NCBI RefSeq assembly: GCF_001543895.1
Contig: NZ_JYIJ01000018.1
Coordinates: 558,001-622,000 of the forward strand
Length of the DNA stretch: 64,000 nucleotides
Direction: 5' to 3'
Origin: Carbonactinospora thermoautotrophica
GTDB lineage: Bacteria > Actinomycetota > Actinomycetes > Streptomycetales > Carbonactinosporaceae
Below are positions 1 to 64,000 of the stretch, piece after piece. Below the pieces are notes generated by a model. It saw only the letters and a program-made list of their open reading frames with translations, was not told the DNA's origin and made no database searches. The first letter of the stretch is position 1; every line of letters starts with the position of its first letter. The position numbers and the translations under genes are program-made.

Positions 1-648
1 GTCGTCACCGGCATGCAGCACTACACGAAGCTGGACGAACACGCCCCGCTCGCGGCGGCGTTCGCGGCGGTCGGGCACCCCGGCTTCGCCGTGATCATCG
101 CCCTCGGCGGGCTCGCTGGCCTGACCACGGTCGTCATGATCCTCATGCTCGGCCAAGCCCGCGTGCTCTTCGCGATGAGCCGCGACCACCTGCTGCCGCC
201 TGCCTTCGCGAAGGTCCACCCGCGGTTCGGCACGCCCTACCGGATCCAGATCACCGTCGGCGTCATGACCGCGATCCTGGCCGGCTTCATCCCGCTCGCC
301 GCCCTCGCTGAGATGGTGAACATCGGCACGCTGTGCGCGTTCGTGCTGGTGTCGATCGCGGTGATCATCCTGCGGCGCACGCGTCCGGATCTGCGCCGCG
401 CGTTCCGCACGCCGCTCGTCCCGCTGGTCCCGGCCTTCTCGGCGCTCGCCGCCTTCTACCTGATGCTCAACCTGGCGGTCGAGACGTGGCTTCGGTTCCT
501 GGTCTGGATGGTGATCGGCTTCTTCATCTACTTCCTGTACAGCCGCAGCCACTCCAAGCTGGCCCGGCTCGTCGGCGACGAGGTCGCCGGCGAGCGGGAG
601 GTGCTGGCGGAAACCACCTTCCCGAGCGACCGCGACGGCAAGCAGTGA
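1..648 (+). CDS. APC-family amino acid permease, C-terminal part
   Basis: Cut by the window edge: the frame is open from the first base, so only the last 215 residues are seen. Family role: proton-coupled uptake or exchange of amino acids across the inner membrane. About five hydrophobic segments are visible: around the stretch with IIALGGLAGL, then IQITVGVMTAI, GTLCAFVLVSIAVIIL, PAFSALAAFYLML and FLVWMVIGFFIYFLY. The Arg-rich loop RRTRPDLRRAF followed by a short TM pair is typical of the cationic amino acid transporter/YfnA branch. It ends in a charged cytoplasmic tail. Substrate cannot be told from this part. The family call is firm; the substrate is open. Confidence 0.88.
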   Translation, partial: VVTGMQHYTKLDEHAPLAAAFAAVGHPGFAVIIALGGLAGLTTVVMILMLGQARVLFAMSRDHLLPPAFAKVHPRFGTPYRIQITVGVMTAILAGFIPLAALAEMVNIGTLCAFVLVSIAVIILRRTRPDLRRAFRTPLVPLVPAFSALAAFYLMLNLAVETWLRFLVWMVIGFFIYFLYSRSHSKLARLVGDEVAGEREVLAETTFPSDRDGKQ

Positions 649-781
649 CCCTGCCCGCCCCGACGGCCCCGGGGTTACGCCTTGCCCGAAGGCCGGCAAG
701 GGTGTGGTTTTCCCGCGAATGGTGCGAGAATGCCGCAACGGGTCTGACGATCCGCAAGGCGAAAAGGAATGCAGAAAAGGA

Positions 782-1945
782 ATGCCTCAGACGGAGCTGG
801 GCAAAGTGGTGGCGATCGCGCGGGAGATCGCCGATGACGTCATCGCCCGCGACGCTGAGGCTGTGGACCGGGAGAGCCGCTGGCCGGAGGCGGGGCTGCG
901 GGCACTGCAGGAGCGGCTGGGCGGGCTGACGGTCCCCGCGCGGCTGGGCGGGCTGGGGCACGGGCTGCTCGCGGTCGCCAGGGTGTGCGAGACCATCGGC
1001 CGGTACTGCGCGTCGACCGGCATCTGCTTCGGCATGCACACGGTCGCGACGGCGGTGCTCGCCGCGAAGGCGAGCCCCGACCAGGAGGAGCGCTACCTGG
1101 GGCCGATCGCCCGGGGCGAGCACTTGACCACCCTCGCGTTGAGCGAACCCGGCACCGGTGTGGAGTTCTGGCTGCCGCAGACCCGCATGGCCAGGACCGA
1201 GGACGGCCTGCTGCGTCTTCACGGGACCAAGAGTTTCGTGACCAACGGCGGGCACGCGGACTCGTACGTGGTGGGCGTGGTCGCCGCCGAGCCGGATGCT
1301 CCCCCGGGGGAGTTCTCCGTCGTCGTCGTGGACGGCGACGCCTCGGGCCTGGCCTGGCAGGGCGACTGGCAGGGGTTCGGGATGCGCGGGAGCGCGGCGC
1401 GCACGGTCCGGCTGCAGGACGTGCCGGTGCCGGCCCAGAACCTGCTGGGCAAGGGCGGGGACCAGATCTGGTACGTCTTCAACGTGGTCACCCCCTACTT
1501 CCTGATGGCCATGGCCGGCACCTACCTCGGTGTCGCCTCCGCCGCCGTGGAGGATGCGCGCCAGCACCTGCGGCGGCGCAGCCACGTCCTCAGTGGTCCG
1601 CGGCTCAGCCAACAGGACGTCCCGCAGCACCGTCTCGGCACGTTGTGGGCGCAGGTGGAGCGCACCCGGAGGCTGATCTACCACGCGGCCGCGGATGCCG
1701 AGGCGGGCGGGCCGGAGGCGCTGCTGGGGCTGTGCTCGGCCAAGGCCGAGGCGGCCGAATGCGCAGTCGAGGCGACGAACGAGGCGATGACGCTCGTCGG
1801 CGGGATCGGGTATCGGGAGGGCTCGCCGCTGCAGCGTTACCTGCGCGACACGCGGGCCGCGCACGTGATGTCCCCGCCCACGGACCTGCTGCGCGTCTGG
1901 GTCGGCAGGGCGCTGCTCGACGAGCCGTTGCTCGGCAGGGTCTGA
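782..1945 (+). CDS. acyl-CoA dehydrogenase-like flavoprotein
   Basis: 387 residues. Three-domain acyl-CoA dehydrogenase fold: helical N-terminus, FAD-binding motif ALSEPGTG near residue 115, GTKSFVTNG near 145 and GFGMRGSAARTV near 200, then a C-terminal helical bundle with GGIGYREGSPLQRY. The C-terminus has a MSPPTDLLRVWVGRALL stretch where many dehydrogenases carry the catalytic-Glu segment (IYEGT), so the exact chemistry may differ (dehydrogenase or flavin monooxygenase-like); this is inference. I chose ATG 782, just after an AAAAGG run; in-frame starts at 704 and 719 would only add a Cys/Arg-rich, unconserved-looking leader. The next gene starts 2 bases after the stop, suggesting coupled translation. 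Confidence 0.85.
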   Translation: MPQTELGKVVAIAREIADDVIARDAEAVDRESRWPEAGLRALQERLGGLTVPARLGGLGHGLLAVARVCETIGRYCASTGICFGMHTVATAVLAAKASPDQEERYLGPIARGEHLTTLALSEPGTGVEFWLPQTRMARTEDGLLRLHGTKSFVTNGGHADSYVVGVVAAEPDAPPGEFSVVVVDGDASGLAWQGDWQGFGMRGSAARTVRLQDVPVPAQNLLGKGGDQIWYVFNVVTPYFLMAMAGTYLGVASAAVEDARQHLRRRSHVLSGPRLSQQDVPQHRLGTLWAQVERTRRLIYHAAADAEAGGPEALLGLCSAKAEAAECAVEATNEAMTLVGGIGYREGSPLQRYLRDTRAAHVMSPPTDLLRVWVGRALLDEPLLGRV

Positions 1946-1947
1946 CC

Positions 1948-4836
1948 ATGCGCCGGGTGGCCCTGGTGGGTTGCGCCGTGGACGTCGAGTCCCGACTCCG
2001 GCACGCCCTGTCCGACGTCACCGTCGAGGTGCTCGGACCCGACGACCTGACCGGTTGGCTCGGGAACGACGACCCCGCGGTGGTGGTGCTCGGGCCGGCT
2101 GTCGACAACGCCGAGCGGATCGTCCAGCGGCTACGCCTCCAGGGGGCCCGCCTGCCGTGCGTCGTGCTGCGCGACGCTCGCCGGAGCGACCCCGCGAGCA
2201 CCGTGCTGTCCCTGATGGCCGGCGAGGACGTTCGGGAGCTGGACGCCGGCCAGGACCTGCCCGCGGTGATCGCGGGCATGCTGGCGCGGGCGGAGGGGCA
2301 CCACCGGTACCGGGCGACCCTGTCCGCGGTCCAGCAGCAACTGGACGTCGCCGACACGATCCGGCGCCAGATCGGGGACCGGTTGTTCGGCGACTTCCTG
2401 AGCCACGCCCCGATAGGCGCGGTCGTGCTCGACGACCACGGTGTGCTGCGGGGCTGGAACCACCGCGCCGGGCGGCTGCTGGACCTCGCCGAGCCGGAAG
2501 CGCTCGGCCTGCCGTTCGCGGAGCTGTTCCCCGAACCGGACCGCCCGCGGCTACGCGCCCTCCTCGGCGCCTCCCACGCCGAGGAGGGCGAGGAGCCCCT
2601 GTTCGAGCGGCTGGGGTCGGACGGCCGGTTCCAGGCGGTGGAACTCAACCTGCAGCGGGTGACCGATCCGGCCGGCGAGCAGCACCTGCTGGTCGTCGTG
2701 CGCGACGTGACCGTGCGTGTCCTGGCACAGCGGGAGCTCGCCGAGCGGACCCGACAGACGAGCCTCGCCGCCGAGGTCGGGGCCGCCGTCGCCAGTTCCG
2801 ATCCGCTGCCCGAGCGGCTGCGCCGGTGCTGCGAGGCGGTCGTGGGCCGTCTGGACGCCGCGCTCGCCCGGATCTGGGTCCTGAACGAGGCGTCGCAGAC
2901 GCTGGAGCTGCGGGCCAGCGCCGGCATGTACACGCACCTGGACGGGGAATCCAGCCGGATCCCGGTCGGCTCCGGGCGGGTCGGCCAGGTCGCCGCGGCA
3001 CGCAGGCCCCACCTGAGCAACGCCCTGCTGGGCGAGCTGTGGCGCGAAGACCGGGAGTGGGCCCGCAGCGAGGGCGTGGTGGCCTTCGCCGGGTACCCGC
3101 TCGTCAGCCAGGACCGGCTGGTGGGGGTCCTGGCCCTGTACGCCCGGCACCTGCTCGCCGCGAGCACCATCGAGGCGCTGGAGATGATCGCCGACCAGAT
3201 CGCGGTGGGGATCGCGGAGGACCGGTTGCTGCGCGACCTGCGGGCCGCCGAGTCCCGGTACCGGCACCTGGTGGAGGACGTCGAGGCGATCGTGTGGGAG
3301 GCGCACCCGACGACGGGGCGGTTCTCGTTCGTCAGCCCCCGGGCTGAACAACTCCTCGGCTACCCGGTCGAGCGATGGCTTGCCGAGCCGGGGTTCCTGA
3401 CCGGCATCGTGCACCCCGAGGACGGGCACCTGCTGACGACCGTGGGCCTGCCGGAGGAGACCGAGCAGCGGGAGTACCGGCTGCGCGCCGCCGACGGGCG
3501 CGTCGTGTGGGTGTACGAGGTGGTCAGCGTGCTGCGGGACGCCGACGGCGAGGCCGACCGCGTCCGCGGGGTCATGGTGGACCTGACCCGGCGCAAGCTG
3601 GAGGAGCGACGCCAGACGGCGCAGTACGCGGTCACCCGCGTGCTCGCCGACGCCGAGAACCCGAAGACCGCCTTCCCGGCGGTCCTGCGTGTCCTGGGCG
3701 AGCACCTGGGCATCGACGCGGCCGCCCTGTGGCTCCTCGACGGGCGCCGCCGGCGCCTGAGCCGCGCCGAGTCGTGGATGGTCCCCGAGTTGGCGGAGTC
3801 GGCCGTGACCACCAGGCTCCTCATCGAGGAGGGCTACGGGCTACCGGGCCGGGTCTGGGCGACGGGCGAGCCCGCGTGGGTCGTCGACCTCGGCGCGGAC
3901 ACCGCCTCCCCCTGGGCCCGGGAGGCGGTGGCGACCGGCCTGCGGCACGCGTTCTGCGTCCCCATCAGGGTCGCCGGGAGCTTCCACGGCGCGCTCGAGT
4001 GCTACAGCCGCGCCCCGGCGCCGCGCGACGAGGGGTTGCTGCGGCTGATGGACAGTATCACCAGCCAGATCGGGCACTTCCTGACCCGGGCGCGGGCCGA
4101 GGAGGAGCGGGCGGCCGTCGCCGAGGCCTTGCAGCGGCCCCTGCTCCCGCCCCGTCTGCCGGAGATCCCCGGGGTCCGGCTCGCCGCCCGTTACCGGCCG
4201 CACGGGCACGCGATCACGGTCGGCGGTGACTTCTACGACGTGTTCCCGACCCCGGACGGCGCCTGGGCGCTCGCCCTCGGCGACGTCTCCGGCAAGGGCC
4301 CGGAGGCGGCCGCGATCACGGGCATCGCCCGCCACACGCTGTGGGCGGCCAGCCAGCACTCCGCCGAGCCGGGCTATGTGCTGGACCTGCTCAACCAGGC
4401 CATCCTGCGGGACGAGACGCCCCGGTTCTGCACCCTGGTGTACGTTCGACTGCAGCCGGAGGAGGACGGACGGGCCCGCCTGGACGTCGCCTGCGCAGGG
4501 CACCCCCCGCCTCTTCTGCTCCACGCCGACGGCACCGGCGCCACCCTCGGCGTCCGGGAGCTGCCGGTCGGTTTCTTCCCGGACGTGAAGCATTCGGTGC
4601 GGACGCTGTACCTCGGGCCCGGGGACAGCTTCGTCCTGTACACCGACGGGATCACCGAGGGCGGGGGAGCCGGTGACGCGCTCGACGCGGACGAGCTGCT
4701 CGCGACCGTGCGGTCGGCGGGTGCGCTCCACGCCGACGAGCTCGCCGACCGGATCCTCGCCGATGCCCTACGCCGGTGGGGTGACCGACTCCGCGACGAC
4801 CTTGCGGTTCTCGTGGTCCAGGTGCCCGCGGCGTGA
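1948..4836 (+). CDS. PAS/GAF sensor PP2C-type serine phosphatase (RsbU-like)
   Basis: 962 residues, no membrane segment. Order: degenerate receiver-like domain (1-110), PAS (about 147-270, GAVVLDDHGVLRGWN), GAF (280-425), PAS with PAC (435-550, YRHLVEDVEAIVWEA), GAF (555-715) and a C-terminal SpoIIE/PP2C phosphatase (about 735-962). Metal-binding acids are visible in GGDFYDV, ALGDVSGKGPEA, LYTDGITEG and RDDLAVLV. The receiver-like part has VVVLGPAV where a phosphorylatable Asp would be expected, so it is probably not phosphorylated. Enzymes of this type dephosphorylate STAS anti-anti-sigma factors, and a STAS gene follows 79 bases downstream, so it is likely the upstream signal input of a partner-switching circuit. 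The signal is unknown. Confidence 0.9.
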   Translation: MRRVALVGCAVDVESRLRHALSDVTVEVLGPDDLTGWLGNDDPAVVVLGPAVDNAERIVQRLRLQGARLPCVVLRDARRSDPASTVLSLMAGEDVRELDAGQDLPAVIAGMLARAEGHHRYRATLSAVQQQLDVADTIRRQIGDRLFGDFLSHAPIGAVVLDDHGVLRGWNHRAGRLLDLAEPEALGLPFAELFPEPDRPRLRALLGASHAEEGEEPLFERLGSDGRFQAVELNLQRVTDPAGEQHLLVVVRDVTVRVLAQRELAERTRQTSLAAEVGAAVASSDPLPERLRRCCEAVVGRLDAALARIWVLNEASQTLELRASAGMYTHLDGESSRIPVGSGRVGQVAAARRPHLSNALLGELWREDREWARSEGVVAFAGYPLVSQDRLVGVLALYARHLLAASTIEALEMIADQIAVGIAEDRLLRDLRAAESRYRHLVEDVEAIVWEAHPTTGRFSFVSPRAEQLLGYPVERWLAEPGFLTGIVHPEDGHLLTTVGLPEETEQREYRLRAADGRVVWVYEVVSVLRDADGEADRVRGVMVDLTRRKLEERRQTAQYAVTRVLADAENPKTAFPAVLRVLGEHLGIDAAALWLLDGRRRRLSRAESWMVPELAESAVTTRLLIEEGYGLPGRVWATGEPAWVVDLGADTASPWAREAVATGLRHAFCVPIRVAGSFHGALECYSRAPAPRDEGLLRLMDSITSQIGHFLTRARAEEERAAVAEALQRPLLPPRLPEIPGVRLAARYRPHGHAITVGGDFYDVFPTPDGAWALALGDVSGKGPEAAAITGIARHTLWAASQHSAEPGYVLDLLNQAILRDETPRFCTLVYVRLQPEEDGRARLDVACAGHPPPLLLHADGTGATLGVRELPVGFFPDVKHSVRTLYLGPGDSFVLYTDGITEGGGAGDALDADELLATVRSAGALHADELADRILADALRRWGDRLRDDLAVLVVQVPAA

Positions 4837-4860
4837 CGTCGCACGCACCTGCTCGCTGTT

Positions 4861-4880
4861 CATAAAAGTCCATAAAAGTC
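4861..4880. repeat. 10-bp tandem repeat (cataaaagtc x2)
   Basis: Two perfect adjacent copies of CATAAAAGTC lie between the phosphatase stop and the STAS start. They are AT-rich against a GC-rich background, so they may contribute to a promoter or binding site for the STAS gene. No clear -35/-10 pair can be assigned. Confidence 0.6.
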
Positions 4881-4915
4881 CGCATAGGAACCGCCCGCGA
4901 AGGTCCGGAGGGACA

Positions 4916-5287
4916 GTGGATCACCTCGAACCGTCACCCCTCAAGGTCACTCTGGTCGACCACCGACGCGGCCATGCGGTGATCGCGGTCGAGGGCGAGA
5001 TCGACTTCACCTCCGCGCCGGCGCTGCGCCAGCAGGTGTCGCAGTTGCTCGGCGACCGGCACCGTCAACTGATCCTCGACCTGGCCGAGGTCCAGCGGTG
5101 CGACTCGGCGGGGCTGGCCTGCCTCGTGGCCATGTTCCGTCAGCTCCGGGAGGATGGTGGTTCCCTGCACCTGGTCGGGGTCCGGCCGACGGTGCACCGG
5201 CTGCTGGAGATCACGTCGCTGCACACGCTGTTCCCGATCCACCGGACCGCCGCCGACGTGCCCGCGTCGGCCCCCGACCTCGGCTGA
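4916..5287 (+). CDS. STAS-domain anti-sigma factor antagonist
   Basis: 123 residues forming a single STAS domain. EGEIDFTSAPALRQQV and LILDLAEVQRCDSAGLACLV are the family signatures, and the Ser in CDSAGL is the expected phosphorylation site of SpoIIAA/RsbV proteins. In the unphosphorylated form such proteins bind the anti-sigma kinase and free the sigma factor. GTG at 4916 was chosen because GGAGGGA (4907-4913) sits just upstream and homology begins there; a longer upstream frame only shadows the phosphatase gene. It pairs with the PP2C phosphatase upstream. It may also feed the RsbW/SigB set near 53-55 kb, but that gene group has its own STAS protein. Confidence 0.9.
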   Translation: MDHLEPSPLKVTLVDHRRGHAVIAVEGEIDFTSAPALRQQVSQLLGDRHRQLILDLAEVQRCDSAGLACLVAMFRQLREDGGSLHLVGVRPTVHRLLEITSLHTLFPIHRTAADVPASAPDLG

Positions 5288-5327
5288 CCGGCGGCGGGAC
5301 CCCGACGACCCGCCGCTGGAAAGGCGT

Positions 5328-5359
5328 GCGGGGCCGGAGCCGTACGGCTCCGGCCCCGC
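5328..5359. terminator. bidirectional hairpin terminator
   Basis: Perfect inverted repeat, 14-bp stem (GCGGGGCCGGAGCC) with a GTAC centre, between the convergent STAS gene and fadB. There is no T-tract, as is common for terminators in GC-rich actinobacteria. Confidence 0.8.
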
Positions 5360-5371
5360 CTCGGCCGGGCA

Positions 5372-7489
5372 TCAGGCCGGCAGGCTGGCCACGCCCTTCG
5401 GCAGGAAGCGCTTGCCGTTGACCTTCTCGGAGATGCCGGTCCGGTCCAGGTACGGCGTGATGCCGCCCAGGTGGAACGGCCAGCCGGCGCCGAGGATCAT
5501 GCACAGGTCGATGTCCTGCGGCTCGGCGACCACGCCCTCCTCGAGCATGATGCGGATCTCCTCGGCGAGCGCCGCGAGCGCGCGCTCGCGCACCTGCTCG
5601 GCGGTGGACGGGGAATCGCCCTGCTGGACGACGGCCGCGACCTCCGGGTCCAGGTACGGCCGGCCCTTCTCGTCCCAGGCCCAGATGCCGGGCTTGCCCA
5701 GCTCCACGACCTTGCGCATGTTCTCCGACACGTGGAACCGGTCGGGGAACTGGGCGTGCATGTACTCGGCCACGTGCAGCGCGACGCCCGGGCCGACCAG
5801 CTGCAGCAGCACGAACGGGGACATCGGCAGGCCGAGCGGCTCGACCGAGGAGTCCGCGACCTCGAACGGCGTGCCCTCGTCGACGCACTTGACGATCTCG
5901 CTGAGGAACCGGGTGAGAATCCGGTTCACGACGAACGCCGGCCGGTCCTTCACCAGCACGCAGGACTTCTTGAGCTGCTTGCCGACGGCGAAGGCGGTCG
6001 CCAGCGTGGGGTCGTCGGTCTTCTCGGCCTTGACGACCTCCAGCAGCGGCAGCACCGCGACCGGGTTGAAGAAGTGGAAGCCCACGACCCGCTCGGGGTG
6101 CTCCAGCTTGCTGGCCATCTCGGTGACCGACAGCGAGGAGGTGTTGGTGGCGAGCACGCACTCGGCGGAGACGACCGCCTCCACCTCGGCGAACACCGCC
6201 TGCTTGACCTTCATCTCCTCGAAGACCGCCTCGATGACGAACTCGGCGTCGGCGAAGGCGGACTTGTCCAGGGAGCCGGTGACGTTGGCCTTGTAGCGGT
6301 TGGCCTTGTCCTGCGACAGTCGGCCCTTGGCGACCAGCTTGTCCAGCTCGCCGTGGACGTACGCGATGCCCTTGTCGATGCGCTCGGAGTCCAGGTCGGT
6401 CATGACGACCGGCACCTCCAGCCGCCGGGCGAACAGCAGCGCCAGCTGGCTCGCCATCAGGCCGGCGCCGACGATGCCGACCTTGGTGACCGGGCGGGCG
6501 AGCGACTTGTCCGGGGCGCCCACGGGCCGCTTGGCGCGCTTTTGGACCAGTTCGAAGGAGTACAGGCCGGCGCGCAGCTCCTCGCTCATGACCAGGTCGG
6601 CCAGCGCCTCGTCCTCGGCGGCGAACGCCTCGTCCCTCGAGGCGGTCCTGGCCAGTTTGATCAGGTCCAGCGCCCGGTAGGGGGCCGGCGCCGCGCCGTG
6701 CAGCTTCTGGTCGGCGATCGCCTTGCCGCGGGCGAGCGCGTTGTCCCAGGCCTCGCCGCGGTCGACCGCGCGGCGCTGGACCGTGGTCTTGTCCGTCAGC
6801 ACCTCGGCCGCCCAGTACAGCGAGCGCTCCAGGAAATCGGCCGGCTCGAAGATCGCGTCGGCGATGCCCAGCTCGTACGCCGTGCGACCGTTGATCATCT
6901 TGTTCTGGTTCAGCGGGTTCTCGATGATCACGGTCACGGCCGCGTCCGCGCCGATCAGGTTGGGCAGCAGGTAGGTGCCGCCCCAGCCGGGAACGAGGCC
7001 GAGGAAGCACTCGGGCAGCGCGAGCGCCGTCACGCCGGAGGAGACCGTCCGGTAGGTGCAGTGCAACGCCACCTCCAGGCCGCCGCCCAGGGCCGCGCCG
7101 TTGACGAACGCGAACGTCGGCACCTTGAACTCGCCCAGCCGGCGGAACACCTGGTGGCCGAGCCGGCCGATCTGGAGCGCCTGCTCGCGGCTGGTGATCT
7201 TCGGCACGCCGGTGAGGTCCGCGCCGACGCAGAAGATGAACGGCTTACCGGTGATGCCCACGCCGACGACGTTCTCCTGCTCGACCTGGTCGAGCGCCGC
7301 GTCGAGCGAGGTCAGCCCGCCGGGGCCGAAGGTGTTCGGCTTGGTGTGGTCGTGCCCGTTGTCGAGCGTGATCAACGCGAACCGCCCGGCGCCCAGCGGC
7401 AGGTCGACGTACTGGACGAGCGCCCGGGTGACGACCTCGTCCGGGTTGTGAACCTCGTCGGCCGGACGCTGCGTCGACGTGTTACTCAC
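5372..7489 (-). CDS. fadB: trifunctional-type enoyl-CoA hydratase/3-hydroxyacyl-CoA dehydrogenase
   Basis: 705 residues; alpha subunit of the beta-oxidation complex. The N-terminal crotonase half (about 1-310) has FCVGADLTG and GGGLEVALHC, the oxyanion-hole regions. The C-terminal half has the NAD-binding motif VGIVGAGLMASQLA (about 335), ATNTSSLSVTEMAS and VGFHFFNPVAVLPLLEVV, which carries the catalytic His-Phe-Phe-Asn-Pro. It converts trans-2-enoyl-CoA to 3-ketoacyl-CoA for the thiolase encoded upstream. GTG at 7489 overlaps the thiolase stop in a GTGA, so the two are translationally coupled. A longer ATG frame from 7561 would run into the thiolase and is rejected. The gene pair matches my memory of Streptomyces SCO6026-6027. 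Confidence 0.95.
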   Translation of the reverse strand: MSNTSTQRPADEVHNPDEVVTRALVQYVDLPLGAGRFALITLDNGHDHTKPNTFGPGGLTSLDAALDQVEQENVVGVGITGKPFIFCVGADLTGVPKITSREQALQIGRLGHQVFRRLGEFKVPTFAFVNGAALGGGLEVALHCTYRTVSSGVTALALPECFLGLVPGWGGTYLLPNLIGADAAVTVIIENPLNQNKMINGRTAYELGIADAIFEPADFLERSLYWAAEVLTDKTTVQRRAVDRGEAWDNALARGKAIADQKLHGAAPAPYRALDLIKLARTASRDEAFAAEDEALADLVMSEELRAGLYSFELVQKRAKRPVGAPDKSLARPVTKVGIVGAGLMASQLALLFARRLEVPVVMTDLDSERIDKGIAYVHGELDKLVAKGRLSQDKANRYKANVTGSLDKSAFADAEFVIEAVFEEMKVKQAVFAEVEAVVSAECVLATNTSSLSVTEMASKLEHPERVVGFHFFNPVAVLPLLEVVKAEKTDDPTLATAFAVGKQLKKSCVLVKDRPAFVVNRILTRFLSEIVKCVDEGTPFEVADSSVEPLGLPMSPFVLLQLVGPGVALHVAEYMHAQFPDRFHVSENMRKVVELGKPGIWAWDEKGRPYLDPEVAAVVQQGDSPSTAEQVRERALAALAEEIRIMLEEGVVAEPQDIDLCMILGAGWPFHLGGITPYLDRTGISEKVNGKRFLPKGVASLPA

Positions 7490-8697
7490 TGTGCGTCCTC
7501 CTTGCCGCTCCAGTAGGGGTTCTCCCAGATGACGGTGCCGCCCATGCCGAAGCCGACGCACATGGCGGTCAGGCCGTACCGGACCTCGGGGTGCTCCTCG
7601 AACTGGCGCGCGAGCTGCGTCATGAGCCGGACGCCGGAGGAGGCGAGCGGGTGGCCGATCGCGATCGCGCCGCCGTAGGGGTTGACCCGCGGGTCGTCGT
7701 CGGCGATGCCGAAGTGCTCCAGGAACGCGAGCACCTGCACGGCGAACGCCTCGTTGAGCTCGAACAGCCCGATGTCCTCGATCGTCAGCCCGGCCTTGGC
7801 CAGCGCCTTCTCGGTCGAGGGAATCGGGCCGACGCCCATGAACTCGGGCTCCACGCCGGCGAAGGCGTAGGAGACCAGCCGCATCCGGATCGGCAGGCCC
7901 AGCTCGCGGGCGACGTCCTCGGCGGCCAGGATGCAGGCGGTCGCGCCGTCGTTGAGGCCGGCCGCGTTACCGGCAGTGACCCGACCGTGCGGGCGGAACG
8001 GGGTCTTCAGGCCGGCAAGCGCCTCCAGGGTGGTGTCCGGGCGCGGCTGCTCGTCGGCGGTGGCCAGTCCCCAGCCCTTCTCCTTGCTGGGGGTCGCCAC
8101 CGGGACCAGGTCGCGCTGGATCTTGCCCTCGGCGTACGCCTTGGCGAGCTTTTGCTGACTGGCGAGCGCGAACCGGTCGGCGCGCTCCTTGGTGAGCCGC
8201 GGGTACCGGTCGTGGAGGTTCTCCGCGGTCTGGCCCATGACGAGCGCCGAGGGGTCGACGAGCTTCTCGGCCAGGAACCGCGGGTTGGGGTCCACGCCCT
8301 CGCCCATCGGGTGGTGGCCCATGTGCTCGACGCCGCCGGCGATCACCACGTCGTACGCGCCGAAGGCGATGCCCGAGGCGGTGGTGGTGACCGCGGTCAT
8401 CGCGCCCGCGCACATGCGGTCGATCGCGTAGCCGGGCACGGTCTTGGGGAGCCCGGCCAGGATGCTGGCGGTGCGGCCGATCGTGAGGCCCTGGTCGCCG
8501 GTCTGGGTGGTGGCGGCGATCGCGACGTCGTCGATGCGCTCCGGGGGCAGGTTCGGGTTGCGCCGCAGCAGCTCCCGGATGCAGTTGACGACGAGATCAT
8601 CGGCCCGGGTCTCGGCGTACATGCCCTTGGGCCCGGCCTTGCCGAACGGGGTGCGGACGCCGTCGACGAAGACGACGTCGCGAGCGGTACGGGGCAC
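7486..8697 (-). CDS. fadA: acetyl-CoA C-acyltransferase (3-ketoacyl-CoA thiolase)
   Basis: 403 residues, normal thiolase length. The nucleophilic Cys is at residue 96 in DRMCAGAM. The C-terminal active-site motifs are NPYGGAIAIGHPLASSG and TAMCVGFGMGG. It cleaves 3-ketoacyl-CoA with CoA to acetyl-CoA and a shortened acyl-CoA. GTG start at 8697 with AGGAGG eight bases upstream. First gene of a two-gene operon with fadB. A TACT-N4-AGTA palindrome 38-49 bases upstream of the start is the likely operator. Confidence 0.96.
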   Translation of the reverse strand: MPRTARDVVFVDGVRTPFGKAGPKGMYAETRADDLVVNCIRELLRRNPNLPPERIDDVAIAATTQTGDQGLTIGRTASILAGLPKTVPGYAIDRMCAGAMTAVTTTASGIAFGAYDVVIAGGVEHMGHHPMGEGVDPNPRFLAEKLVDPSALVMGQTAENLHDRYPRLTKERADRFALASQQKLAKAYAEGKIQRDLVPVATPSKEKGWGLATADEQPRPDTTLEALAGLKTPFRPHGRVTAGNAAGLNDGATACILAAEDVARELGLPIRMRLVSYAFAGVEPEFMGVGPIPSTEKALAKAGLTIEDIGLFELNEAFAVQVLAFLEHFGIADDDPRVNPYGGAIAIGHPLASSGVRLMTQLARQFEEHPEVRYGLTAMCVGFGMGGTVIWENPYWSGKEDAQ

Positions 8698-9007
8698 TGG
8701 TGTTACCTCCTGCCACGAGTACTGCGACTTATGCTACTCGCCAGTAACAACGTACGGAACCACAGGCCGGGAGTGACCGTCGGGGTGCTCTCGCCCCATC
8801 CTCCGATACCCGGTCCGACCTGCGCGAAGAGCGACCGGGCAGCCGGGACGGCGTGTCGCGCCCAGGCCCGCCAGCCCGGCGCTGTGCGTCGACGTCGAAA
8901 CCGGCCCGTCCCGCTGAGGTGCTCATGGCTCGATGGGGTGGCCCCCGGGCGGAACCGGCCGGATACCCACTCGCGGAAGGTCGTTTCCGCTGTACTGTTG
9001 CCCTGCG
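8698..9007. other. intergenic region between divergent fadA and FAD oxidoreductase genes
   Basis: 310 bases between divergent starts. It holds the fadA ribosome-binding site (AGGAGG), the palindrome at 8735-8746 and presumably both promoters. Reading frames across it show no family resemblance, and I support no gene here. Confidence 0.6.
8735..8746. promoter_or_regulatory. TACT-N4-AGTA palindrome, candidate operator of fadAB
   Basis: TACTCGCCAGTA forms an inverted repeat TACT/AGTA around CGCC, 38 bases upstream of the fadA start. Its position fits an operator for a TetR-type regulator of fatty acid degradation. The regulator is not encoded in this window as far as I can see. Confidence 0.45.
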
Positions 9008-10396
9008 ATGTCCACCAGCGCTGACCTCCTCGTCCTCGGTGCCGGCCCGGCAGGGCTTGCCGCCGCGTGGCGCGCTGCCCGCCAGGGGCTGTCGGTGATC
9101 GTCCTCGACCGCGCCGACTCGGTCGGCGGGATGGCCGCGAGCTTCACCGTGGGCGGGGTGCGGGTGGACCACGGGAGCCATCGCCTCCATCCGGCCATCC
9201 CGCCGCACATCCTCCACGATCTGAAGCAGCTCCTTGGCGACGACCTGCAGCTACGTCGCCGCAACGGCCGGCTGCGGCTCGGCGACCGCTGGGTCAGGTT
9301 CCCGCTGCGCGCTCGCGAGGTGGTCGGGGCGCTGCCCGCGGGGAAGCTGGTCCGGGCGGCCGGCGAGGCGGTCACCCGGCCGCTGCGCAGGGGGCCGGCC
9401 GTCACCTACGCCGACGTGCTGCGCAGCGGGCTGGGCTCGACGCTGTACGAGCTGGTGTACGCGCCGTACGCGCAGAAGCTGTGGGGCCTGCCCGGTGAGA
9501 AGGTGGACGCCGACCAGGCGCGCAGGCGGGTCAGCGCGGACACCCCGTGGAAGGTGGTGGCCCGGATGCTCCGCCCGGAGGGCGCCGGGCGGGTGTTCTA
9601 CTACCCGCGCAAGGGCTTCGGGCAGATCGTCGAGGCGCTGGCCGACGCGGCCGTGAAGGAGGGCGCGCAGATCCGGCTGGCGGCCGAGGTCGAGTACATC
9701 GCGCCCACCGTGGACGAGGTGACCGTCGGCACGATGGGCGGGCAGCGGTACACGGCCGGGCACGTGTTCTCCACGATCCCGCTGCCGATCCTGGCCCGCA
9801 TCTGCCGACCGGGCCCGCCGCTCACGGTGATCGAGGCGTCCAGCCGGCTGCGGTTCCGGGCCATGGTCCTGGTGTACGCGGTGCACCTGGGCTCCCGGCC
9901 GTGGAGCGCGTACGACGCCCACTACCTGCCTGGCCTGGACACCCCGATCGCGCGGATCTCCGAGCCGGCCAACTACCGGCTGTCGCTGGACGACCCCACC
10001 GACCGCACGGTGTTGTGCTGCGAGATCCCCTGCAGCGTGGGCGACGACACCTGGAACGCGTCCGACGACGACCTGGCCGCGCTGGTCACCGACACCGTGG
10101 GCCGGCTGGGCCTGCCCGCGCTGAATCTCGGCTGGGTGTACGTCAAGCGGCTACGCCAGGCGTACCCGATCTACGACGTCGGATACCGGGAGAGCCTGCA
10201 GAGCCTGGACCGCTGGGCGGGCGAGCTGCCGCGCGTCACCACGTTCGGCCGGCTCGGCCTGTTCGTGCACGACAACACCCATCACGCCCTGATCATGGCG
10301 TACGACGCGGCGAACGCGCTCAGCCGGGACGGGTTCGACCACCAGGCGTGGGCGGCGGCCCGCGAGCGGTTCGCCTCGCACGTGGTGGAGGATTGA
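9008..10396 (+). CDS. FAD-dependent oxidoreductase (protoporphyrinogen oxidase/UDP-galactopyranose mutase-like)
   Basis: 462 residues. N-terminal FAD-binding dinucleotide fold (LVLGAGPAGLAAAW at 7-20, then a DRADSVGGMA second motif), followed by GSHRLHP, which fits the amine oxidase/NAD(P)-binding-Rossmann-like superfamily. The mid-region WGLPGEKVDADQARRR and YPRKGFGQIVEAL recall glycan-linked relatives of UDP-galactopyranose mutase and protoporphyrinogen oxidase-like proteins. The substrate is unknown. It runs convergently towards the flippase/glycosyltransferase gene and lies near other sugar genes, so a role in surface polysaccharide is plausible but unproven. ATG 9008 chosen because homology starts there. 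Confidence 0.75.
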   Translation: MSTSADLLVLGAGPAGLAAAWRAARQGLSVIVLDRADSVGGMAASFTVGGVRVDHGSHRLHPAIPPHILHDLKQLLGDDLQLRRRNGRLRLGDRWVRFPLRAREVVGALPAGKLVRAAGEAVTRPLRRGPAVTYADVLRSGLGSTLYELVYAPYAQKLWGLPGEKVDADQARRRVSADTPWKVVARMLRPEGAGRVFYYPRKGFGQIVEALADAAVKEGAQIRLAAEVEYIAPTVDEVTVGTMGGQRYTAGHVFSTIPLPILARICRPGPPLTVIEASSRLRFRAMVLVYAVHLGSRPWSAYDAHYLPGLDTPIARISEPANYRLSLDDPTDRTVLCCEIPCSVGDDTWNASDDDLAALVTDTVGRLGLPALNLGWVYVKRLRQAYPIYDVGYRESLQSLDRWAGELPRVTTFGRLGLFVHDNTHHALIMAYDAANALSRDGFDHQAWAAARERFASHVVED

Positions 10397-10451
10397 AGTT
10401 CCGGCGCGGTGACCGTCGGCGAGCGACCCCACCGGGTCGCGCGGCAGGAGG

Positions 10452-12143
10452 TCAGGCGGGGCGTCCCGCGCCGCTGGGACGAACCATCGCGACCGGGTGG
10501 GCGGGCTCGGCCGAGGGCGGGGGAGGGGCCTGCGGGGCGTTCAGCTCGCGGTACACGGCGGGGACGACCTTGCGCAGGTACCTGCCGAGCTTCACGAACG
10601 AGGCGCCGGTCTCCCGGAAGGAGTAGCGGATCGGCACCTCGCGGTAGGCGTAGCCCTTGCCGAGCAGGTCGAGGGTGAGCACCTGCGCGTAGTTGTAGTC
10701 GTGGATCACCTCGGCGTGCGCCGCCGCCCGCGGCGCGAACGCCCGGTACCCGCTTTGCCCGTCGGTGATGTCCGGCCGCCGGGCCAGCCAGCGCACCCAC
10801 CGGGTGAGCACCCGGTTGCCCAGCCGCCGGTGCGGCAGCATGCGCCGGATCTCCCCGGCGAACCGCGACCCCACCACGTAGTCGGCCTCGCCGGCCAGCA
10901 CGGGGGCGGCCAGCCGCTCGATGTCCTCGGGGAAGTACTCCCCGTCCGCGTCCAGGTACACCACCGCGGCCGGCCGGTAGGCGACCGCTTCGACGAGCCC
11001 GCGCCGCACCGCTGCGCCCAGCCCCAGGTTGCGTGGTTGCCGCAGCACCACCGCCCCGGCCTCGGCCGCCCGCTCGGCAGAGGCGTCGGTGGAGCCGTCG
11101 TCGATCACCAGGGTCACCAGCCGGCGCCCGCACACCCGCTCGGGCAGGCGGCGTACCACCTCGCCGACGACCGCCTCCTCGTTGTACGCGGGGATGAACG
11201 CCACCACGGGCGCGTCCTCGGCCACCGGCCAGGGCGCGGGCCGGGGCGGCAGGCGCTTGGGAAGCCGCAGCCGACCCCAGTACCCTGGCTCCGGCCAGCA
11301 CAGGCCCACGGCCCCGACCGCCAGCGAGTACGCGGTCTTCACCGCGTGCGTGGTGAGCGCGATCGCGAACCCGGCCCCCGCGGGCACCCCGGTGGCGGCG
11401 AGCGCCGCCGTGGCCGCCGCCTCGTACGAGCCGAGCCCGCCCGGCGTGACGGCCACCGTCTGGGCGGCGATCGTGGCCGCGGTGACCGCGACCGCCTCGA
11501 CCGGGCTCAACGCCTGGCCGGCGGCGCGCGCCACCTCCCACACCACGGCGGCCTCCAGCGCCCACGCGCCGAAGGCGGCCAGCGCGACGCGGACCGGCGG
11601 CACCCGTACCACCGGTCGGTCAACGCGGTTCCGTAGCCGCCGCATCCAGCACAGGCCCACGACCAGCGCGCCGACCAGCGCGGCGGCCGCCGCCCACAGC
11701 CACCGGCCGGCAAGCACCAGCTCCGGTACCGCGACCAGGGCGAGCAACAGCACCGCCAGCAGGTCGGCCGCCCGCAGCGTCAGCGCCGACGCCAGCACCG
11801 GACCCGGGGGCAGGGAGGTGCGGCGCAGCACGCTGGTCACCCGCAGCGCCTCGCCGAGCCGCAACGGCAGCACATGGTTGCCGAGCAGGCTCACGTGCAG
11901 CGCAGCCCACGACTGGCCCAGGCCGAGACCGGGCAACGCCAGCCGCCACGACCACGCCCGCAGCCCGAACGCGGCCGCGTAGCAGCCGAGCGCCGCGGCC
12001 AAGCCGAGCGGGTCGGCGAGCACCGCGCGCGCCACCCTGGCTAGCGCGCCGCCGTCCACCACCCGTGCCAGGTACGCGACGGCCAGCGCCAGCACGGCCA
12101 GGCCAACGGTGACGCGGGCGGCCCGCACCGCTCGATTTCTCAC
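10452..12143 (-). CDS. fused flippase-like membrane domain + family 2 glycosyltransferase
   Basis: 563 residues in two parts. Residues 1-290 form a polytopic UPF0104/lysylphosphatidylglycerol synthase-TM-like domain of about 7-8 segments, with the family's VTPGGLGSYEAA motif. After a proline-rich linker, residues about 310-520 form a GT2 glycosyltransferase of the dolichol-phosphate mannose synthase type: FIPAYNEEAVV, VIDDGSTD, YLDADGEYFPED and DGQSGYRAF. It probably makes or uses a polyprenyl-phosphate sugar at the cytoplasmic face and helps move a glycolipid. A proline-rich tail follows. The GTG start is preceded by GAGGGGG. An iron box lies in the shared upstream region with the divergent epimerase gene. 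Fusions of this kind are known (archaeal AglD, in which the order is reversed). Confidence 0.85.
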   Translation of the reverse strand: MRNRAVRAARVTVGLAVLALAVAYLARVVDGGALARVARAVLADPLGLAAALGCYAAAFGLRAWSWRLALPGLGLGQSWAALHVSLLGNHVLPLRLGEALRVTSVLRRTSLPPGPVLASALTLRAADLLAVLLLALVAVPELVLAGRWLWAAAAALVGALVVGLCWMRRLRNRVDRPVVRVPPVRVALAAFGAWALEAAVVWEVARAAGQALSPVEAVAVTAATIAAQTVAVTPGGLGSYEAAATAALAATGVPAGAGFAIALTTHAVKTAYSLAVGAVGLCWPEPGYWGRLRLPKRLPPRPAPWPVAEDAPVVAFIPAYNEEAVVGEVVRRLPERVCGRRLVTLVIDDGSTDASAERAAEAGAVVLRQPRNLGLGAAVRRGLVEAVAYRPAAVVYLDADGEYFPEDIERLAAPVLAGEADYVVGSRFAGEIRRMLPHRRLGNRVLTRWVRWLARRPDITDGQSGYRAFAPRAAAHAEVIHDYNYAQVLTLDLLGKGYAYREVPIRYSFRETGASFVKLGRYLRKVVPAVYRELNAPQAPPPPSAEPAHPVAMVRPSGAGRPA

Positions 12144-12169
12144 ACCGCCCCCTCGATATTGAGATTCAT

Positions 12170-12188
12170 TAAGGTTAGGCTAGCCTCA
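12170..12188. promoter_or_regulatory. IdeR/DtxR iron box in divergent promoter
   Basis: TAAGGTTAGGCTAGCCTCA matches the 19-bp DtxR/IdeR consensus TTAGGTTAGGCTAACCTAA at 16 positions by my count; its core AGGCTAGCCT is a perfect palindrome. It lies 26 bases upstream of the glycosyltransferase start and 50 bases upstream of the epimerase start, so one Fe2+-bound repressor could control both directions. Confidence 0.85.
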
Positions 12189-12237
12189 ATAATCGCTCGT
12201 ACGGGTGAATCCCGGCTGCCGAGGTGAGGAGGAATGG

Positions 12238-13146
12238 GTGACGGCGGTCGTCACGGGTGCGGCCGGATTCATCGGCCGCCATCTCGTCCGTGCCCTGCTG
12301 GACGCGGGTGAGCGTGTCATCGGCATCGACCGTGAGCCCCAGGAACCTCAAGACGGCCTCACCGTCCTCACCGCGGACCTGCTCGACCGCGACGAGCTCG
12401 TGCACGCCGCGCTCGCCAGCGCTGACGTGGTGTTCCACCTCGCCGGCTGCCCGGGCGTCCGCGACAACCGGCCCGACGTGCGGCAGCGGCGGTACCGCGA
12501 CAACGTGCTCGCCACCGCCGCGGTGCTCGCCGCCGTGCCGCCGGCCACGCCGCTGGTCGTCACCTCCTCGTCCTCGGTGTACGGCGGGACGCGCGAGGGG
12601 CGGCCGTCCGCCGAGACCGACCCGGTGCGCCCGCGCGGCGGGTACGCCGAGAGCAAGGTCGTCGTCGAACGGCTCTGCCACACCCGGCTGCGGGCCGGGG
12701 GCGCGGTCGCGATCGCCCGGCCGTTCACGGTCGCCGGGGAGGGGCAGCGCCCGGACATGGCGCTCGCCCAGTGGATCGCCGCCGCCCGCGCCGGGCGGCC
12801 GCTGCGCATCCTCGGTTCGCCTGACCGCACCCGCGACATCACCGACGTGCGCGACTGCGTGCGCGCCCTGACCGCGCTCGCCGAGCGCGAGGTCCGCGGC
12901 GTGGTCAACATCGGCACCGGCGTCGGCCACACCCTGCGCGCACTGGTCGACGCGGTCGCCGCCGCCCTGGACGTGGAGGTGCGCACGTACGTGACGCCCG
13001 CCGACCCGGCCGAGGCGCCCGACACGCGCGCCGACACCCGCAAGCTGGCCCGCCTGGCCGGTTTCGTCCCGCAGACCGACCTCCCCGCGCTCGTCGCCCG
13101 CCAGGCCCGGGCCAGCGCGGCCGTCCTCCCCGAGCCAGCTGTCTGA
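12238..13146 (+). CDS. NAD-dependent epimerase/dehydratase (extended SDR)
   Basis: 302 residues. Rossmann motif TGAAGFIGRHLV near the N-terminus, catalytic Ser in SSSSVYGG and the Tyr-Lys pair in YAESK. These proteins oxidise and rearrange nucleotide sugars. The late VDAVAAALDVEV region and a C-terminal SDR-typical helix complete it. GTG 12238 was chosen: GAGGTGAGGAGG ends five bases before it and the Rossmann strand starts directly; an earlier GTG at 12205 has no such site. It is the first gene of a run ending in the FTR1 iron permease, under the iron box at 12170. The sugar is unknown. Confidence 0.88.
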   Translation: MTAVVTGAAGFIGRHLVRALLDAGERVIGIDREPQEPQDGLTVLTADLLDRDELVHAALASADVVFHLAGCPGVRDNRPDVRQRRYRDNVLATAAVLAAVPPATPLVVTSSSSVYGGTREGRPSAETDPVRPRGGYAESKVVVERLCHTRLRAGGAVAIARPFTVAGEGQRPDMALAQWIAAARAGRPLRILGSPDRTRDITDVRDCVRALTALAEREVRGVVNIGTGVGHTLRALVDAVAAALDVEVRTYVTPADPAEAPDTRADTRKLARLAGFVPQTDLPALVARQARASAAVLPEPAV

Positions 13147-13151
13147 CCGCC

Positions 13152-14666
13152 ATGAGCACCCTCCTGACCAGCGCAGCCGCGCCCGCGGCCGACATCCGGC
13201 TGTTCCGCCGGGTGCTCGTGCTGGTCTTCTGCGCGGGCTTCCTGGCCGCGGCGCTCGGCATCCCGGTCCGGGCCACGTTCGGCGCGCACGTGGCGGTCGA
13301 CGAGACCCAGTACGTGCTGTCCGCGCTGTCGCTGTCCGAGGACGGGAACCTCGACATCTCCGACGAGCTCGCCGAGCGCCGCTGGCGGGCGTTCGCCGAC
13401 GTCGAGCCGCCGACGCAGACCGCCGCCCTGCCCGGTGGCGCGCAGGTGAGCCCGCACGACCCGCTGCTGCCGCTGCTGCTCGCCGCGCCGACGGGGCTGG
13501 GCGGTTGGGTGGCCGCCAAGCTCACGCTCAGCGGGCTGGCCGGGCTGCTCGCCGCGCTCACCCTGTGGGTGGCGGTGCGCCGGTTCGCGCTCCCGCTCCG
13601 GCTCGCCGCGACCGGTGTGACCCTCGCCGCCGCCTCCGCCCCGCTCGCCGTGTACGGCCAGCAGGTGTACCCGGAGCTGCCCGCCGCGCTGGTCACGCTG
13701 GGCGGAGTGGCGGTATTGACAGCGCCGGTGACAGCGCCGCCGGCAGGGCGGCCCGCCCGCCGCCACCTGGCGCTGCTCGGCGCGTGCGTCACCGCCCTGC
13801 CGTGGCTGTCCGTCAAGTACGGCGCGGTCGCGGCAGCGCTCGCCGCCCTGGGGTGCTGGCGGTGGTGGCGCGCTGGCGACCGGCGGGCGGTGCTGGTGTT
13901 CGCGGGCGGGCTCGCGTTGATGGGCGTGGTGTACGAGGCCGTGCACCTGTTGATCTGGGGCGGCTTCACCGCCTACGCCAGCGGTGACCACTTCCAGCGG
14001 TCCGGGGAGTTCGGCGTGGTGGGCTTCCACCCGGACTACCTGGGGCGCAGCCTCCGCCTGGTCGGGCTGTTCGTCGACCGCGGCTTCGGGCTCGCGGCGT
14101 GGCAGCCGGCCTGGCTGCTGCTGCTCCCGGCCCTGGCCGCCCTGGCCAGGAGCCGGCCGCGCGGCGCGCTCGTCCTGGCGCTCCCGCTGGCCGTCGGCTG
14201 GGCGGTCGCCACCTGGATCGCGCTCACCATGCACGGCTACTGGTGGCCGGGCCGGCAGACCGTGGTCGTGCTGCCGCTCGCGCTGCTGGTGATCCTGTGG
14301 TGGCTCGCCCGGGTCGGGACGCGCGTCCGGGCGCTCGCCCTGGCCCTCGGGCTCGCCGGCGTGGTGACGTACGGCGTGCTGCTCGCGGCCGGGTACCGGC
14401 GCGCCATCACCTGGGTGACCGGGTTCTGGCACGTGCCCGACCCGCGGTACCAGCTGGTCCGGCCGCTGCTGCCGGACTACCAGGACGGCGGCCGGTTCTG
14501 GCCGCTGCACCTGGCTTGGATCGGGGCCTTCGCGCTGCTCGCGCTCGCCGGCTGGTGGTCGGCGCGGCCACGGGTGGATGGGCCCCTGTCCTCCGGCTCC
14601 GGGCCCACCGCCCCGGCCGGCGCCTCTGCCCGTTCCGTGATGTCTCAGGAGGGAACGCGTTCATGA
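13152..14666 (+). CDS. polytopic membrane protein, ArnT/PMT-like glycosyltransferase candidate
   Basis: 504 residues with about twelve hydrophobic helices. Near residues 45-60 the first extracytoplasmic loop has VDETQYVLSALSL, an acidic DE motif placed as in GT-C glycosyltransferases of the ArnT/PMT type, which move sugars from polyprenyl-phosphate donors outside the membrane. No further signature is clear, so this is a fold-level guess. It starts 5 bases after the epimerase stop, and its stop overlaps the next start (ATGA), so it sits in one operon with the epimerase, lipoprotein and iron permease. The neighbouring GT2 fusion could supply its donor. Confidence 0.7.
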   Translation: MSTLLTSAAAPAADIRLFRRVLVLVFCAGFLAAALGIPVRATFGAHVAVDETQYVLSALSLSEDGNLDISDELAERRWRAFADVEPPTQTAALPGGAQVSPHDPLLPLLLAAPTGLGGWVAAKLTLSGLAGLLAALTLWVAVRRFALPLRLAATGVTLAAASAPLAVYGQQVYPELPAALVTLGGVAVLTAPVTAPPAGRPARRHLALLGACVTALPWLSVKYGAVAAALAALGCWRWWRAGDRRAVLVFAGGLALMGVVYEAVHLLIWGGFTAYASGDHFQRSGEFGVVGFHPDYLGRSLRLVGLFVDRGFGLAAWQPAWLLLLPALAALARSRPRGALVLALPLAVGWAVATWIALTMHGYWWPGRQTVVVLPLALLVILWWLARVGTRVRALALALGLAGVVTYGVLLAAGYRRAITWVTGFWHVPDPRYQLVRPLLPDYQDGGRFWPLHLAWIGAFALLALAGWWSARPRVDGPLSSGSGPTAPAGASARSVMSQEGTRS

Positions 14667-14830
14667 CCCGTCAGTCCAAGCGGCTCGCCGTGGCCGCCGC
14701 TCTGCTCACCGCGCTGTCGCTCGGCGTGGCCGGTTGCTCCGACGACGGCGCGAACACCCGTGGCGGGAACAGCTCCGGTTCCACCCCCGGTTCGGGTTCC
14801 GGGTCCGGGTCTGGCTCCGGCTCCCGCTGA
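14663..14830 (+). CDS. tiny lipoprotein with Gly-Ser tail
   Basis: 55 residues. A basic start (MTRQSKR), hydrophobic core and lipobox VAGC predict signal peptidase II cleavage before Cys 28. The mature part is only about 28 residues and mostly a SDDGANTRGGN stretch followed by Gly-Ser repeats, with no folded domain. ATG overlaps the upstream stop (ATGA), and CAGGAGGGA is the ribosome-binding site. It precedes the FTR1 permease gene by 43 bases, where related systems often have an exported partner; it is too short to be a known EfeO/EfeB-type partner. It may be a membrane-anchored spacer or a remnant. Confidence 0.75.
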   Translation: MTRQSKRLAVAAALLTALSLGVAGCSDDGANTRGGNSSGSTPGSGSGSGSGSGSR

Positions 14831-14873
14831 GCCGACCTCCTGGCCGCGCCCACGAGGAGGCTGAATCAGTCCC

Positions 14874-15749
14874 ATGCTCACCGCATTCCTGATCATGCTG
14901 CGCGAGGGCTTCGAAGCCGCCCTCGTCGTCGCGATCATCTACGCGTACATCCGCAAGATCGGCCGGGACGACCTGCTGCGCCCCATGTGGGGCGGCGTGC
15001 TCGCCGCGGGCGCGCTGTCCGTCGGGGTCGGTGTCGTCATTCACCTGACCGTCGAATCCCTCGAGGGCGCGGCCCGGCTCCGCGCGTTCGCCGCGATCTC
15101 GGTGTTCGCGGTGGTCGTGCTCACCTGGATGATCTTCTGGATGCGCCGACACGCCCGCGCCATCAAGGGCGAGTTGCAGCACAGCATCGATGTCGCGGTG
15201 CACGCGCGCGGCGGCATCTGGTGGGCGGTGGCCGTGGCGGCGTTCTTCGCCGTCGTCCGCGAGGGCCTGGAGGCCGCGCTGTTCCTGATCGCCGCGGCCA
15301 CCGCCGAGTCCGGCCCGCAGGTGCTGACCGGCGGCCTGATCGGTCTCGCGATCGCCGGCCTTCTCGGCTACCTGGTCGTGCTAGGTGGCAAGAGGATGCC
15401 GATGCGGCAGTTCTTCACCGTCACCGGGGTGATGCTGATCCTGTTCGCGGCCGGCCTGCTGTCCCGGACGGTCATGTTCCTGCAGTCCGCCGGGGACCTC
15501 GGCATCCTCTACAACAACGTGTACGACCTGACCCGGTACGAGTGGCTGACCACGCGCTCGGAGGTCGGCAAGTTCCTCGGCGCCATGTTCGGCTGGGACC
15601 CGCGCCCGTCGATCGAGCAGGTCGTGGCCTACCTGGGGTACGCGCTCGGCGTCGGCTACCTGTTCCTGCGACCCCCTCGCGCGAAGCAGCCGGAGCGACC
15701 CGCTACCGTACCTTCCGTGGTCCAGGAGAAGCTGTCCGAGGCTTCTTGA
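14874..15749 (+). CDS. FTR1/EfeU-family iron permease
   Basis: 291 residues, about seven membrane helices. Both iron-coordinating REGxE motifs are present: REGFE at residues 10-14 and REGLE near 129. FTR1/EfeU proteins move iron across the cytoplasmic membrane, usually as Fe3+ produced by a partner oxidase or peroxidase. No EfeO or EfeB gene is adjacent; the small lipoprotein upstream is the only candidate partner. Last gene of the 12.2-15.7 kb run and probably controlled by the iron box at 12170. A strong hairpin follows. The ribosome-binding site GAGGAGG is unusually far (about 12 bases) from the ATG. Confidence 0.93.
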   Translation: MLTAFLIMLREGFEAALVVAIIYAYIRKIGRDDLLRPMWGGVLAAGALSVGVGVVIHLTVESLEGAARLRAFAAISVFAVVVLTWMIFWMRRHARAIKGELQHSIDVAVHARGGIWWAVAVAAFFAVVREGLEAALFLIAAATAESGPQVLTGGLIGLAIAGLLGYLVVLGGKRMPMRQFFTVTGVMLILFAAGLLSRTVMFLQSAGDLGILYNNVYDLTRYEWLTTRSEVGKFLGAMFGWDPRPSIEQVVAYLGYALGVGYLFLRPPRAKQPERPATVPSVVQEKLSEAS

Positions 15750-15793
15750 GGACCCCGTCCCGCCCCGGTGCCCCCTCGGGGCGGGACCCCCAT

Positions 15794-15835
15794 GCGTTCA
15801 GGGGCTGCGCACGCCGGTGCGCAGCCCCTGAACGC
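15794..15835. terminator. strong bidirectional terminator hairpin
   Basis: Perfect 19-bp stem (GCGTTCAGGGGCTGCGCAC) with a four-base GCCG loop, between the convergent FTR1 and RNase D genes. No T-run. Confidence 0.9.
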
Positions 15836-15848
15836 GTTGGGGACGGTG

Positions 15849-17105
15849 TCAGTCGTGCTCGACCTCGCGCCGGGTACGCAGCCGCTTCAAGGCCTTGCTG
15901 ATCGCGACCGCGGTCAGCCGGATCTGCCACTCCCGCGCGCCCAGGCCGCGTAGCGCGGCCGCGATCGACTCCTCGCCCAGGTCCTCCGGCGGGGACCAGG
16001 TGAGCCGGCGCACCGAGTCCGGCGAGAGCAGGTTCTCGGCCGGCAGCCGGTGCTCGTCCGCGATCGCCGCGACCGCCGTGCGCACCGCCTGCAGCCGCTC
16101 GGCGGCTTCGGGGTTCTTCTCGCCCCACGCCCGCGCCGGCGGGGGGCCCTCGCGCGTGGTGCCCGGCGCGGGCAGCTGGTGCTCCGGCAGCGTGTACGCC
16201 TCGCGCACGGCCGCGAACCAGTACCCGAGGCCGCGCCGCATCCCCCGGCCGCTGAAGCCGGGCACGGCGGCCAGATCCCGCGCTGAGCGGGGCATGGCGA
16301 GGGCGGCCTCGATGATCGCGGAGTCCGGCAGCACCCGGTTGGGGGAGAGATCCCGCTCCTGCGCGACCTGGTCGCGCGCCTCCCACAGGGCCCGCACCAC
16401 GGCGAGCTGGCGCGGCTTGCGGATCTTGTGCACCCCTGAGGTGCGCCGCCACGGGTCAGGCCGTGGCGTGGGCACCGGAGCAGCGGCGATCGCCGCGAAC
16501 TCCTCCAGCGCCCACGCCAGCTTGCCCTGGCGACTCAACTCCTCGGCAAGGGCGTCCCGCAGCTCGATCAGCACCTCGACGTCGAGCGCCGCGTACCGCA
16601 GCCACGGCTCCGGCAGCGGGCGTGTCGACCAGTCGACGGCCGAGTGGCTCTTCTCCAGCGAGTACCCGAGGATCTCCTCGATGATCGAGGCCAGCCCCAC
16701 ACGCGCGAACCCCGCGAGGCGCCCGGCCAGCTCGGTGTCGAAGAGCCGGCGCGGCCGCATCCCCAGCTCAGCGAGGCAGGGCAGGTCCTGCGGCGCCGCG
16801 TGCAGCACCCATTCGGCGTCCGCGATCGCCTTACCGAGGCCCCCCAGGTCGGGACAGGCGATCGGATCGATCAGCGCGGTCCCTGCCCCGGCGCGGCGGA
16901 TCTGCACCAGGTACGCCCGCTGGCCGTACCGATAGCCTGAAGCACGCTCCGCGTCGACCGCCACCGGACCCTCGCCGTTGGCGAACGCCTCGATGACACG
17001 CGCGAGGGCGTCCTCCGTCGCGACGACGGGTGGGACACCCTCGCGAGGTTCGAGCAGTGGAACCGGCGCCGTGGTTGTATCCAGGTCGTACTTGGCGTCG
17101 GTCAC
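15849..17105 (-). CDS. rnd: ribonuclease D-like 3'-5' exonuclease with HRDC domain
   Basis: 418 residues. DEDD exonuclease core in the first 200 residues: VAVDAERASGY (D, E), WVLHAAPQDLPCL (D) and YAALDVEVLIELRD (Y, D). An HRDC domain follows (about 230-305; VVRALWEARDQVAQERDLSPNRVLPDSA), with a C-terminal helical region. In other bacteria it trims tRNA and other small RNA 3' ends. Start at 17105 with the metal-binding strand at normal distance. In actinobacteria the gene sits beside DUF3000 and hemE, as here. Confidence 0.93.
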   Translation of the reverse strand: MTDAKYDLDTTTAPVPLLEPREGVPPVVATEDALARVIEAFANGEGPVAVDAERASGYRYGQRAYLVQIRRAGAGTALIDPIACPDLGGLGKAIADAEWVLHAAPQDLPCLAELGMRPRRLFDTELAGRLAGFARVGLASIIEEILGYSLEKSHSAVDWSTRPLPEPWLRYAALDVEVLIELRDALAEELSRQGKLAWALEEFAAIAAAPVPTPRPDPWRRTSGVHKIRKPRQLAVVRALWEARDQVAQERDLSPNRVLPDSAIIEAALAMPRSARDLAAVPGFSGRGMRRGLGYWFAAVREAYTLPEHQLPAPGTTREGPPPARAWGEKNPEAAERLQAVRTAVAAIADEHRLPAENLLSPDSVRRLTWSPPEDLGEESIAAALRGLGAREWQIRLTAVAISKALKRLRTRREVEHD

Positions 17106-17174
17106 GGCTCTACCGTACGACGAGCCCGGGGCGTGGTGCGGAAGGCACTCCGTACCCGGCCGGGCCGTAGCCGC

Positions 17175-17825
17175 TCAGCTGATGATGCCGGCCCGCATCG
17201 CGGTCGCCACCAGACCGGCCCGGTCGCCCGTGCCGAGCTTGCGGGCGATCCTGGCCAGGTGGCTTTTGACCGTGAGCGCCGACAATCCCATGGCCTCACC
17301 GATCGCCTTGTTGGACCGGCCGTCCGCCACCAGCCGCAACACCTGGATCTCCCGCGCGGACAGCGCACGGGTGTTGCCCGTCGGCCGTGGCGGCACCGCC
17401 GGCACGTGGTAGGCCTGATCCCGGTACTGGGATACCGGGCGGCCACCCGGACCCGGCATCACCCGGGAACCGGTCACCACGTAGCACTTGACTCCTGACG
17501 CGAAGGCCGCCCGGACCCCGTAGGCGTCGTCGCACGCCGACAGGGCCAGGCTGTTGGGCCAGCCGGCGGCCCGCAACTCCGCCAGCAGCGACAGTCCCGA
17601 GCCGTCGGGCAGGTTGACGTCGACGACGCACAGGTCACGTGGCCTGGCGATGCGAGTGCGGGCCTCGGCGACGCTGGACGCTTCCACCACGTCACGAACG
17701 CCGAGGGTCCACAAGTGACGTGTCACACTGGCGCGGACACGGGGATCCCCGGCCACTACCATTGCCGTGAGTCTGTTCGGGTGATACGCGAGCAGCGTCG
17801 CGGGGTGATCGACAAGTACCGACAC
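17175..17825 (-). CDS. LuxR-type response regulator
   Basis: 216 residues. Receiver domain in the first 130 residues with phosphoacceptor candidate Asp in LCVVDVNLPDGSG, and a C-terminal LuxR HTH: LSAREIQVLRLVADG, SNKAIGEAMGLSALTVKSHL. GTG 17825 was chosen because AGGAGG precedes it by five bases; a start at 17852 lacks this. No sensor kinase is adjacent, so it is an orphan regulator. Gene order (RNase D, regulator, DUF3000, HemE) is the conserved actinobacterial arrangement. Its targets are unknown. Confidence 0.88.
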   Translation of the reverse strand: MSVLVDHPATLLAYHPNRLTAMVVAGDPRVRASVTRHLWTLGVRDVVEASSVAEARTRIARPRDLCVVDVNLPDGSGLSLLAELRAAGWPNSLALSACDDAYGVRAAFASGVKCYVVTGSRVMPGPGGRPVSQYRDQAYHVPAVPPRPTGNTRALSAREIQVLRLVADGRSNKAIGEAMGLSALTVKSHLARIARKLGTGDRAGLVATAMRAGIIS

Positions 17826-18091
17826 CGGGCCTCCTGCATATGTTCGGTGCACGCGACGCGTCCGTGCGAAGGTTCACCAACTCATCGGCACGTACGGACG
17901 TGACCTTTAGCGGTCCGGCGCGGAATCCTCGGTATGCAGGGCGTTCGGCGCGTGACGTGGTACGCGGCGTGGCGATCACCTTGTACCGGCCCGGCGTCGC
18001 ATATCGGATGAGGCGCCCTGTCCGGTTGGGTGATCGCCCGGGAAACCCCCGCCCGCGCGGATCTCGCCCGGCTCGCCGGACCAGGTCCGCC

Positions 18092-18670
18092 CTAGCGACC
18101 CCGTCGGTGGCCGGGGATCGGAACCACCCCGGGCGGCGTGGGCGGCACGCCCGCGCACATGCACAACAGGTCGCACCAGGCCGCCAGGTGCCGGCCCAGG
18201 TCCGGGTCGAGCGGTGTCCACGAGGCGCGCAGCTCGATCTCGGTGACCATCGGCCGGTCCGCGAGCGCGCCGAAACTCTCCGAATGCACCCGGGTCACCG
18301 TGCCGCTCGGCGCCGCGTACGGAGCCTCGTGCGAGGCCAGTGCCTCCATCAGCCACGACCAGCCGACCCCGGCCAGCATCGGGTCCGCCGCGATGTCCGG
18401 CTCGAGCTCGGCCCGGGCCAGCGTGACCACGCGGAACTCCCCGTCCCACGCGTCGTGCCCGGCCGGGTCGTACAGGACCACGAACCGCCCGCTGGCCAGC
18501 TCCGTGCCGCTCACCACGACGTCCGCGGTGAACGCGGCGGAGTACGGGGCCAGCCGCTGCGGCGCCGGCACCTCGGCCAGAACCGTTTCCGGCCGCACGT
18601 GGGCCGCGCGCAAGCTGTCCAGCGCGCGCTGGAAGTCCGGGGGGAGCCCGGCTTCCCGACTGGGTGCCAT
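18092..18670 (-). CDS. DUF3000 family protein
   Basis: 192 residues, soluble, no signal peptide. Recognised by length, content and place next to hemE: APQRLAPYSAAF, FVVLYDPAGHDAWDGEFRVV, and LMEALASHEAPYAAPSGTVTRVHSESFG. The family is confined to actinobacteria and has no assigned function. A small Cys-containing segment (CDLLCMCAG) lies near the C-terminus. It is divergent from hemE, leaving a 143-base shared upstream region. A link to tetrapyrrole synthesis is suggested only by gene order. Confidence 0.85.
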   Translation of the reverse strand: MAPSREAGLPPDFQRALDSLRAAHVRPETVLAEVPAPQRLAPYSAAFTADVVVSGTELASGRFVVLYDPAGHDAWDGEFRVVTLARAELEPDIAADPMLAGVGWSWLMEALASHEAPYAAPSGTVTRVHSESFGALADRPMVTEIELRASWTPLDPDLGRHLAAWCDLLCMCAGVPPTPPGVVPIPGHRRGR

Positions 18671-18813
18671 GCCCGCAGACTACGGCGGCCAGGGCCGGGA
18701 ACCGGAAAGCGACGCGCCGTTGTCGATCCGGTTCTGTCGGGGCTTGACGAGTACCACGTTCGGGTGACCATCCTCTTGTGCGCCCCGTCACCCGGTCGTG
18801 GGAGGATCGTGGG

Positions 18814-19860
18814 GTGAACGCTTCCAGCCCCGCGCTTCGTGACGCTCCCTTTCTGCGCGCCTGTCGCCGGGAGCCGGTTCCGTACACACCCGTGTGGTTC
18901 ATGCGCCAGGCCGGCCGGTCGCTGCCCGAGTACCGCCAGGTGCGTGAGGGCGTGTCCATGCTCGACGCGTGCATGCGCCCGGATCTGATCACCGAGATCA
19001 CGCTGCAGCCGGTGCGCCGGTACGGGGTGGACGCGGCGATCTTCTTCAGCGACATCGTGCTGCCGCTCAAGGCGGTCGGGGTCGACCTGGACATCAAGCC
19101 CGGCGTCGGCCCGGTCGTGCCCGAGCCGTTCCGCGGCTGGATCGACCTGGACCGGCTGCCCGCGCTGGAGCCCGACGCCGTCCCGTACATCACCGAGGCC
19201 GTGCGGCTGCTCGTCGCCGAACTCGGCCCGGTGCCGCTCATCGGGTTCGGCGGGGCGCCGTTCACGCTCGCCAGCTACCTCATCGAGGGCGGCCCGTCGC
19301 GGCACCACGAGCACACCAAGGCGCTCATGTACGGGGCGCCGGACCTGTTCGCCACGTTGCTCGATCGGCTCGCCGACATCACCGCGGCGTTCCTGCGCGT
19401 CCAGGTCGAGGCCGGGGCGAGCGCGGTGCAGCTGTTCGACTCCTGGGTGGGCGCGCTACCCGCGGCCGACTACGCGAAGTACGTCCTGCCGGCCAGCCGC
19501 AAGGTGCTGGAGTCCATCGCCGACCTGGGGGTGCCGCGCATCCACTTCGGCGTCGGCACCGGCGAGCTGCTGCGCCTCATGGGCGAGGCCGGCGCTGACG
19601 TGGTCGGCGTCGACTGGCGGGTGCCCCTGGACGAGGCCGCGCGCCGGATCGGCCCGGGCAAGGCCGTGCAGGGCAACCTCGATCCGGCGATCGTGTTCGC
19701 CCCCTGGGAGGTCGTCGCCGAGAAGACCCGGGAGGTGCTCGCCGCCGGCCGGGCCGCCGAGGGCCACATCTTCAACCTCGGCCACGGCGTCCTGCCCGAC
19801 ACCGACCCGGAGGTGCTGGCCCGCATCGTGGACCTGGTCCACGCCGAGTCGGCCCGCTGA
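18814..19860 (+). CDS. hemE: uroporphyrinogen decarboxylase
   Basis: 348 residues, full length. The active-site signature [16 protein letters not shown] is at about residues 28-43; further conserved parts are [19 protein letters not shown] and VGVDWRVPL. It decarboxylates uroporphyrinogen III to coproporphyrinogen III in the cytoplasm. GTG 18814 was chosen, with GGAGGA eight bases upstream, instead of an ATG-like extension from 18778. Together with CgoX and HemQ downstream it makes up the later steps of the coproporphyrin-dependent haem route. Confidence 0.96.
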
Positions 19861-19912
19861 AGCACGGCGTCGCCGCCGTCGGTCGCCCCGGGGCGGGCCG
19901 AGCCGCGTGCCG

Positions 19913-20356
19913 TCACGCCGGTGGCCGGGTGTCGTCGGCGGTCCGGGGCCGCTCCGGGAACATTGAGTTTCGCGTCAAGTCGGCGAATGTCGCTTTGCGC
20001 AGGCTCTCCTCGATCCGGGCGGCCGCGGCATCCAGCTGGGCGTGCAGCGGGCAGAGCTCGCGGGCGTGCTCCGGCAGCCCCAGTGGGCACGACCTGATGC
20101 GCGGCACCGGGGTCACGCAGTCCACGACGTCGAAGACGGTCAGGTCCTGCGGGGGCACGGCGAGCGTGAAGCCGCCGGCCGGACCGCGTTGCGCGCGCAC
20201 GATCCCGGCCTGGCTCAGCGCCCGCATCACCTTCGCCAGGTAGCTGGGCGACACCTGGGTCGCCTCGGCGATGACCGCGATCGGGTACGGCTCGTCCGGG
20301 TGTTGGGTCAGGTACGCCACCGCGCGCAAGGCGTACTCGGCCGTCTGCGAAATCAC
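19913..20356 (-). CDS. Rrf2-family (Fe-S type) transcriptional regulator
   Basis: 147 residues. N-terminal winged helix (ISQTAEYALRAVAYL, SPSYLAKVMRALSQAGIV, RGPAGGF). Cysteines at 80, 90 and 102 (RSCPLGLPEHARELCPLH) lie where Rrf2 proteins such as NsrR, IscR and RsrR bind an Fe-S cluster, though the spacing does not point to one subtype. It is probably a redox, NO or iron-sulfur sensor. A perfect 8-6-8 palindrome lies just upstream of its start and suggests autoregulation. It sits between hemE and the CgoX gene, so haem genes are possible targets. GTG start with GGAAGGAG. Confidence 0.92.
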   Translation of the reverse strand: MISQTAEYALRAVAYLTQHPDEPYPIAVIAEATQVSPSYLAKVMRALSQAGIVRAQRGPAGGFTLAVPPQDLTVFDVVDCVTPVPRIRSCPLGLPEHARELCPLHAQLDAAAARIEESLRKATFADLTRNSMFPERPRTADDTRPPA

Positions 20357-20655
20357 CCGACTCCTTCCGGATATCTGGATCTAGATATCCACTATTCTGG
20401 GGCCGGCTGGTGAGCCCGGGGTGCAGGAGGGAGAGTTGATTTGTCACTCAACGTCCTTGTCTTCCTCTTCGGCCACCCCGACGCGGTGGCCCGGCCGCGC
20501 CGCGCGGCGCTGCTGAAGCGACTCCAGCTCCGCCGCGCGCTTGGGCGGCTCGCCCTCCGGCGCGACCGCGTCCTGCGGCACCGTTCCGGGGCGCGGGCGG
20601 GAACGGTTCCCACCCTTGCGCGCGGCCCGCGCGCGGCCTGTGTGATGGTGTCGCC
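20357..20655. other. region between Rrf2 regulator and CgoX, with a doubtful small ORF
   Basis: Contains the operator palindrome and two competing readings in the same codon phase. On the plus strand a TTG at 20441, with AGGAGGGA eight bases upstream, opens a 72-codon frame whose stop overlaps the CgoX start (ATGA). On the minus strand the same phase reads a hydrophilic protein ending AEEEDKDVE, but no start codon is evident. Neither is recognised; neither is called as a gene. Confidence 0.4.
20369..20390. promoter_or_regulatory. inverted-repeat operator GGATATCT-N6-AGATATCC
   Basis: Perfect 8-bp arms around GGATCT, 13 bases upstream of the Rrf2 start codon, in an AT-richer island. Placement and symmetry suggest autoregulation by the Rrf2 protein. 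Confidence 0.7.
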
Positions 20656-22092
20656 ATGACCCAACCCCTGTCCTGCCGGATCGCCGTGGTGGGCGGCGGC
20701 ATCGCCGGGCTGGCCGCCGCGTGGTTCCTCACCCAGCGGTCCGCCGGCCGCGTCGAGGTGATCGTGCTGGAGAGCAGCCCGCAGCTCGGCGGCAAGCTGC
20801 GGGTCTCCGAAGTGGCCGGCCTGCCGGTCGACGAGGGCGCCGAGGCGTTCCTGGCGCGCCGTCCGGAGGCGATCGAGCTGGCCCGCGCGGTCGGCCTGGG
20901 TGCGGACCTGGTCGCGCCCGCCACGATCGCCGCCGCCGTCTGGACCCGCGGGGCGGTGCGGCCCCTGCCGAAGGGCCACATCATGGGCATACCGACCGAT
21001 CTGCGGGCGCTCGCCGCCGCCGGCGTGCTGTCCCCGGGCGCGCTGCTGCGCCTGCCGCTGGACCACGTGCTGCCGCGCACCGAGGTGGGCGAGGACGTGT
21101 CCGTCGGCCGGTACGTGGCCGCGCGGCTCGGCCGGGAGGTCGTGGACCGGCTGGTCGAGCCGCTGCTCGGCGGGGTGTACGCGGGCCACGCCGACCTGCT
21201 CTCGCTGGACGCCACGATCCCGCAGCTCGCCCGCGTCGCCCGCGAGGAGCGCTCGCTGCTCACCGGCGCGCGCCGGCTGGTCGCGGACGCGGGCCAGACC
21301 CCCGCCGGGCCGGTGTTCAACACCGTCGCCGGCGGCCTGGGGCGGCTGCCCGAGGCGCTCGCCGGCGCGCTCGCCGCCACCGGCGCGGCCCACCTGCGGA
21401 CCGGGGCCACCGTCCGGGAGTTGCACCGTACCGGCACCGGCTGGCGGCTGGTCCTCGGCCCGACCCGCGCGCCGGAGGCGCTGGAGGTGGACGGCGTGAT
21501 CCTCGCCGTGCCGGCGGGCGCGGCCAGCCGGCTGCTCGCCGACGCGGTGCCGGGCGCCGCCGCCGAGCTGGGCGGGATCGACTACGCCAGCGTCGCCGTC
21601 ATCACCCTCGCCTACCCCCGCAGCGCCTTCCCCCGGCCGCTCACCGGCAGCGGCTTCCTGGTCCCGCCGGTGGACGGGCGGTTGGTCAAGGCGGCCACGT
21701 ACGCGTCGGTCAAGTGGGGCTGGTTGGGCGAGGCCGACCCGGACACGGTGATCGTCCGGCTGTCCGTCGGCCGGTACGGGGAGGAGCAGGACCTGCAGCG
21801 CGACGACGCCGAGCTGGCCGAGCTGGCCCACGCCGACCTCGTCCGCGCGGTGGGCGTGCAGGGCCGGCCGATCGACCATCGGGTCACCCGGTGGGGCGGG
21901 GCGCTCCCGCAGTACGCCGTGGGCCACCGCGCCCGCGTCGCGCGCATCCAGGCGGCCGTTGCCGCCGTGCCCGGGCTGGCCGTGGCCGGCGCCGCGTACG
22001 ACGGGGTGGGCATCCCCGTCTGCGTCGCGAGCGGGCGGGCCGCCGCCGAGCGGGTGCTCGCCGCCTTGTTGCCAAAGGCCCGTTCCGCGTAG
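20656..22092 (+). CDS. cgoX: coproporphyrinogen III oxidase (HemG/HemY type)
   Basis: 478 residues. FAD-binding N-terminus VVGGGIAGLAAAWFL and the second motif SPQLGGKLR; DEGAEAFLARRPEA is characteristic of the protoporphyrinogen/coproporphyrinogen oxidase family; C-terminal FAD motif GVGIPVCVASGRAAAERV. In Gram-positive bacteria this enzyme oxidises coproporphyrinogen III to coproporphyrin III with oxygen, the step before iron insertion. HemQ follows, which supports that assignment. Old annotations call it hemG or hemY. A 22-bp direct repeat covers its stop codon. Confidence 0.93.
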   Translation: MTQPLSCRIAVVGGGIAGLAAAWFLTQRSAGRVEVIVLESSPQLGGKLRVSEVAGLPVDEGAEAFLARRPEAIELARAVGLGADLVAPATIAAAVWTRGAVRPLPKGHIMGIPTDLRALAAAGVLSPGALLRLPLDHVLPRTEVGEDVSVGRYVAARLGREVVDRLVEPLLGGVYAGHADLLSLDATIPQLARVAREERSLLTGARRLVADAGQTPAGPVFNTVAGGLGRLPEALAGALAATGAAHLRTGATVRELHRTGTGWRLVLGPTRAPEALEVDGVILAVPAGAASRLLADAVPGAAAELGGIDYASVAVITLAYPRSAFPRPLTGSGFLVPPVDGRLVKAATYASVKWGWLGEADPDTVIVRLSVGRYGEEQDLQRDDAELAELAHADLVRAVGVQGRPIDHRVTRWGGALPQYAVGHRARVARIQAAVAAVPGLAVAGAAYDGVGIPVCVASGRAAAERVLAALLPKARSA

Positions 22093-22114
22093 GCCAAAGG
22101 ACCGTTCCGCGTGA
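22071..22114. repeat. 22-bp imperfect tandem duplication at the cgoX stop
   Basis: The segment GCCAAAGGCCCGTTCCGCGT (22071-22090) with its TAG is followed by a near copy at 22093-22114 with three changes. The stop codon lies in the first copy, so the second copy is untranslated spacer before hemQ. It looks like a recent local duplication. Confidence 0.75.
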
Positions 22115-22140
22115 GATCCGCCCCCAAGGAGAATGGACGC

Positions 22141-22836
22141 ATGGCTAATGAGAAGCCCAAGGCCCGTGACCTCAACGAGGTCATCCGCTACACCAACTGG
22201 GTGGTGTTCCGCCTCCGCGACCGGCTGCCCGAGGACCGCGCCGCGCTGACCGGCGAGGTCGAGGAGCTGTTCGACCAGCTCGCCGCCAAGGACGTGGTCA
22301 TCCGCGGCACGTACGACGTGGGCGGTTTCCGCGCCGACGCGGACCTCATGATCTGGTGGCACGCGCCCGCCACGGACGACCTCCAGGAGGCCTACCAGCG
22401 GTTCCGCCGCACCGCGCTGGGCCGCCACCTGGAGCCGGTCTGGTCGCAGATGGCGCTGCACCGGCCGGCCGAGTTCAACAAGAGCCACATCCCGGCGTTC
22501 CTCGCCGAGGAGGAGCCGCGCGCGTACGTGTGCGTGTACCCGTTCGTGCGCTCGCTGGAGTGGTACCTGCTGCCCGAGGAGGAGCGGCGCCGGATGCTGG
22601 CCCAGCACGGCATGATGGCGCGCGAGTACCCGGACGTGCGGTCGAACACGGTGGCCTCCTTCGCGCTCGGCGACTACGAGTGGATGCTCGCGTTCGAGGC
22701 CGACGAGCTGCACCGGATCGTCGACCTGATGCGCCACCTGCGCGGGGCCGAGGCGCGCCGCCACACCCGGGTCGAGATCCCGTTCTACACCGGCCGCCGC
22801 AAGCCGGTCGCCGAGATCGTCGCCGCCCTGCCGTAG
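22141..22836 (+). CDS. hemQ: coproheme decarboxylase HemQ (chlorite dismutase-like)
   Basis: 231 residues. Chlorite-dismutase-fold protein of the HemQ branch: [33 protein letters not shown] (with the catalytic Tyr) and [15 protein letters not shown] (proximal haem His). It turns iron coproporphyrin (coproheme) into haem b by oxidative decarboxylation of two propionates, using peroxide. ATG 22141 with AAGGAGA upstream; the ORF's 22111 start is not supported. It completes the coproporphyrin route with HemE and CgoX; no ferrochelatase gene is in this window. Confidence 0.95.
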
Positions 22837-22847
22837 CGCCGGCTGGG

Positions 22848-23270
22848 TCACCTCCGGGCGCGCCGGCGATGCAACCGGGCCGCCAGGGCGTACGGCCACG
22901 CGAGCGACGGCGGGGTGAGGAGCCCGCGCAGGTGGTCGGGCAGCAGGCCGCGCTCGTCCAGGTAGCGGGCGAACGCCAGGCCGTCGGCCCGCGCGCCGCC
23001 CGGCTTCGGGCGGGCTCGGGCGTACTCGCCGAACCGTGCCGCGTACTGGTCGCCGAGCGTGATCGCCAGGTCGGGGAAGAGCCGGGCCACGACGCTGCGC
23101 CGCTTGGCGACCAGGACGGCCGCTTGGACGCGCACGCGGACGGGGTCGAAGCCCTCCGGCACCGGGCCGCCGGCCACCAGGGCGTGCAGCAGCTCCGCCT
23201 GGGCGCGGGCGAGCCGCTCGCGGGCCGCGTCCGGGTGCACGCCGCCCCCGGGCGGCGGGTCAGCGGCCAC
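22848..23270 (-). CDS. MNIO partner protein (SCO6045-like)
   Basis: 140 residues, soluble. Begins [25 protein letters not shown], then a helical body with [29 protein letters not shown] and a C-terminal [17 protein letters not shown]. Place and length match the SCO6045-like protein that follows DUF692 in actinobacteria; in general DUF692/MNIO enzymes act with a partner that binds the precursor peptide. GTG 23270 overlaps the DUF692 stop by 11 bases, so translation is probably coupled. The gene ends 11 bases from the convergent hemQ. Family assignment is from memory of gene order, not from a motif. Confidence 0.7.
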
Positions 23271-24069
23271 GGGCGCCCTCCACCACCGACCGGATCGCGG
23301 CCAGCTCGGCCGCCAGCTCCGCGTCGCTCGGGTAGTTCTCGTCCCGCTCCAGCAGCACGCCCGGCAGGTCGGCGCGGGCGGCCAGTTCACCGAGCAGCTC
23401 CAGGATCGGCGTGCTGACCGGGTGGGCGTGCGAGTCGTACCAGACGCCGGCGTGCTCATAGCCGCCGGCCACGTGCGCGTACGCGATCCGCTCCAGCGGC
23501 AGGCCCTCGATCGCGGCGACCGGGTCCAAGCCGAAGTTCACCCGGTTCGTGTGCAGGTTCGCGACGTCGACCAGCAGCCCGACCCCGGTGCGCTCGACCA
23601 GCTCGCCGAGGAACTCGGCCTCGGTCAGCTCGTCATCCGGCCAGGCCAGCACGGCGGCGATGTTCTCCAGGGCGAGCGGCACCGGCAGGGCGTCCTGGGC
23701 GATCCGGACGTTCTCCACGACGACGCCCAGCGCCTCGCGGGTGCGGGGGACCGGCAGCAGGTGGCCGGCCTCCAGGCCGCCAGCGCGCACGAACGCCAGG
23801 TGTTCGCTCACCAAGGGCGAGTCCAGGGCCTCCGCGCAGCGGGCGAGGTGGGCGAGCCGGTGAGGGTCGGGCCGCTCCGCGCCGCCGAGCCCCAGGCTCA
23901 CCCCGTGCGGCACGACGGGCACGCCACGGCCGCGCAGCACGCGCAGCGACTCGGGCACCCGGTCGGGCCGGATGTTCTCGGCGATCACCTCGACGAAATC
24001 CACGCCGGGAAGGCGCTCCACGGTCAGGTCGATCTCCGGGCGCCAGCCGATGCCTACGCCGAGCCTCAT
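23260..24069 (-). CDS. DUF692 multinuclear non-haem iron oxidase (MNIO)
   Basis: 269 residues, TIM-barrel of the DUF692 family. Expected iron ligands are carried by [46 protein letters not shown] and LLERDENYP. Characterised members use two or three iron ions to modify Cys (or Asp) residues in ribosomal peptides, often making metal-binding or thio-modified products (for example bufferins). ATG 24069 overlaps the stop of the TIGR04222 gene (ATGA). The upstream Cys-rich protein is the likely substrate and the downstream gene the partner. The reaction on this substrate is not known. Confidence 0.92.
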
Positions 24070-24776
24070 CCACCGCCCCCGCCGCATCCACCGCCGCAGG
24101 AGCTTCCGCATCCGCTGCCGCCGTCGCCCCCGGAACCCCCGCCGTCCGAGCTGCCGCCGTCGCCCCCGGAACCCCCGCCGTCCGAGCCGGAGCCGCAGCT
24201 CGCGCTGTCGCACCAGAGGGGCGAGGAGTAACCGCCGCCTCCGGAACCCGCGGCGGCCGCCTGGTGACGAGCCTGTTCCAGGGAGGCGCGCAGCTCCTCG
24301 TCGGGCAGGTACGCCAGGCCGTACAGGGCCACCGCGCCGAGGCCGGCCGCGGCCGCGACGTGCGGGGCGATCCGGGTGCGCTGGTTGGCCAGGGCACGCC
24401 GCCCGGCGGGCGTCAGCCGGAACTCCCAGGGACCGCGCCGGCCCAGCAGACGCGCCCACCAGCTGTCCTCCCGGCGGTGCAGCAGGCCGAGCGCGGCGAG
24501 CCTGTCGCCGATGCCCTGGACGACGGGGTGCCGCATGACCTCGGCGCGGACGGCGGCGACCTGCCGCAGGTTGCCGGGCCCAAGGGCGGCGTGGACGGCC
24601 GCCTCGACCGGGTTACGGGGGGCGTAGATGACCGCGGACAGGGTGCCGTTCCGGGAGGCGCGCAGGCGTCCCTCCCACACCATGGCCACGAGCACGGTGT
24701 CCACCACGCGACGCGGCCCACCGGCGAGGAACGCCGATTCGAGCACGCCCAGCTCATGTGCATCCCAGGGCTGCAT
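24066..24776 (-). CDS. TIGR04222 membrane protein with Cys/Gly/Ser-rich tail
   Basis: 236 residues. A basic soluble N-terminal domain (about 1-135; [21 protein letters not shown]), one short hydrophobic segment ([19 protein letters not shown], about 140-158), then a tail of some 65 residues. The tail is almost only Gly, Ser, Asp and Cys, with five Cys (WCDSASC and [11 protein letters not shown]) and a duplicated 12-residue Gly/Asp/Ser block. TIGR04222 is a family with low-complexity C-termini. Coupled by ATGA to the MNIO gene, so I infer it is the enzyme's substrate, with the tail as the modified core. No leader-peptidase site is visible. Topology: tail either inside or outside, undecided. 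Confidence 0.85.
24115..24186. repeat. 36-bp perfect tandem repeat in the TIGR04222 tail
   Basis: Two copies (24115-24150 and 24151-24186) encode the duplicated Gly/Ser/Asp block of the Cys-rich tail. The identity at DNA level suggests a recent expansion, kept in frame. Confidence 0.9.
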
Positions 24777-25223
24777 GCGCTCTTTGTAGCGGAACCCGGT
24801 GACTTCCGGGGCAAGTTTCCGTCACGTGGCGCGTTCCGATCCGCCGCCCCGACCACCCCTGGAGCCCGACCCGCAGCCGCCTGCCTCCCGTAGCCGTCGC
24901 GCCGCACCAGGAACCACGGTCTGAGCCGGTGCCCCGGCGCGTGGCTCGGGGCCGGACACGAGCCGCGCGCCGGTCACCACGCCGAGATCTTCCCCGGCGG
25001 GGAGGGAGCGTCTGCACCGCGGCGCCTCCCGTCAGAGCGCGATCACGCGAGCGCGGACAGCGGCTGGGGCACCGCTGGGGGACCACCCGCCGGTGCGCCA
25101 CGGTCAGGTGGGCGAGTGCGGCGATCAGCAGCACTGGAGCACCACGAGCACGGGATCACGCGCTCTGGACCCCGGCGGCCCCTGGCAGGGGTTCCGCCGC
25201 TCAGCTTCTCGCGGGGCCGGCGG
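24777..25223. other. 447-base gap without a supported gene
   Basis: Open frames on both strands here are Arg/Pro/Ala-rich and match nothing I know. The left end must hold the promoter of the TIGR04222 operon; the right end holds the hairpin at 25179-25191, downstream of msrB. Confidence 0.55.
25179..25191. terminator. small hairpin downstream of msrB
   Basis: CCCCTG-G-CAGGGG, 33 bases past the msrB stop on the minus strand. Short stem; probable but weak terminator. Confidence 0.45.
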
Positions 25224-25625
25224 TCACAGCGCCGGCTCGAGGGTGAGCGCGATCGAGTTGATGCAGTAGCGGTTCCCGGTCGGGGTCTGCGGCGCGTCGT
25301 CGAACACGTGGCCCAGGTGCGAGCCGCAGCGCCGGCAGCGCACCTCGGTACGGGTCATGCCGTGGGAGCGGTCCTCGCGCAGCTCGACCGTGTCCGAGTC
25401 CATCGGCTTCCAGAAGCTCGGCCAGCCGCAGCGGGAGTCGAACTTCGTCTCCGAGCGGAACAGCTCCGCCCCGCAGGCGCGGCACCGGTACACGCCGACG
25501 GTCTTGGTGTCGACGTACTCGCCGGTCCACGGGCGCTCGGTGCCGGCTCCGCGAAGCACCTGGTACTCCTCGGGCGTCAGCCGTGCCCGCCACTCGGCCT
25601 CGCTCTTCTCCACCTGGTACGCCAT
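25224..25625 (-). CDS. msrB: peptide-methionine (R)-S-oxide reductase
   Basis: 133 residues, standard MsrB length. Two CxxC zinc motifs ([11 protein letters not shown] and [14 protein letters not shown]), the conserved [11 protein letters not shown], and the catalytic Cys in [10 protein letters not shown]. It reduces methionine-R-sulfoxide in proteins, using thioredoxin as reductant. Single gene with its own short hairpin downstream. Confidence 0.97.
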
Positions 25626-25812
25626 GTGCTCACCCTACGCGCCGGGGACCTCCCGGTCAGCGCCCGAGCCGTGCCTTTTCGGCTCCCGCACCTCCTGGCC
25701 AGGGCAGGCGGTCACGAGCCCGCGCACGCGGCGAGTCGCTCGGCGAAGATCCCGATCGTTAACCTTCGTCTGCTATGAGATGAATAATCGGCGAACTCGG
25801 AGGGACGTGGCC

Positions 25813-27336
25813 ATGACGGCGGTGCGGATCGAACGCGAGATCGAGCGCAAGTACGACGCGGCCGCGGACTTCGCGCTGCCGGACCTGACCGGGCTGCCCG
25901 GCGCGCTGGGCGAGCCGGAGGTCCAGCGGCTCGACGCGACGTACTTCGACACCACTGACCTGCGACTCGCCGCCCGAGGCATCACCCTGCGCCGCCGGAC
26001 CGGGGGCACGGACGCGGGCTGGCACCTGAAGTTCCCCGTCGGCCGCGGTGTCAAGGAGGAGATCCGGCTGCCGCTCGGCCGCGCAGCCAAGACGGTGCCG
26101 AAGGAACTGGCCGGCCTGGTCCGCGCCTACACCCGGGGGCGGGCGCTGCGGCCGATCGCGCGTATCGAGACCACGCGGACGCTGCGCCGGCTGCTGGACG
26201 CGCAGGGCAACCCGCTCGCCGAGATCGCCGACGACGCGGTCACCGGCCAGGCGCTGGACCGGACGGAGCCGGTCGCCTGGCACGAGCTGGAGGTCGAGCT
26301 GACCGCCGGCGAGCCGGGTCTGCTCGACCTGCTGGATGAGCGGGTGCGGGCGGCCGGGGCCAGCCCGGCTGGCAGCGGGTCCAAGCTGTTGCGGCTGCTC
26401 GACCACCGGGTGCCCGCCGCCCCGGCCCCCGACACCGCCGCCCTCGGCCCGAGGTCACCGGCGGGCGCGGTGATCCTCGCGTACCTGCGTTCCCACCGTG
26501 ACGCCCTGCTCGCGGCTGACCCGCTGGTGCGTCGCGACGCGGACGACGCGGTGCACCAGATGCGGGTGGCCACCCGCCGGCTGCGCAGCACGCTGCAGAT
26601 CTTCGGGACGGTCGTCGACAAGGAGGCCACCCGCCCGCTCCGCGCGGAGCTGCGCTGGCTGGCGGGCGAGCTGAGCGGCGCGCGTGACCGGGAGGTGATG
26701 CTGGAGCGGCTACAGCGCCGGGTGGATGAGCTACCGCCCCACCTGGTGCTCGGACCTGTGCGGGAGCGCATCACCCGGCACCTGGAGGAGGGCATGGCCG
26801 AGGCGCGCGCCCGGGCGCTGTCCGCGCTGGACGAAAAGCGGTACCTGGAACTGCTCGACGCCCTGGACGCGCTGATCGACGATCCGCCGCTCACACCCGC
26901 CGCCGCCCGCCCGGCCAGGGTCGTCCTGCCCAGCCTGGTCCGTCGCGCCTGGAAGCGGCTGGACCGCGAGCTGACCGAGGCGGTCGCCAAGACCGTGCCG
27001 GCCGAGCGGGACGCCGCGCTGCACGAGGCCCGCAAGAGCGCCAAGCGTGCCCGGTACGCCGCGGAGGCCGTGGTGAGCGCGTTCGGTCGCCCGGCCCGGG
27101 ATTTCGCCAGGCGCATGACGGCCCTGCAGGAGCTGCTCGGCGACCACCAGGACAGCGTGGTGTGCCGGGACACGCTGCGCGCGATCGGCCTGGAGGCGTA
27201 CGCCGAGGGGGAGAACGCGTTCACCTACGGCCTGCTGATCGGCACCGAGATGGCGGTCGCCCAGCGTGACGAGTATCAGCTCCCGGCGGTCTGGAAGCAG
27301 GCGGCCAAGGGTAGGTACCACCGCTGGCTCGGCTGA
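25813..27336 (+). CDS. CYTH-CHAD domain protein
   Basis: 507 residues. N-terminal CYTH domain (1-200) with EREIERK (ExExK motif), YFDTTDLRLAARGITLRRR and GWHLKFP, a fold that binds triphosphates and divalent metal. C-terminal CHAD domain (about 215-507) with two copies of the His/Arg-rich helix pattern: DAVHQMRVATRRLRSTL and ALHEARKSAKRARYAAEAV. CHAD domains bind polyphosphate, so a role in polyphosphate or triphosphate metabolism is likely. ATG 25813 with GGAGGG upstream fits the start of the CYTH fold; the longer frame from 25357 shadows msrB. Confidence 0.93.
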   Translation: MTAVRIEREIERKYDAAADFALPDLTGLPGALGEPEVQRLDATYFDTTDLRLAARGITLRRRTGGTDAGWHLKFPVGRGVKEEIRLPLGRAAKTVPKELAGLVRAYTRGRALRPIARIETTRTLRRLLDAQGNPLAEIADDAVTGQALDRTEPVAWHELEVELTAGEPGLLDLLDERVRAAGASPAGSGSKLLRLLDHRVPAAPAPDTAALGPRSPAGAVILAYLRSHRDALLAADPLVRRDADDAVHQMRVATRRLRSTLQIFGTVVDKEATRPLRAELRWLAGELSGARDREVMLERLQRRVDELPPHLVLGPVRERITRHLEEGMAEARARALSALDEKRYLELLDALDALIDDPPLTPAAARPARVVLPSLVRRAWKRLDRELTEAVAKTVPAERDAALHEARKSAKRARYAAEAVVSAFGRPARDFARRMTALQELLGDHQDSVVCRDTLRAIGLEAYAEGENAFTYGLLIGTEMAVAQRDEYQLPAVWKQAAKGRYHRWLG

Positions 27337-27367
27337 CAGCGGTCCGGGTTGAACCGGATCCGCGCCG

Positions 27368-27421
27368 GTCACTCCCCTCGCGCCGGTGTGACGGCACCGG
27401 TTCCCGGCGAGGGGCCGTGAC
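27368..27421. terminator. long bidirectional hairpin after CYTH-CHAD
   Basis: CCCCTCGC pairs with GCGAGGGG, extended outward by GTCAC/GTGAC and inward by GCCGG/CCGG pairing, between the CYTH-CHAD gene and the opposing beta-propeller gene. Confidence 0.75.
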
Positions 27422-27539
27422 CCGCGGGTGATGACGGCGAGCTTGTTCCGGGTTCCGTGCTTCGGGACCGAATACGTCGAGCTCGGCCGGCTCAAGGGCA
27501 ACCGGGGTAACCAGAACCACGCCATCCCGTCCGGGATCG

Positions 27540-27619
27540 ATCTCGATGGGTTCCGCAGCGCCTGGTGCATTCTCCGTCGCCTTCGGGGCCGCGCCGCCGG
27601 CCGCGTGACCGGCCGTCAT
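27540..27619 (-). other. possible start of a small downstream ORF, unsupported
   Basis: An ATG at 27619 overlaps the beta-propeller stop as ATGA and opens a frame (MTAGHAAGGAAPK...) that stays open to 27221, antisense to the CYTH-CHAD end. Only its first dozen codons show high GC at third positions; then codon bias is lost. I read it as a decayed or chance frame, not a gene. Confidence 0.3.
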
Positions 27620-28515
27620 CGGAGCAGCACCTGCCGGACCGGCGGCAGCCCGTCCGCGGCCAGGGACCAGGTGGCGCCGCCGTCGCCGGAGAGGTAGACC
27701 TGCCCGTCGGCCGTGCCGAACGCGACCGTGTCGCCGTGCGCGTGGAGGCAACCGGTGTCGATGTTGCCGGTGAACCAGTCGGGCAGCCCGCGGACGCACC
27801 GCTCGAACGGCGTCGCCGAGCCCGGGCGCCAGCGGTAGACGGCCGCCCGCGCGTCCTTGCCCGGCCCGGTGGACGCGCTGACCAGCAGCGTGTCCCCGGC
27901 GAGGGTGACCGCGCGCAGGTACGTGCCGTGCAGCCCGTCGGAGTGGAAGGACCACGTCTCGCCCTGGTCGTGGCTGACCGCGAGAGCGCTCGCGCCGGTG
28001 GCCGCGTACACGGTGCCGGCGGCGGGATCGACGACCACCTGGTGGACGTCGGTGTCGATGTCGATGGTGGGCCGCCAAGACGCCCCGCTGTCCCGGCTGC
28101 GCAGGATCCCGCCCACGTGCACGTTGACGTACCAGGTGCCGTCCTCGTCCTGGGCGAGGGAGCGGGTGTCGGCCGGGCCGCCCCAGGGGGTGTACCAGTC
28201 ACGGCGCTGCTCGATCTCCTCGAAGGAGGTCACCGGCTCGACCGTGTCCCCGACGAGCCGGGCGAGGTGGGCGCCGGCCGTCCCGACCAGGAGCCCGGCG
28301 GCGGTCGGCAGCAGGCAGGTGGGCTGGTCGACGCCGGCCACGGGCGCCCAGTCCCGGCCCGGGACCCGGCGCCAGACCGCGCCGTCCACGGCGGCCCACC
28401 AGGTGGCGCCGTCGGCGGCGACGGCGGCGACGGCGGCGTCCGCCAGCTCGGGGCGGGGGCCGTCCCGCGTGATCCGGAACAGCCCGCCTTCGGTCGCGGC
28501 CGTGAGTTCGGTCAT
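27616..28515 (-). CDS. BNR/YVTN-type beta-propeller protein
   Basis: 299 residues, no signal peptide. Repeated Asp-box-like motifs (SRDSGASWRP, SHDQGETWSF, SGDGGATWSL) mark blades of a sialidase/YCF48-like propeller. The family is often annotated as exo-alpha-sialidase or WD40-like, but catalytic residues of sialidases are not evident, so a binding or unknown role is more likely. It lies in the same direction as the Usp-like gene, with 49 bases between, and could share its transcript. Confidence 0.8.
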   Translation of the reverse strand: MTELTAATEGGLFRITRDGPRPELADAAVAAVAADGATWWAAVDGAVWRRVPGRDWAPVAGVDQPTCLLPTAAGLLVGTAGAHLARLVGDTVEPVTSFEEIEQRRDWYTPWGGPADTRSLAQDEDGTWYVNVHVGGILRSRDSGASWRPTIDIDTDVHQVVVDPAAGTVYAATGASALAVSHDQGETWSFHSDGLHGTYLRAVTLAGDTLLVSASTGPGKDARAAVYRWRPGSATPFERCVRGLPDWFTGNIDTGCLHAHGDTVAFGTADGQVYLSGDGGATWSLAADGLPPVRQVLLR

Positions 28516-28564
28516 CGTCGTGCTCCCTGAAGCAACGCGGCTAGAGCCGGCTGAAGCGGTGCGG

Positions 28565-29050
28565 CTAGGGGTGGGCGGGGACGTGCGCGAACAGGCGCAG
28601 CACCGGGGTGTCGCCCAGCACCTTGCGGGCGCGCGACGCCCAGTCGCGGTGGAAGAATTCCTCGACCAGGTGCGGTTTGGTCAGCACGATCACCTCGTCG
28701 GCCGCGTGCTGCTGGACGACCGTCCGCAGGGCCTCCAGCGGGTTCTTCGGGGTGACCTGCCCGGTGGCCGCCACGCCCGCGTCGCGCAGCGCGGCCAAGC
28801 TCTGCTCGAGGATCGCCCGCGCCTTCTCGGCCGCCTCACGGACCGACGGCTCGGGCTCGGCGGCCTCCTGGCCGGCCTCGCGCAGGTGACCGAGCGCGAG
28901 GTCGTCGAACACCTCGAGCAGCTTGGGGTGCGAGGTCTCCGCGGCGACCAGCACCACGAACCGCTGCTCCTCGCCCGCGTGCAGGCTGGTCACCTGGGCG
29001 ACGTCCAGATCGCTGAGCGGTTGCTCGATCAGCAGCGTGATCGTGTACAC
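28565..29050 (-). CDS. universal stress protein-like protein
   Basis: 161 residues, soluble. The pattern of short beta-strands and acidic helices, with the late strand DEVIVLTKPHLVEEFFHRDWASRARKV and LGDTPVLRLFAH, fits the Usp/HUP alpha-beta fold. The ATP-binding G-2xG-9xG(S/T) motif is not clear, so it is a Usp-like protein that may not bind ATP. Neighbours: the propeller gene downstream and the DNA ligase homologue upstream, same strand. Family call tentative. Confidence 0.6.
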   Translation of the reverse strand: MYTITLLIEQPLSDLDVAQVTSLHAGEEQRFVVLVAAETSHPKLLEVFDDLALGHLREAGQEAAEPEPSVREAAEKARAILEQSLAALRDAGVAATGQVTPKNPLEALRTVVQQHAADEVIVLTKPHLVEEFFHRDWASRARKVLGDTPVLRLFAHVPAHP

Positions 29051-29129
29051 GTGGCTCGCCTCCTCGGCGTGGTCGCGGCCTCGCCAGGGGCATTCCCGCC
29101 GGGCCGGTCGGCCACACCCGCGAGCGCGA

Positions 29130-30197
29130 TCACGACCCGTCCACCCGGCCCGTGACCAGCAGCTCCGCGATGTCGAAGCGAACCGGCCGGGCCAGCTGGG
29201 CGTACGTGCAGGAGCGGGCGTCCCGGTCCGGGCGCAGGCGCCGGAACCGCGCGGCCTGCCGGAACCGCCGGCCCTCCAGGCGGTCGTACGCCACCTCGCA
29301 CACCAGCTCGGGCCGGACCGGCGTCCAGGGCAGGTCCCGCTCCGGGCCCGGGAGCGCGTCCGGGGGGTCCTCCCCGGCGTGCCGCTCCGGGTTCTCCCAG
29401 CCGGCCCAGGGATGTTCCTCGCCGTCGTGCAGCCGGTACCCGGACAGCTCCTCCACCAGCTCGCGTCGGCGGATCATGGAGAACCCGTCGGCCACGCCCA
29501 CGTGCCACAGCCGGCCGTCCTCGGCGAACAGGCCGAGCAGCAGCGAGCCGACCACCTGCCGATGCCAGCGGTACCCGGCGATCACGCAGTCGGCCGTGCG
29601 CTCGTGCCTGACCTCGTACAAGACACGCTCGTCCGGCCGGTAGGGGACGTCGCGCGGCTTGGCGACCACCCCGTCCTCGAACACCTCCAGCCAGCGCCGG
29701 GCCGTCCCGTAGTCGGTGGTCGCCGGCGCCACGTACACCGGATCGCCCGCGCGGCCGAGCGCCTCGACCAGCCGGCGGCGCCGCTCCCCGAACGGGACCT
29801 CCAGCAACCCCTCCTCGCCGAGGGCGAGCAGGTCGAACGCGATGAACCAGGCCGGGGTCTGCGCGGCGAGCCTGCGGATCCTGCTCGCCGCCGGGTGGAT
29901 CCGGTTGGCCAGCGCCCCGAAGTCGAGCCGGGCGCCGGACCGGACGACGATCACCCCATCCACCACGCAGCGCTCCGGGAGCGCCTCCCGCGCCGCCTGG
30001 ACCACCTCGGGGAAGTACCTGGTGAGCGACCGCCGGCTGCCCAGCTCCACCTCGTCCCTGTCCCGGAACACCAGGCAGCGCAGGCCGTCCCACCTGGGCT
30101 CGTAGACGAGCCCCGCGGGATGGCTGTCCGGCGGCGGCAGGCTGGGCACCGGCCTGGCCCGCATCGGCCGGACCGGCGGCATCACAGGCAGTCGCAT
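29130..30197 (-). CDS. ATP-dependent DNA ligase homologue (LigC-like) lacking the catalytic lysine
   Basis: 355 residues. Adenylation domain and OB-fold of ATP-dependent ligases. The starting PVMPPVRPM and the segment FIAFDLLALGEEGL (motif III), DGVVAKP (motif IV) and RTADCVIAGYRWH (motif V region) are clear. Motif I, normally KxDG with the AMP-accepting Lys, reads EPRWDG: the codon is AGG (Arg). The SR-N-x-K-P segment after motif I is also altered (GSRRSL). Such a protein should not self-adenylate. It may be a pseudo-enzyme or decaying. ATG 30197 begins the family's MRLPVMPP start; GGGGAAGAG precedes it. Confidence 0.85.
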   Translation of the reverse strand: MRLPVMPPVRPMRARPVPSLPPPDSHPAGLVYEPRWDGLRCLVFRDRDEVELGSRRSLTRYFPEVVQAAREALPERCVVDGVIVVRSGARLDFGALANRIHPAASRIRRLAAQTPAWFIAFDLLALGEEGLLEVPFGERRRRLVEALGRAGDPVYVAPATTDYGTARRWLEVFEDGVVAKPRDVPYRPDERVLYEVRHERTADCVIAGYRWHRQVVGSLLLGLFAEDGRLWHVGVADGFSMIRRRELVEELSGYRLHDGEEHPWAGWENPERHAGEDPPDALPGPERDLPWTPVRPELVCEVAYDRLEGRRFRQAARFRRLRPDRDARSCTYAQLARPVRFDIAELLVTGRVDGS

Positions 30198-30496
30198 GCT
30201 CTTCCCCGTCGGTCGACGCCGGGACACCGTGACCGGGACACCATGGCGCGCTGGACGATCAGGCGTCGCCCGCTGCCCCGCGGTCCGTCCCCTCCCCCGC
30301 CACCGTAACCGCCGCGGCGCGGGCAGGGCTGGCGACACGGCGGGCCGCCGGACACTCGCAGCCGTGGTCCGGGCCGGGTGGACGGCACCGGCGAGGCGCT
30401 GATCGAAAACGTCGGTCGCAGACCTCTTGCCTTCAGGCATGGGGTCAGGCCGTCCCGAAGTGACGATCCGCATTAGATAGCTCCGTAGATAGCTCC
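30198..30496. other. ligase upstream region and left end of the IS element
   Basis: 299 bases. Contains the probable promoter of the ligase homologue and, from about 30420, the left flank of the IS200/IS605 element, including a TGCCT-TC-AGGCA mini-hairpin near 30428. No gene. Confidence 0.5.
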
Positions 30497-30497
30497 G
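30474..30497. repeat. 12-bp perfect tandem repeat (tagatagctccg x2)
   Basis: Two adjacent copies just before tnpA (30474-30485, 30486-30497). AT-rich for this genome; may form part of the tnpA promoter or the left-end hairpin structure. Confidence 0.7.
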
Positions 30498-30913
30498 TGC
30501 TGTATGCCTTTGGTGTGGCGGTTACCCTGCGCTCGAACAGGGACGTCGTCTTCCAGTGCGCCTACCACGTGGTGTGGTGCCCGAAGTACCGGCGTCCGGT
30601 CCTCGACGGCCGAATCGAGGACCGGCTGAAGGAGATCATTTCCGAGGTCGTCGCGGAGAAGGGCGCGTGGCTGGCGGCCCTGGAGGTCATGCTCGACCAG
30701 GTGCACCTACGCGTCGAGGTGGATCCGCAGTTCGGTGTTCACCGCCTGGTCAAGGCGATCAAGGGCCGCTCGTCGCGGGTGTTGCGCGCGGAGTTCCCGC
30801 ACCTGAAGTCCCGGCTGCCCACGCTGTGGACGAACTCCTACTTCGTGGCCACCACGGGTGGGGCTCCCTGGGCCGCGATCAAGCGGTACGTCGAGCAGCA
30901 GAAGGGTCGGTAG
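30497..30913 (+). CDS. tnpA: IS200/IS605 TnpA transposase, HUH motif mutated
   Basis: 138 residues (start at GTG 30497; GTG 30515 is possible). Y1 single-strand transposase: VVFQCAYHVVWCPKYRRPVL, DPQFGVHRLVKAIKGRSSRVL, LPTLWTNSYFVATTGG and the C-terminal IKRYVEQQ with the catalytic Tyr. The metal-binding HUH motif should read DHVHL; here it is DQVHL, a His-to-Gln change (CAG). That change should block metal binding and strand cleavage. Confidence 0.9.
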   Translation: MLYAFGVAVTLRSNRDVVFQCAYHVVWCPKYRRPVLDGRIEDRLKEIISEVVAEKGAWLAALEVMLDQVHLRVEVDPQFGVHRLVKAIKGRSSRVLRAEFPHLKSRLPTLWTNSYFVATTGGAPWAAIKRYVEQQKGR

Positions 30914-30916
30914 ACG

Positions 30917-32097
30917 CTGACCGGCCGCCGCTACCTGCTGGCGTTCACGTCGGAGCAGGAGCAGTTCGCCGAGACGATCGGCGAGATCTGCCGCGTGGTG
31001 TGGAACACCGGCCTGGAGCAGCGGCGCGCCTACCGCCGCCGGGGCGCGGTCATCGGCTACGTGGAGCAGGCCCGCCAGCTCGCTGAGGCCAAGAAGGACT
31101 TCCCCTGGCTGGCCGAGGCGCCGTCGCACACCCTTCAGCAGACGTTGCGGGACCTGAAACGGGCGTGCAAGACGCACGGCGCGTTCCAGGTGCGTTGGCG
31201 GTCGAAGAAGCGCGGCAAGGTCAGCCCGACCCCAACCACCTCCAGGTCAAGCGGCTGAACCGGCGCTGGGGCGCGGTGAAGCTGCCGAAGTTCGGTTGGG
31301 TCCGCTTCCGCTGGACCCGCCCCCTCGGCGGCACGGTCCGTAACGCGACCGTGCTGCGCGACGGTGGCCGCTGGTACATCGCGTTCTGTGTCGAGGACGG
31401 CCTGCCCGAAGCGGCCCCCAACGGTCAGCCGCCGGTGGGGGTGGATCGGGGCGTGGTCAACGCCGTCACCTGTTCGGACGGGTGGGCCAAAGATCGGGAG
31501 TTGGTCACCCCCGGGGAGGCCAAGCGGCTGCGTCGGTTGCAGCAACAACTCGCCCGGCAGAAGAAGGGCTCCAAGCGGCGTGCGGTCACCAAGGCCAAGC
31601 TCGCCAGGTTGAACGCGCGGATCCGCAACCGGCGCAACGACCTCTGCGTCTGGGTAGCCAACCGGCTCACCCGTCGTCACGGTCTGGTCGTCGTCGAAGA
31701 CCTCAACATCAAGGACATGACGGCCTTCGCCAAGGGCACCATCGAAGCGCCCGGCCGTCAGGTCCGCCAAAAAGCCGGGCTGAACCGGGCGATTCTGAAC
31801 AAGGGCTGGAGCCGGCTCGTCCTGGCCTTGGAACATGCCGGGCGTTATCACGGCTGTTCGGTCGTCATGGTCAACCCGGCGTACACGTCGCAGACCTGCT
31901 CTGCCTGCGGGCATTGCGCCTCGGAGAACCGCGAGAGCCAAGCGGTGTTCCGGTGCGTGGCCTGCGGGCAGCTGGACCACGCGGACGTGAACGCCGCGAA
32001 GAACATCCTCGCCGCCGGGCTGGCGGTGACCGGGCGTGGAGACCTCGCCGGTAGGCGGTCTGTGAAGCGCCAACCACCCGTGACCGAGGTCGGGTGA
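30917..32097 (+). pseudogene. tnpB: TnpB RNA-guided nuclease, frameshifted
   Basis: Starts right after tnpA; the expected MTGRRY start codon is CTG, so even initiation is doubtful. The N-terminal frame (30917-31258) reads NTGLEQRRAYRRRGA and SHTLQQTLRDLKRACKTHGAF, then continues after a frameshift near 31215-31230 in the frame ending at 32097. A few codons typical of the family seem lost at the junction. Catalytic RuvC residues remain: GVDRGVVNAV (D), VVVEDLNIKDM (E) and DHADVNAAKNIL (D). The zinc-finger Cys pairs CSACGH and CVACG are also kept. A downstream GTG at 30995 or an internal start would not restore the whole nuclease. Confidence 0.88.
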
Positions 32098-32216
32098 ACC
32101 CGCCTCAGCCACGGGAATCCCCCGGCTTCAACCGTGAGGAGGAAGCCAACCAGCGCGTACCCGGTCGCCCGGGGCGGGTAGACCCGTCCAGGACGGAACC
32201 GTGGAAGGGAGTCGTC

Positions 32217-32543
32217 ATGGCCACCCCGTACAGCATGGGTGAGTGGTACGTGAAGGAGGGCCGGGAGGAGGAGTTCGTCGAGCTCTGGCAGCGGTTCGCG
32301 GACTGGACGGTCCAGCGGGTGCACGGCTCCACCTGGGTGAGGCTGCTGCGGGACCTGGAGGACCCCCGGCGCTTCATCAGCTTCGGGCCGTGGGCGGACC
32401 AGGAGGCGATCGACGCGTGGCAGGAGATGCCGGAGGCACGGGAATATCTGGCCGCGCTGCGGGAGCTGGTCGAGGGGTTCGAACCGCGCACCCTGGAACT
32501 GGCCGGGCAGGCCGGGCCCGATCAGCCGGACGCCGACACGTAG
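32217..32543 (+). CDS. antibiotic biosynthesis monooxygenase (ABM) domain protein
   Basis: 108 residues. Ferredoxin-like dimeric alpha-beta barrel: GEWYVKEGREEEFVELWQRFADW, then RFISFGPWADQEAIDAW and a C-terminal acidic tail. The ABM family includes small oxygenases and haem-degrading proteins, but many are stress proteins of unknown substrate. ATG 32217 with GGAAGGGAG upstream. It begins 120 bases after the tnpB stop, so the IS element inserted close in front of it and may affect its promoter. Confidence 0.85.
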   Translation: MATPYSMGEWYVKEGREEEFVELWQRFADWTVQRVHGSTWVRLLRDLEDPRRFISFGPWADQEAIDAWQEMPEAREYLAALRELVEGFEPRTLELAGQAGPDQPDADT

Positions 32544-32581
32544 CGGCCGGAAACCCGCGCGCCGTCCGCTCCAGCCGGCGG

Positions 32582-33307
32582 TCAGGCGGGTGCCCGCACG
32601 TACCGAGCGAACAGGAAGCCGTCCTCCTCCAGCAGTTGCGCCAGCTCCATCCGCTGGGCCGGCTGGAGCGCCACGCCGTTGAGGATGCGGGGCGCGCTGC
32701 CGGCGATGAGCAGCGGGCTCAGCGTGAGGCACAGCTCGTCCAGCCGGCCCACCGCGGCGACCTCGGCCAGCAGGCGGGGACCGCCCTCGCACAGCAGCCG
32801 CCGGTGCCCGCGCTCGACCAGCGCGTCCACCGCGTACCCGACGTCGACCAGGTCCTCGCCCGCGACGATCACGTCGGCCACCTCGCGGACGGCGGCCAGC
32901 CTGGCGGCGGGAGCGCGGCGCGCGGTGACGACGATCGTGCGGGGCTCGGCCTCGCGGTACGCCGGGTCGTCGAGGTCCAGGTCGAGGCTGCGGGACACGA
33001 TGGCCAGCGGCGGCGCGGACGGCCTCCCCGCCCGCAGCGGCTGGAACTCCGGGCGGATCTCCGGCGGCCGGTACCCTTCCACGCGCACCGTCGAGGCGCC
33101 GACGAGGATCACGTCGGCCAACGCCCGGGTCAGCGCGAAAACCCGCTTGTCGGCCCGGCCGGACAGCCCTCCGGACCGGCCCTCCAGGACGGCCGCGCCG
33201 TCCGCGCTGGACACCATCTGGGCGCGGAGCCATGGCCGGCCCTCCGGGTAGGCGTAGGCGGCCGGCAGGTCGACGGTCTCGGCGTACGTGGGCAGCAGGC
33301 GTCGCAT
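32582..33307 (-). CDS. RibD C-terminal/dihydrofolate reductase-like pyrimidine reductase
   Basis: 241 residues. RibD-C fold: AQMVSSADGAAVLEGRSGGLSG, VILVGASTVRVEGYRPPE, LLCEGGPRLLAEV and the late LTLSPLLIAGSAPRIL. Such enzymes reduce a pyrimidine intermediate of riboflavin synthesis or a related substrate with NADPH. No deaminase half is fused and no rib genes are nearby, so it may act outside the main riboflavin route. Confidence 0.88.
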   Translation of the reverse strand: MRRLLPTYAETVDLPAAYAYPEGRPWLRAQMVSSADGAAVLEGRSGGLSGRADKRVFALTRALADVILVGASTVRVEGYRPPEIRPEFQPLRAGRPSAPPLAIVSRSLDLDLDDPAYREAEPRTIVVTARRAPAARLAAVREVADVIVAGEDLVDVGYAVDALVERGHRRLLCEGGPRLLAEVAAVGRLDELCLTLSPLLIAGSAPRILNGVALQPAQRMELAQLLEEDGFLFARYVRAPA

Positions 33308-33421
33308 GACGATCAGTCAAGCACCTGGCGACGCCACGTGGTTTCGCAGGGGCCGTGCGTCGCCGTCGCCCCACGGCCCCAGGAGGACCCGGCGGCAGAA
33401 GGCCGGCTACCCTGGAGACCC

Positions 33422-34468
33422 GTGTCGAGCCCGTCGTCCCGCCCGCCCGCGCTGTGCGAGCGCCATCCGGCCGTCCCGCCGGAGCGGCTGATCGCCGAGA
33501 TGGTGCCGCCGCCGCGGTTCGACGCGGTCCGCTTCGACACCTACATCCCTGACCCGGCGCAGCCCAGCCAGGCCGAGGCGGTCAAGACCCTGCAGGAGTT
33601 CTCCGCCCGGATCGGCGCGGGGGAAGGCAAGGCACGCCGCCGGTTCTGGCGGAAGGCCCCGCGGGCCGCCGGCCGCGACGGCGTGTACCTGGACGGCGGC
33701 TTCGGTGTCGGCAAAACCCACCTGCTCGCGTCGCTGTGGCACGCCGCGCCCGCACCGAAGGCGTTCGGCACGTTCGTCGAGCTGACCAACCTGGTCGGCG
33801 CGCTCGGCTTCCAGCAGACCGTGCGGGCGCTGTCCGGGCACAAGCTGCTGTGCATCGACGAGTTCGAGCTGGACGACCCGGGCGACACGGTGCTCGTCTC
33901 CACGCTGCTCGGCCGTCTGGTCGAGGCCGGCGTGAAGCTCGCCGCCACCTCCAACACGCTCCCGGACAAGCTGGGCGAGGGCCGGTTCGCCGCCCAGGAC
34001 TTCCTGCGCGAGATCCAGGCGCTGGCCGCCCACTTCGACGTGATCCGCATCGACGGCGAGGACTACCGGCACCGCGGTCTGCCCGAGCCACCCGAGCCGT
34101 ACCCCACACCGGTCGTCGAGGAGGCCGCCGCGCGCACCCCCGGCGCCACGCTCGACCATTTCCCGGCGCTGCTCGACCACCTGGCCCGGCTGCACCCCAG
34201 CCGGTACGGGGCGCTGCTCGACGGGGTCGAGGCCGTGTTCCTCACCGACGTGACCACCGTCGAGGACCAGAGCACGGCGCTGCGCCTGGTCGTCCTCGCC
34301 GACCGGCTGTACGACCGGGACATCCCGGTGGTCGCGTCCGGGGTCTCCTTCGACCGGCTGTTCACCCCGGAGATGCTGCGCGGTGGGTACCGCAAGAAGT
34401 ACTTCCGGGCCATCTCCCGCCTGACCTCGCTGGCCCGGGAGGGCACCCGGTTCGGCCTGCCCGCCTGA
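33422..34468 (+). CDS. zapE: ZapE/AFG1-like AAA ATPase
   Basis: 348 residues. AFG1-type P-loop ATPase: Walker A DGGFGVGKTHLLASLW, Walker B LLCIDEFELDD, TSNTLPDKLGEGRF and the C-terminal VVASGVSFDRLFTPEMLRGGYRKKYFRAISRL. In Escherichia coli ZapE acts on the division ring; its mitochondrial relative AFG1 assists protein quality control. The actinobacterial role is unclear. GTG 33422 chosen because the longer frame from 32243 shadows the ABM gene; TGGAGA precedes it. Convergent with serB. Confidence 0.93.
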   Translation: MSSPSSRPPALCERHPAVPPERLIAEMVPPPRFDAVRFDTYIPDPAQPSQAEAVKTLQEFSARIGAGEGKARRRFWRKAPRAAGRDGVYLDGGFGVGKTHLLASLWHAAPAPKAFGTFVELTNLVGALGFQQTVRALSGHKLLCIDEFELDDPGDTVLVSTLLGRLVEAGVKLAATSNTLPDKLGEGRFAAQDFLREIQALAAHFDVIRIDGEDYRHRGLPEPPEPYPTPVVEEAAARTPGATLDHFPALLDHLARLHPSRYGALLDGVEAVFLTDVTTVEDQSTALRLVVLADRLYDRDIPVVASGVSFDRLFTPEMLRGGYRKKYFRAISRLTSLAREGTRFGLPA

Positions 34469-34527
34469 CCAGGGCGCGGCCCGGCGCGGTCGCCGTGGAC
34501 AACCCGCCGGCAGGGCGGGCAAGCTGC

Positions 34528-35727
34528 CTAGTCGCTGTCCTCGGCGTCGTCCTCGGCGTCCGCGGCTTCGATCTCGTCGCGGGTGAGACCGAGCAGGAAC
34601 AGGATCGTGTCCAGGTACGGCACGTTCACCACGGCGTCCGCGACCTCGCGCACCACCGGCTTGGCGTTGAACGCCACACCCAACCCGGCCGCGTTGAGCA
34701 TGTCCAGGTCGTTGGCGCCGTCCCCGACCGCCACGGTCTGGCTCAGCGGGACGCCGGCTTCCGCCGCGAACCGGCGCAGCGCCGCGGCCTTGCCGGGGCG
34801 GTCGATGATCGGCCCGACCAGCCGGCCGGTCAGCCGGCCGTCGACGATCTCCAACGTGTTGGCCGCCGAGTAGTCGATGCCCAGCTCCGCCACCAGGTGG
34901 TCGGTCACCTGGGTGAACCCGCCCGACACGATCCCGCAGCGGTAGTCCAGGCGTTTCAGCGTCCGGATCAGTGTCCGCGCGCCAGGCGCGAGCCTCACCG
35001 CCCGGCGCACGTCCTCGATCACGCTCGCGTCCAGCCCCGCGAGCAGCGCCACCCGCTCCCGCAGCGACTGCTCGAAGTCCAGCTCGCCGCGCATCGCCGC
35101 CTCGGTCACCTTGGCGACCTCGCCCAGGCAGCCGGCCCGCTCGGCGAGCAGCTCGATCACCTCGTCCTGGATCAGGGTCGAGTCCACGTCCATGACGATC
35201 AGCCGCTTGGCCCGCCGCCACAACCCGGACCGCTGCACGGCCACGTCCACGCCCTGGAGCTTCGCCTCGGCCGCCAGCTCGGCGCGCAGTTTCTCCGTCG
35301 GCGCGCCGGAGACGTGCAACTCGATGCTGGTCACCGGGTACTTCGACAGCCGGAAGATCCGGTCGATGTTCGCCCCACAGGCGGTGATCCGGCCGGTGAT
35401 CGCCCCCATCGCGCCGGACCGCAGCGGCGCGCCGATGAGGGTGACGTGCGACCGGCCCGCCGCCCGTGGCGCGTTGTCGCCCACGCCCGAGCGGATCTCG
35501 GCGTGCATGCCCACTCGGGCGGCCGCCCGGTGCACGGCCGCGCGCAGCTCGCCCTCATCCCGGCCAGCGGTGACCAGGATGCACAGCACGAGCTGGCCGC
35601 GGATGACGATCTGCTCCACGTCGATGACCTCGACGTTGAACTCGCCGAGCGCGTCGAACAGCGTCGAGGTAACGCCGGGCCGGTCCTTACCGGTGATGGT
35701 CACGAGGACGGTACGGGTGTCGTTCAT
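34528..35727 (-). CDS. serB: phosphoserine phosphatase SerB
   Basis: 399 residues. Two ACT domains (1-175; TITGKDRPGVTSTLFDAL and SHVTLIGAPL), then a HAD phosphatase: nucleophile Asp in VMDVDSTLIQDEV (near residue 185), GIVSGGFTQVTDHLV and VGDGANDLDMLNAAG. It makes serine from phosphoserine; the ACT domains probably bind serine for feedback control. ATG 35727 chosen; the very long frame beyond is a shadow of the opposite strand. It ends in a run of acidic residues. Confidence 0.96.
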   Translation of the reverse strand: MNDTRTVLVTITGKDRPGVTSTLFDALGEFNVEVIDVEQIVIRGQLVLCILVTAGRDEGELRAAVHRAAARVGMHAEIRSGVGDNAPRAAGRSHVTLIGAPLRSGAMGAITGRITACGANIDRIFRLSKYPVTSIELHVSGAPTEKLRAELAAEAKLQGVDVAVQRSGLWRRAKRLIVMDVDSTLIQDEVIELLAERAGCLGEVAKVTEAAMRGELDFEQSLRERVALLAGLDASVIEDVRRAVRLAPGARTLIRTLKRLDYRCGIVSGGFTQVTDHLVAELGIDYSAANTLEIVDGRLTGRLVGPIIDRPGKAAALRRFAAEAGVPLSQTVAVGDGANDLDMLNAAGLGVAFNAKPVVREVADAVVNVPYLDTILFLLGLTRDEIEAADAEDDAEDSD

Positions 35728-35847
35728 GGCGGCGTCCACGCTACTCGGCCGACCGGGTGATCCGTACGCCACGTCCACCTGGTGGCCCTTTCCGGGATAT
35801 CGCGAACAACCCATGATCTCGCGCAGGAGCCGAACCAGGGAGGCGTC

Positions 35848-37440
35848 ATGGCCAGCACCTCGCGTCGCTGCTTCCTCGCGCTCGCGCTGAGCGCCGGGGC
35901 ATCGGCGGGCGTTCCCGCGCCAGCAGCCGCCGAACCGGCCCAAGGCGTCGTCTGGCCAGAAAGCCAGGCGCTGCCGTGGTTCAGCCCGCCCGAGCGCCTG
36001 GACGTGCTCGACCTGGTGGCGGCCGGCCCGGACGAGCAGATCCTCGCCGCCTCGCTCCAGGGGAGCGTCAACCGCCGCCGTCCGCGGATCTACCTGCTGC
36101 AGCCGAGCAGCGAGGGACCCGAGACGTGGCTGCGCACGCTCGGCGTGCCCTACGAGCAGGCGCCCGACCTGTACGCGCTGGTCGCCAGGTACCGCGCGGA
36201 GCTGCGCGGCCTGGTCGTGCCCGACCCGGCCGTACCCGCCACGCGCAACCTCGCCACCACCTTCGCCGGGCTGCACGACGCGCTCGTCGCCGCCCCCGCC
36301 CACCTGGAACGGCTGACCAGCCCGCCGTACTCGCTGCCGGTGCTCGCCGACCTGCGCGGCCGGTTCGCCGACAACGCCGCCGCGTACGCCTGGGCGGTCG
36401 CCGAGCTGTGGCCGCGCGCCACGCACCGGATGCTGGTCGGGCTCGACCACGCCGGTTTCCACGGCTACCTGCGCGAGTACGCGGTCGCCAACCGGGCGTT
36501 CGTCTGGTGGGGCAACCCGGCGGTCGCCGCGGAGCGGACGCTGCTGGGACGGCTGCTGGCCGACCTGCCGCCCAACTCCCCCTACCTGGGCTGGTGGCCG
36601 GCGGACGTGGCCGGCGAGAGCGACGGCACCGAGCTGGTGTCGCGCCACAGCGGGTACGTGGTCGCCGCCGACTGGTCGCTCAACCTGAGCGTGTTCGGCG
36701 GCGTGCGCGCCCCCGTCCGGCCGGAGCAGCCGCCGCTGCCGGTCCCGCCGCTGCGCGACCGGGTGTATGTGACGTTCACCGTCACCGACGGCGACAACCT
36801 CCAGTACAACCAGCACCGCATGCGCGTGCTCTGGGACGACCCCGCGCGCGGCCAGGTGCCGCTGAACTGGACGATCAGTCCGCTGCTCCTGGACGCGGGA
36901 CCGGCCATGCTCGCGTACTACCAGCGCACCGCCACCGCGGCCGACCTGCTCGTCGCCGGGCCGTCCGGCGCCGGGTACGCCTACCCCACGCCGTGGCCGG
37001 ACGAGACCTTCCGTGCTTTCACCCGGCAGACCGGCCGGTACATGCGGCTCACCGGCCTGCGCATCGTCAACGTCCTCAACCGGGTGGGTCGCCGCGACGT
37101 CGACCCGACCCCGGCCGAGATGCGCGCCCTGGCCGCCGACGTCCAGCCGCTCGGGATCATGCTGCACTGGACCAACCGGTACGGCACGTCCGTGGTCGCC
37201 GGCGTCCCGGTCGTCACCGGCCGCCTGGTGTTCACCGCCGAGGAGGCCCGGGCCGTGCTCGCCCAGGCCGCCGCGAGTCCGCGACGGCCGCTGTTCGTCT
37301 CGATCGGCGTCCTCGCCTGGACCATGACCCCCGCCGACGTGGCCGCCGTGGCCGCCGAGCTGGACGAGCGGTACGCGGTGGTGCGCGGCGACCAGTTCTT
37401 CGCGCTGCTGCGCCGGGCGCACGGCCTGGCCCCGACGTGA
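35848..37440 (+). CDS. Tat-exported GxGYxYP family protein
   Basis: 530 residues. The N-terminus STSRRCFLALALSAGASAG is a twin-arginine signal, with cleavage likely after the Ala-rich PAPAAAEP stretch. The family-defining GxGYxYP motif is present (SGAGYAYPTPWP, near residue 375). TDGDNLQYNQHRMR is another conserved acidic segment. The family is linked to carbohydrate processing, but its reaction is not known to me. ATG 35848 follows AGGGAGGCG. It is a single gene next to serB, divergent from it. Confidence 0.9.
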   Translation: MASTSRRCFLALALSAGASAGVPAPAAAEPAQGVVWPESQALPWFSPPERLDVLDLVAAGPDEQILAASLQGSVNRRRPRIYLLQPSSEGPETWLRTLGVPYEQAPDLYALVARYRAELRGLVVPDPAVPATRNLATTFAGLHDALVAAPAHLERLTSPPYSLPVLADLRGRFADNAAAYAWAVAELWPRATHRMLVGLDHAGFHGYLREYAVANRAFVWWGNPAVAAERTLLGRLLADLPPNSPYLGWWPADVAGESDGTELVSRHSGYVVAADWSLNLSVFGGVRAPVRPEQPPLPVPPLRDRVYVTFTVTDGDNLQYNQHRMRVLWDDPARGQVPLNWTISPLLLDAGPAMLAYYQRTATAADLLVAGPSGAGYAYPTPWPDETFRAFTRQTGRYMRLTGLRIVNVLNRVGRRDVDPTPAEMRALAADVQPLGIMLHWTNRYGTSVVAGVPVVTGRLVFTAEEARAVLAQAAASPRRPLFVSIGVLAWTMTPADVAAVAAELDERYAVVRGDQFFALLRRAHGLAPT

Positions 37441-37459
37441 CCCGCCGGGTTCCCGGGTA

Positions 37460-38884
37460 TCAGCGGGTGGCCCTGGGCCGGCGCCGCCGCGTACCGGCGT
37501 TCGGCCCGGGGCGAGTCTCGGCGCGGCGGCGGGGCCGCCGGCCGGTCTCACCGAGGTCCTCCACGTCTTCCGCGGCCAGCCCCGGGCGGTGGGTGTGCGG
37601 CAGCACGCCGGTCGCCTGCCCTGGGATGCCCAGCGCCCGGTACAGGTGGTCCGAGGTCGAGTACGTCTCCGGCGGTGCCGCGAACGGCAGGCCCAACACG
37701 CGGTTGACCAGCGACCACCGCGGCATGTCCTGCCAGTCCACGAAGGTCACCGCGACGCCGGACCGGCCCGCCCGCCCGGTACGCCCGACCCGGTGCAGGT
37801 AGGCCCGCTCGTCCAGCGGGCACTCGAAGTTGACGACGTGCGTCACGTTCTCCACGTCGATGCCCCGGGCGGCGACGTCGGTGGCGACGAGCACGTCGAC
37901 CTTGCCGTTGCGGAACGCCCGCAGTGCCTGTTCCCGGGCGCCCTGGCCCAGGTCACCGTGGACGGCGGCGCTGGCGAAACCACGTCGGTCCAACTCGTCG
38001 GTCACCTTCGCGGCGGTCCGCTTCGTACGGCAGAAAACCATGGCCAGGTCACGACCCTCGGCCTGCAGGATGCGGGCCAGCATCTCGACCTTGTCCAGGG
38101 CGTGCACGCGGAAGACGTGCTGGGAGACGGTGGCGACGGTCGCGCCCCCCGGGTCGCTGGCCCGGATGTGCACGGGCCGGGTCATGTGCCGGCGGGCCAG
38201 GGCGATCAGCGGGTCGCGCATTGTCGCGGAGAACAGCATCGTCTGCCGGCTCGCCGGGGTGAGCGCGACGATCTTCTCCACGTCGGGGAGGAACCCCAGG
38301 TCGAGCATCTCGTCGGACTCGTCCAGCACCAGCACGCGGACGCGCGACAGGTCCAGATGACGCCGGCGGGCCAGGTCGAGCAACCGGCCCGGCGTGCCGA
38401 CGACGACGTCGACGCCGTCCCGCAGCGCGTGGATCTGCGGCGCGCAGGCGCGTCCGCCGTACACCGCGAGCACGCGCACCGCGCGGAGCCGGCCGGTGCG
38501 CTCCAAGTCTCCGGCGACCTGGACGCACAGCTCACGGGTGGGGACGACGACCAGCGCCTGGGGGCGTCCGGTGCCGGGGGCGCGGTTGGACCGTCCGGCG
38601 TCGGCGGCCACGGTGACGCGCTGCAGCAAGGGGATGCCGAAGGCCAGCGTTTTACCGGTACCGGTCTTCGCCTGGCCGATGACGTCGGTGCCGGCCAGCG
38701 CGACCGGGAGCGCCATGGCCTGGATGGGAAAGGGTTCGGTGACGCCGAGCGACTCCAGCGCTTCGGCGGTTTCGGGGAGCACCCCGAGACTGCGAAATGT
38801 GGTCAGGACGCGTGCCTCTGCTGTTCTTCCGGATTGGATCGGCGGCCGGGGCAGGGACGCCGTCGGCCGGTTTGGCGCGAGCAC
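37460..38884 (-). CDS. DEAD-box RNA helicase with DESD motif II
   Basis: 474 residues. Nine helicase motifs: Q motif (PFPIQAMALP), Walker A AKTGTGKT, PTRELCVQ, TPGRLL, motif II VLDESDEMLD (DESD where DEAD is usual), SATM, MVFCRTKRTAAK, DVAARGIDV and HRVGRTGRAG. The C-terminal tail is Arg-rich (RRPRRRAETRPGP), suited to RNA binding. RNA remodelling role, perhaps cold-linked because a cold-shock protein gene lies just upstream, separated by a hairpin. GTG 38884 is the only good start codon, but it lies only six bases from that hairpin, so transcription from its own promoter is hard to place. Confidence 0.92.
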   Translation of the reverse strand: MLAPNRPTASLPRPPIQSGRTAEARVLTTFRSLGVLPETAEALESLGVTEPFPIQAMALPVALAGTDVIGQAKTGTGKTLAFGIPLLQRVTVAADAGRSNRAPGTGRPQALVVVPTRELCVQVAGDLERTGRLRAVRVLAVYGGRACAPQIHALRDGVDVVVGTPGRLLDLARRRHLDLSRVRVLVLDESDEMLDLGFLPDVEKIVALTPASRQTMLFSATMRDPLIALARRHMTRPVHIRASDPGGATVATVSQHVFRVHALDKVEMLARILQAEGRDLAMVFCRTKRTAAKVTDELDRRGFASAAVHGDLGQGAREQALRAFRNGKVDVLVATDVAARGIDVENVTHVVNFECPLDERAYLHRVGRTGRAGRSGVAVTFVDWQDMPRWSLVNRVLGLPFAAPPETYSTSDHLYRALGIPGQATGVLPHTHRPGLAAEDVEDLGETGRRPRRRAETRPGPNAGTRRRRPRATR

Positions 38885-38889
38885 CCCGA

Positions 38890-38918
38890 AGCCCCGCCCC
38901 CAGGCTGGGGGCGGGGCT
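38890..38918. terminator. hairpin between cold-shock gene and helicase
   Basis: Perfect 13-bp stem AGCCCCGCCCCCA / TGGGGGCGGGGCT with a GGC loop, downstream of the cold-shock protein on the minus strand. It would end that short transcript, with possible partial read-through into the helicase. Confidence 0.85.
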
Positions 38919-38930
38919 CGGACGCGGAGC

Positions 38931-39134
38931 TCAGAGCGGGCGGACCTGCTCGGCCTGCAGACCCTTGGGGCCCTGGGTGATCTCGAACTCCACCCGCTGG
39001 TTGTCCGTCAGGCTGCGGTACCCGGCGGCCGCGATCGCGGAGAAGTGGACGAAGACGTCAGGGCCGCCCTCGTCCTGGACGATGAACCCGAAACCCTTGT
39101 CGGCGTTGAACCACTTGACCGTACCGGTAGTCAT
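38931..39134 (-). CDS. cold-shock protein (CspA family)
   Basis: 67 residues, one cold-shock OB-fold. RNP1 KGFGFIVQ and RNP2 VFVHFSAI are intact, and [16 protein letters not shown] starts the domain. It binds single-stranded RNA and DNA. ATG 39134, with AAGGAGAC nine bases upstream. The upstream leader (39135-39270) is long and may fold; leaders of csp genes often regulate translation. Confidence 0.97.
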
Positions 39135-39807
39135 ATTCGTGTCTCCTTGGGGCGATGCCGTGTCCCGCACCGTGCGGGACCGGAGTTGCCGTCGCGACCG
39201 CCCCGCCGCCGAAACAAGACCGGAGCAACACAAAACGCCCGCGGCAGAATTCCGCGGGCGCTCGTGAAGAACGTTCAGGGAACCACAACTGCAACATCTA
39301 CGACGGTAGCACACCTGCGACCCCACGGCGCCGGCTCCTCGCTCGTTTCTCGAATCCGACGCGCGCGGCGCCGCCACGGCAGCAGCAGGTTGAGATCGCC
39401 GAACTCGTGCCACAGGTAGCCCCGGTCGAGCACGTGGCGGCGGCAGCGGTCCAGCAGCGGGGCGTACCACCACCAGCCGAGGCCCTGACCCGGCCGCCGG
39501 CGGCCTTCACGCTGTTCACCAGCCAGGCGGTGGCGGCCGGTGGCTCCTCGTCGGCTTCCAACGAGGCGACCGGGCGATCACTCGATCGATTTCCTGGCCC
39601 GAGCAGCCTCGGGAACCCGGCGTCAACGCCAGGAACCCGGCTGATCAGCGACATCGGTCGCGCGGCCCGGCCCGGGCCGGTCCTTGGGCCTACGACCAGC
39701 GGGCCGGTTCCGAGGAGCGTGCGGCTGGGGCGCGCTACAGTTCGCCCGGTGACGCTGTACTGGACCGGGTACTGGACCGGTGGCGTGAGACGAGTGAGGG
39801 GAGGGCT
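39135..39807. other. 673-base region with csp leader and a broken frame
   Basis: 39135 onwards holds the csp leader and promoter. On the minus strand between 39275 and about 39600 lies a conserved-looking but broken reading frame, listed separately. Nothing else supported; the plus-strand frame at 39155-39868 is a low-quality shadow. Confidence 0.55.
39275..39605 (-). pseudogene. small conserved-looking ORF broken by a frameshift
   Basis: On the minus strand, one frame reads a segment with all-GC third positions ending around [11 protein letters not shown] (from about 39565 to 39490). A second frame continues with [38 protein letters not shown] and stops at 39275. The second frame has no usable start codon. 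Both halves have the codon bias of real genes, so one frameshift or a sequencing error probably splits a protein of about 100 residues. Function unknown. Confidence 0.5.
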
Positions 39808-40347
39808 ATGCGCGGGTACGGGCCGGACCGCCGGGCCGGCTGGCGACCGGCGGACGAGACCTGGGTGACCAACTACAGCGCGGACGAGCCGACCCAGCTG
39901 CTCCGCCCGACGATCTCGCCGATGAGCCAGGGTCCCAAGCCCTGGCGGCTGGAGCCGCAGTTGGGGGTCGCCGTCCTCGGCGGCGTGGTGGCCTGCACGG
40001 CGCTCGCCCTGCTCAACGCCCGGCGGCTCGACGCGCCCGAGCAGGTCCGCCGGCAGCTGCTACAGGTCGGCCTCGCCTGCTTCGTGGCCCAGTTCGTCCT
40101 GCTGGCCGTGCTGGAGGCGTTCGGCGCGCCGACCGCGAGCCTGTGGCTGGTGCTCATCGGCGCCAGCGTGCTCGCCTACCTGCTGCAGGCACGCCTGGTA
40201 CGGCGGTACGACCGCGCCTTCCAAAGGCGTGACGGGGAGTACGCGCCGTTGTGGAAGCCCGGCCTGATCGCCGCCTTCGGCGGCCGGTTCGTGGACGGCG
40301 CCGCGATGTTCGGCCTCCTGATCCTGCTGTCGGTGATACTCCGGTGA
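39808..40347 (+). CDS. small membrane protein, function unknown
   Basis: 179 residues. About 50 polar N-terminal residues, then three or four helices: LGVAVLGGVVACTALALL, LACFVAQFVLLAVLEAF, LWLVLIGASVLAYLL and a C-terminal MFGLLILLSVIL. Arg/Asp-rich loop between helices. No family recognised. ATG 39808 with GAGGGGAGGG upstream. It is followed, 88 bases on, by the TPR-AAA gene. Confidence 0.75.
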   Translation: MRGYGPDRRAGWRPADETWVTNYSADEPTQLLRPTISPMSQGPKPWRLEPQLGVAVLGGVVACTALALLNARRLDAPEQVRRQLLQVGLACFVAQFVLLAVLEAFGAPTASLWLVLIGASVLAYLLQARLVRRYDRAFQRRDGEYAPLWKPGLIAAFGGRFVDGAAMFGLLILLSVILR

Positions 40348-40435
40348 GCGTCCGGCCGGAGCTGGCCGGGGTCGCGGCCGCGGGGCGCGGGCAGGCGGAG
40401 GAGGCGTACGGCCGCCGCACGGTGAGGAGGGGACG

Positions 40436-41710
40436 TTGACCGAGGACCGCATCGAGTCGCTGCGCCGGGCCGTGGAGGCCCATCCCGAGGATGGCACGCT
40501 CCGGCTGATCCTCGCCGAGGCCCTGGCCGATTCCGGCCGCCGGGCCGAGGCGCTGCGCGAGTACGAGCGGCTGCTGCGGGGCGACGCGCTGGGGGCGGAC
40601 GAGATGCTGCGGGTCGGCCAGCTGGCCGCCGACGAGCAGCGCCTGGACCTGCTCCAGGCGTGCCTGGCCCGGCTGCGCGAGCTGGGCGTGGTCGAGGGCG
40701 TGGGCAACCTCCAGGCGCGCGCCGACCGGTTGCTCGCCGAGCGTGGGCTGGTCCAGGTCCGGGCGGACGGGGCGGACGACCCGTACGGGGACGGGATGCT
40801 GCCCGCCGCGGAGACCACCACGTTCGACCAGATCGGCGGCCTGGCCGACATCAAGAAGGCCATCCACCGCCGGATCATCCTGCCCCAGTCGCGGCCGGAG
40901 CTGTTCCGCCGCTACCGGCGCCAGGCCGGCGGCGGCGTGCTCCTGTACGGGCCGCCTGGCTGCGGCAAGACCCTGCTCGCCCGGGCGACCGCGGGCGAGT
41001 GCGGACTGCCGTTCCTGAACGTGCGCATCGAGGACGTCGTCGACCCTTATCAGGGGGTGTCCGAGCGCAACCTGCACACGGCGTTCGAGCACGCCCGCTC
41101 GATCGCGCCCTGCGTGCTGTTCATCGACGAGCTGGACGGGCTCGCCTATGCTCGGCACAAGCAAGGCGGCTCCAGCACCCGGCGCCTGGTGGACGTGCTG
41201 CTGCAGGAGTTGGACGCGATCGGCTCGGACAACACCGGGGTGCTGGTGCTCGCCGCCACCAACGTGCCGTGGGACGTGGACGAGGCCACGTTGCGCCCGG
41301 GCCGGTTCGACCGGGTGATCTTCGTGCCGCCCCCGGACGAGGCGGCGCGCGTGGAGATCCTGCGCGTCCTGCTGCGCGACGTGCCGTGCGAGGGCGTCGA
41401 CCTGCGCCGGCTCGCCGCGGCCACCCCGCTGTTCAGCGGTGCCGACCTGCGCGCGCTCGTCGAACAGGCCTGCGACGAGGTCATCGAGGAGGCGCTGGCC
41501 GGCGGTGGGGAACCCCCGCTCACCATGCGCCATCTGGAGAACGCCGTGCGGCAGGTCCGGCCCACCACGCTGGACTGGCTGTACCGCGCCGAGGCGTACG
41601 TCGAGTTCGCCAACGCCGCGGAGCGGTACGCCGACGTGGCCAAGTACCTGGCCAACCGCGACGTGCGCCGCCGGCTCAACCGGCACCGGGAGCTCAGACC
41701 GGGGTCTTGA
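40436..41710 (+). CDS. TPR-AAA+ ATPase
   Basis: 424 residues. N-terminal TPR-like helices (about 1-100; EDGTLRLILAEALADSGRRAEALREYERLL), then an AAA domain (about 120-380): Walker A GPPGCGKTLL, Walker B VLFIDELDGL, sensor 1 LAATNVPWDVD and the Arg-finger region RPGRFDRVIF. Short C-terminal helices follow. Such small CDC48/FtsH-like ATPases remodel proteins; the client is unknown. TTG start at 40436 after GAGGAGGGG. Confidence 0.88.
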   Translation: MTEDRIESLRRAVEAHPEDGTLRLILAEALADSGRRAEALREYERLLRGDALGADEMLRVGQLAADEQRLDLLQACLARLRELGVVEGVGNLQARADRLLAERGLVQVRADGADDPYGDGMLPAAETTTFDQIGGLADIKKAIHRRIILPQSRPELFRRYRRQAGGGVLLYGPPGCGKTLLARATAGECGLPFLNVRIEDVVDPYQGVSERNLHTAFEHARSIAPCVLFIDELDGLAYARHKQGGSSTRRLVDVLLQELDAIGSDNTGVLVLAATNVPWDVDEATLRPGRFDRVIFVPPPDEAARVEILRVLLRDVPCEGVDLRRLAAATPLFSGADLRALVEQACDEVIEEALAGGGEPPLTMRHLENAVRQVRPTTLDWLYRAEAYVEFANAAERYADVAKYLANRDVRRRLNRHRELRPGS

Positions 41711-42283
41711 CTTCGCTTCCAACCTGGTGGCCTGACGGTCGGCCTGGGTGGGAGTGCGAGGCCGGGCAGCGCGGGGTTTCGGCCGGAGCGGATCCGCACC
41801 GGCACGTGGGCCTGTTCTCCCGACCAGCCCCACCTGCGACCGCACCGGGTCGAAGCCGGGACGAACAGCGGCGCCTGCCAGTGGACGGGGAGCCGGGCCA
41901 GCAGGTCGCGGATCTGCCAGCCGCGACCGGGTTGATGTTCTCTCCCCATCTCAGGCGACGTGCGTCCACCGGCGCGGCCCGGGAGTCGCGCCGCGGTTCC
42001 AGGCTGGTAGCACCAGCCCGCTCATGATCGGTTGCCCGAGCAAGTGCCGCGAGGGGTGGTAGCAGAACCCACGCCCGGCGGGCACGCCGCGTCACAGCGC
42101 GCCCACACCGTGGGCCCAGTTCCCACGCGTGGGGACCGAAACGCGCGCCGTTTCCCGAGCCCTTCGGCCCCTACCGCGGACACAACCCGCCATACCGATC
42201 GCATGCATAGCCGCGTCCCCTTCGGGGAGAACATTTCAGTGCTTCCGCCGTCAGTGGGCGATGGAGGTGAGGAGGCGGCGTAC
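41711..42283. other. 573-base gap before the histone-fold gene
   Basis: No supported gene. It includes a perfect CCCACGCGTGGG palindrome at 42122-42133 and, at the right end, the ribosome-binding site GGAGGTGAGGAGG of the next gene. Frames here have mixed bias and no recognisable domain. Confidence 0.5.
42122..42133. repeat. 12-bp palindrome CCCACGCGTGGG
   Basis: Perfect dyad 150 bases upstream of the histone-fold gene start; possible regulator site, no known match. Confidence 0.4.
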
Positions 42284-42733
42284 ATGCCAGTGATGGGTGT
42301 AGCCAAGTTCGAGCGCTTCTTCCGTGCCGCGGCCGGTCTGGACGTCGATAAGGACGACCTGAGACGCTACAGCGACTTCGTCAATCAAAAGCTTTACGAC
42401 CTGCTCGTCGTCGGCCAGGCCGCCGCCAAGGCGAATGGCCGTGACATCATCAACCCTCCTGACCTTCCCATCACTAAAGGGCTGCAGGAGAGCATCCGCG
42501 ACTTCAAGGACATCAACGAAGAAATCGAGTTGCAGCGGGTTCTCGAAAACCTCGCCGCACGGCCCTCGCTCGACCTGCCGTTCAGCGAGGAGACCCAGGC
42601 CCAGCTTCCCACCATCGTGGGCGGGATGAGCGTGGCGCTCGCCCGCGCCTTCAAGATCATCGACCCTGATGTGAGGAATCCCCAGACCGAGCAGTGGGAA
42701 CGTGTCTTCCGCATCTTCGCTCTGCTGCTGTAG
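42284..42733 (+). CDS. DUF1931 bacterial histone-fold protein
   Basis: 149 residues, no signal. Recognised as DUF1931 (Aquifex Aq_328 structure is a histone fold): VAKFERFFRAAAGLDVDK, YSDFVNQKLYDLLVVGQAAAKANG, DIINPPDLPITKGLQESI form the first histone fold, and LPFSEETQAQLPTIVGGMSVALARAFKIID the second. The protein is thus a histone-pair fold in one chain. DNA binding is likely but not shown in this organism. ATG 42284 has a very strong site (GGAGGTGAGGAGG) eight bases upstream, so expression may be high. Codon choice is less GC-biased than in neighbours. Confidence 0.9.
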   Translation: MPVMGVAKFERFFRAAAGLDVDKDDLRRYSDFVNQKLYDLLVVGQAAAKANGRDIINPPDLPITKGLQESIRDFKDINEEIELQRVLENLAARPSLDLPFSEETQAQLPTIVGGMSVALARAFKIIDPDVRNPQTEQWERVFRIFALLL

Positions 42734-43064
42734 CGGTCAGCGAAGGACAGGACGGCGCCGGCGCTCTCACCGCCGAGCAGTTCGAGACGGACTTGCGGGA
42801 CGGTACCCGGCTCGGTTTTGACGATGCCGTCCCCCAGACGCTGGGCGAGCCCGCGGCAACGGCGCGGTAACGGCGCCGCTGGCATCCTGTTCGTGTTCTT
42901 GCTGTCGTCCACCCTGCAGCCGGCCCTGCGGCAGCGGTGGCTGCAGGCCCAGCGGGCCCGCGCGATCCGTGTCTGTGTAGGGGTGTCCGGGTGGTGTGCT
43001 GGAGTGCGGCATCGTCTGTGTCCCTTTTCTGTGTTGGCTTGGTTGCCTGTCTTGTGGGGTGGGG
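42734..43064. other. 331-base gap after the histone-fold gene
   Basis: No supported gene. A minus-strand frame around 42750-42900 reads a protein-like stretch (DGIVKTEPGTVPQVRLELLGG) but overlaps the histone end and has no family; it may be a remnant. The right half is low-complexity G/T-rich. Confidence 0.45.
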
Positions 43065-44366
43065 TTAGTGGGTGCCGCTGTGGGCGGGGTGGGGGGTTGG
43101 TCGGTGTGGGGGTCGTGGGCGGCGGAGTTTGTGGGTGAGGCGGATCGGGGTGGTGGGGTGTCGGCGGCGGTGGTAGTGCTGGCGTGTTTGGGTGCGCCGT
43201 TGCAGGCACAGTTCGTCGAAGAGTTGGTTGAGGTGGACGAGGACTTCGCAGTGCAGCAGCCAGTCTGTTGGGGGGATCGCGGGGTCGGAGCGCAGCAGTT
43301 CGGTGAGTCGTTCGCGGGCCTGGCGGGCGGCGGTGAGGTGGTGTTCTAGTTCACGGTCGGCGGGTTCTGGTTCTTGTCCGAGTTCTGCGGGGACCACCTT
43401 GCCGTAGGCGCGTACGGCCGCGGCGAGTTCCCGCAAGGCGCGGGTGAGGTGTTCGCCGGCTTGCGGAGGGTACATCGGTTCGTTCTCCCCGAGTTGAGCG
43501 GCGCGGTCGGTGAACGAGCGGATGAGGACGCGGATGATGCCGGCGGCGCGTTCGAGGGTGTCCAGGCCGCTGCGGAGCGCGAGGCTGGCGTGGGGCAGGC
43601 GCAGGCCGCGGGGGTTGAGCCGGAGGCTTTCTTCGGCTTGGGTGAGCGCGCGGTCGACGCGGTGGATCTCTTGTCCGAGTCGGCGGGCCTGGATGAGCCA
43701 GTCGGTGGTGGTGTGCAGGGGCACTTGGGGGGTGGTCAGTTCATCGGCCATCCGGTCCAGTAGGGCGGCCATCTGCCGGGCCAGGTCTTGTACCGCCTCG
43801 CCGGCGGGCTGGACGTGGACGGGGGAGGCCACCAGGCCGGCGAGCAGGCCGACGGCGGCGCCGAGGAGGGTCTCGACCACACGGCCGGTGGCGGTGTGCC
43901 CGTCGAGGGAGAGGACGAGCATCGCGCTGATGGGTACTTCCAGGATGTGGTCGCCTAGGCGTAGCAGGTGGCCGAGGGTGAGCGCGGCGGCGATGGTCAC
44001 TCCCAGGCTCCACCAGGTGAACCCGACGTGGGTGGAGAACGCGACGGCGACCAGCACGCCGGCTACCACGCTGGCGACCCGCTGGGCGGCGTGGCGCAGG
44101 GTCTGGTACAGGGTGAACTGTACGACCAGCAGGGCGGTGAGCGGGGCCAGCAGGGGGCGGGGGCTGCCGGGCAGCCACAGTGCGACCAGGTAGGCCAGTA
44201 CCGCGGTCACGGTGAGCCGGGTGATGAACACCGCGGTGGGTTGGGCGTGGCGGCGGATGAGCCGCAGTGTGTGTGGTGTGGGCCGGGCGGCGGCCCGCAC
44301 TGTGGGGCCGAGTCGGGCTGCCCACCGGCCGGGCACGGGAAGCACAGGACGCAGTGTTTTCCTCAT
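43065..44366 (-). CDS. FUSC/aromatic acid exporter family membrane protein
   Basis: 433 residues. About six N-terminal helices (VFITRLTVTAVLAYLVALWL, LLAPLTALLVVQFTLYQTL, VASVVAGVLVAVAFS, LGVTIAAALTLGHLL) and a long cytoplasmic helical part with LTTPQVPLHTTTDWLIQARRL. Fits the FUSC/ArAE-like efflux family. ATG 44366 chosen; an ATG at 44558 is in frame but adds an unconserved-looking polar extension. The C-terminal 40 residues are His/Pro/Arg-rich (HKLRRPRPPHRPTPHPAHSG). Substrate unknown. Confidence 0.8.
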   Translation of the reverse strand: MRKTLRPVLPVPGRWAARLGPTVRAAARPTPHTLRLIRRHAQPTAVFITRLTVTAVLAYLVALWLPGSPRPLLAPLTALLVVQFTLYQTLRHAAQRVASVVAGVLVAVAFSTHVGFTWWSLGVTIAAALTLGHLLRLGDHILEVPISAMLVLSLDGHTATGRVVETLLGAAVGLLAGLVASPVHVQPAGEAVQDLARQMAALLDRMADELTTPQVPLHTTTDWLIQARRLGQEIHRVDRALTQAEESLRLNPRGLRLPHASLALRSGLDTLERAAGIIRVLIRSFTDRAAQLGENEPMYPPQAGEHLTRALRELAAAVRAYGKVVPAELGQEPEPADRELEHHLTAARQARERLTELLRSDPAIPPTDWLLHCEVLVHLNQLFDELCLQRRTQTRQHYHRRRHPTTPIRLTHKLRRPRPPHRPTPHPAHSGTH

Positions 44367-44865
44367 CGCAGGGCGAAACCAAAACCGGGACACGGATAGA
44401 TATGGGCGTTTATGGGCGTTGCCAGCCTCCTGGGCGGCGGGCTCACCGAGGGGCTCGGCGGGCACCCACCCGTCGGCGTGCCGGTCGTGGGGCACGACCA
44501 GCAGCCCGGAGGGTGAACGCGTCAGGCGGCCGGGTGAGCGTGTCCGGGAGCCGGACACGGTCTGCCTTCGATCGCCTTACCCGCCGGCGGAACAGGGCAC
44601 GGGCATCTCAGCAGCTCGTGGCCCCGGCTCGGCGAGCCGACGCACGCTCTTAAAAGGTCCCAAGTGGGACGCCCTCGCACCTATTCCCACAAACGCCCAG
44701 GCGTCACCCTCCGGGATGGCAAGCCTGCCAACCCGGGGAGGGGGTCGTCGGCCGACACGTGCGGGCGTTTGCCGGCGCCCGGCCGCTGGGGCCGCAAAAA
44801 GCTCTCCCTGCGGCAGGACGCCGACGGCTTCGAGGCGGAGCTTCCCGGCCGGGCGGCACGGCCCC
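44367..44865. other. 499-base intergenic region
   Basis: No supported gene. Holds the FUSC upstream region with TATGGGCGTT repeats near 44400-44420, and a GTCCCA-AG-TGGGAC inverted repeat at 44657-44670. Open frames here are shadows or extensions without family resemblance. Confidence 0.5.
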
Positions 44866-45738
44866 CTACCGGGAACCGGGTACCGCTCCGGCGCTCCCCA
44901 CGGCGGCCAGGCCGCGGGCGGACGGCGTCGCGGCGGGCCCCAGGCGGGTGATCGCCGCGGGGATCAGCGGGCTGGGCAGCCGCCAGCGGAGCCGGGCCGG
45001 GATCATCAGCGCCGCCCGGCGCAGGACCCGCAGCGCCCGAGTGGTCGCCGCCTCCGAGAGGCCCGGGCGGCCGTACAGCTCGCGCGCCCACGCCGGAAGC
45101 GCCGAGTACGCGACGTGTGACAGCGGCGTCCACAGGACCGGTTCCAGCGGCGCGGTCAGCGGGCGGATGCGCGGGCGGTGCAGGAACCGCAGGATCTCCA
45201 GCGCCTCCGGGGCGGCGCGCAGGACGGGCCGCACCGCGGCGAAGTACGCCTCCAGCTCCGCCACCGAGCCCGGCGCCTCGTCCAGGCCGACCAGCGCGGC
45301 CGAACGCCGCTGCTCGGCGACGTACCGGTCGGCCTGCGCGTCGGTCAGCCGCAGCCCGGCGCGCCGTACCACGTGCAGGTACGAGCCGATCTCCGCGCAG
45401 TGGATCCACCGCAGCAGCTCGGGCTCGTCAACCCGGTGCACGCGCCCGGAGTCCGGGTCGTGCACGCGCAGCGCACGGTGGACGCGCCGCACCCGGGCGG
45501 CGGCCGTCTCGGCCTCCTCCCGCGTGCCGTAGGTGCGCACGCCCACGAACTCGGCCGTGCGCATGAGCCGGCCCCACGGGTCGGCGCGGAAGTCCGAGTT
45601 CTGCAGCACGCCGCGCACCGCGACCGGGTGCAGCGCCTGCAGGTACAGGGCGCGCACCCCAGCCAGCCACATCATCGGGTCGGCGTGCAGGTGCCAGGTC
45701 ACCGAGAACGGGCCGAACAGGCCGGGGTCGCCGGTCAT
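44866..45738 (-). CDS. DUF2236/MpaB-type oxygenase
   Basis: 290 residues. Starts GDPGLFGPFSVTWHLHADPMMWLAGVRALYLQALHPVAV; the LQALHP and the later EIGSYLHVVRRAG and HRPRI segments carry the conserved His of the MpaB/latex-clearing-protein-like haem oxygenases. Some members cleave prenyl chains or rubber oxidatively; this one's substrate is unknown. ATG 45738, with GGGAGG seven bases upstream, was taken instead of ATG 45768. Confidence 0.88.
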   Translation of the reverse strand: MTGDPGLFGPFSVTWHLHADPMMWLAGVRALYLQALHPVAVRGVLQNSDFRADPWGRLMRTAEFVGVRTYGTREEAETAAARVRRVHRALRVHDPDSGRVHRVDEPELLRWIHCAEIGSYLHVVRRAGLRLTDAQADRYVAEQRRSAALVGLDEAPGSVAELEAYFAAVRPVLRAAPEALEILRFLHRPRIRPLTAPLEPVLWTPLSHVAYSALPAWARELYGRPGLSEAATTRALRVLRRAALMIPARLRWRLPSPLIPAAITRLGPAATPSARGLAAVGSAGAVPGSR

Positions 45739-45799
45739 GGCCAACCTCCCGGGCTCCGCTTCATCCAACCACCGCGAGGCGCTGCGCCGCCGAGCGACG

Positions 45800-46558
45800 T
45801 CAGCGGACGACCGCGTTGTAGGCGGCCACCCGCGCCCGGCGGGCCGAGCGCTCCACCGGGCGTAGGACCGCGGCGCGCGCCGCCATCTCGGTCACGCTGA
45901 CCGCCGCGCCCTCGTCCTGGCGGGCGAGCGCGGCGATCGCGCCGACTCGCTCGGCCAGGCCCAGGACCCGGCGGGCGCGCGGCGGGTACCCGGGCGGCAG
46001 CTTCTCCACACCGCCGTCGTGCCGGCGGATCGCGCTGAGTGCCTCGGCCAGCTCGGGCCGCCAGCGCGCCAGGTCCAGCCGCGCCAGCTCCTCGGTCGCC
46101 GCGCGCAGCGCCTCGACCAGCTCCTGCTCGGCCTCGGGCAGCGTCGGCTCCGGGGTCGCCCACGTCGGGTTCACCGGTTCGGCCCGCCAGGTCACGTACG
46201 CGCCCTGGTCGCCCACCGGGCCGTACGGCTCCACTTCGGGCACGATCCCGAGCGGCTCCCCGCCGACGGTGAGCACCGCCTCACCCGCCTCCACCGCATG
46301 CTCGTTGAAGGCGGGCGGGCCGGGCAGCCCGAGCGGGTCCCCGGGTACGGGAAGGACCAGCCGCAGCCCGGTCACGCCGAGGCCGCGCAGCCGCCCGAAC
46401 GCCACGATCACCGGCTCCGGCTCGTCGGACACCCCGACAACCCGGTGCGTCTCGTCCGGGTGCGCCACGGCGGCCGCCGCCTCGTCCAGGCTCACCTGCC
46501 CGGCGAGGAACGCGTTACCCCAGGCCACGAACAACCCTGACCGGCATCGCTCGATCAC
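45800..46558 (-). CDS. conserved actinobacterial protein of unknown function
   Basis: 252 residues, soluble. Alternating acidic and Ala-rich segments: GNAFLAGQVSLDEAAAAV, VIVAFGRLRGLGVTGLRLVLPVPGDPLGLPGP, and the C-terminal VTEMAARAAVLRPVERSARRARVAAYNAVV. I do not recognise a domain. GTG 46558 was chosen over an upstream in-frame ATG (46726), as upstream codons read as filler and overlap the ABC promoter. It sits 61 bases upstream of the MpaB-like gene, in the same direction. Confidence 0.65.
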   Translation of the reverse strand: MIERCRSGLFVAWGNAFLAGQVSLDEAAAAVAHPDETHRVVGVSDEPEPVIVAFGRLRGLGVTGLRLVLPVPGDPLGLPGPPAFNEHAVEAGEAVLTVGGEPLGIVPEVEPYGPVGDQGAYVTWRAEPVNPTWATPEPTLPEAEQELVEALRAATEELARLDLARWRPELAEALSAIRRHDGGVEKLPPGYPPRARRVLGLAERVGAIAALARQDEGAAVSVTEMAARAAVLRPVERSARRARVAAYNAVVR

Positions 46559-46770
46559 ACCGCCAGCGTAGCCAGCGCCCCGCCCCAGGAGCGTCCGCGC
46601 GGGCACCCCGCCCGTCCCGGATCCGGCGGGTGCCCGCGCGGCGGCGGGACCCGCGGGTCCATCCGGCGCGGACCGAGCCGGAGTGCCGTAGCGGAGCCGG
46701 AGTGCCGTAGTTTCCTGTCGGTACACACGTCGATCGAGGTAGGGCGCAGCGCGAGCATCCAGGAAGGAGC

Positions 46771-47559
46771 ATGATGACCGACGTCCTGGAGATGGCCGAC
46801 GTAACCGTCGTCAGGGGCGGGCACCGGCTGCTGGACGGGGTTCACTGGTCGGTGTCGGAGGGGGAGCGCTGGATCGTGCTCGGCCCGAACGGCGCCGGCA
46901 AGACCACGCTCCTGCAGGTGGCGGCGGCCAACCTGTTCCCGACCAGCGGCACGGTCAGCGTGCTCGGCGAGCGGCTGGGCCAGGTGGACGTGTTCGAGCT
47001 GCGCCCGCGCATCGGGTTCGCCTCCGCCGCGCTCGCCGACCGGCTGCCCCGCGGGGAGAAGGTGCGCGACGTCGTGCTCACCGCCTCGTACGCGATCGTG
47101 GGCCGCTGGCGGGAGCGGTACGACGCGCCGGACACCGAGCGTGCCGACCAACTGCTCAAGCAGCTGGGCATGGCGGACTTCGCGGACCGGACCTTCGGCA
47201 CGCTGTCGGAGGGCGAGCGCAAGCGCGTGCAGATCGCCCGGGCGCTCATGACCGACCCCGAACTGCTGCTGCTCGACGAGCCCGCGGCCGGCCTCGACCT
47301 GGGCGCCCGGGAGGACCTGGTGCGGCGGCTCGGCGAACTGGCCAAGGACCCGTACTCGCCGGTGCTCGTGCTGGTCACCCACCACGTGGAGGAGATCCCG
47401 GTGGGGTTCACGCACGTGCTGATGCTGCGCGAGGGCAAGGTGGTGGCGGCCGGCCCGCTCGCCGAGACGCTGACCGCGGAGAACCTGTCGGAGACGTTCG
47501 GCCTGCCGCTCACCGTCTCCCAGGAGGCCGGCCGCTGGGTGGCCCGGGCCAGCGGTTGA
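46771..47559 (+). CDS. ABC transporter ATP-binding protein
   Basis: 262 residues. Walker [12 protein letters not shown]-loop region, signature [16 protein letters not shown], Walker [15 protein letters not shown] and the H-loop [10 protein letters not shown] single nucleotide-binding domain without a permease gene adjacent, so its partner or role (transport, ModF-like or other) is undecided. Start ATG 46771 after AGGAAGG. Confidence 0.92.
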
Positions 47560-47646
47560 CCGCCGCTGCCAGGCGCGCCCGCCCCTGCGCGGGTTGATTG
47601 TGAAGTAATCCCTGGTGGGCAGGTGAGATCGCCGTACGATGGGGAC

Positions 47647-48069
47647 GTGGACGCCTGGGTATGGTGGCTCATCGCCGCTGCGGTCCTCGGCCTGGCTGAG
47701 ATCGTGAGCGTCAGCCTCGTGTTCGCCATGCTGGCGGGCGGGGCCTTGGCAGCGGCTGTGGTCGACATCCTCGGGGGCGGGCTCCCGCTGCAGTTCGCCG
47801 CCTTCATCGTGGTGTCCGTCGCGTTGCTCGGGGCGCTGCGACCCATCGCCCGCAAGCATCTGTACCAACCGCCGGAGACTCGGACGGGGGTGGCCGCGCT
47901 CATCGGAGCCAAGGCGCTGGTGCTGGAACGAGTGGACGCGCACAACGGCCTGGTCAAGATCAACGGGGAGGTGTGGTCCGCCCGCGCCTACGACGGCGAG
48001 AGCGTGCTCGAACCGGGGCAGACCGTGGACGTGGTCCAGATCGAGGGCTCATACGCGCTGGTGCTCTGA
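47647..48069 (+). CDS. NfeD-like membrane protein
   Basis: 140 residues. Two or three N-terminal helices (WWLIAAAVLGLAEIVSVSLVFAML, LQFAAFIVVSVALLGAL), then a C-terminal OB-fold (GAKALVLERVDAHNGLVKINGEVWSARAYDGE). NfeD proteins act with stomatin-like SPFH proteins in membrane organisation; an SPFH gene follows 38 bases on. GTG 47647 begins the first helix. Confidence 0.9.
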   Translation: MDAWVWWLIAAAVLGLAEIVSVSLVFAMLAGGALAAAVVDILGGGLPLQFAAFIVVSVALLGALRPIARKHLYQPPETRTGVAALIGAKALVLERVDAHNGLVKINGEVWSARAYDGESVLEPGQTVDVVQIEGSYALVL

Positions 48070-48107
48070 GCGGTTCGCCATTCCGACGAGTAGGAAACGG
48101 AGGCGTA

Positions 48108-49022
48108 GTGCCAAGCCTCATCACGCTCGTGGTCATCGCGATCGTCGCACTGGTCGCGTTGACCAAGGCGGTCCGGATCGTCCCGCAGGCGCACGCGTAC
48201 ATCGTCGAGCGCCTCGGACGGTACTCGCGGACCCTGAACGCGGGCCTCAACATCCTGATCCCGTTCATCGACCGGGTCCGCGCGCAGGTGGACCTGCGCG
48301 AGCAGGTGGTCTCCTTCCCGCCGCAGCCGGTGATCACCTCCGACAACCTGGTCGTGTCCATCGACACGGTGATCTACTTCCAGGTCACCAACCCGAAGGC
48401 GGCCACGTACGAGATCGCCAACTACATCCAGGCGATCGAGCAGCTCACGGTGACGACGCTGCGGAACGTCATCGGCGGCATGGACCTGGAGAAGACGCTC
48501 ACCTCCCGGGACCAGATCAACGGCCAGTTGCGGGGCGTGCTCGACGAGGCGACCGGGCGCTGGGGTATCCGGGTCAACCGGGTGGAGCTCAAGGCGATCG
48601 ACCCGCCGGCCTCCATCCAGGACTCGATGGAGAAGCAGATGCGGGCCGAGCGGGACCGCCGGGCCGCGATCCTCACCGCCGAGGGGCACAAGCAGGCGCA
48701 GATCCTCACTGCGGAGGGCGAGAAGCGGGCGGCGGTGCTGCGCGCCGAGGGCGACGCCCAGGCACGCATCCTGCGGGCCGAGAGTGAGGCCAAGGCGATC
48801 CAGCAGGTCTTCGAGGCGATCCACCAGGGCAACCCGGACCAGAAGCTGCTGGCCTACCAGTACCTGCAGGTCCTGCCGCAGATCGCGCAAGGCGACGCCA
48901 ACAAGGTCTGGATCGTGCCGAGCGAGCTGGGCAAGGCCTTGGAGGGCCTGAGCGAGATGTTCGGCCGGACCCAGGGCGAGCCGGCGCGGGAGAAGCCGCT
49001 GCGGGACGGGCAGGCGGGCTGA
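48108..49022 (+). CDS. SPFH/stomatin-prohibitin family protein (QmcA-like)
   Basis: 304 residues. One N-terminal helix (LITLVVIAIVALVALT), then the SPFH domain (IVPQAHAYIVERLGRYSRTLNAGLN...; LREQVVSFPPQPVITSDN) and a coiled-coil of AEGHKQAQI/AEGEKRAAV/AEGDAQARI/AESEAKAI repeats. It scaffolds membrane microdomains with its NfeD partner upstream. GTG 48108, with AAACGGAGG upstream. Confidence 0.95.
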   Translation: MPSLITLVVIAIVALVALTKAVRIVPQAHAYIVERLGRYSRTLNAGLNILIPFIDRVRAQVDLREQVVSFPPQPVITSDNLVVSIDTVIYFQVTNPKAATYEIANYIQAIEQLTVTTLRNVIGGMDLEKTLTSRDQINGQLRGVLDEATGRWGIRVNRVELKAIDPPASIQDSMEKQMRAERDRRAAILTAEGHKQAQILTAEGEKRAAVLRAEGDAQARILRAESEAKAIQQVFEAIHQGNPDQKLLAYQYLQVLPQIAQGDANKVWIVPSELGKALEGLSEMFGRTQGEPAREKPLRDGQAG

Positions 49023-49104
49023 CGTTCGGCACCGCCCCCGCAGGCTGTTTGCCATTAGCATCTGGCATCGTGGCGCCTTACTCAACTGATCGCCGGAGCA
49101 CCCG

Positions 49105-49857
49105 GTGACGCTCCTGGAGGGGCTCGGCGTGCTCGTCGCCGGGCTGGTCGCGGGCACGGTCAACACGGTCGTCGGCGCCGGCACCCTGGTCACGTTCCCG
49201 GTGCTGCTCGCCGTCGGGTACCCGCCGGTCATCGCCAACGTCTCCAACACGGTCGGCCTGGTCTTCGGCTCGCTCAGCGGCGCGCTGGGGTACCGCCGCG
49301 AGCTGGACGGGCAGCGCTCCCGCCTGTTGCGGTTGGGCTGCGCCTCGCTGCTCGGCGGGCTCAGCGGCGGGATCCTGCTGCTCACGCTGCCGCCGGGCGC
49401 GTTCGAGGCGATCGTGCCCGCGCTGATCCTGCTGAGCTGCGTGCTCGTGCTCGTGCAGCCGTGGCTCGCGCGGCGGGTGGCCCGCCCGCACCACACGCGC
49501 GCGCACGGCGGCCCGCTGCTGTTCGCCGGGGTGTACGCGGCCGGGATCTACGGCGGGTACTTCGGCGCCGCCCAGGGCGTGCTGCTCATCGGGCTGCTCG
49601 GGCTGCTGCTCGACGAGGACCTGCAGCGGGTGAACGCGGCCAAGAACGTTCTCGCCCTGCTGGTCAACTTCGTCTCCGCGGTGCTGTTCGTGGTGGTCGC
49701 CGACGTCGACTGGCGGGCCGCCGCGCTGATCGCCGTCGGCTCGACGGTCGGCGGGCAGCTCGGCGCGCTGGTCGGCCGCCGGCTGCCGCCGGTCGCGCTG
49801 CGGGCCTTCGTGGTGACGGTGGGAGTCGCCGCGGTCGTGCGGTTGCTCGCCGTCTGA
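49105..49857 (+). CDS. TauE/SafE-family permease
   Basis: 250 residues, about eight helices. Two similar halves with GTVNTVVGAGTLVTFPVLLAVGYPP and YGGYFGAAQGVLLIGLLG, the TauE/SafE (DUF81) signatures. The family exports sulfite, sulfoacetate or other small organics. GTG 49105 with CCGGAG upstream. Alone, so the substrate is unknown. Confidence 0.9.
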   Translation: MTLLEGLGVLVAGLVAGTVNTVVGAGTLVTFPVLLAVGYPPVIANVSNTVGLVFGSLSGALGYRRELDGQRSRLLRLGCASLLGGLSGGILLLTLPPGAFEAIVPALILLSCVLVLVQPWLARRVARPHHTRAHGGPLLFAGVYAAGIYGGYFGAAQGVLLIGLLGLLLDEDLQRVNAAKNVLALLVNFVSAVLFVVVADVDWRAAALIAVGSTVGGQLGALVGRRLPPVALRAFVVTVGVAAVVRLLAV

Positions 49858-49876
49858 ACGCCTCGGGCACGCCCGG

Positions 49877-49901
49877 GAATCAGCATCCGAAGATCGGGTA
49901 A
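49877..49901 (+). promoter_or_regulatory. weak candidate sigma-B type promoter for the DoxX gene
   Basis: GAAT-N15-GGGTAA fits a GNNT/GGGTAW pattern used by actinobacterial stress sigma factors, 36 bases upstream of the DoxX start. The -35 is poor; treat as a hint. Confidence 0.3.
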
Positions 49902-49936
49902 TAGTCGTACGTGAGACATCTTCGGAGGTGTGTCCG

Positions 49937-50356
49937 ATGGATGCGCTTGTCCTCATAGGTCGCGTACTGTTCGCCCTCGTCTTCCTCGCCTCCGGTCTGA
50001 GCCACCTCACCCAGTCGGCCGGCATGGCCGGGTACGCGCGGTCCAAGGGCCTGCCCTGGGGCCGGTTCCTGGTCCTCGCCAGCGGCGTGTGGATCATCGT
50101 CGGCGCCCTGCTCGTCGTCTTGGGCCTGTGGAGCGATCTCGGCGCGCTCATGCTGCTGGTGTTCCTCCTGCCGACCGCCTTCCTCATGCACGCCTTCTGG
50201 AAGGAGACCGACCCGGTGGCCCGGCAGAACGAGATGGCGCATTTCCTCAAGGACGTCTCGCTCGCCGGGAGCGCGCTCGCTCTGTTCGCGCTGTTCGCCT
50301 ACGAACCGGGTCTCGGGCTCACCCTCACCGGGCCGCTGTTCCGGCTGGGCGGCTGA
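49937..50356 (+). CDS. DoxX family membrane protein
   Basis: 139 residues, four helices (LVLIGRVLFALVFLASGLSHLTQ, FLVLASGVWIIVGALLVVLGL, ALMLLVFLLPTAFLMHAF, ALALFALFAYEP). DoxX/DoxD-like small membrane proteins are associated with redox stress and quinone-linked oxidation; the precise role is unclear. ATG 49937, eight bases after GGAGG. Confidence 0.9.
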   Translation: MDALVLIGRVLFALVFLASGLSHLTQSAGMAGYARSKGLPWGRFLVLASGVWIIVGALLVVLGLWSDLGALMLLVFLLPTAFLMHAFWKETDPVARQNEMAHFLKDVSLAGSALALFALFAYEPGLGLTLTGPLFRLGG

Positions 50357-50411
50357 CTCCGGCCACCGGGGCGCGTTGACGTGATCGCCCGCGGTGTGCT
50401 GGAGTGCGCAC

Positions 50412-51371
50412 GTGTCCAGCTACTCCAGATCCACCGGTCTACTGGTCGGCCTCGTGCTCGACGCATACCTGGCGGATCCGCGCCGGGCGCACCCCGTAGC
50501 CCTGTTCGGGCGCGCCGCCGCAACCCTTGAGCGCCGCGTCTGGGCCGATTCCCGGCTGCGCGGGGCGGCCCACGCCGGAGCCTGCGTGGCGGGGGCGACC
50601 GCGCTCGGCGCGCTGCTCGCCCGCGCCAGCCAGCGCCACCCGCTGGCCGAGGCCGCCGTCACCGCACTCGCCACCTGGGTCGTGGTGGGCGGCACCAGCC
50701 TCCACCGCGAGGCCAGGAACATGGCCGACCTGTTGGAACAGGGCCGGTTCGCCACCGCCCGCGCCCGGCTCGGCAACCTGTGCGCCCGCAACCCCGACGG
50801 CCTGGACGAGAAGGCGCTCACCCGCGCCACCGTCGAGTCCGTCGCCGAGAACACCTCCGACGCGGTGGTGGCGCCGCTGCTGTGGGGCGCCGTCGCCGGG
50901 GTGCCGGGCCTGCTCGCGTACCGCGCGGTCAACACCCTCGACGCCATGGTCGGGTACCGGAACGAGCGGTACGAGCGGTTCGGCTGGGCCGCCGCCAAGT
51001 TGGACGACCTCGCCAACTGGTTGCCCGCCCGGGTCACCGCGCTGCTCACCGTGGCCGCCGCGCCGCTGGTCGGCGGCTCGCGCGCGGAGACCTGGCGCGT
51101 CCTGCGCCGCGACGGCGCCCGCCATCCGAGCCCCAACGCCGGCCGCTGCGAGGCGGCCGCCGCGGGCGCGCTCGGGCTGCGGCTCGGCGGCGCGAACCGG
51201 TACGGCACGCACGTCGAGCACCGGCCCGAGCTGGGTGACGGCCGCCCGCCGGAGGTGCTCGACATCCGGCGGGCGGTCCTGCTGTCCCGCGCCGTGTGCC
51301 TGCTCGGCGGCGGGGTCGCGGCCGGGCTCGCCCTGCTGGCCGGACGTCGCCCGCGGAGCAGGCGGGCGTGA
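50412..51371 (+). CDS. cbiB: adenosylcobinamide-phosphate synthase
   Basis: 319 residues, several membrane helices. CbiB/CobD signatures: [80 protein letters not shown] and [18 protein letters not shown]. It attaches aminopropanol phosphate to adenosylcobyric acid. GTG 50412 chosen. Its stop overlaps the cobQ start (GTGA), so the two are translationally coupled. No riboswitch is visible upstream of this pair. Confidence 0.95.
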
Positions 51372-52996
51372 CCGCACGGCGCACCGGTGCCCTGCTGGTC
51401 GCGGGCACCACCTCAGACGCGGGCAAGAGCGTGCTCACCGCCGGGCTGTGCCGCTGGCTGGCCCGTCAGGGCGTGAAGGTCGCGCCGTTCAAGGCCCAGA
51501 ACATGTCGCTCAACTCCGTGGTCACGGCCGACGGCGCGGAGATCGGCCGGGCGCAGGCCATGCAGGCCGCCGCGGCCGGGATCGAGCCCGAGGCGGCCAT
51601 GAACCCGGTCCTGCTCAAACCGGGCGGGGAGCGGCACAGCCAGGTGGTCCTGCTCGGCCGGCCCATCGCCGAGGTCGACGCGATGTCGTACCGCGATCTC
51701 AAGGCGCGGCTGTTCGACGTCGTCCTCGACGCGCTCGCCAGCCTGCGGTCCCGTTTCGACGTGGTGGTCTGCGAAGGCGCCGGCAGCCCCGCCGAGATCA
51801 ACCTGCGTGACCGCGACATCGCCAACATGGGGCTGGCCCGGGCGGCCGGGCTGCCCGTGGTCGTCGTCGGCGACATCGACCGGGGCGGGGTGTTCGCCGC
51901 CCTGTACGGCACGCTGGCCCTGCTCTCGCCCGAGGACCAGGCCCTGGTCAGCGGATTCGTGATCAACAAGTTCCGCGGCGACCACGCGCTGCTCGGGCCC
52001 GGGCTCGACCGGTTGCGGTCCCTGACCGGCCGCCCCGTGCTCGGCGTGCTGCCGTGGGCCGAGGGGCTGTGGCTGGACGTGGAGGACTCCCTCGCGCTGG
52101 ACGCCCGCGGCTCGGTCGCGCCCCCGGCCGGGCGCGGCGTGCTGCGGGTGGCCGTGATCCGGTACCCGCGCATCAGCAACTTCACCGACGTGGACGCGCT
52201 GGCCCTGGAACCCGGCGTCGTGGTCTCGTTCGTCACCCGTCCGGAGGAGGTCGCCGACGCCGACCTGGTCGTCCTGCCCGGGTCGCGCGCCACCGTCGCC
52301 GACCTGGCCTGGTTGCGCTCCCGCGGCCTGGACGCGGTGATCGCCCGGCGGGCCGCCGAGGGCCGTCCGGTGCTCGGCATCTGCGGCGGGTACCAGATGC
52401 TCGCCCGCGAGATCGTCGACGAGGTGGAGAGCGGGGCCGGCGCCGTGCCCGGGCTCGGCCTGCTGCCCACCCGGGTGCGGTTCGGGCGCGACAAGATCCT
52501 CGGTCGCCCGTCCGGCGTCACGGTGGGCTCCGGCCTGCCGGTGACCGCGTACGAGATCCACCACGGCGTGGTGTTCGTGGAGGGCGGCGAGCCGTTGTTC
52601 GAGGCTCCCGCCGAAGGTGGCGAGCCGTCGTTCGAGGCTCCCGCCGCAGGCGGCGAGCCCCGGACGCCGCGGGATGGCCGGGCCGAGCCGCTGGCCGGTG
52701 ACGCGGGCCTGGCGGCGCGGGGGTACGAGGGCTGCCGGGTCGGCGCGGTGTGGGGGACCACCTGGCACGGCGTGCTGGAGAACGACGCGTACCGGCGCGC
52801 CTTCCTCGCCGAGGTCGCCCGGGCCGCCGGCCGGGACTTCACGCCCGCGGCCGACATCTCGTTCGAGGCCGCCCGCCAGCGTCGCCTGGATCTGCTCGGC
52901 GACCTGGTGGCCGAGCATTTGGACACCGGCGCGCTGTGGCGGCTCATCGAGGGCGGCGCGCCGGCAGGCCTGCCGTTCGTGCCGCCCGGCGGGTGA
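51368..52996 (+). CDS. cobQ: cobyric acid synthase CobQ
   Basis: 542 residues. N-terminal ATP-binding ([21 protein letters not shown]), [10 protein letters not shown] and the glutaminase half with the nucleophile Cys in [10 protein letters not shown], and the C-terminal His in [13 protein letters not shown]. It amidates adenosylcobyrinic a,c-diamide at b, d, e and g to give cobyric acid. GTG 51368 overlaps the cbiB stop. An 11-residue unit ([11 protein letters not shown]) repeats twice, with a partial third copy, just after the catalytic His (near residue 405), an insertion unusual for the family. Confidence 0.96.
52583..52657 (+). repeat. 33-bp in-frame repeat inside cobQ
   Basis: Two full units (52583-52615, 52616-52648) and the start of a third encode GGEPxFEAPAx. 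Nearly identical at DNA level, so the expansion is recent and in frame. Confidence 0.85.
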
Positions 52997-53185
52997 CCGC
53001 GGCTGGCGTGCCTGGGCCGCCCACCGGCCTGACCTGGCGACCCTCCTCCCGCAGGCCGCGGGGTTCCGGCCGACCACGCCCGGGCGAGGGCCTGTTCCCG
53101 GGGGAGGGCGGGCGGCGCCCGTGTTCGGCGCCACATTCACACCGGCCGCGGTTTCAGGCCGTCTCCCACGGGCAAGAACGCGATC

Positions 53186-53211
53186 GTTTCGTATGTTCCC
53201 GAGCAGGGATA
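53186..53211 (+). promoter_or_regulatory. sigma-B/F type promoter of the STAS-RsbW-SigB operon
   Basis: GTTT-N16-GGGATA lies 24 bases upstream of the STAS start codon and fits the GTTT/GGGTAW promoter pattern of actinobacterial SigB/SigF-type factors. The operon encodes such a factor, so positive autoregulation is likely. Confidence 0.65.
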
Positions 53212-53234
53212 CCGCCGCGTACCGGAGGGGGTAC

Positions 53235-53591
53235 ATGATCGGGCTCACGATGAGCCAGGTACGTGCCGCTGGAGACGAGGTCGAGCTCGCGCTCGAGGGG
53301 GAGATCGATCTGGACTCCGCGGCCGTGTTGCGACAGGCACTGGACGACTGTTTCGAAGCCGGGCACCGATGCCTGGTGCTGGACATGGGCGAGGTCACGT
53401 TCTGCGACTCCAGCGGGCTCGGCGCGCTCGTCGCCGCGCTGAAGCGGGCGCGGGCACGCGGGGGCTGGGTCCGCCTGGAGAACGTGCGTCCCCAGGTGGC
53501 GAAGCTCTTCGAGATCACCGGCCTCGCGCAGGCGTTCACGCCCGGCCCGGGCGCTGCGGGCGACCCCGACGCGGCCACTCCTTCCGCCTGA
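53235..53591 (+). CDS. rsbV: anti-sigma factor antagonist (STAS, RsbV-like)
   Basis: 118 residues. Single STAS domain: ELALEGEIDLDSAAVLRQAL and CLVLDMGEVTFCDSSGLGALVAAL; the second Ser in DSSGL is the likely phosphorylation site. First of three genes with an anti-sigma factor and a sigma factor. Free, dephosphorylated protein would bind the anti-sigma factor. ATG 53235 after CCGGAGGGGG. Different from the STAS protein at 4916 in the same window. Confidence 0.92.
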   Translation: MIGLTMSQVRAAGDEVELALEGEIDLDSAAVLRQALDDCFEAGHRCLVLDMGEVTFCDSSGLGALVAALKRARARGGWVRLENVRPQVAKLFEITGLAQAFTPGPGAAGDPDAATPSA

Positions 53592-53637
53592 GATTCGGAT
53601 GTGGTTTACACCGCTCGCGGGGGCATGGGATTAGGGG

Positions 53638-54075
53638 ATGGAACCGATGGATTCCCTGGAGCAGATCCACGCCGCAGCGCCGCCGCCGGCCGGTGAGGTG
53701 GGCGAGCAGGTGGAGCTGGCGTTGCCCGCACGCGGCTACGTGTCGCTGGCCAGGACGGTGACCACCGCGCTCGCGGCCCGCGTCGGGCTGACCGTGGAGG
53801 AGATCGAGGAGGTGCGCATCGCGGTGGACGAGGCGTGCGCACTGCTGATCCCACGGGTACCGGAGGGCGGGCGGCTGCTGTGCCGGTACGAGCTGGCCGA
53901 CGGCCGGCTCACGGTCACCACGTCCGCCGAGTGCCGGACCACCGAGCCGCTGCCGGAGGACAGCTTCTCCTGGCTGGTGCTCACCACTCTCGCCGAGAAG
54001 GTACAGACGGGAAGGACGGCCGACCAGGCATACATCCGCTGGAGCAAGAGCCGCGCGACCGAGGGGGATGCATGA
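53638..54075 (+). CDS. rsbW: anti-sigma factor kinase (RsbW-like HATPase)
   Basis: 145 residues. GHKL-type ATPase: N-box IEEVRIAVDEACALLI and later SFSWLVLTTLAEKV; the G-box is weakly conserved. It should hold the downstream sigma factor and phosphorylate the STAS antagonist. ATG 53638 with GATTAGGGGATGG; its stop overlaps the sigma start (ATGA), ensuring matched amounts of the two proteins. Confidence 0.85.
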   Translation: MEPMDSLEQIHAAAPPPAGEVGEQVELALPARGYVSLARTVTTALAARVGLTVEEIEEVRIAVDEACALLIPRVPEGGRLLCRYELADGRLTVTTSAECRTTEPLPEDSFSWLVLTTLAEKVQTGRTADQAYIRWSKSRATEGDA

Positions 54076-54872
54076 CGGCAGTTCCGCTGGCACGTGAACG
54101 CCTGGCTGACGCGCCGAAGCTGACCTGCGAGGAGCTGTTCGGCCGGATGGCCGAGCTGCCGGAGGACGATCCGGAGCGGGCGCGCCTGCGCGAGTACCTG
54201 ATCGAGTCGCAGCTGCCGCTCGCCCGGCAGCTCGCGTTGCGCTTCGCCAACCGAGGCGAGTCCATGGACGACCTCATCCAGGTCGCCATGCTGGGCCTGG
54301 TCAAGGCGGTGGACGGGTTCGACCCCGGGTACGGCACCCTCTTCAGCACGTACGCGGTCCCGGTCATCGTCGGGGAGATCAAGCGCCACTTCCGGGACCG
54401 GACCTGGGCCGTCCGGGTGCCCCGTCGCCTCCAGGAGCTGCGCCAGGAGATCAACAAGGCCTCCAGCGAGCTGACGCTCCGCCTCGGCCACGCGCCGACG
54501 GTCGCCGAGCTCGCCCAACACCTGGGCGTGAGCGAGGACGAGATCATCGAGGGCCTGGACGCCGACAACGCCTACAGCACGCTCTCGCTCGACCAGCCGG
54601 CCCCCAGCGAGGACAAGGACGACGGCCTCGCCCTCACCGACACGCTCGGCGCCGACGACGACGCGCTGGAGGGCGTGGAGTACCGCGAGTCGCTCCGCCC
54701 CCTACTGGAGAAGCTGCCGGAGCGGGAGAAGAAGATCCTGCTGCTGCGCTTCTTCGGCAACATGACCCAGTCGCAGATCGGCGAGCGGATCGGCATCTCG
54801 CAGATGCACGTCTCCCGGCTGCTGGCCAAGACGCTCGCCCAGCTCCGCGCCGAGCTGTTGAAGGAAGAGTGA
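54072..54872 (+). CDS. sigB: SigB/SigF-family RNA polymerase sigma factor
   Basis: 266 residues. Region 2 (LIQVAMLGLVKAVDGFDPGYGTLFSTYAVPVIVGEIKRHFRD), region 3 (LGHAPTVAELAQHLGV) and region 4 (LPEREKKILLLRFFGNMTQSQIGERIGISQMHVSRLLAKTL) are complete; no region 1.1. This is the SigB/SigF/WhiG-like group that serves stress, spore or late-growth genes. It is controlled by RsbW and RsbV encoded directly upstream. ATG 54072 overlaps the rsbW stop. Confidence 0.96.
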   Translation: MTAVPLARERLADAPKLTCEELFGRMAELPEDDPERARLREYLIESQLPLARQLALRFANRGESMDDLIQVAMLGLVKAVDGFDPGYGTLFSTYAVPVIVGEIKRHFRDRTWAVRVPRRLQELRQEINKASSELTLRLGHAPTVAELAQHLGVSEDEIIEGLDADNAYSTLSLDQPAPSEDKDDGLALTDTLGADDDALEGVEYRESLRPLLEKLPEREKKILLLRFFGNMTQSQIGERIGISQMHVSRLLAKTLAQLRAELLKEE

Positions 54873-54881
54873 GCCGCGAAC

Positions 54882-54902
54882 AGCACCCGGCGCGCTGGTG
54901 CT
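54882..54902 (+). terminator. hairpin after sigB
   Basis: AGCACC-N9-GGTGCT just after the sigB stop; short stem with no T-run. It would separate the sigma operon from the cobalamin riboswitch. Confidence 0.45.
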
Positions 54903-54923
54903 CCCTAGACTCTTCCCTAGACT
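54903..54923 (+). promoter_or_regulatory. two CCCTAGACT copies, probable -10 region of the cobN transcript
   Basis: CCCTAGACT occurs at 54903-54911 and again at 54915-54923. TAGACT resembles a -10 hexamer, and the site lies right in front of the riboswitch. Which copy is used is unknown. Confidence 0.4.
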
Positions 54924-55135
54924 TGCGCCGCGACGGCGAGGAAGGAACCCGGTGCGAATCCGGGGCGGTCCCGCCACTGTGACCGGGTAGCTCAAACCAG
55001 CGGGCTCCCGTGGCCGCTGCCGCAGCCGGGGTGGTCCCGCGCCTGCCGGCGGTCGGGGAGCGCGTCGTGGTGGCCACGGCCGCGCGGGCGGCTGGAAGGC
55101 CGGGGCGAGCGCTGATCCGGGAGCCAGGAGACTTC
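54922..55135 (+). ncRNA. cobalamin riboswitch upstream of cobN
   Basis: Typical AdoCbl riboswitch: conserved core GGAACCCGGTGCGAATCCGG with GGGCGGTCCCGCCACTGTGACCGG, and the B12 box AGCCAGGAGAC at 55122-55132. It ends about 50 bases before cobN. High cobalamin should reduce cobN expression, most likely by hiding the ribosome-binding site (GAAGGAGG at 55174-55181) in the mRNA. Ends are approximate. Confidence 0.93.
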
Positions 55136-55186
55136 GTGCCGTCGGTCCCGACGAGCCCGGGGCGAGGTACCCCGAAGGAGGACGAC

Positions 55187-58858
<3,672 letters not shown>

Positions 58859-59576
58859 GGGCAGGGGCCGTTGAAGAGCGACACGGTGACCCGGCGGGGC
58901 TCGGCCTCGCCGGGGACCCGGATCTCCAGCGGGACGCAGGCGCGAACCCGCCCGCCCTTGAGCCGGAACCCGCCGACGAACGCGGTGTCGGTTCCCGGGC
59001 ACGCCTGGTACGTCACGGCCTCGTCGCCCTCCTCAGCGGCGGGGTGGGACAAGGCGGCGTAGGAGCGGGCCGGGGCGGCGACCGTCACCGTGACGGTCGC
59101 CCCGGCCCGGACCACCGTGCCGACCTTGTAGAAGCCGAGATCCGGGCCCGCTCCATAGTCCTCCGGCCGCATCGACTGCCAGCGGCGCAGGCTCGGATAA
59201 CGCACCGGACCCACGATGAGGTCGTCGGGCCCGGGCGGCGTCGGATCCGGGTGACCCCAGCGTTGGCAGGCCAGCACGCGAGGATTGGCCGCGGCGCCCG
59301 CGGCCGGCGCCGGCGGGGGCATCGCGGTAGCCCGCGTGGGTTCCGGCGGGCCTGGTTCGCCGGTGCAGGCGGCCAGCAGGAGAACAGGCAGGAGAACACT
59401 GCCCGCCGTGAGCACGGCCGCCCTCGACGCCGTGTCGGGTACCGCCATGTCCGCCCCCTGACCCGCCCCGCCGCGCGCGTGGGCCACCCGTAGGGTAGCC
59501 GCCGGGCGTCCGGTCCGCGACGGTCCGCGCGGTGGGCAGGGGCCGCCGTGCCCGGCACGGCGGCCCCGCCAGCGGC

Positions 59577-59771
59577 TCACTCCTCGACCTGGATGACGCG
59601 CGCGAAGTCGGCGCACTCGTCGCACCAGATCCATTCACCGACCCGCGCGTACCCCTCGCGGATCCAGCCGTGTCCGCAGGCGCGCAGCACCCGGCGCAGC
59701 GGGGACGAGGGCCGCACGGGCGTACCCGTCCGGTTGCGCGGCACGCGCCGCCGGTGAGTCGTGGTCTTCAT
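59577..59771 (-). CDS. small zinc-ribbon-like protein
   Basis: 64 residues. Very basic first half (MKTTTHRRRVPRNRTGTP) and a C-terminal part with ACGHGWIREGYARVGEWIWCDECADFARVI. Cys-x-His and Cys-x2-Cys could bind one zinc ion. ATG 59771 with a strong GAGGAGGT site six bases upstream; an in-frame upstream extension is unnecessary. Stand-alone, function unknown. Confidence 0.8.
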   Translation of the reverse strand: MKTTTHRRRVPRNRTGTPVRPSSPLRRVLRACGHGWIREGYARVGEWIWCDECADFARVIQVEE

Positions 59772-60130
59772 GCCGCACCTCCTCTCCGTCGTGGCTGATC
59801 GGGGTGGAGCGAACCGCACGTCCACTTTTCAACGGCGGGGAGCATCCGGTATCTGCCCGCGTGGCCGGGTTTTCGGCTGACCAGCCCGGCGGCTTCCCGC
59901 TGCGGACCCGTCCGCCGGACCGGCCGGTTTCAAGGTGCCTTCGAACACCGGAGCCTTCAAGCCGTTTCCGCGCGGCCGCTCGGCTGAAGGCACCCGTGGC
60001 GACGCTTCGGCGGGTTTCCCCATCGCCCCGATTCGGCCAGGTGAGACGGCGCACATCCCATCCGTGGTTCATTTTCTGTTCACCATCGCGTCATGCTTTG
60101 CTCATCCTGGTGTGGTGTGGATTGCTCGAT
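59772..60130. other. 359-base intergenic region
   Basis: No supported gene; divergent promoters for the zinc-ribbon gene and the first acetyltransferase must lie here. The stretch at 60060-60130 is AT-richer and is the likely promoter of the acetyltransferase, which may be leaderless. Confidence 0.5.
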
Positions 60131-60586
60131 ATGAGTGGACATACTGGCCTCGTGGCCAGGACGGCGTATCGGTACGGCTCGATCGACCAGATCGACGCCC
60201 GGATGCTGTACCAGTTGCTCCGGCTGCGTATCCAGGTCTTCGTCGTCGAGCGACAGATGCCCCGCATGGAACTGGACGACATCGACGTCAACGACAAGAC
60301 CGTTCATCTGTGGGCGGAACGCTCCGGTGAGGTCGTCGCGGGGCTGCGGCTGCACGAGCAGGACGACGGGGCGTTCCGGGTGAGCCGGCTGTGCACGGCC
60401 CTGGAGGCGCGCGGCCAGGGCCTGGCGACCAAGCTGATGCAGCACGCGATCACGATGGCGAAACGGCGCGAGGTCGTGGTGGACGCCCCGATCCGGACGC
60501 GCGGTTTCTTCGAGCGGCTCGGGTTCCGGCAGGAAGGCGAGAAGTTCGTCAAGGACGGCATGCCTCACGTCGAGCTGAGGTTGTAG
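60131..60586 (+). CDS. ElaA-like GNAT N-acetyltransferase (first of two)
   Basis: 151 residues. GNAT fold with IQVFVVERQMPRMELDDIDV (ElaA-type N-terminus), acetyl-CoA P-loop RGQGLATKLM and FFERLGFRQEGEKFVKDGMPHVEL. ATG 60131 is the best start, but no clear ribosome-binding site precedes it. It is followed after 46 bases by a paralogue of similar length and sequence. Substrate unknown. Confidence 0.88.
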   Translation: MSGHTGLVARTAYRYGSIDQIDARMLYQLLRLRIQVFVVERQMPRMELDDIDVNDKTVHLWAERSGEVVAGLRLHEQDDGAFRVSRLCTALEARGQGLATKLMQHAITMAKRREVVVDAPIRTRGFFERLGFRQEGEKFVKDGMPHVELRL

Positions 60587-60632
60587 TCTTTGGCGGCTGG
60601 TGATCAAAACCACTCGTACCGGGAAACCCCCC

Positions 60633-61094
60633 ATGACCAGGCACCACGCCGCCCAGCCCGGCTCGCCCGAGATCCGCTCGGCGCGATTCGACGAGCTCGA
60701 CGCGCGCACCCTGTACCGGCTGCTGAAGCTGCGGGTGGAGGTGTTCGTCGTCGAGCAGAAGTGCCCTTACCCCGAGCTCGACGGCCGCGACCTGGAGCCG
60801 GCCACCGTCCACCTGTGGGCGGAGCGTGACGGCGAGCCCATCGGCTACCTGCGGATCCTCACCGAGGCGGACGGCTCGGCCCGCATCGGCCGGGTGGCGA
60901 CCGCCGGCCCGGCCCGTGGTCGGGGCGTGGCCAGCCGGCTCGTGGAGCGCGCGCTCGCGATGATCGGCGACCGCCCGACGGTGCTGGACGCCCAGTCCCA
61001 CCTCACCAACTGGTACGCCCGGTTCGGGTTCGTGCGGACCGGGCCGGAGTTCGTCGAGGACGGCATCCCGCACGTGCCCATGGGCCGGCGCTGA
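60633..61094 (+). CDS. ElaA-like GNAT N-acetyltransferase (second of two)
   Basis: 153 residues. Same layout as its neighbour: VEVFVVEQKCPYPELDGRDL, P-loop RGRGVASRLV, WYARFGFVRTGPEFVEDGIPHVPM. The two share the start of the fold and the end but differ in the middle, so they probably arose by duplication. ATG 60633; an earlier GTG at 60600 adds a short unconserved extension. Confidence 0.9.
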   Translation: MTRHHAAQPGSPEIRSARFDELDARTLYRLLKLRVEVFVVEQKCPYPELDGRDLEPATVHLWAERDGEPIGYLRILTEADGSARIGRVATAGPARGRGVASRLVERALAMIGDRPTVLDAQSHLTNWYARFGFVRTGPEFVEDGIPHVPMGRR

Positions 61095-61125
61095 GCACGC
61101 CGGGCGAGCCGCGGGAACCTCGGCG

Positions 61126-62076
61126 TCAGGATTTCGGGAGGTAGGCGTTCACCCAGCGGTCCAGCTCGGCGAACACCCGCTCTCGCACCGGCGCGGCGGA
61201 CAGCACCAGGTCGTGGATGGCGCCCTCGACCCGGATCAGGGTCACGTGCCGGCCCAGGTTCGGGGCCCAGCGGGCGATCTGCGCCACGTCCAGCACCGAG
61301 TCGGTGCGGCGGATCACCTCGTTCCAGGCCCGGGGCCGGCTGCTCTCGGCCGAGCACATGACCAGCACCGGGCAGCGGATGTCCAGGCCCTGGTGGAGCT
61401 GTCGGTGACCGAGGCGGATCGCGCGCAGCCAGCCGGACCGCACCGGCCACGGCTCGATCGGCTTCCAGGTGAGGTCGAAGTCCCACTCCCCGTTCGCGGA
61501 GGCGTGGATGCTGCGCGCGTACAGGTCGGTCAGCTTGAACGGCATGGTGATGCCCGGCCGACGCGCGCCCAGCGCGTCGATCACCGGACCGGCCACCATG
61601 CGCAGCAGCCGGGAGGCGTTGAAGTCGAAGAACGGGCTGTTCAAGAACATCGCGTCCACCAGGTCCCGGTCGCGCACCCGGTGCGCCCACAAGGACGCGG
61701 TCAGCCCGCCCGTGGAGTGCGCGTTGAGCAGCAGGACCGAGTTGCCGTCCTCCTCGCGGATGATCCGTACGGCCTCGTCGATCTCGGCGAAGTACTCCGA
61801 CAGGTCCCGGCAGAAGTGCGGTGTCTGGTGCGGCAGCGTCGACCGGCCGCACTTGCGCAGGTCGAGCGCGTAGAAGTGGAACCCGCGCTCCACGTACCAG
61901 TCCGCGAGCTGGGTCTGGAAGAAGTAGTCGACGAACCCGTGTACGTACAGCACGGCCCGGTTCGACGGTTCCGGGCAGGCGCGGCGCACCAGGGTCGCCA
62001 CCACCTCGCCCTCGTAGTCGTCGGGGAAACGCAGCGTTCTCGCCTCGTACGGCTCGCCCAGCACGTCCACGGACAT
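61126..62076 (-). CDS. alpha/beta hydrolase
   Basis: 316 residues, no signal. Nucleophile elbow LNAHSTGGLTA (Ala replaces the first Gly of GxSxG), oxyanion region VHGFVDYFFQ, acid candidate Asp in the strand around CPVLVMCSAE, and catalytic His in GAIHDLVLS. Family of serine lipases/peptidases including monoglyceride-lipase-like enzymes. ATG 62076 begins MSVDVLGEPYEAR. Divergent from the riboswitch-controlled chelatase gene. Substrate unknown. Confidence 0.9.
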   Translation of the reverse strand: MSVDVLGEPYEARTLRFPDDYEGEVVATLVRRACPEPSNRAVLYVHGFVDYFFQTQLADWYVERGFHFYALDLRKCGRSTLPHQTPHFCRDLSEYFAEIDEAVRIIREEDGNSVLLLNAHSTGGLTASLWAHRVRDRDLVDAMFLNSPFFDFNASRLLRMVAGPVIDALGARRPGITMPFKLTDLYARSIHASANGEWDFDLTWKPIEPWPVRSGWLRAIRLGHRQLHQGLDIRCPVLVMCSAESSRPRAWNEVIRRTDSVLDVAQIARWAPNLGRHVTLIRVEGAIHDLVLSAAPVRERVFAELDRWVNAYLPKS

Positions 62077-62204
62077 GACGGAAGTCTGGCCCGCGCGTCC
62101 GGCCTTGGCAAAGGAGCTGGCACCGGAGCTGGCAGCCGAACCGCCGCCCGGGTGTGATCTCCCGCGCGTTGCGCGGCTCCCCTGTCCGGTCGAACAGATC
62201 TTGT

Positions 62205-62430
62205 GCCATGCTTGCGGGCGACGGTTGCGGAGGAACCCGGTGCGAATCCGGGGCGGTCCCGCCACTGTGACCGGGAAGTTCGCTTCCAACGAACGGGCTC
62301 GATCGCCGCAGAGCCGGGGCGGTCCCCGCTCCGGCGCGACGGTTCGTTTCGGACCCCGCCGAGGCCACGGCCCAGCGGCTGGAAGGCCGGGAGCGAGCGA
62401 TGATCCGGGAGCCAGGAGACTCCGGGCCGT
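62205..62430 (+). ncRNA. cobalamin riboswitch upstream of the chelatase gene
   Basis: Second AdoCbl riboswitch. The core from GGAACCCGGTGCGAATCCGG through the GCCACTGTGACCGG part is identical over about 43 bases to the one before cobN, and the B12 box AGCCAGGAGAC is at 62410-62420. It precedes the leader ORF and the ChlI/ChlD gene. Boundaries approximate. Confidence 0.93.
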
Positions 62431-62505
62431 CCGCCGCACCCGGGCGTGTCATCCGGGCGCGGCGAGGACCCTGACGGGCGTGGATACCCGGAGGAGGAGT
62501 TCGGC

Positions 62506-62535
62506 ATGACCGCTGTCCCGGGACGGGCGCGATGA
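62506..62535 (+). CDS. 9-codon leader ORF between riboswitch and chelatase gene
   Basis: ATG 62506 with a strong GGAGGAGG site encodes MTAVPGRAR and stops in an ATGA that overlaps the chelatase start. The chelatase start itself has only GGACGGGC before it, so ribosomes may reach it by re-initiation after the mini-ORF. The riboswitch could then act on the mini-ORF's site. Alternatively it is a chance frame. Confidence 0.45.
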
Positions 62536-64000
62536 GCGCCGTGGGATACCCGTTCTCGGCGATCGTGGGGCTGGCGGACCTGCGGCTCGCGCTGTTGCTC
62601 AACGCCGTGTCACCGGCCATCGGCGGCGTCCTCGTGCGCGGCGAGAAGGGCACGGCCAAGTCCACCATGGTGCGCGCGCTGGCCGCGCTGCTGCCCGAGG
62701 TGGACGTGGTGGCCGGCTGCCGGTTCGCCTGCGACCCGGCACAGCCCGACCCGGCCTGCCCGGACGGGCCGCACGAGGCGTCCGCGCCGTATGAGACGCG
62801 GCGTGCCAGGCTCGTGGAGCTGCCGGTCGGCGCCACCGAGGACCGGCTGGTGGGCTCACTCGACCTGGAGCGCGCGCTCACCGAGGGCGTCAAGGCGTAC
62901 GAGCCGGGGCTGCTTGCCGCCGCGCACCGCGGCGTGCTGTACGTCGACGAGGTCAACCTGCTGCACGACCACCTGGTCGACCTGCTGCTCGACGCCGCCG
63001 CCATGGGCACCTGCCACGTGGAGCGCGAAGGCGTGTCGGTCCGCCACGCCGCGCGGTTCCTGCTGGTCGGCACCATGAACCCCGAGGAGGGCGAGCTGCG
63101 CCCGCAGCTGCTCGACCGGTTCGGGCTCACGGTCGAGGTCCGGGCCAGCCGCGATCCGGGCGAACGCGCCGAGGTGGTGCGCCGCCGGCTCGCGTACGAG
63201 GCCGACCCGGCCGGGTTCGCCGCCCGGTGGCGGGAGGCCGACGAGGAACTGGCCCGCCGGATCGCCGACGCCCGCGCGCTGCTGCCGCGCGTCGAGTTGC
63301 CCGACACCGAGCTGGAGCGGATCGCCCGGGTGTGCGCGGCGTTCGAGGTGGACGGCCTGCGTGCCGACCTGGTGACCGCCCGCGCCGCGATCGCGCTCGC
63401 CGCCTGGCACGGCCGGGACCGGGTGACCGCCGACGACGTGCGCCAGGCCGCGTTGCTCGCCCTGCCGCACCGGCGCCGCCGCAACCCCTTCGACGCGCCC
63501 GGCCTGGACCCCGAAACCCTGGACGAGGCGCTGGGCGAGCCCGACCCGGACCCCGAGCCCCCGGCCGGCGGGCCGGGCGGCCAGGACGGCGACCGGGCGG
63601 AGGGCAGCGCCGACCACAGCGCCGACCACAGCGTCGAGCAGGGCGCCGACCACGGCGCCGAGCAGGGCGCCGAGCCCCCACCGGGGCCCGGCGCGGCCGA
63701 GCAGGCGCCGGTCAAGCCGGGCGAGCCGTTCCGGGCGCGGTTGTTGTCGGTGCCGGGCGTCGGCTCCGGCCGGGCCGGCCGCCGGTCCCGGGCCGAGACC
63801 TCCTACGGCCGCACGGTGCGTGCCCGCCGGCCCGTCCAGCCGGTCACCCGGCTGCACCTGACCGGCACGCTGCGCGCCGCCGCCCCCCACCAGGTGGCGC
63901 GCGGCCGCGCGCCGGGCGGCGGGCTGGTCCTGCGCCGGGAGGACCTGCGCGAGGCGGTCCGCGAGGGCCGGGAGGGCAACCTCGTGCTGTTCGTCGTGGA
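62532..64000 (+). CDS. fused ChlI/ChlD-type cobalt/magnesium chelatase ATPase subunit (partial)
   Basis: 489 full codons seen, cut by the window end. N-terminal AAA domain: Walker [11 protein letters not shown], Walker [15 protein letters not shown], sensor-like [22 protein letters not shown]; then a long acidic, Pro/Gly and His-rich linker ([15 protein letters not shown]; a [18 protein letters not shown]-type run) and the beginning of a von Willebrand A domain (LVLFVVD at the edge, just before the expected MIDAS). The partner of CobN in cobalt insertion in actinobacteria. Riboswitch upstream. ATG 62532 overlaps the leader stop. Confidence 0.92.

Follow-up and report, generated by a model that had tools for sequence, protein, structure and literature searches.

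A TIGR04222–MNIO–partner operon in Carbonactinospora thermoautotrophica with a candidate cysteine-tailed substrate that is probably soluble

The operon and its surroundings

We analyzed a 64,000-nucleotide stretch of the Carbonactinospora thermoautotrophica genome (contig NZ_JYIJ01000018.1, positions 558,001 to 622,000), hereafter called the window. Three overlapping open reading frames were identified on its minus strand in the order T, MNIO and P (Table 1), which code for a protein with a TIGR04222 domain (T), an oxidase of the PF05114 (DUF692) family (MNIO) and a partner protein (P). The span of the genes and their coupling by an ATGA and an 11-base overlap were as described in the initial annotation of this DNA. 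A profile search of the genome recovered one TIGR04222 gene and one PF05114 gene, both of which are those of the window.

Table 1. Features of the operon and its neighbors in the window
Feature	Position	Strand	Description
T	24066-24776	-	ATG start, 236 aa, TIGR04222 domain; candidate substrate in which neither a signal peptide nor a transmembrane helix was found
Putative GOLPH3-like folded domain of T (residues 6-173)	24258-24761	-	AlphaFold2 core mostly pLDDT >90; fold matches to GOLPH3/Vps74
T residues 140-158	24303-24359	-	"Membrane segment" of the initial annotation; aligns with the conserved pre-tail motif
Disordered Gly/Ser/Asp tail of T with five Cys	24069-24251	-	From sequence; pLDDT <50; probable modification site
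MNIO oxidase (PF05114)	23260-24069	-	ATG start, 269 aa; ATGA overlap with T at 24066-24069 (4 bases)
MNIO/P overlap	23260-23270	-	11 bases
P, short DUF2063-like MNIO partner (PME-type 2 kind)	22848-23270	-	GTG start, 140 aa
PPOX-like and HemQ genes	20656-22836	+	Convergent on the operon
msrB-like gene	25224-25625	-	Upstream of T

The HemQ gene and a protoporphyrinogen-oxidase-like (PPOX-like) gene are located downstream of the operon on the opposite strand. HemQ is convergent with and downstream of the operon in 36 of the 79 named relatives, and in none of the Streptosporangiaceae loci. PPOX-like, HemQ and msrB-like neighbors were also seen in Embleya and in Streptomyces sp. SID3343 (L104, L088), and this arrangement looks ancestral in that lineage. 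The operon does adjoin hemQ and heme genes, as had been noted initially, but the metal-handling theme that was drawn from these neighbors is weakened by a synteny that is limited to the Streptomycetaceae. The gene order is inherited, and the heme genes are of little value for predicting function and constitute weak evidence for a metal role.

The T and MNIO genes are associated well beyond the window. PF05114 was detected in 129 and TIGR04222 in 114 of the 148 genomes from the window's order, usually side by side. Across 296 genomes from the phylum, TIGR04222 scored above the cut-off in 11, MNIO was found in 15 and both were found in 10, which means that MNIO was present in 10 of the 11 TIGR04222 genomes, as compared to 5 of the 285 others (Fisher p ~3e-14, ignoring relatedness). 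A chance association was rejected by this phylum-wide co-occurrence along with the locus counts given below. A survey of TIGR04222 and DUF692 genes had been suggested in the initial annotation, and the strong co-occurrence is the opposite of what it named as evidence against T as a substrate.

The TIGR04222 protein and its cysteine tail

T scored 94.4 bits against TIGR04222 (cut-off 43), with the match covering positions 30-141 of the 229 in the profile. In most TIGR04222 relatives, an N-terminal transmembrane helix precedes the domain, which is followed by a transmembrane hairpin, a short conserved motif and the tail. T, however, aligns to the family HMM at positions 39-148 and 199-236 only, which leaves HMM 1-38 (the N-terminal transmembrane helix) and HMM 149-198 (the transmembrane hairpin) without a counterpart. 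The domain is present in T, but the multi-helix membrane architecture of TIGR04222 proteins was not found, and T was not filed as a TIGR04222 membrane protein. A truncation by a wrong start codon or a frameshift was ruled out, since there is no upstream in-frame start; in addition, the overlapping upstream open reading frame lacks a hydrophobic N-terminal segment, and the hairpin has been lost by an internal, in-frame deletion.

No signal peptide was found in T, the N-terminus of which is folded in the AlphaFold2 model and has no hydrophobic leader. The stretch at residues 140-158, with a Kyte-Doolittle value of 1.62, had initially been read as a membrane segment that anchors T. It aligns, however, with the conserved pre-tail motif of the relatives, which is not a membrane segment. 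In the model, it forms two short helices (138-144 and 146-152) that lie within the domain, and no transmembrane helix is seen. Together with the absence of the helix and the hairpin and with the low values of the counterparts described below, this leaves the membrane anchor unsupported. Since T has neither a transmembrane helix nor a signal peptide, the protein is probably soluble and cytoplasmic, as is the reaction in which it would take part. As a counterpoint, the pre-tail stretch of the window T is borderline hydrophobic.

A class-wide search for proteins that match across the deletion recovered hairpin-less, Cys-tailed T proteins from three other actinomycete genomes, in two of which MNIO and P are adjoining. 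In one of these two loci, L255, the gene order T, MNIO and P of the window is conserved, with a T of 220 aa that has six tail Cys; in the other, L256, MNIO and P accompany a T of 230 aa with five tail Cys. The T protein of the third locus, L254, has four tail Cys and is encoded near a contig end. A related domain was found in L253, with no MNIO nearby. The pre-tail stretch in L253, L254 and L255 has Kyte-Doolittle values of only 0.83-1.02, and L256 is less certain as a soluble form because its most hydrophobic stretch reaches 1.91. Hairpin-less TIGR04222 proteins that are not linked to MNIO, with Gly-rich tails from which Cys is largely or wholly absent, were also observed in Streptomyces (L155-L157).

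We also examined the charges that flank the membrane helices of the ordinary members. In 40 Cys-tailed T proteins, the mean number of Lys and Arg residues in 15-residue flanks was 4.1 after TM1, 3.9 before TM2 and 3.75 after TM3, as compared to 0.45 in the TM2-TM3 loop and 0.62 before TM1. By the positive-inside rule, this pattern predicts that both the domain and the tail of ordinary TIGR04222 proteins are located in the cytoplasm, opposite to their published placement (PMC12452194). A reservation concerns some Streptomyces T1 proteins, in which the pre-tail segment is more hydrophobic (1.6-2.2) and could be a fourth helix.

The five Cys of the T tail are located at positions 189, 194, 223, 227 and 231 within the Gly/Ser/Asp-rich residues 176-236, and together with the TIGR04222 score they bear out the initial description of the protein. 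Gly directly follows four of the five Cys in the window, and 294 of the 348 tail Cys across the relatives (84%). A W-C pair that precedes the low-complexity part, as in the window (PLWCDSASC), is present in many Streptomyces T1 tails. Cys tails were identified in 52 of the 70 T loci that are linked to MNIO, as compared to 3 of the 16 unlinked loci (p 6e-5, ignoring relatedness), and it is Cys rather than Asp that is constant in the MNIO-linked tails. The strict adjacency of the genes, the link between Cys tails and MNIO and the high frequency of Gly after Cys make the earlier suggestion that T is a candidate substrate credible. The tail spacer is encoded by a perfect 36-bp tandem duplication (24114-24187, 2.1 copies), which suggests that the tail has grown recently.

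In structural comparisons with VIA-align, the T domain matched GOLPH3 with a Z score of 8.0 over 159 residues and Vps74 with Z scores of 6.8 and 6.5, while MarR-type regulators ranked below these (4.5 and under). The alignments cover 143-159 residues with a sequence identity of 8-13%, and it is the fold alone that is shared; no evidence for phosphoinositide binding was obtained. PF05719 (GPP34) was not matched by T itself and was matched by one of 40 T homologs (E 0.0024), and a Foldseek search with the T model gave no significant match. Searching the T profile against PDB sequences yielded low-complexity matches to the tail and weak matches to winged-helix regulators only. The Z scores are modest, and we consider the GOLPH3-like fold as a lead and not as proof of kinship. 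DUF2207_C was matched by 7 of the 40 T homologs (best E 0.00056). The TIGR04222 matches below the cut-off in the phylum sample (L174-L192 and others) were mostly open frames of about 600-900 amino acids, which may be DUF2207 proteins and possibly distant relatives, since seven T homologs match DUF2207_C.

The oxidase and its partner

MNIO enzymes are known chiefly for their action on small peptides, many of which are exported, and hold two or three irons by conserved His, Asp, Asn and Glu ligands. The window MNIO scored 270.7 bits against PF05114 (cut-off 25), and nine residues (H55, H90, E135, D168, N171, H199, D212, H214 and E241) were found to be invariant in an alignment of 125 relatives. 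The score and these ligand-type residues agree with the initial identification of a DUF692/MNIO enzyme with an intact ligand set. By motif, N171, D212 and H214 correspond to site 3 of HvfB (N175, D242 and H244; PMC13419390), while the assignment of the remaining residues as putative iron ligands comes from motif matches with 3bww, 8hci and 7dz9 and from general knowledge of the family. The protein scored below the cut-off of every named MNIO subtype, with BufB and HvfB the nearest by score. Both of these enzymes make thiooxazoles on Cys. An extra, diverged MNIO directly followed by a Cys-tailed T was observed in one Streptomyces genome (L160), and no P was found in the stretch that was fetched.

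P has no significant match to family profiles and no Pfam match, but 7 of its 39 homologs match DUF2063 (best E 9e-6). A reading of P as an AAA_lid protein (E 0.24) was dropped in view of these matches. The AlphaFold2 model of P, built from the 39 homologs, is all helix with a mean pLDDT of 89.6, and its best VIA-align matches are MbnC (Z 6.2) and TglI (Z 5.2 and 5.0), the partners of MbnB and TglH, with the next, unrelated matches at 3.1. These Z scores are modest for a helical protein, yet all three top matches are MNIO partners. Compared to MbnC and TglI, P is shorter, only 11-14% identical in sequence and lacks the C-terminal RRE region; its model contains no RRE-like winged helix, and the protein is too short to accommodate a full RRE domain. 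Foldseek gave no significant match to the P model, and no credible match of the P profile was obtained among PDB sequences. With a fold resembling that of DUF2063 partners, no DUF2063 signature above the cut-off and a gene directly after MNIO, P fits PME-type 2. The third gene had been described as encoding a partner-type protein, and the DUF2063 matches of the homologs and the structural matches uphold this description.

P was present in all 80 loci of the MNIO clade to which the window belongs (the window included), as a separate open reading frame in 46 loci and fused in one reading frame to the C-terminus of MNIO in 34. On the MNIO tree, such fusions occur at three or more positions, namely in most Streptomyces, in a Mycolicibacterium/Kutzneria pair and in the SID3343 sequences next to Embleya. 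The results indicate that P is a genuine MNIO partner, and since relatives fuse it to MNIO, P is likely to be a fixed part of a single enzyme. HvfB and HvfC have been fused in this order in an engineered protein, which is active (PMC13419390). The main texts that we checked mention no MNIO–partner fusion of natural origin, and we do not claim priority.

Not every locus of this clade includes a Cys-tailed T. Streptomyces MNIO–P with only a tail-less T accounted for 14 of the 80 loci, and no T was found beside MNIO–P in 10, some of which are near contig ends. The tail-less protein, T2, is a TIGR04222 paralog of about 260 amino acids. MNIO–P fusions with only T2 or with no T detected were observed in L119, L123, L126, L135, L139, L140 and L207-L222. 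No Cys-rich candidate was seen adjoining the enzyme in these loci. MNIO–P is thus retained without a Cys-tailed T in these Streptomyces, which is the chief difficulty for the model that we propose below.

Proposed role and relation to known systems

From the features above, we infer roles for the three proteins in which MNIO and the short P would form one enzyme that oxidizes Cys in the disordered (G/S)C(G) tail of T. The GOLPH3-like domain of T is probably recognized in place of a leader peptide, because P has no RRE, the domain to which leaders bind in other MNIO systems. Both the reaction and its product would be cytoplasmic, and the product would be a protein with several oxidized Cys, with 5-thiooxazole as our best guess from the analogy to bufferins and oxazolins. 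The modified T may then bind a soft metal such as copper. Taken as a whole, we consider it fairly probable that MNIO–P oxidizes the tail Cys of a cytoplasmic T to give a protein-borne metal ligand. It is a tentative suggestion, about which we are rather doubtful, that cytoplasmic folded proteins with poly-(G/S)CG tails are more generally converted to multi-thiooxazole metal ligands by one- or two-chain MNIO–partner enzymes, with a GOLPH3-like domain serving as the leader.

The Streptomyces genomes that have MNIO–P with a tail-less T only, or with none, would be accounted for if T were an adaptor or a chaperone, with MNIO–P modifying a protein encoded elsewhere and the unmodified Cys tail binding metal, for example in the delivery of iron or copper. 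The few Cys-tailed T proteins that are encoded away from MNIO (L145, L149, L158) and the absence of MNIO from a third of the TIGR04222 genomes (PMC12452194) are also in line with such a role. We nevertheless regard it as unlikely, since Cys tails are much more common beside MNIO, the genes overlap in the window and the tail-less loci gave no other Cys-rich candidate. It is still less likely that MNIO–P acts on T by a different reaction or at different residues, such as hydroxylation of the spacer Asp. Asp is indeed present in the tail spacer, the window MNIO falls below all named subtype cut-offs, and MNIO reactions are diverse, with targets that include Cys, Asp, Asn, Phe and homocitrulline (PMC12452194, PMC13174530). 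Against this stand the constancy of Cys, and not Asp, in the MNIO-linked tails and the formation of thiooxazoles on Cys by the nearest subtypes.

We find it similarly improbable that T is a membrane-anchored substrate, in which residues 140-158 form a single membrane helix and the tail works outside the cytoplasm. The hydrophobicity of this stretch and the possible fourth helix in some Streptomyces T1 proteins favor such an arrangement, and published models put the tails outside (PMC12452194). Yet the stretch is modeled as two short helices in a folded domain, its counterpart in L253-L255 is clearly no membrane helix, the Lys and Arg pattern of canonical members places the tail inside, and T has no signal peptide. 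If the preferred reading, a soluble and folded substrate, is correct, it would mean that MNIO enzymes modify ordinary intracellular proteins too, and not only exported peptides. A soluble T would also be much simpler to test experimentally than a protein embedded in the membrane.

We compared the operon to bufferin (BufABC) and oxazolin (HvfABC) systems, with which it shares an MNIO, a DUF2063-type partner and repeated Cys that are often followed by Gly. The bufferin and oxazolin precursors are exported peptides or proteins and have a Sec signal peptide, whereas the window T has no signal peptide and carries a folded domain before the tail. Their partner is of PME-type 1, with DUF2063 and an RRE, whereas the window P is short (140 aa) and has neither a DUF2063 match nor an RRE. 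The window operon thus lacks both the Sec precursor and the PME-type 1 partner that characterize these RiPP classes.

The closest resemblance is to the TIGR04222–MNIO–PME-type 2 clusters described by Antoine et al. (2025; PMC12452194), in which the tails were proposed as substrates. The class and the substrate idea are hence already published, and the protein-sized substrate is not the different kind of product for which it had initially been taken. In that study, TIGR04222 proteins accounted for 40% of the signal-peptide-less Cys proteins encoded before MNIO genes. The clusters contain the same three kinds of proteins in the same type of neighborhood, have Cys/Gly/Ser C-terminal tails, lack a Sec signal peptide and are found mostly in Actinomycetota, all as in the window. 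The published proteins are integral membrane proteins with Cys-rich tails that were placed in the periplasm by models, whereas these transmembrane parts are missing from the window T. The probably soluble T, the constant and often fused P and the tie of Cys tails to MNIO adjacency go beyond the main text of that study, as does the predicted inside location of the tail in ordinary members, where the charge pattern puts the outside placement in question. At least 10% of the TIGR04222 clusters were predicted to have a PME-type 2 partner and many were reported as apparently without one, whereas a partner was present in every locus compared here, often fused to MNIO. This bears on the open point of the seemingly partnerless TIGR04222 clusters, many of which may be explained by the fusion.
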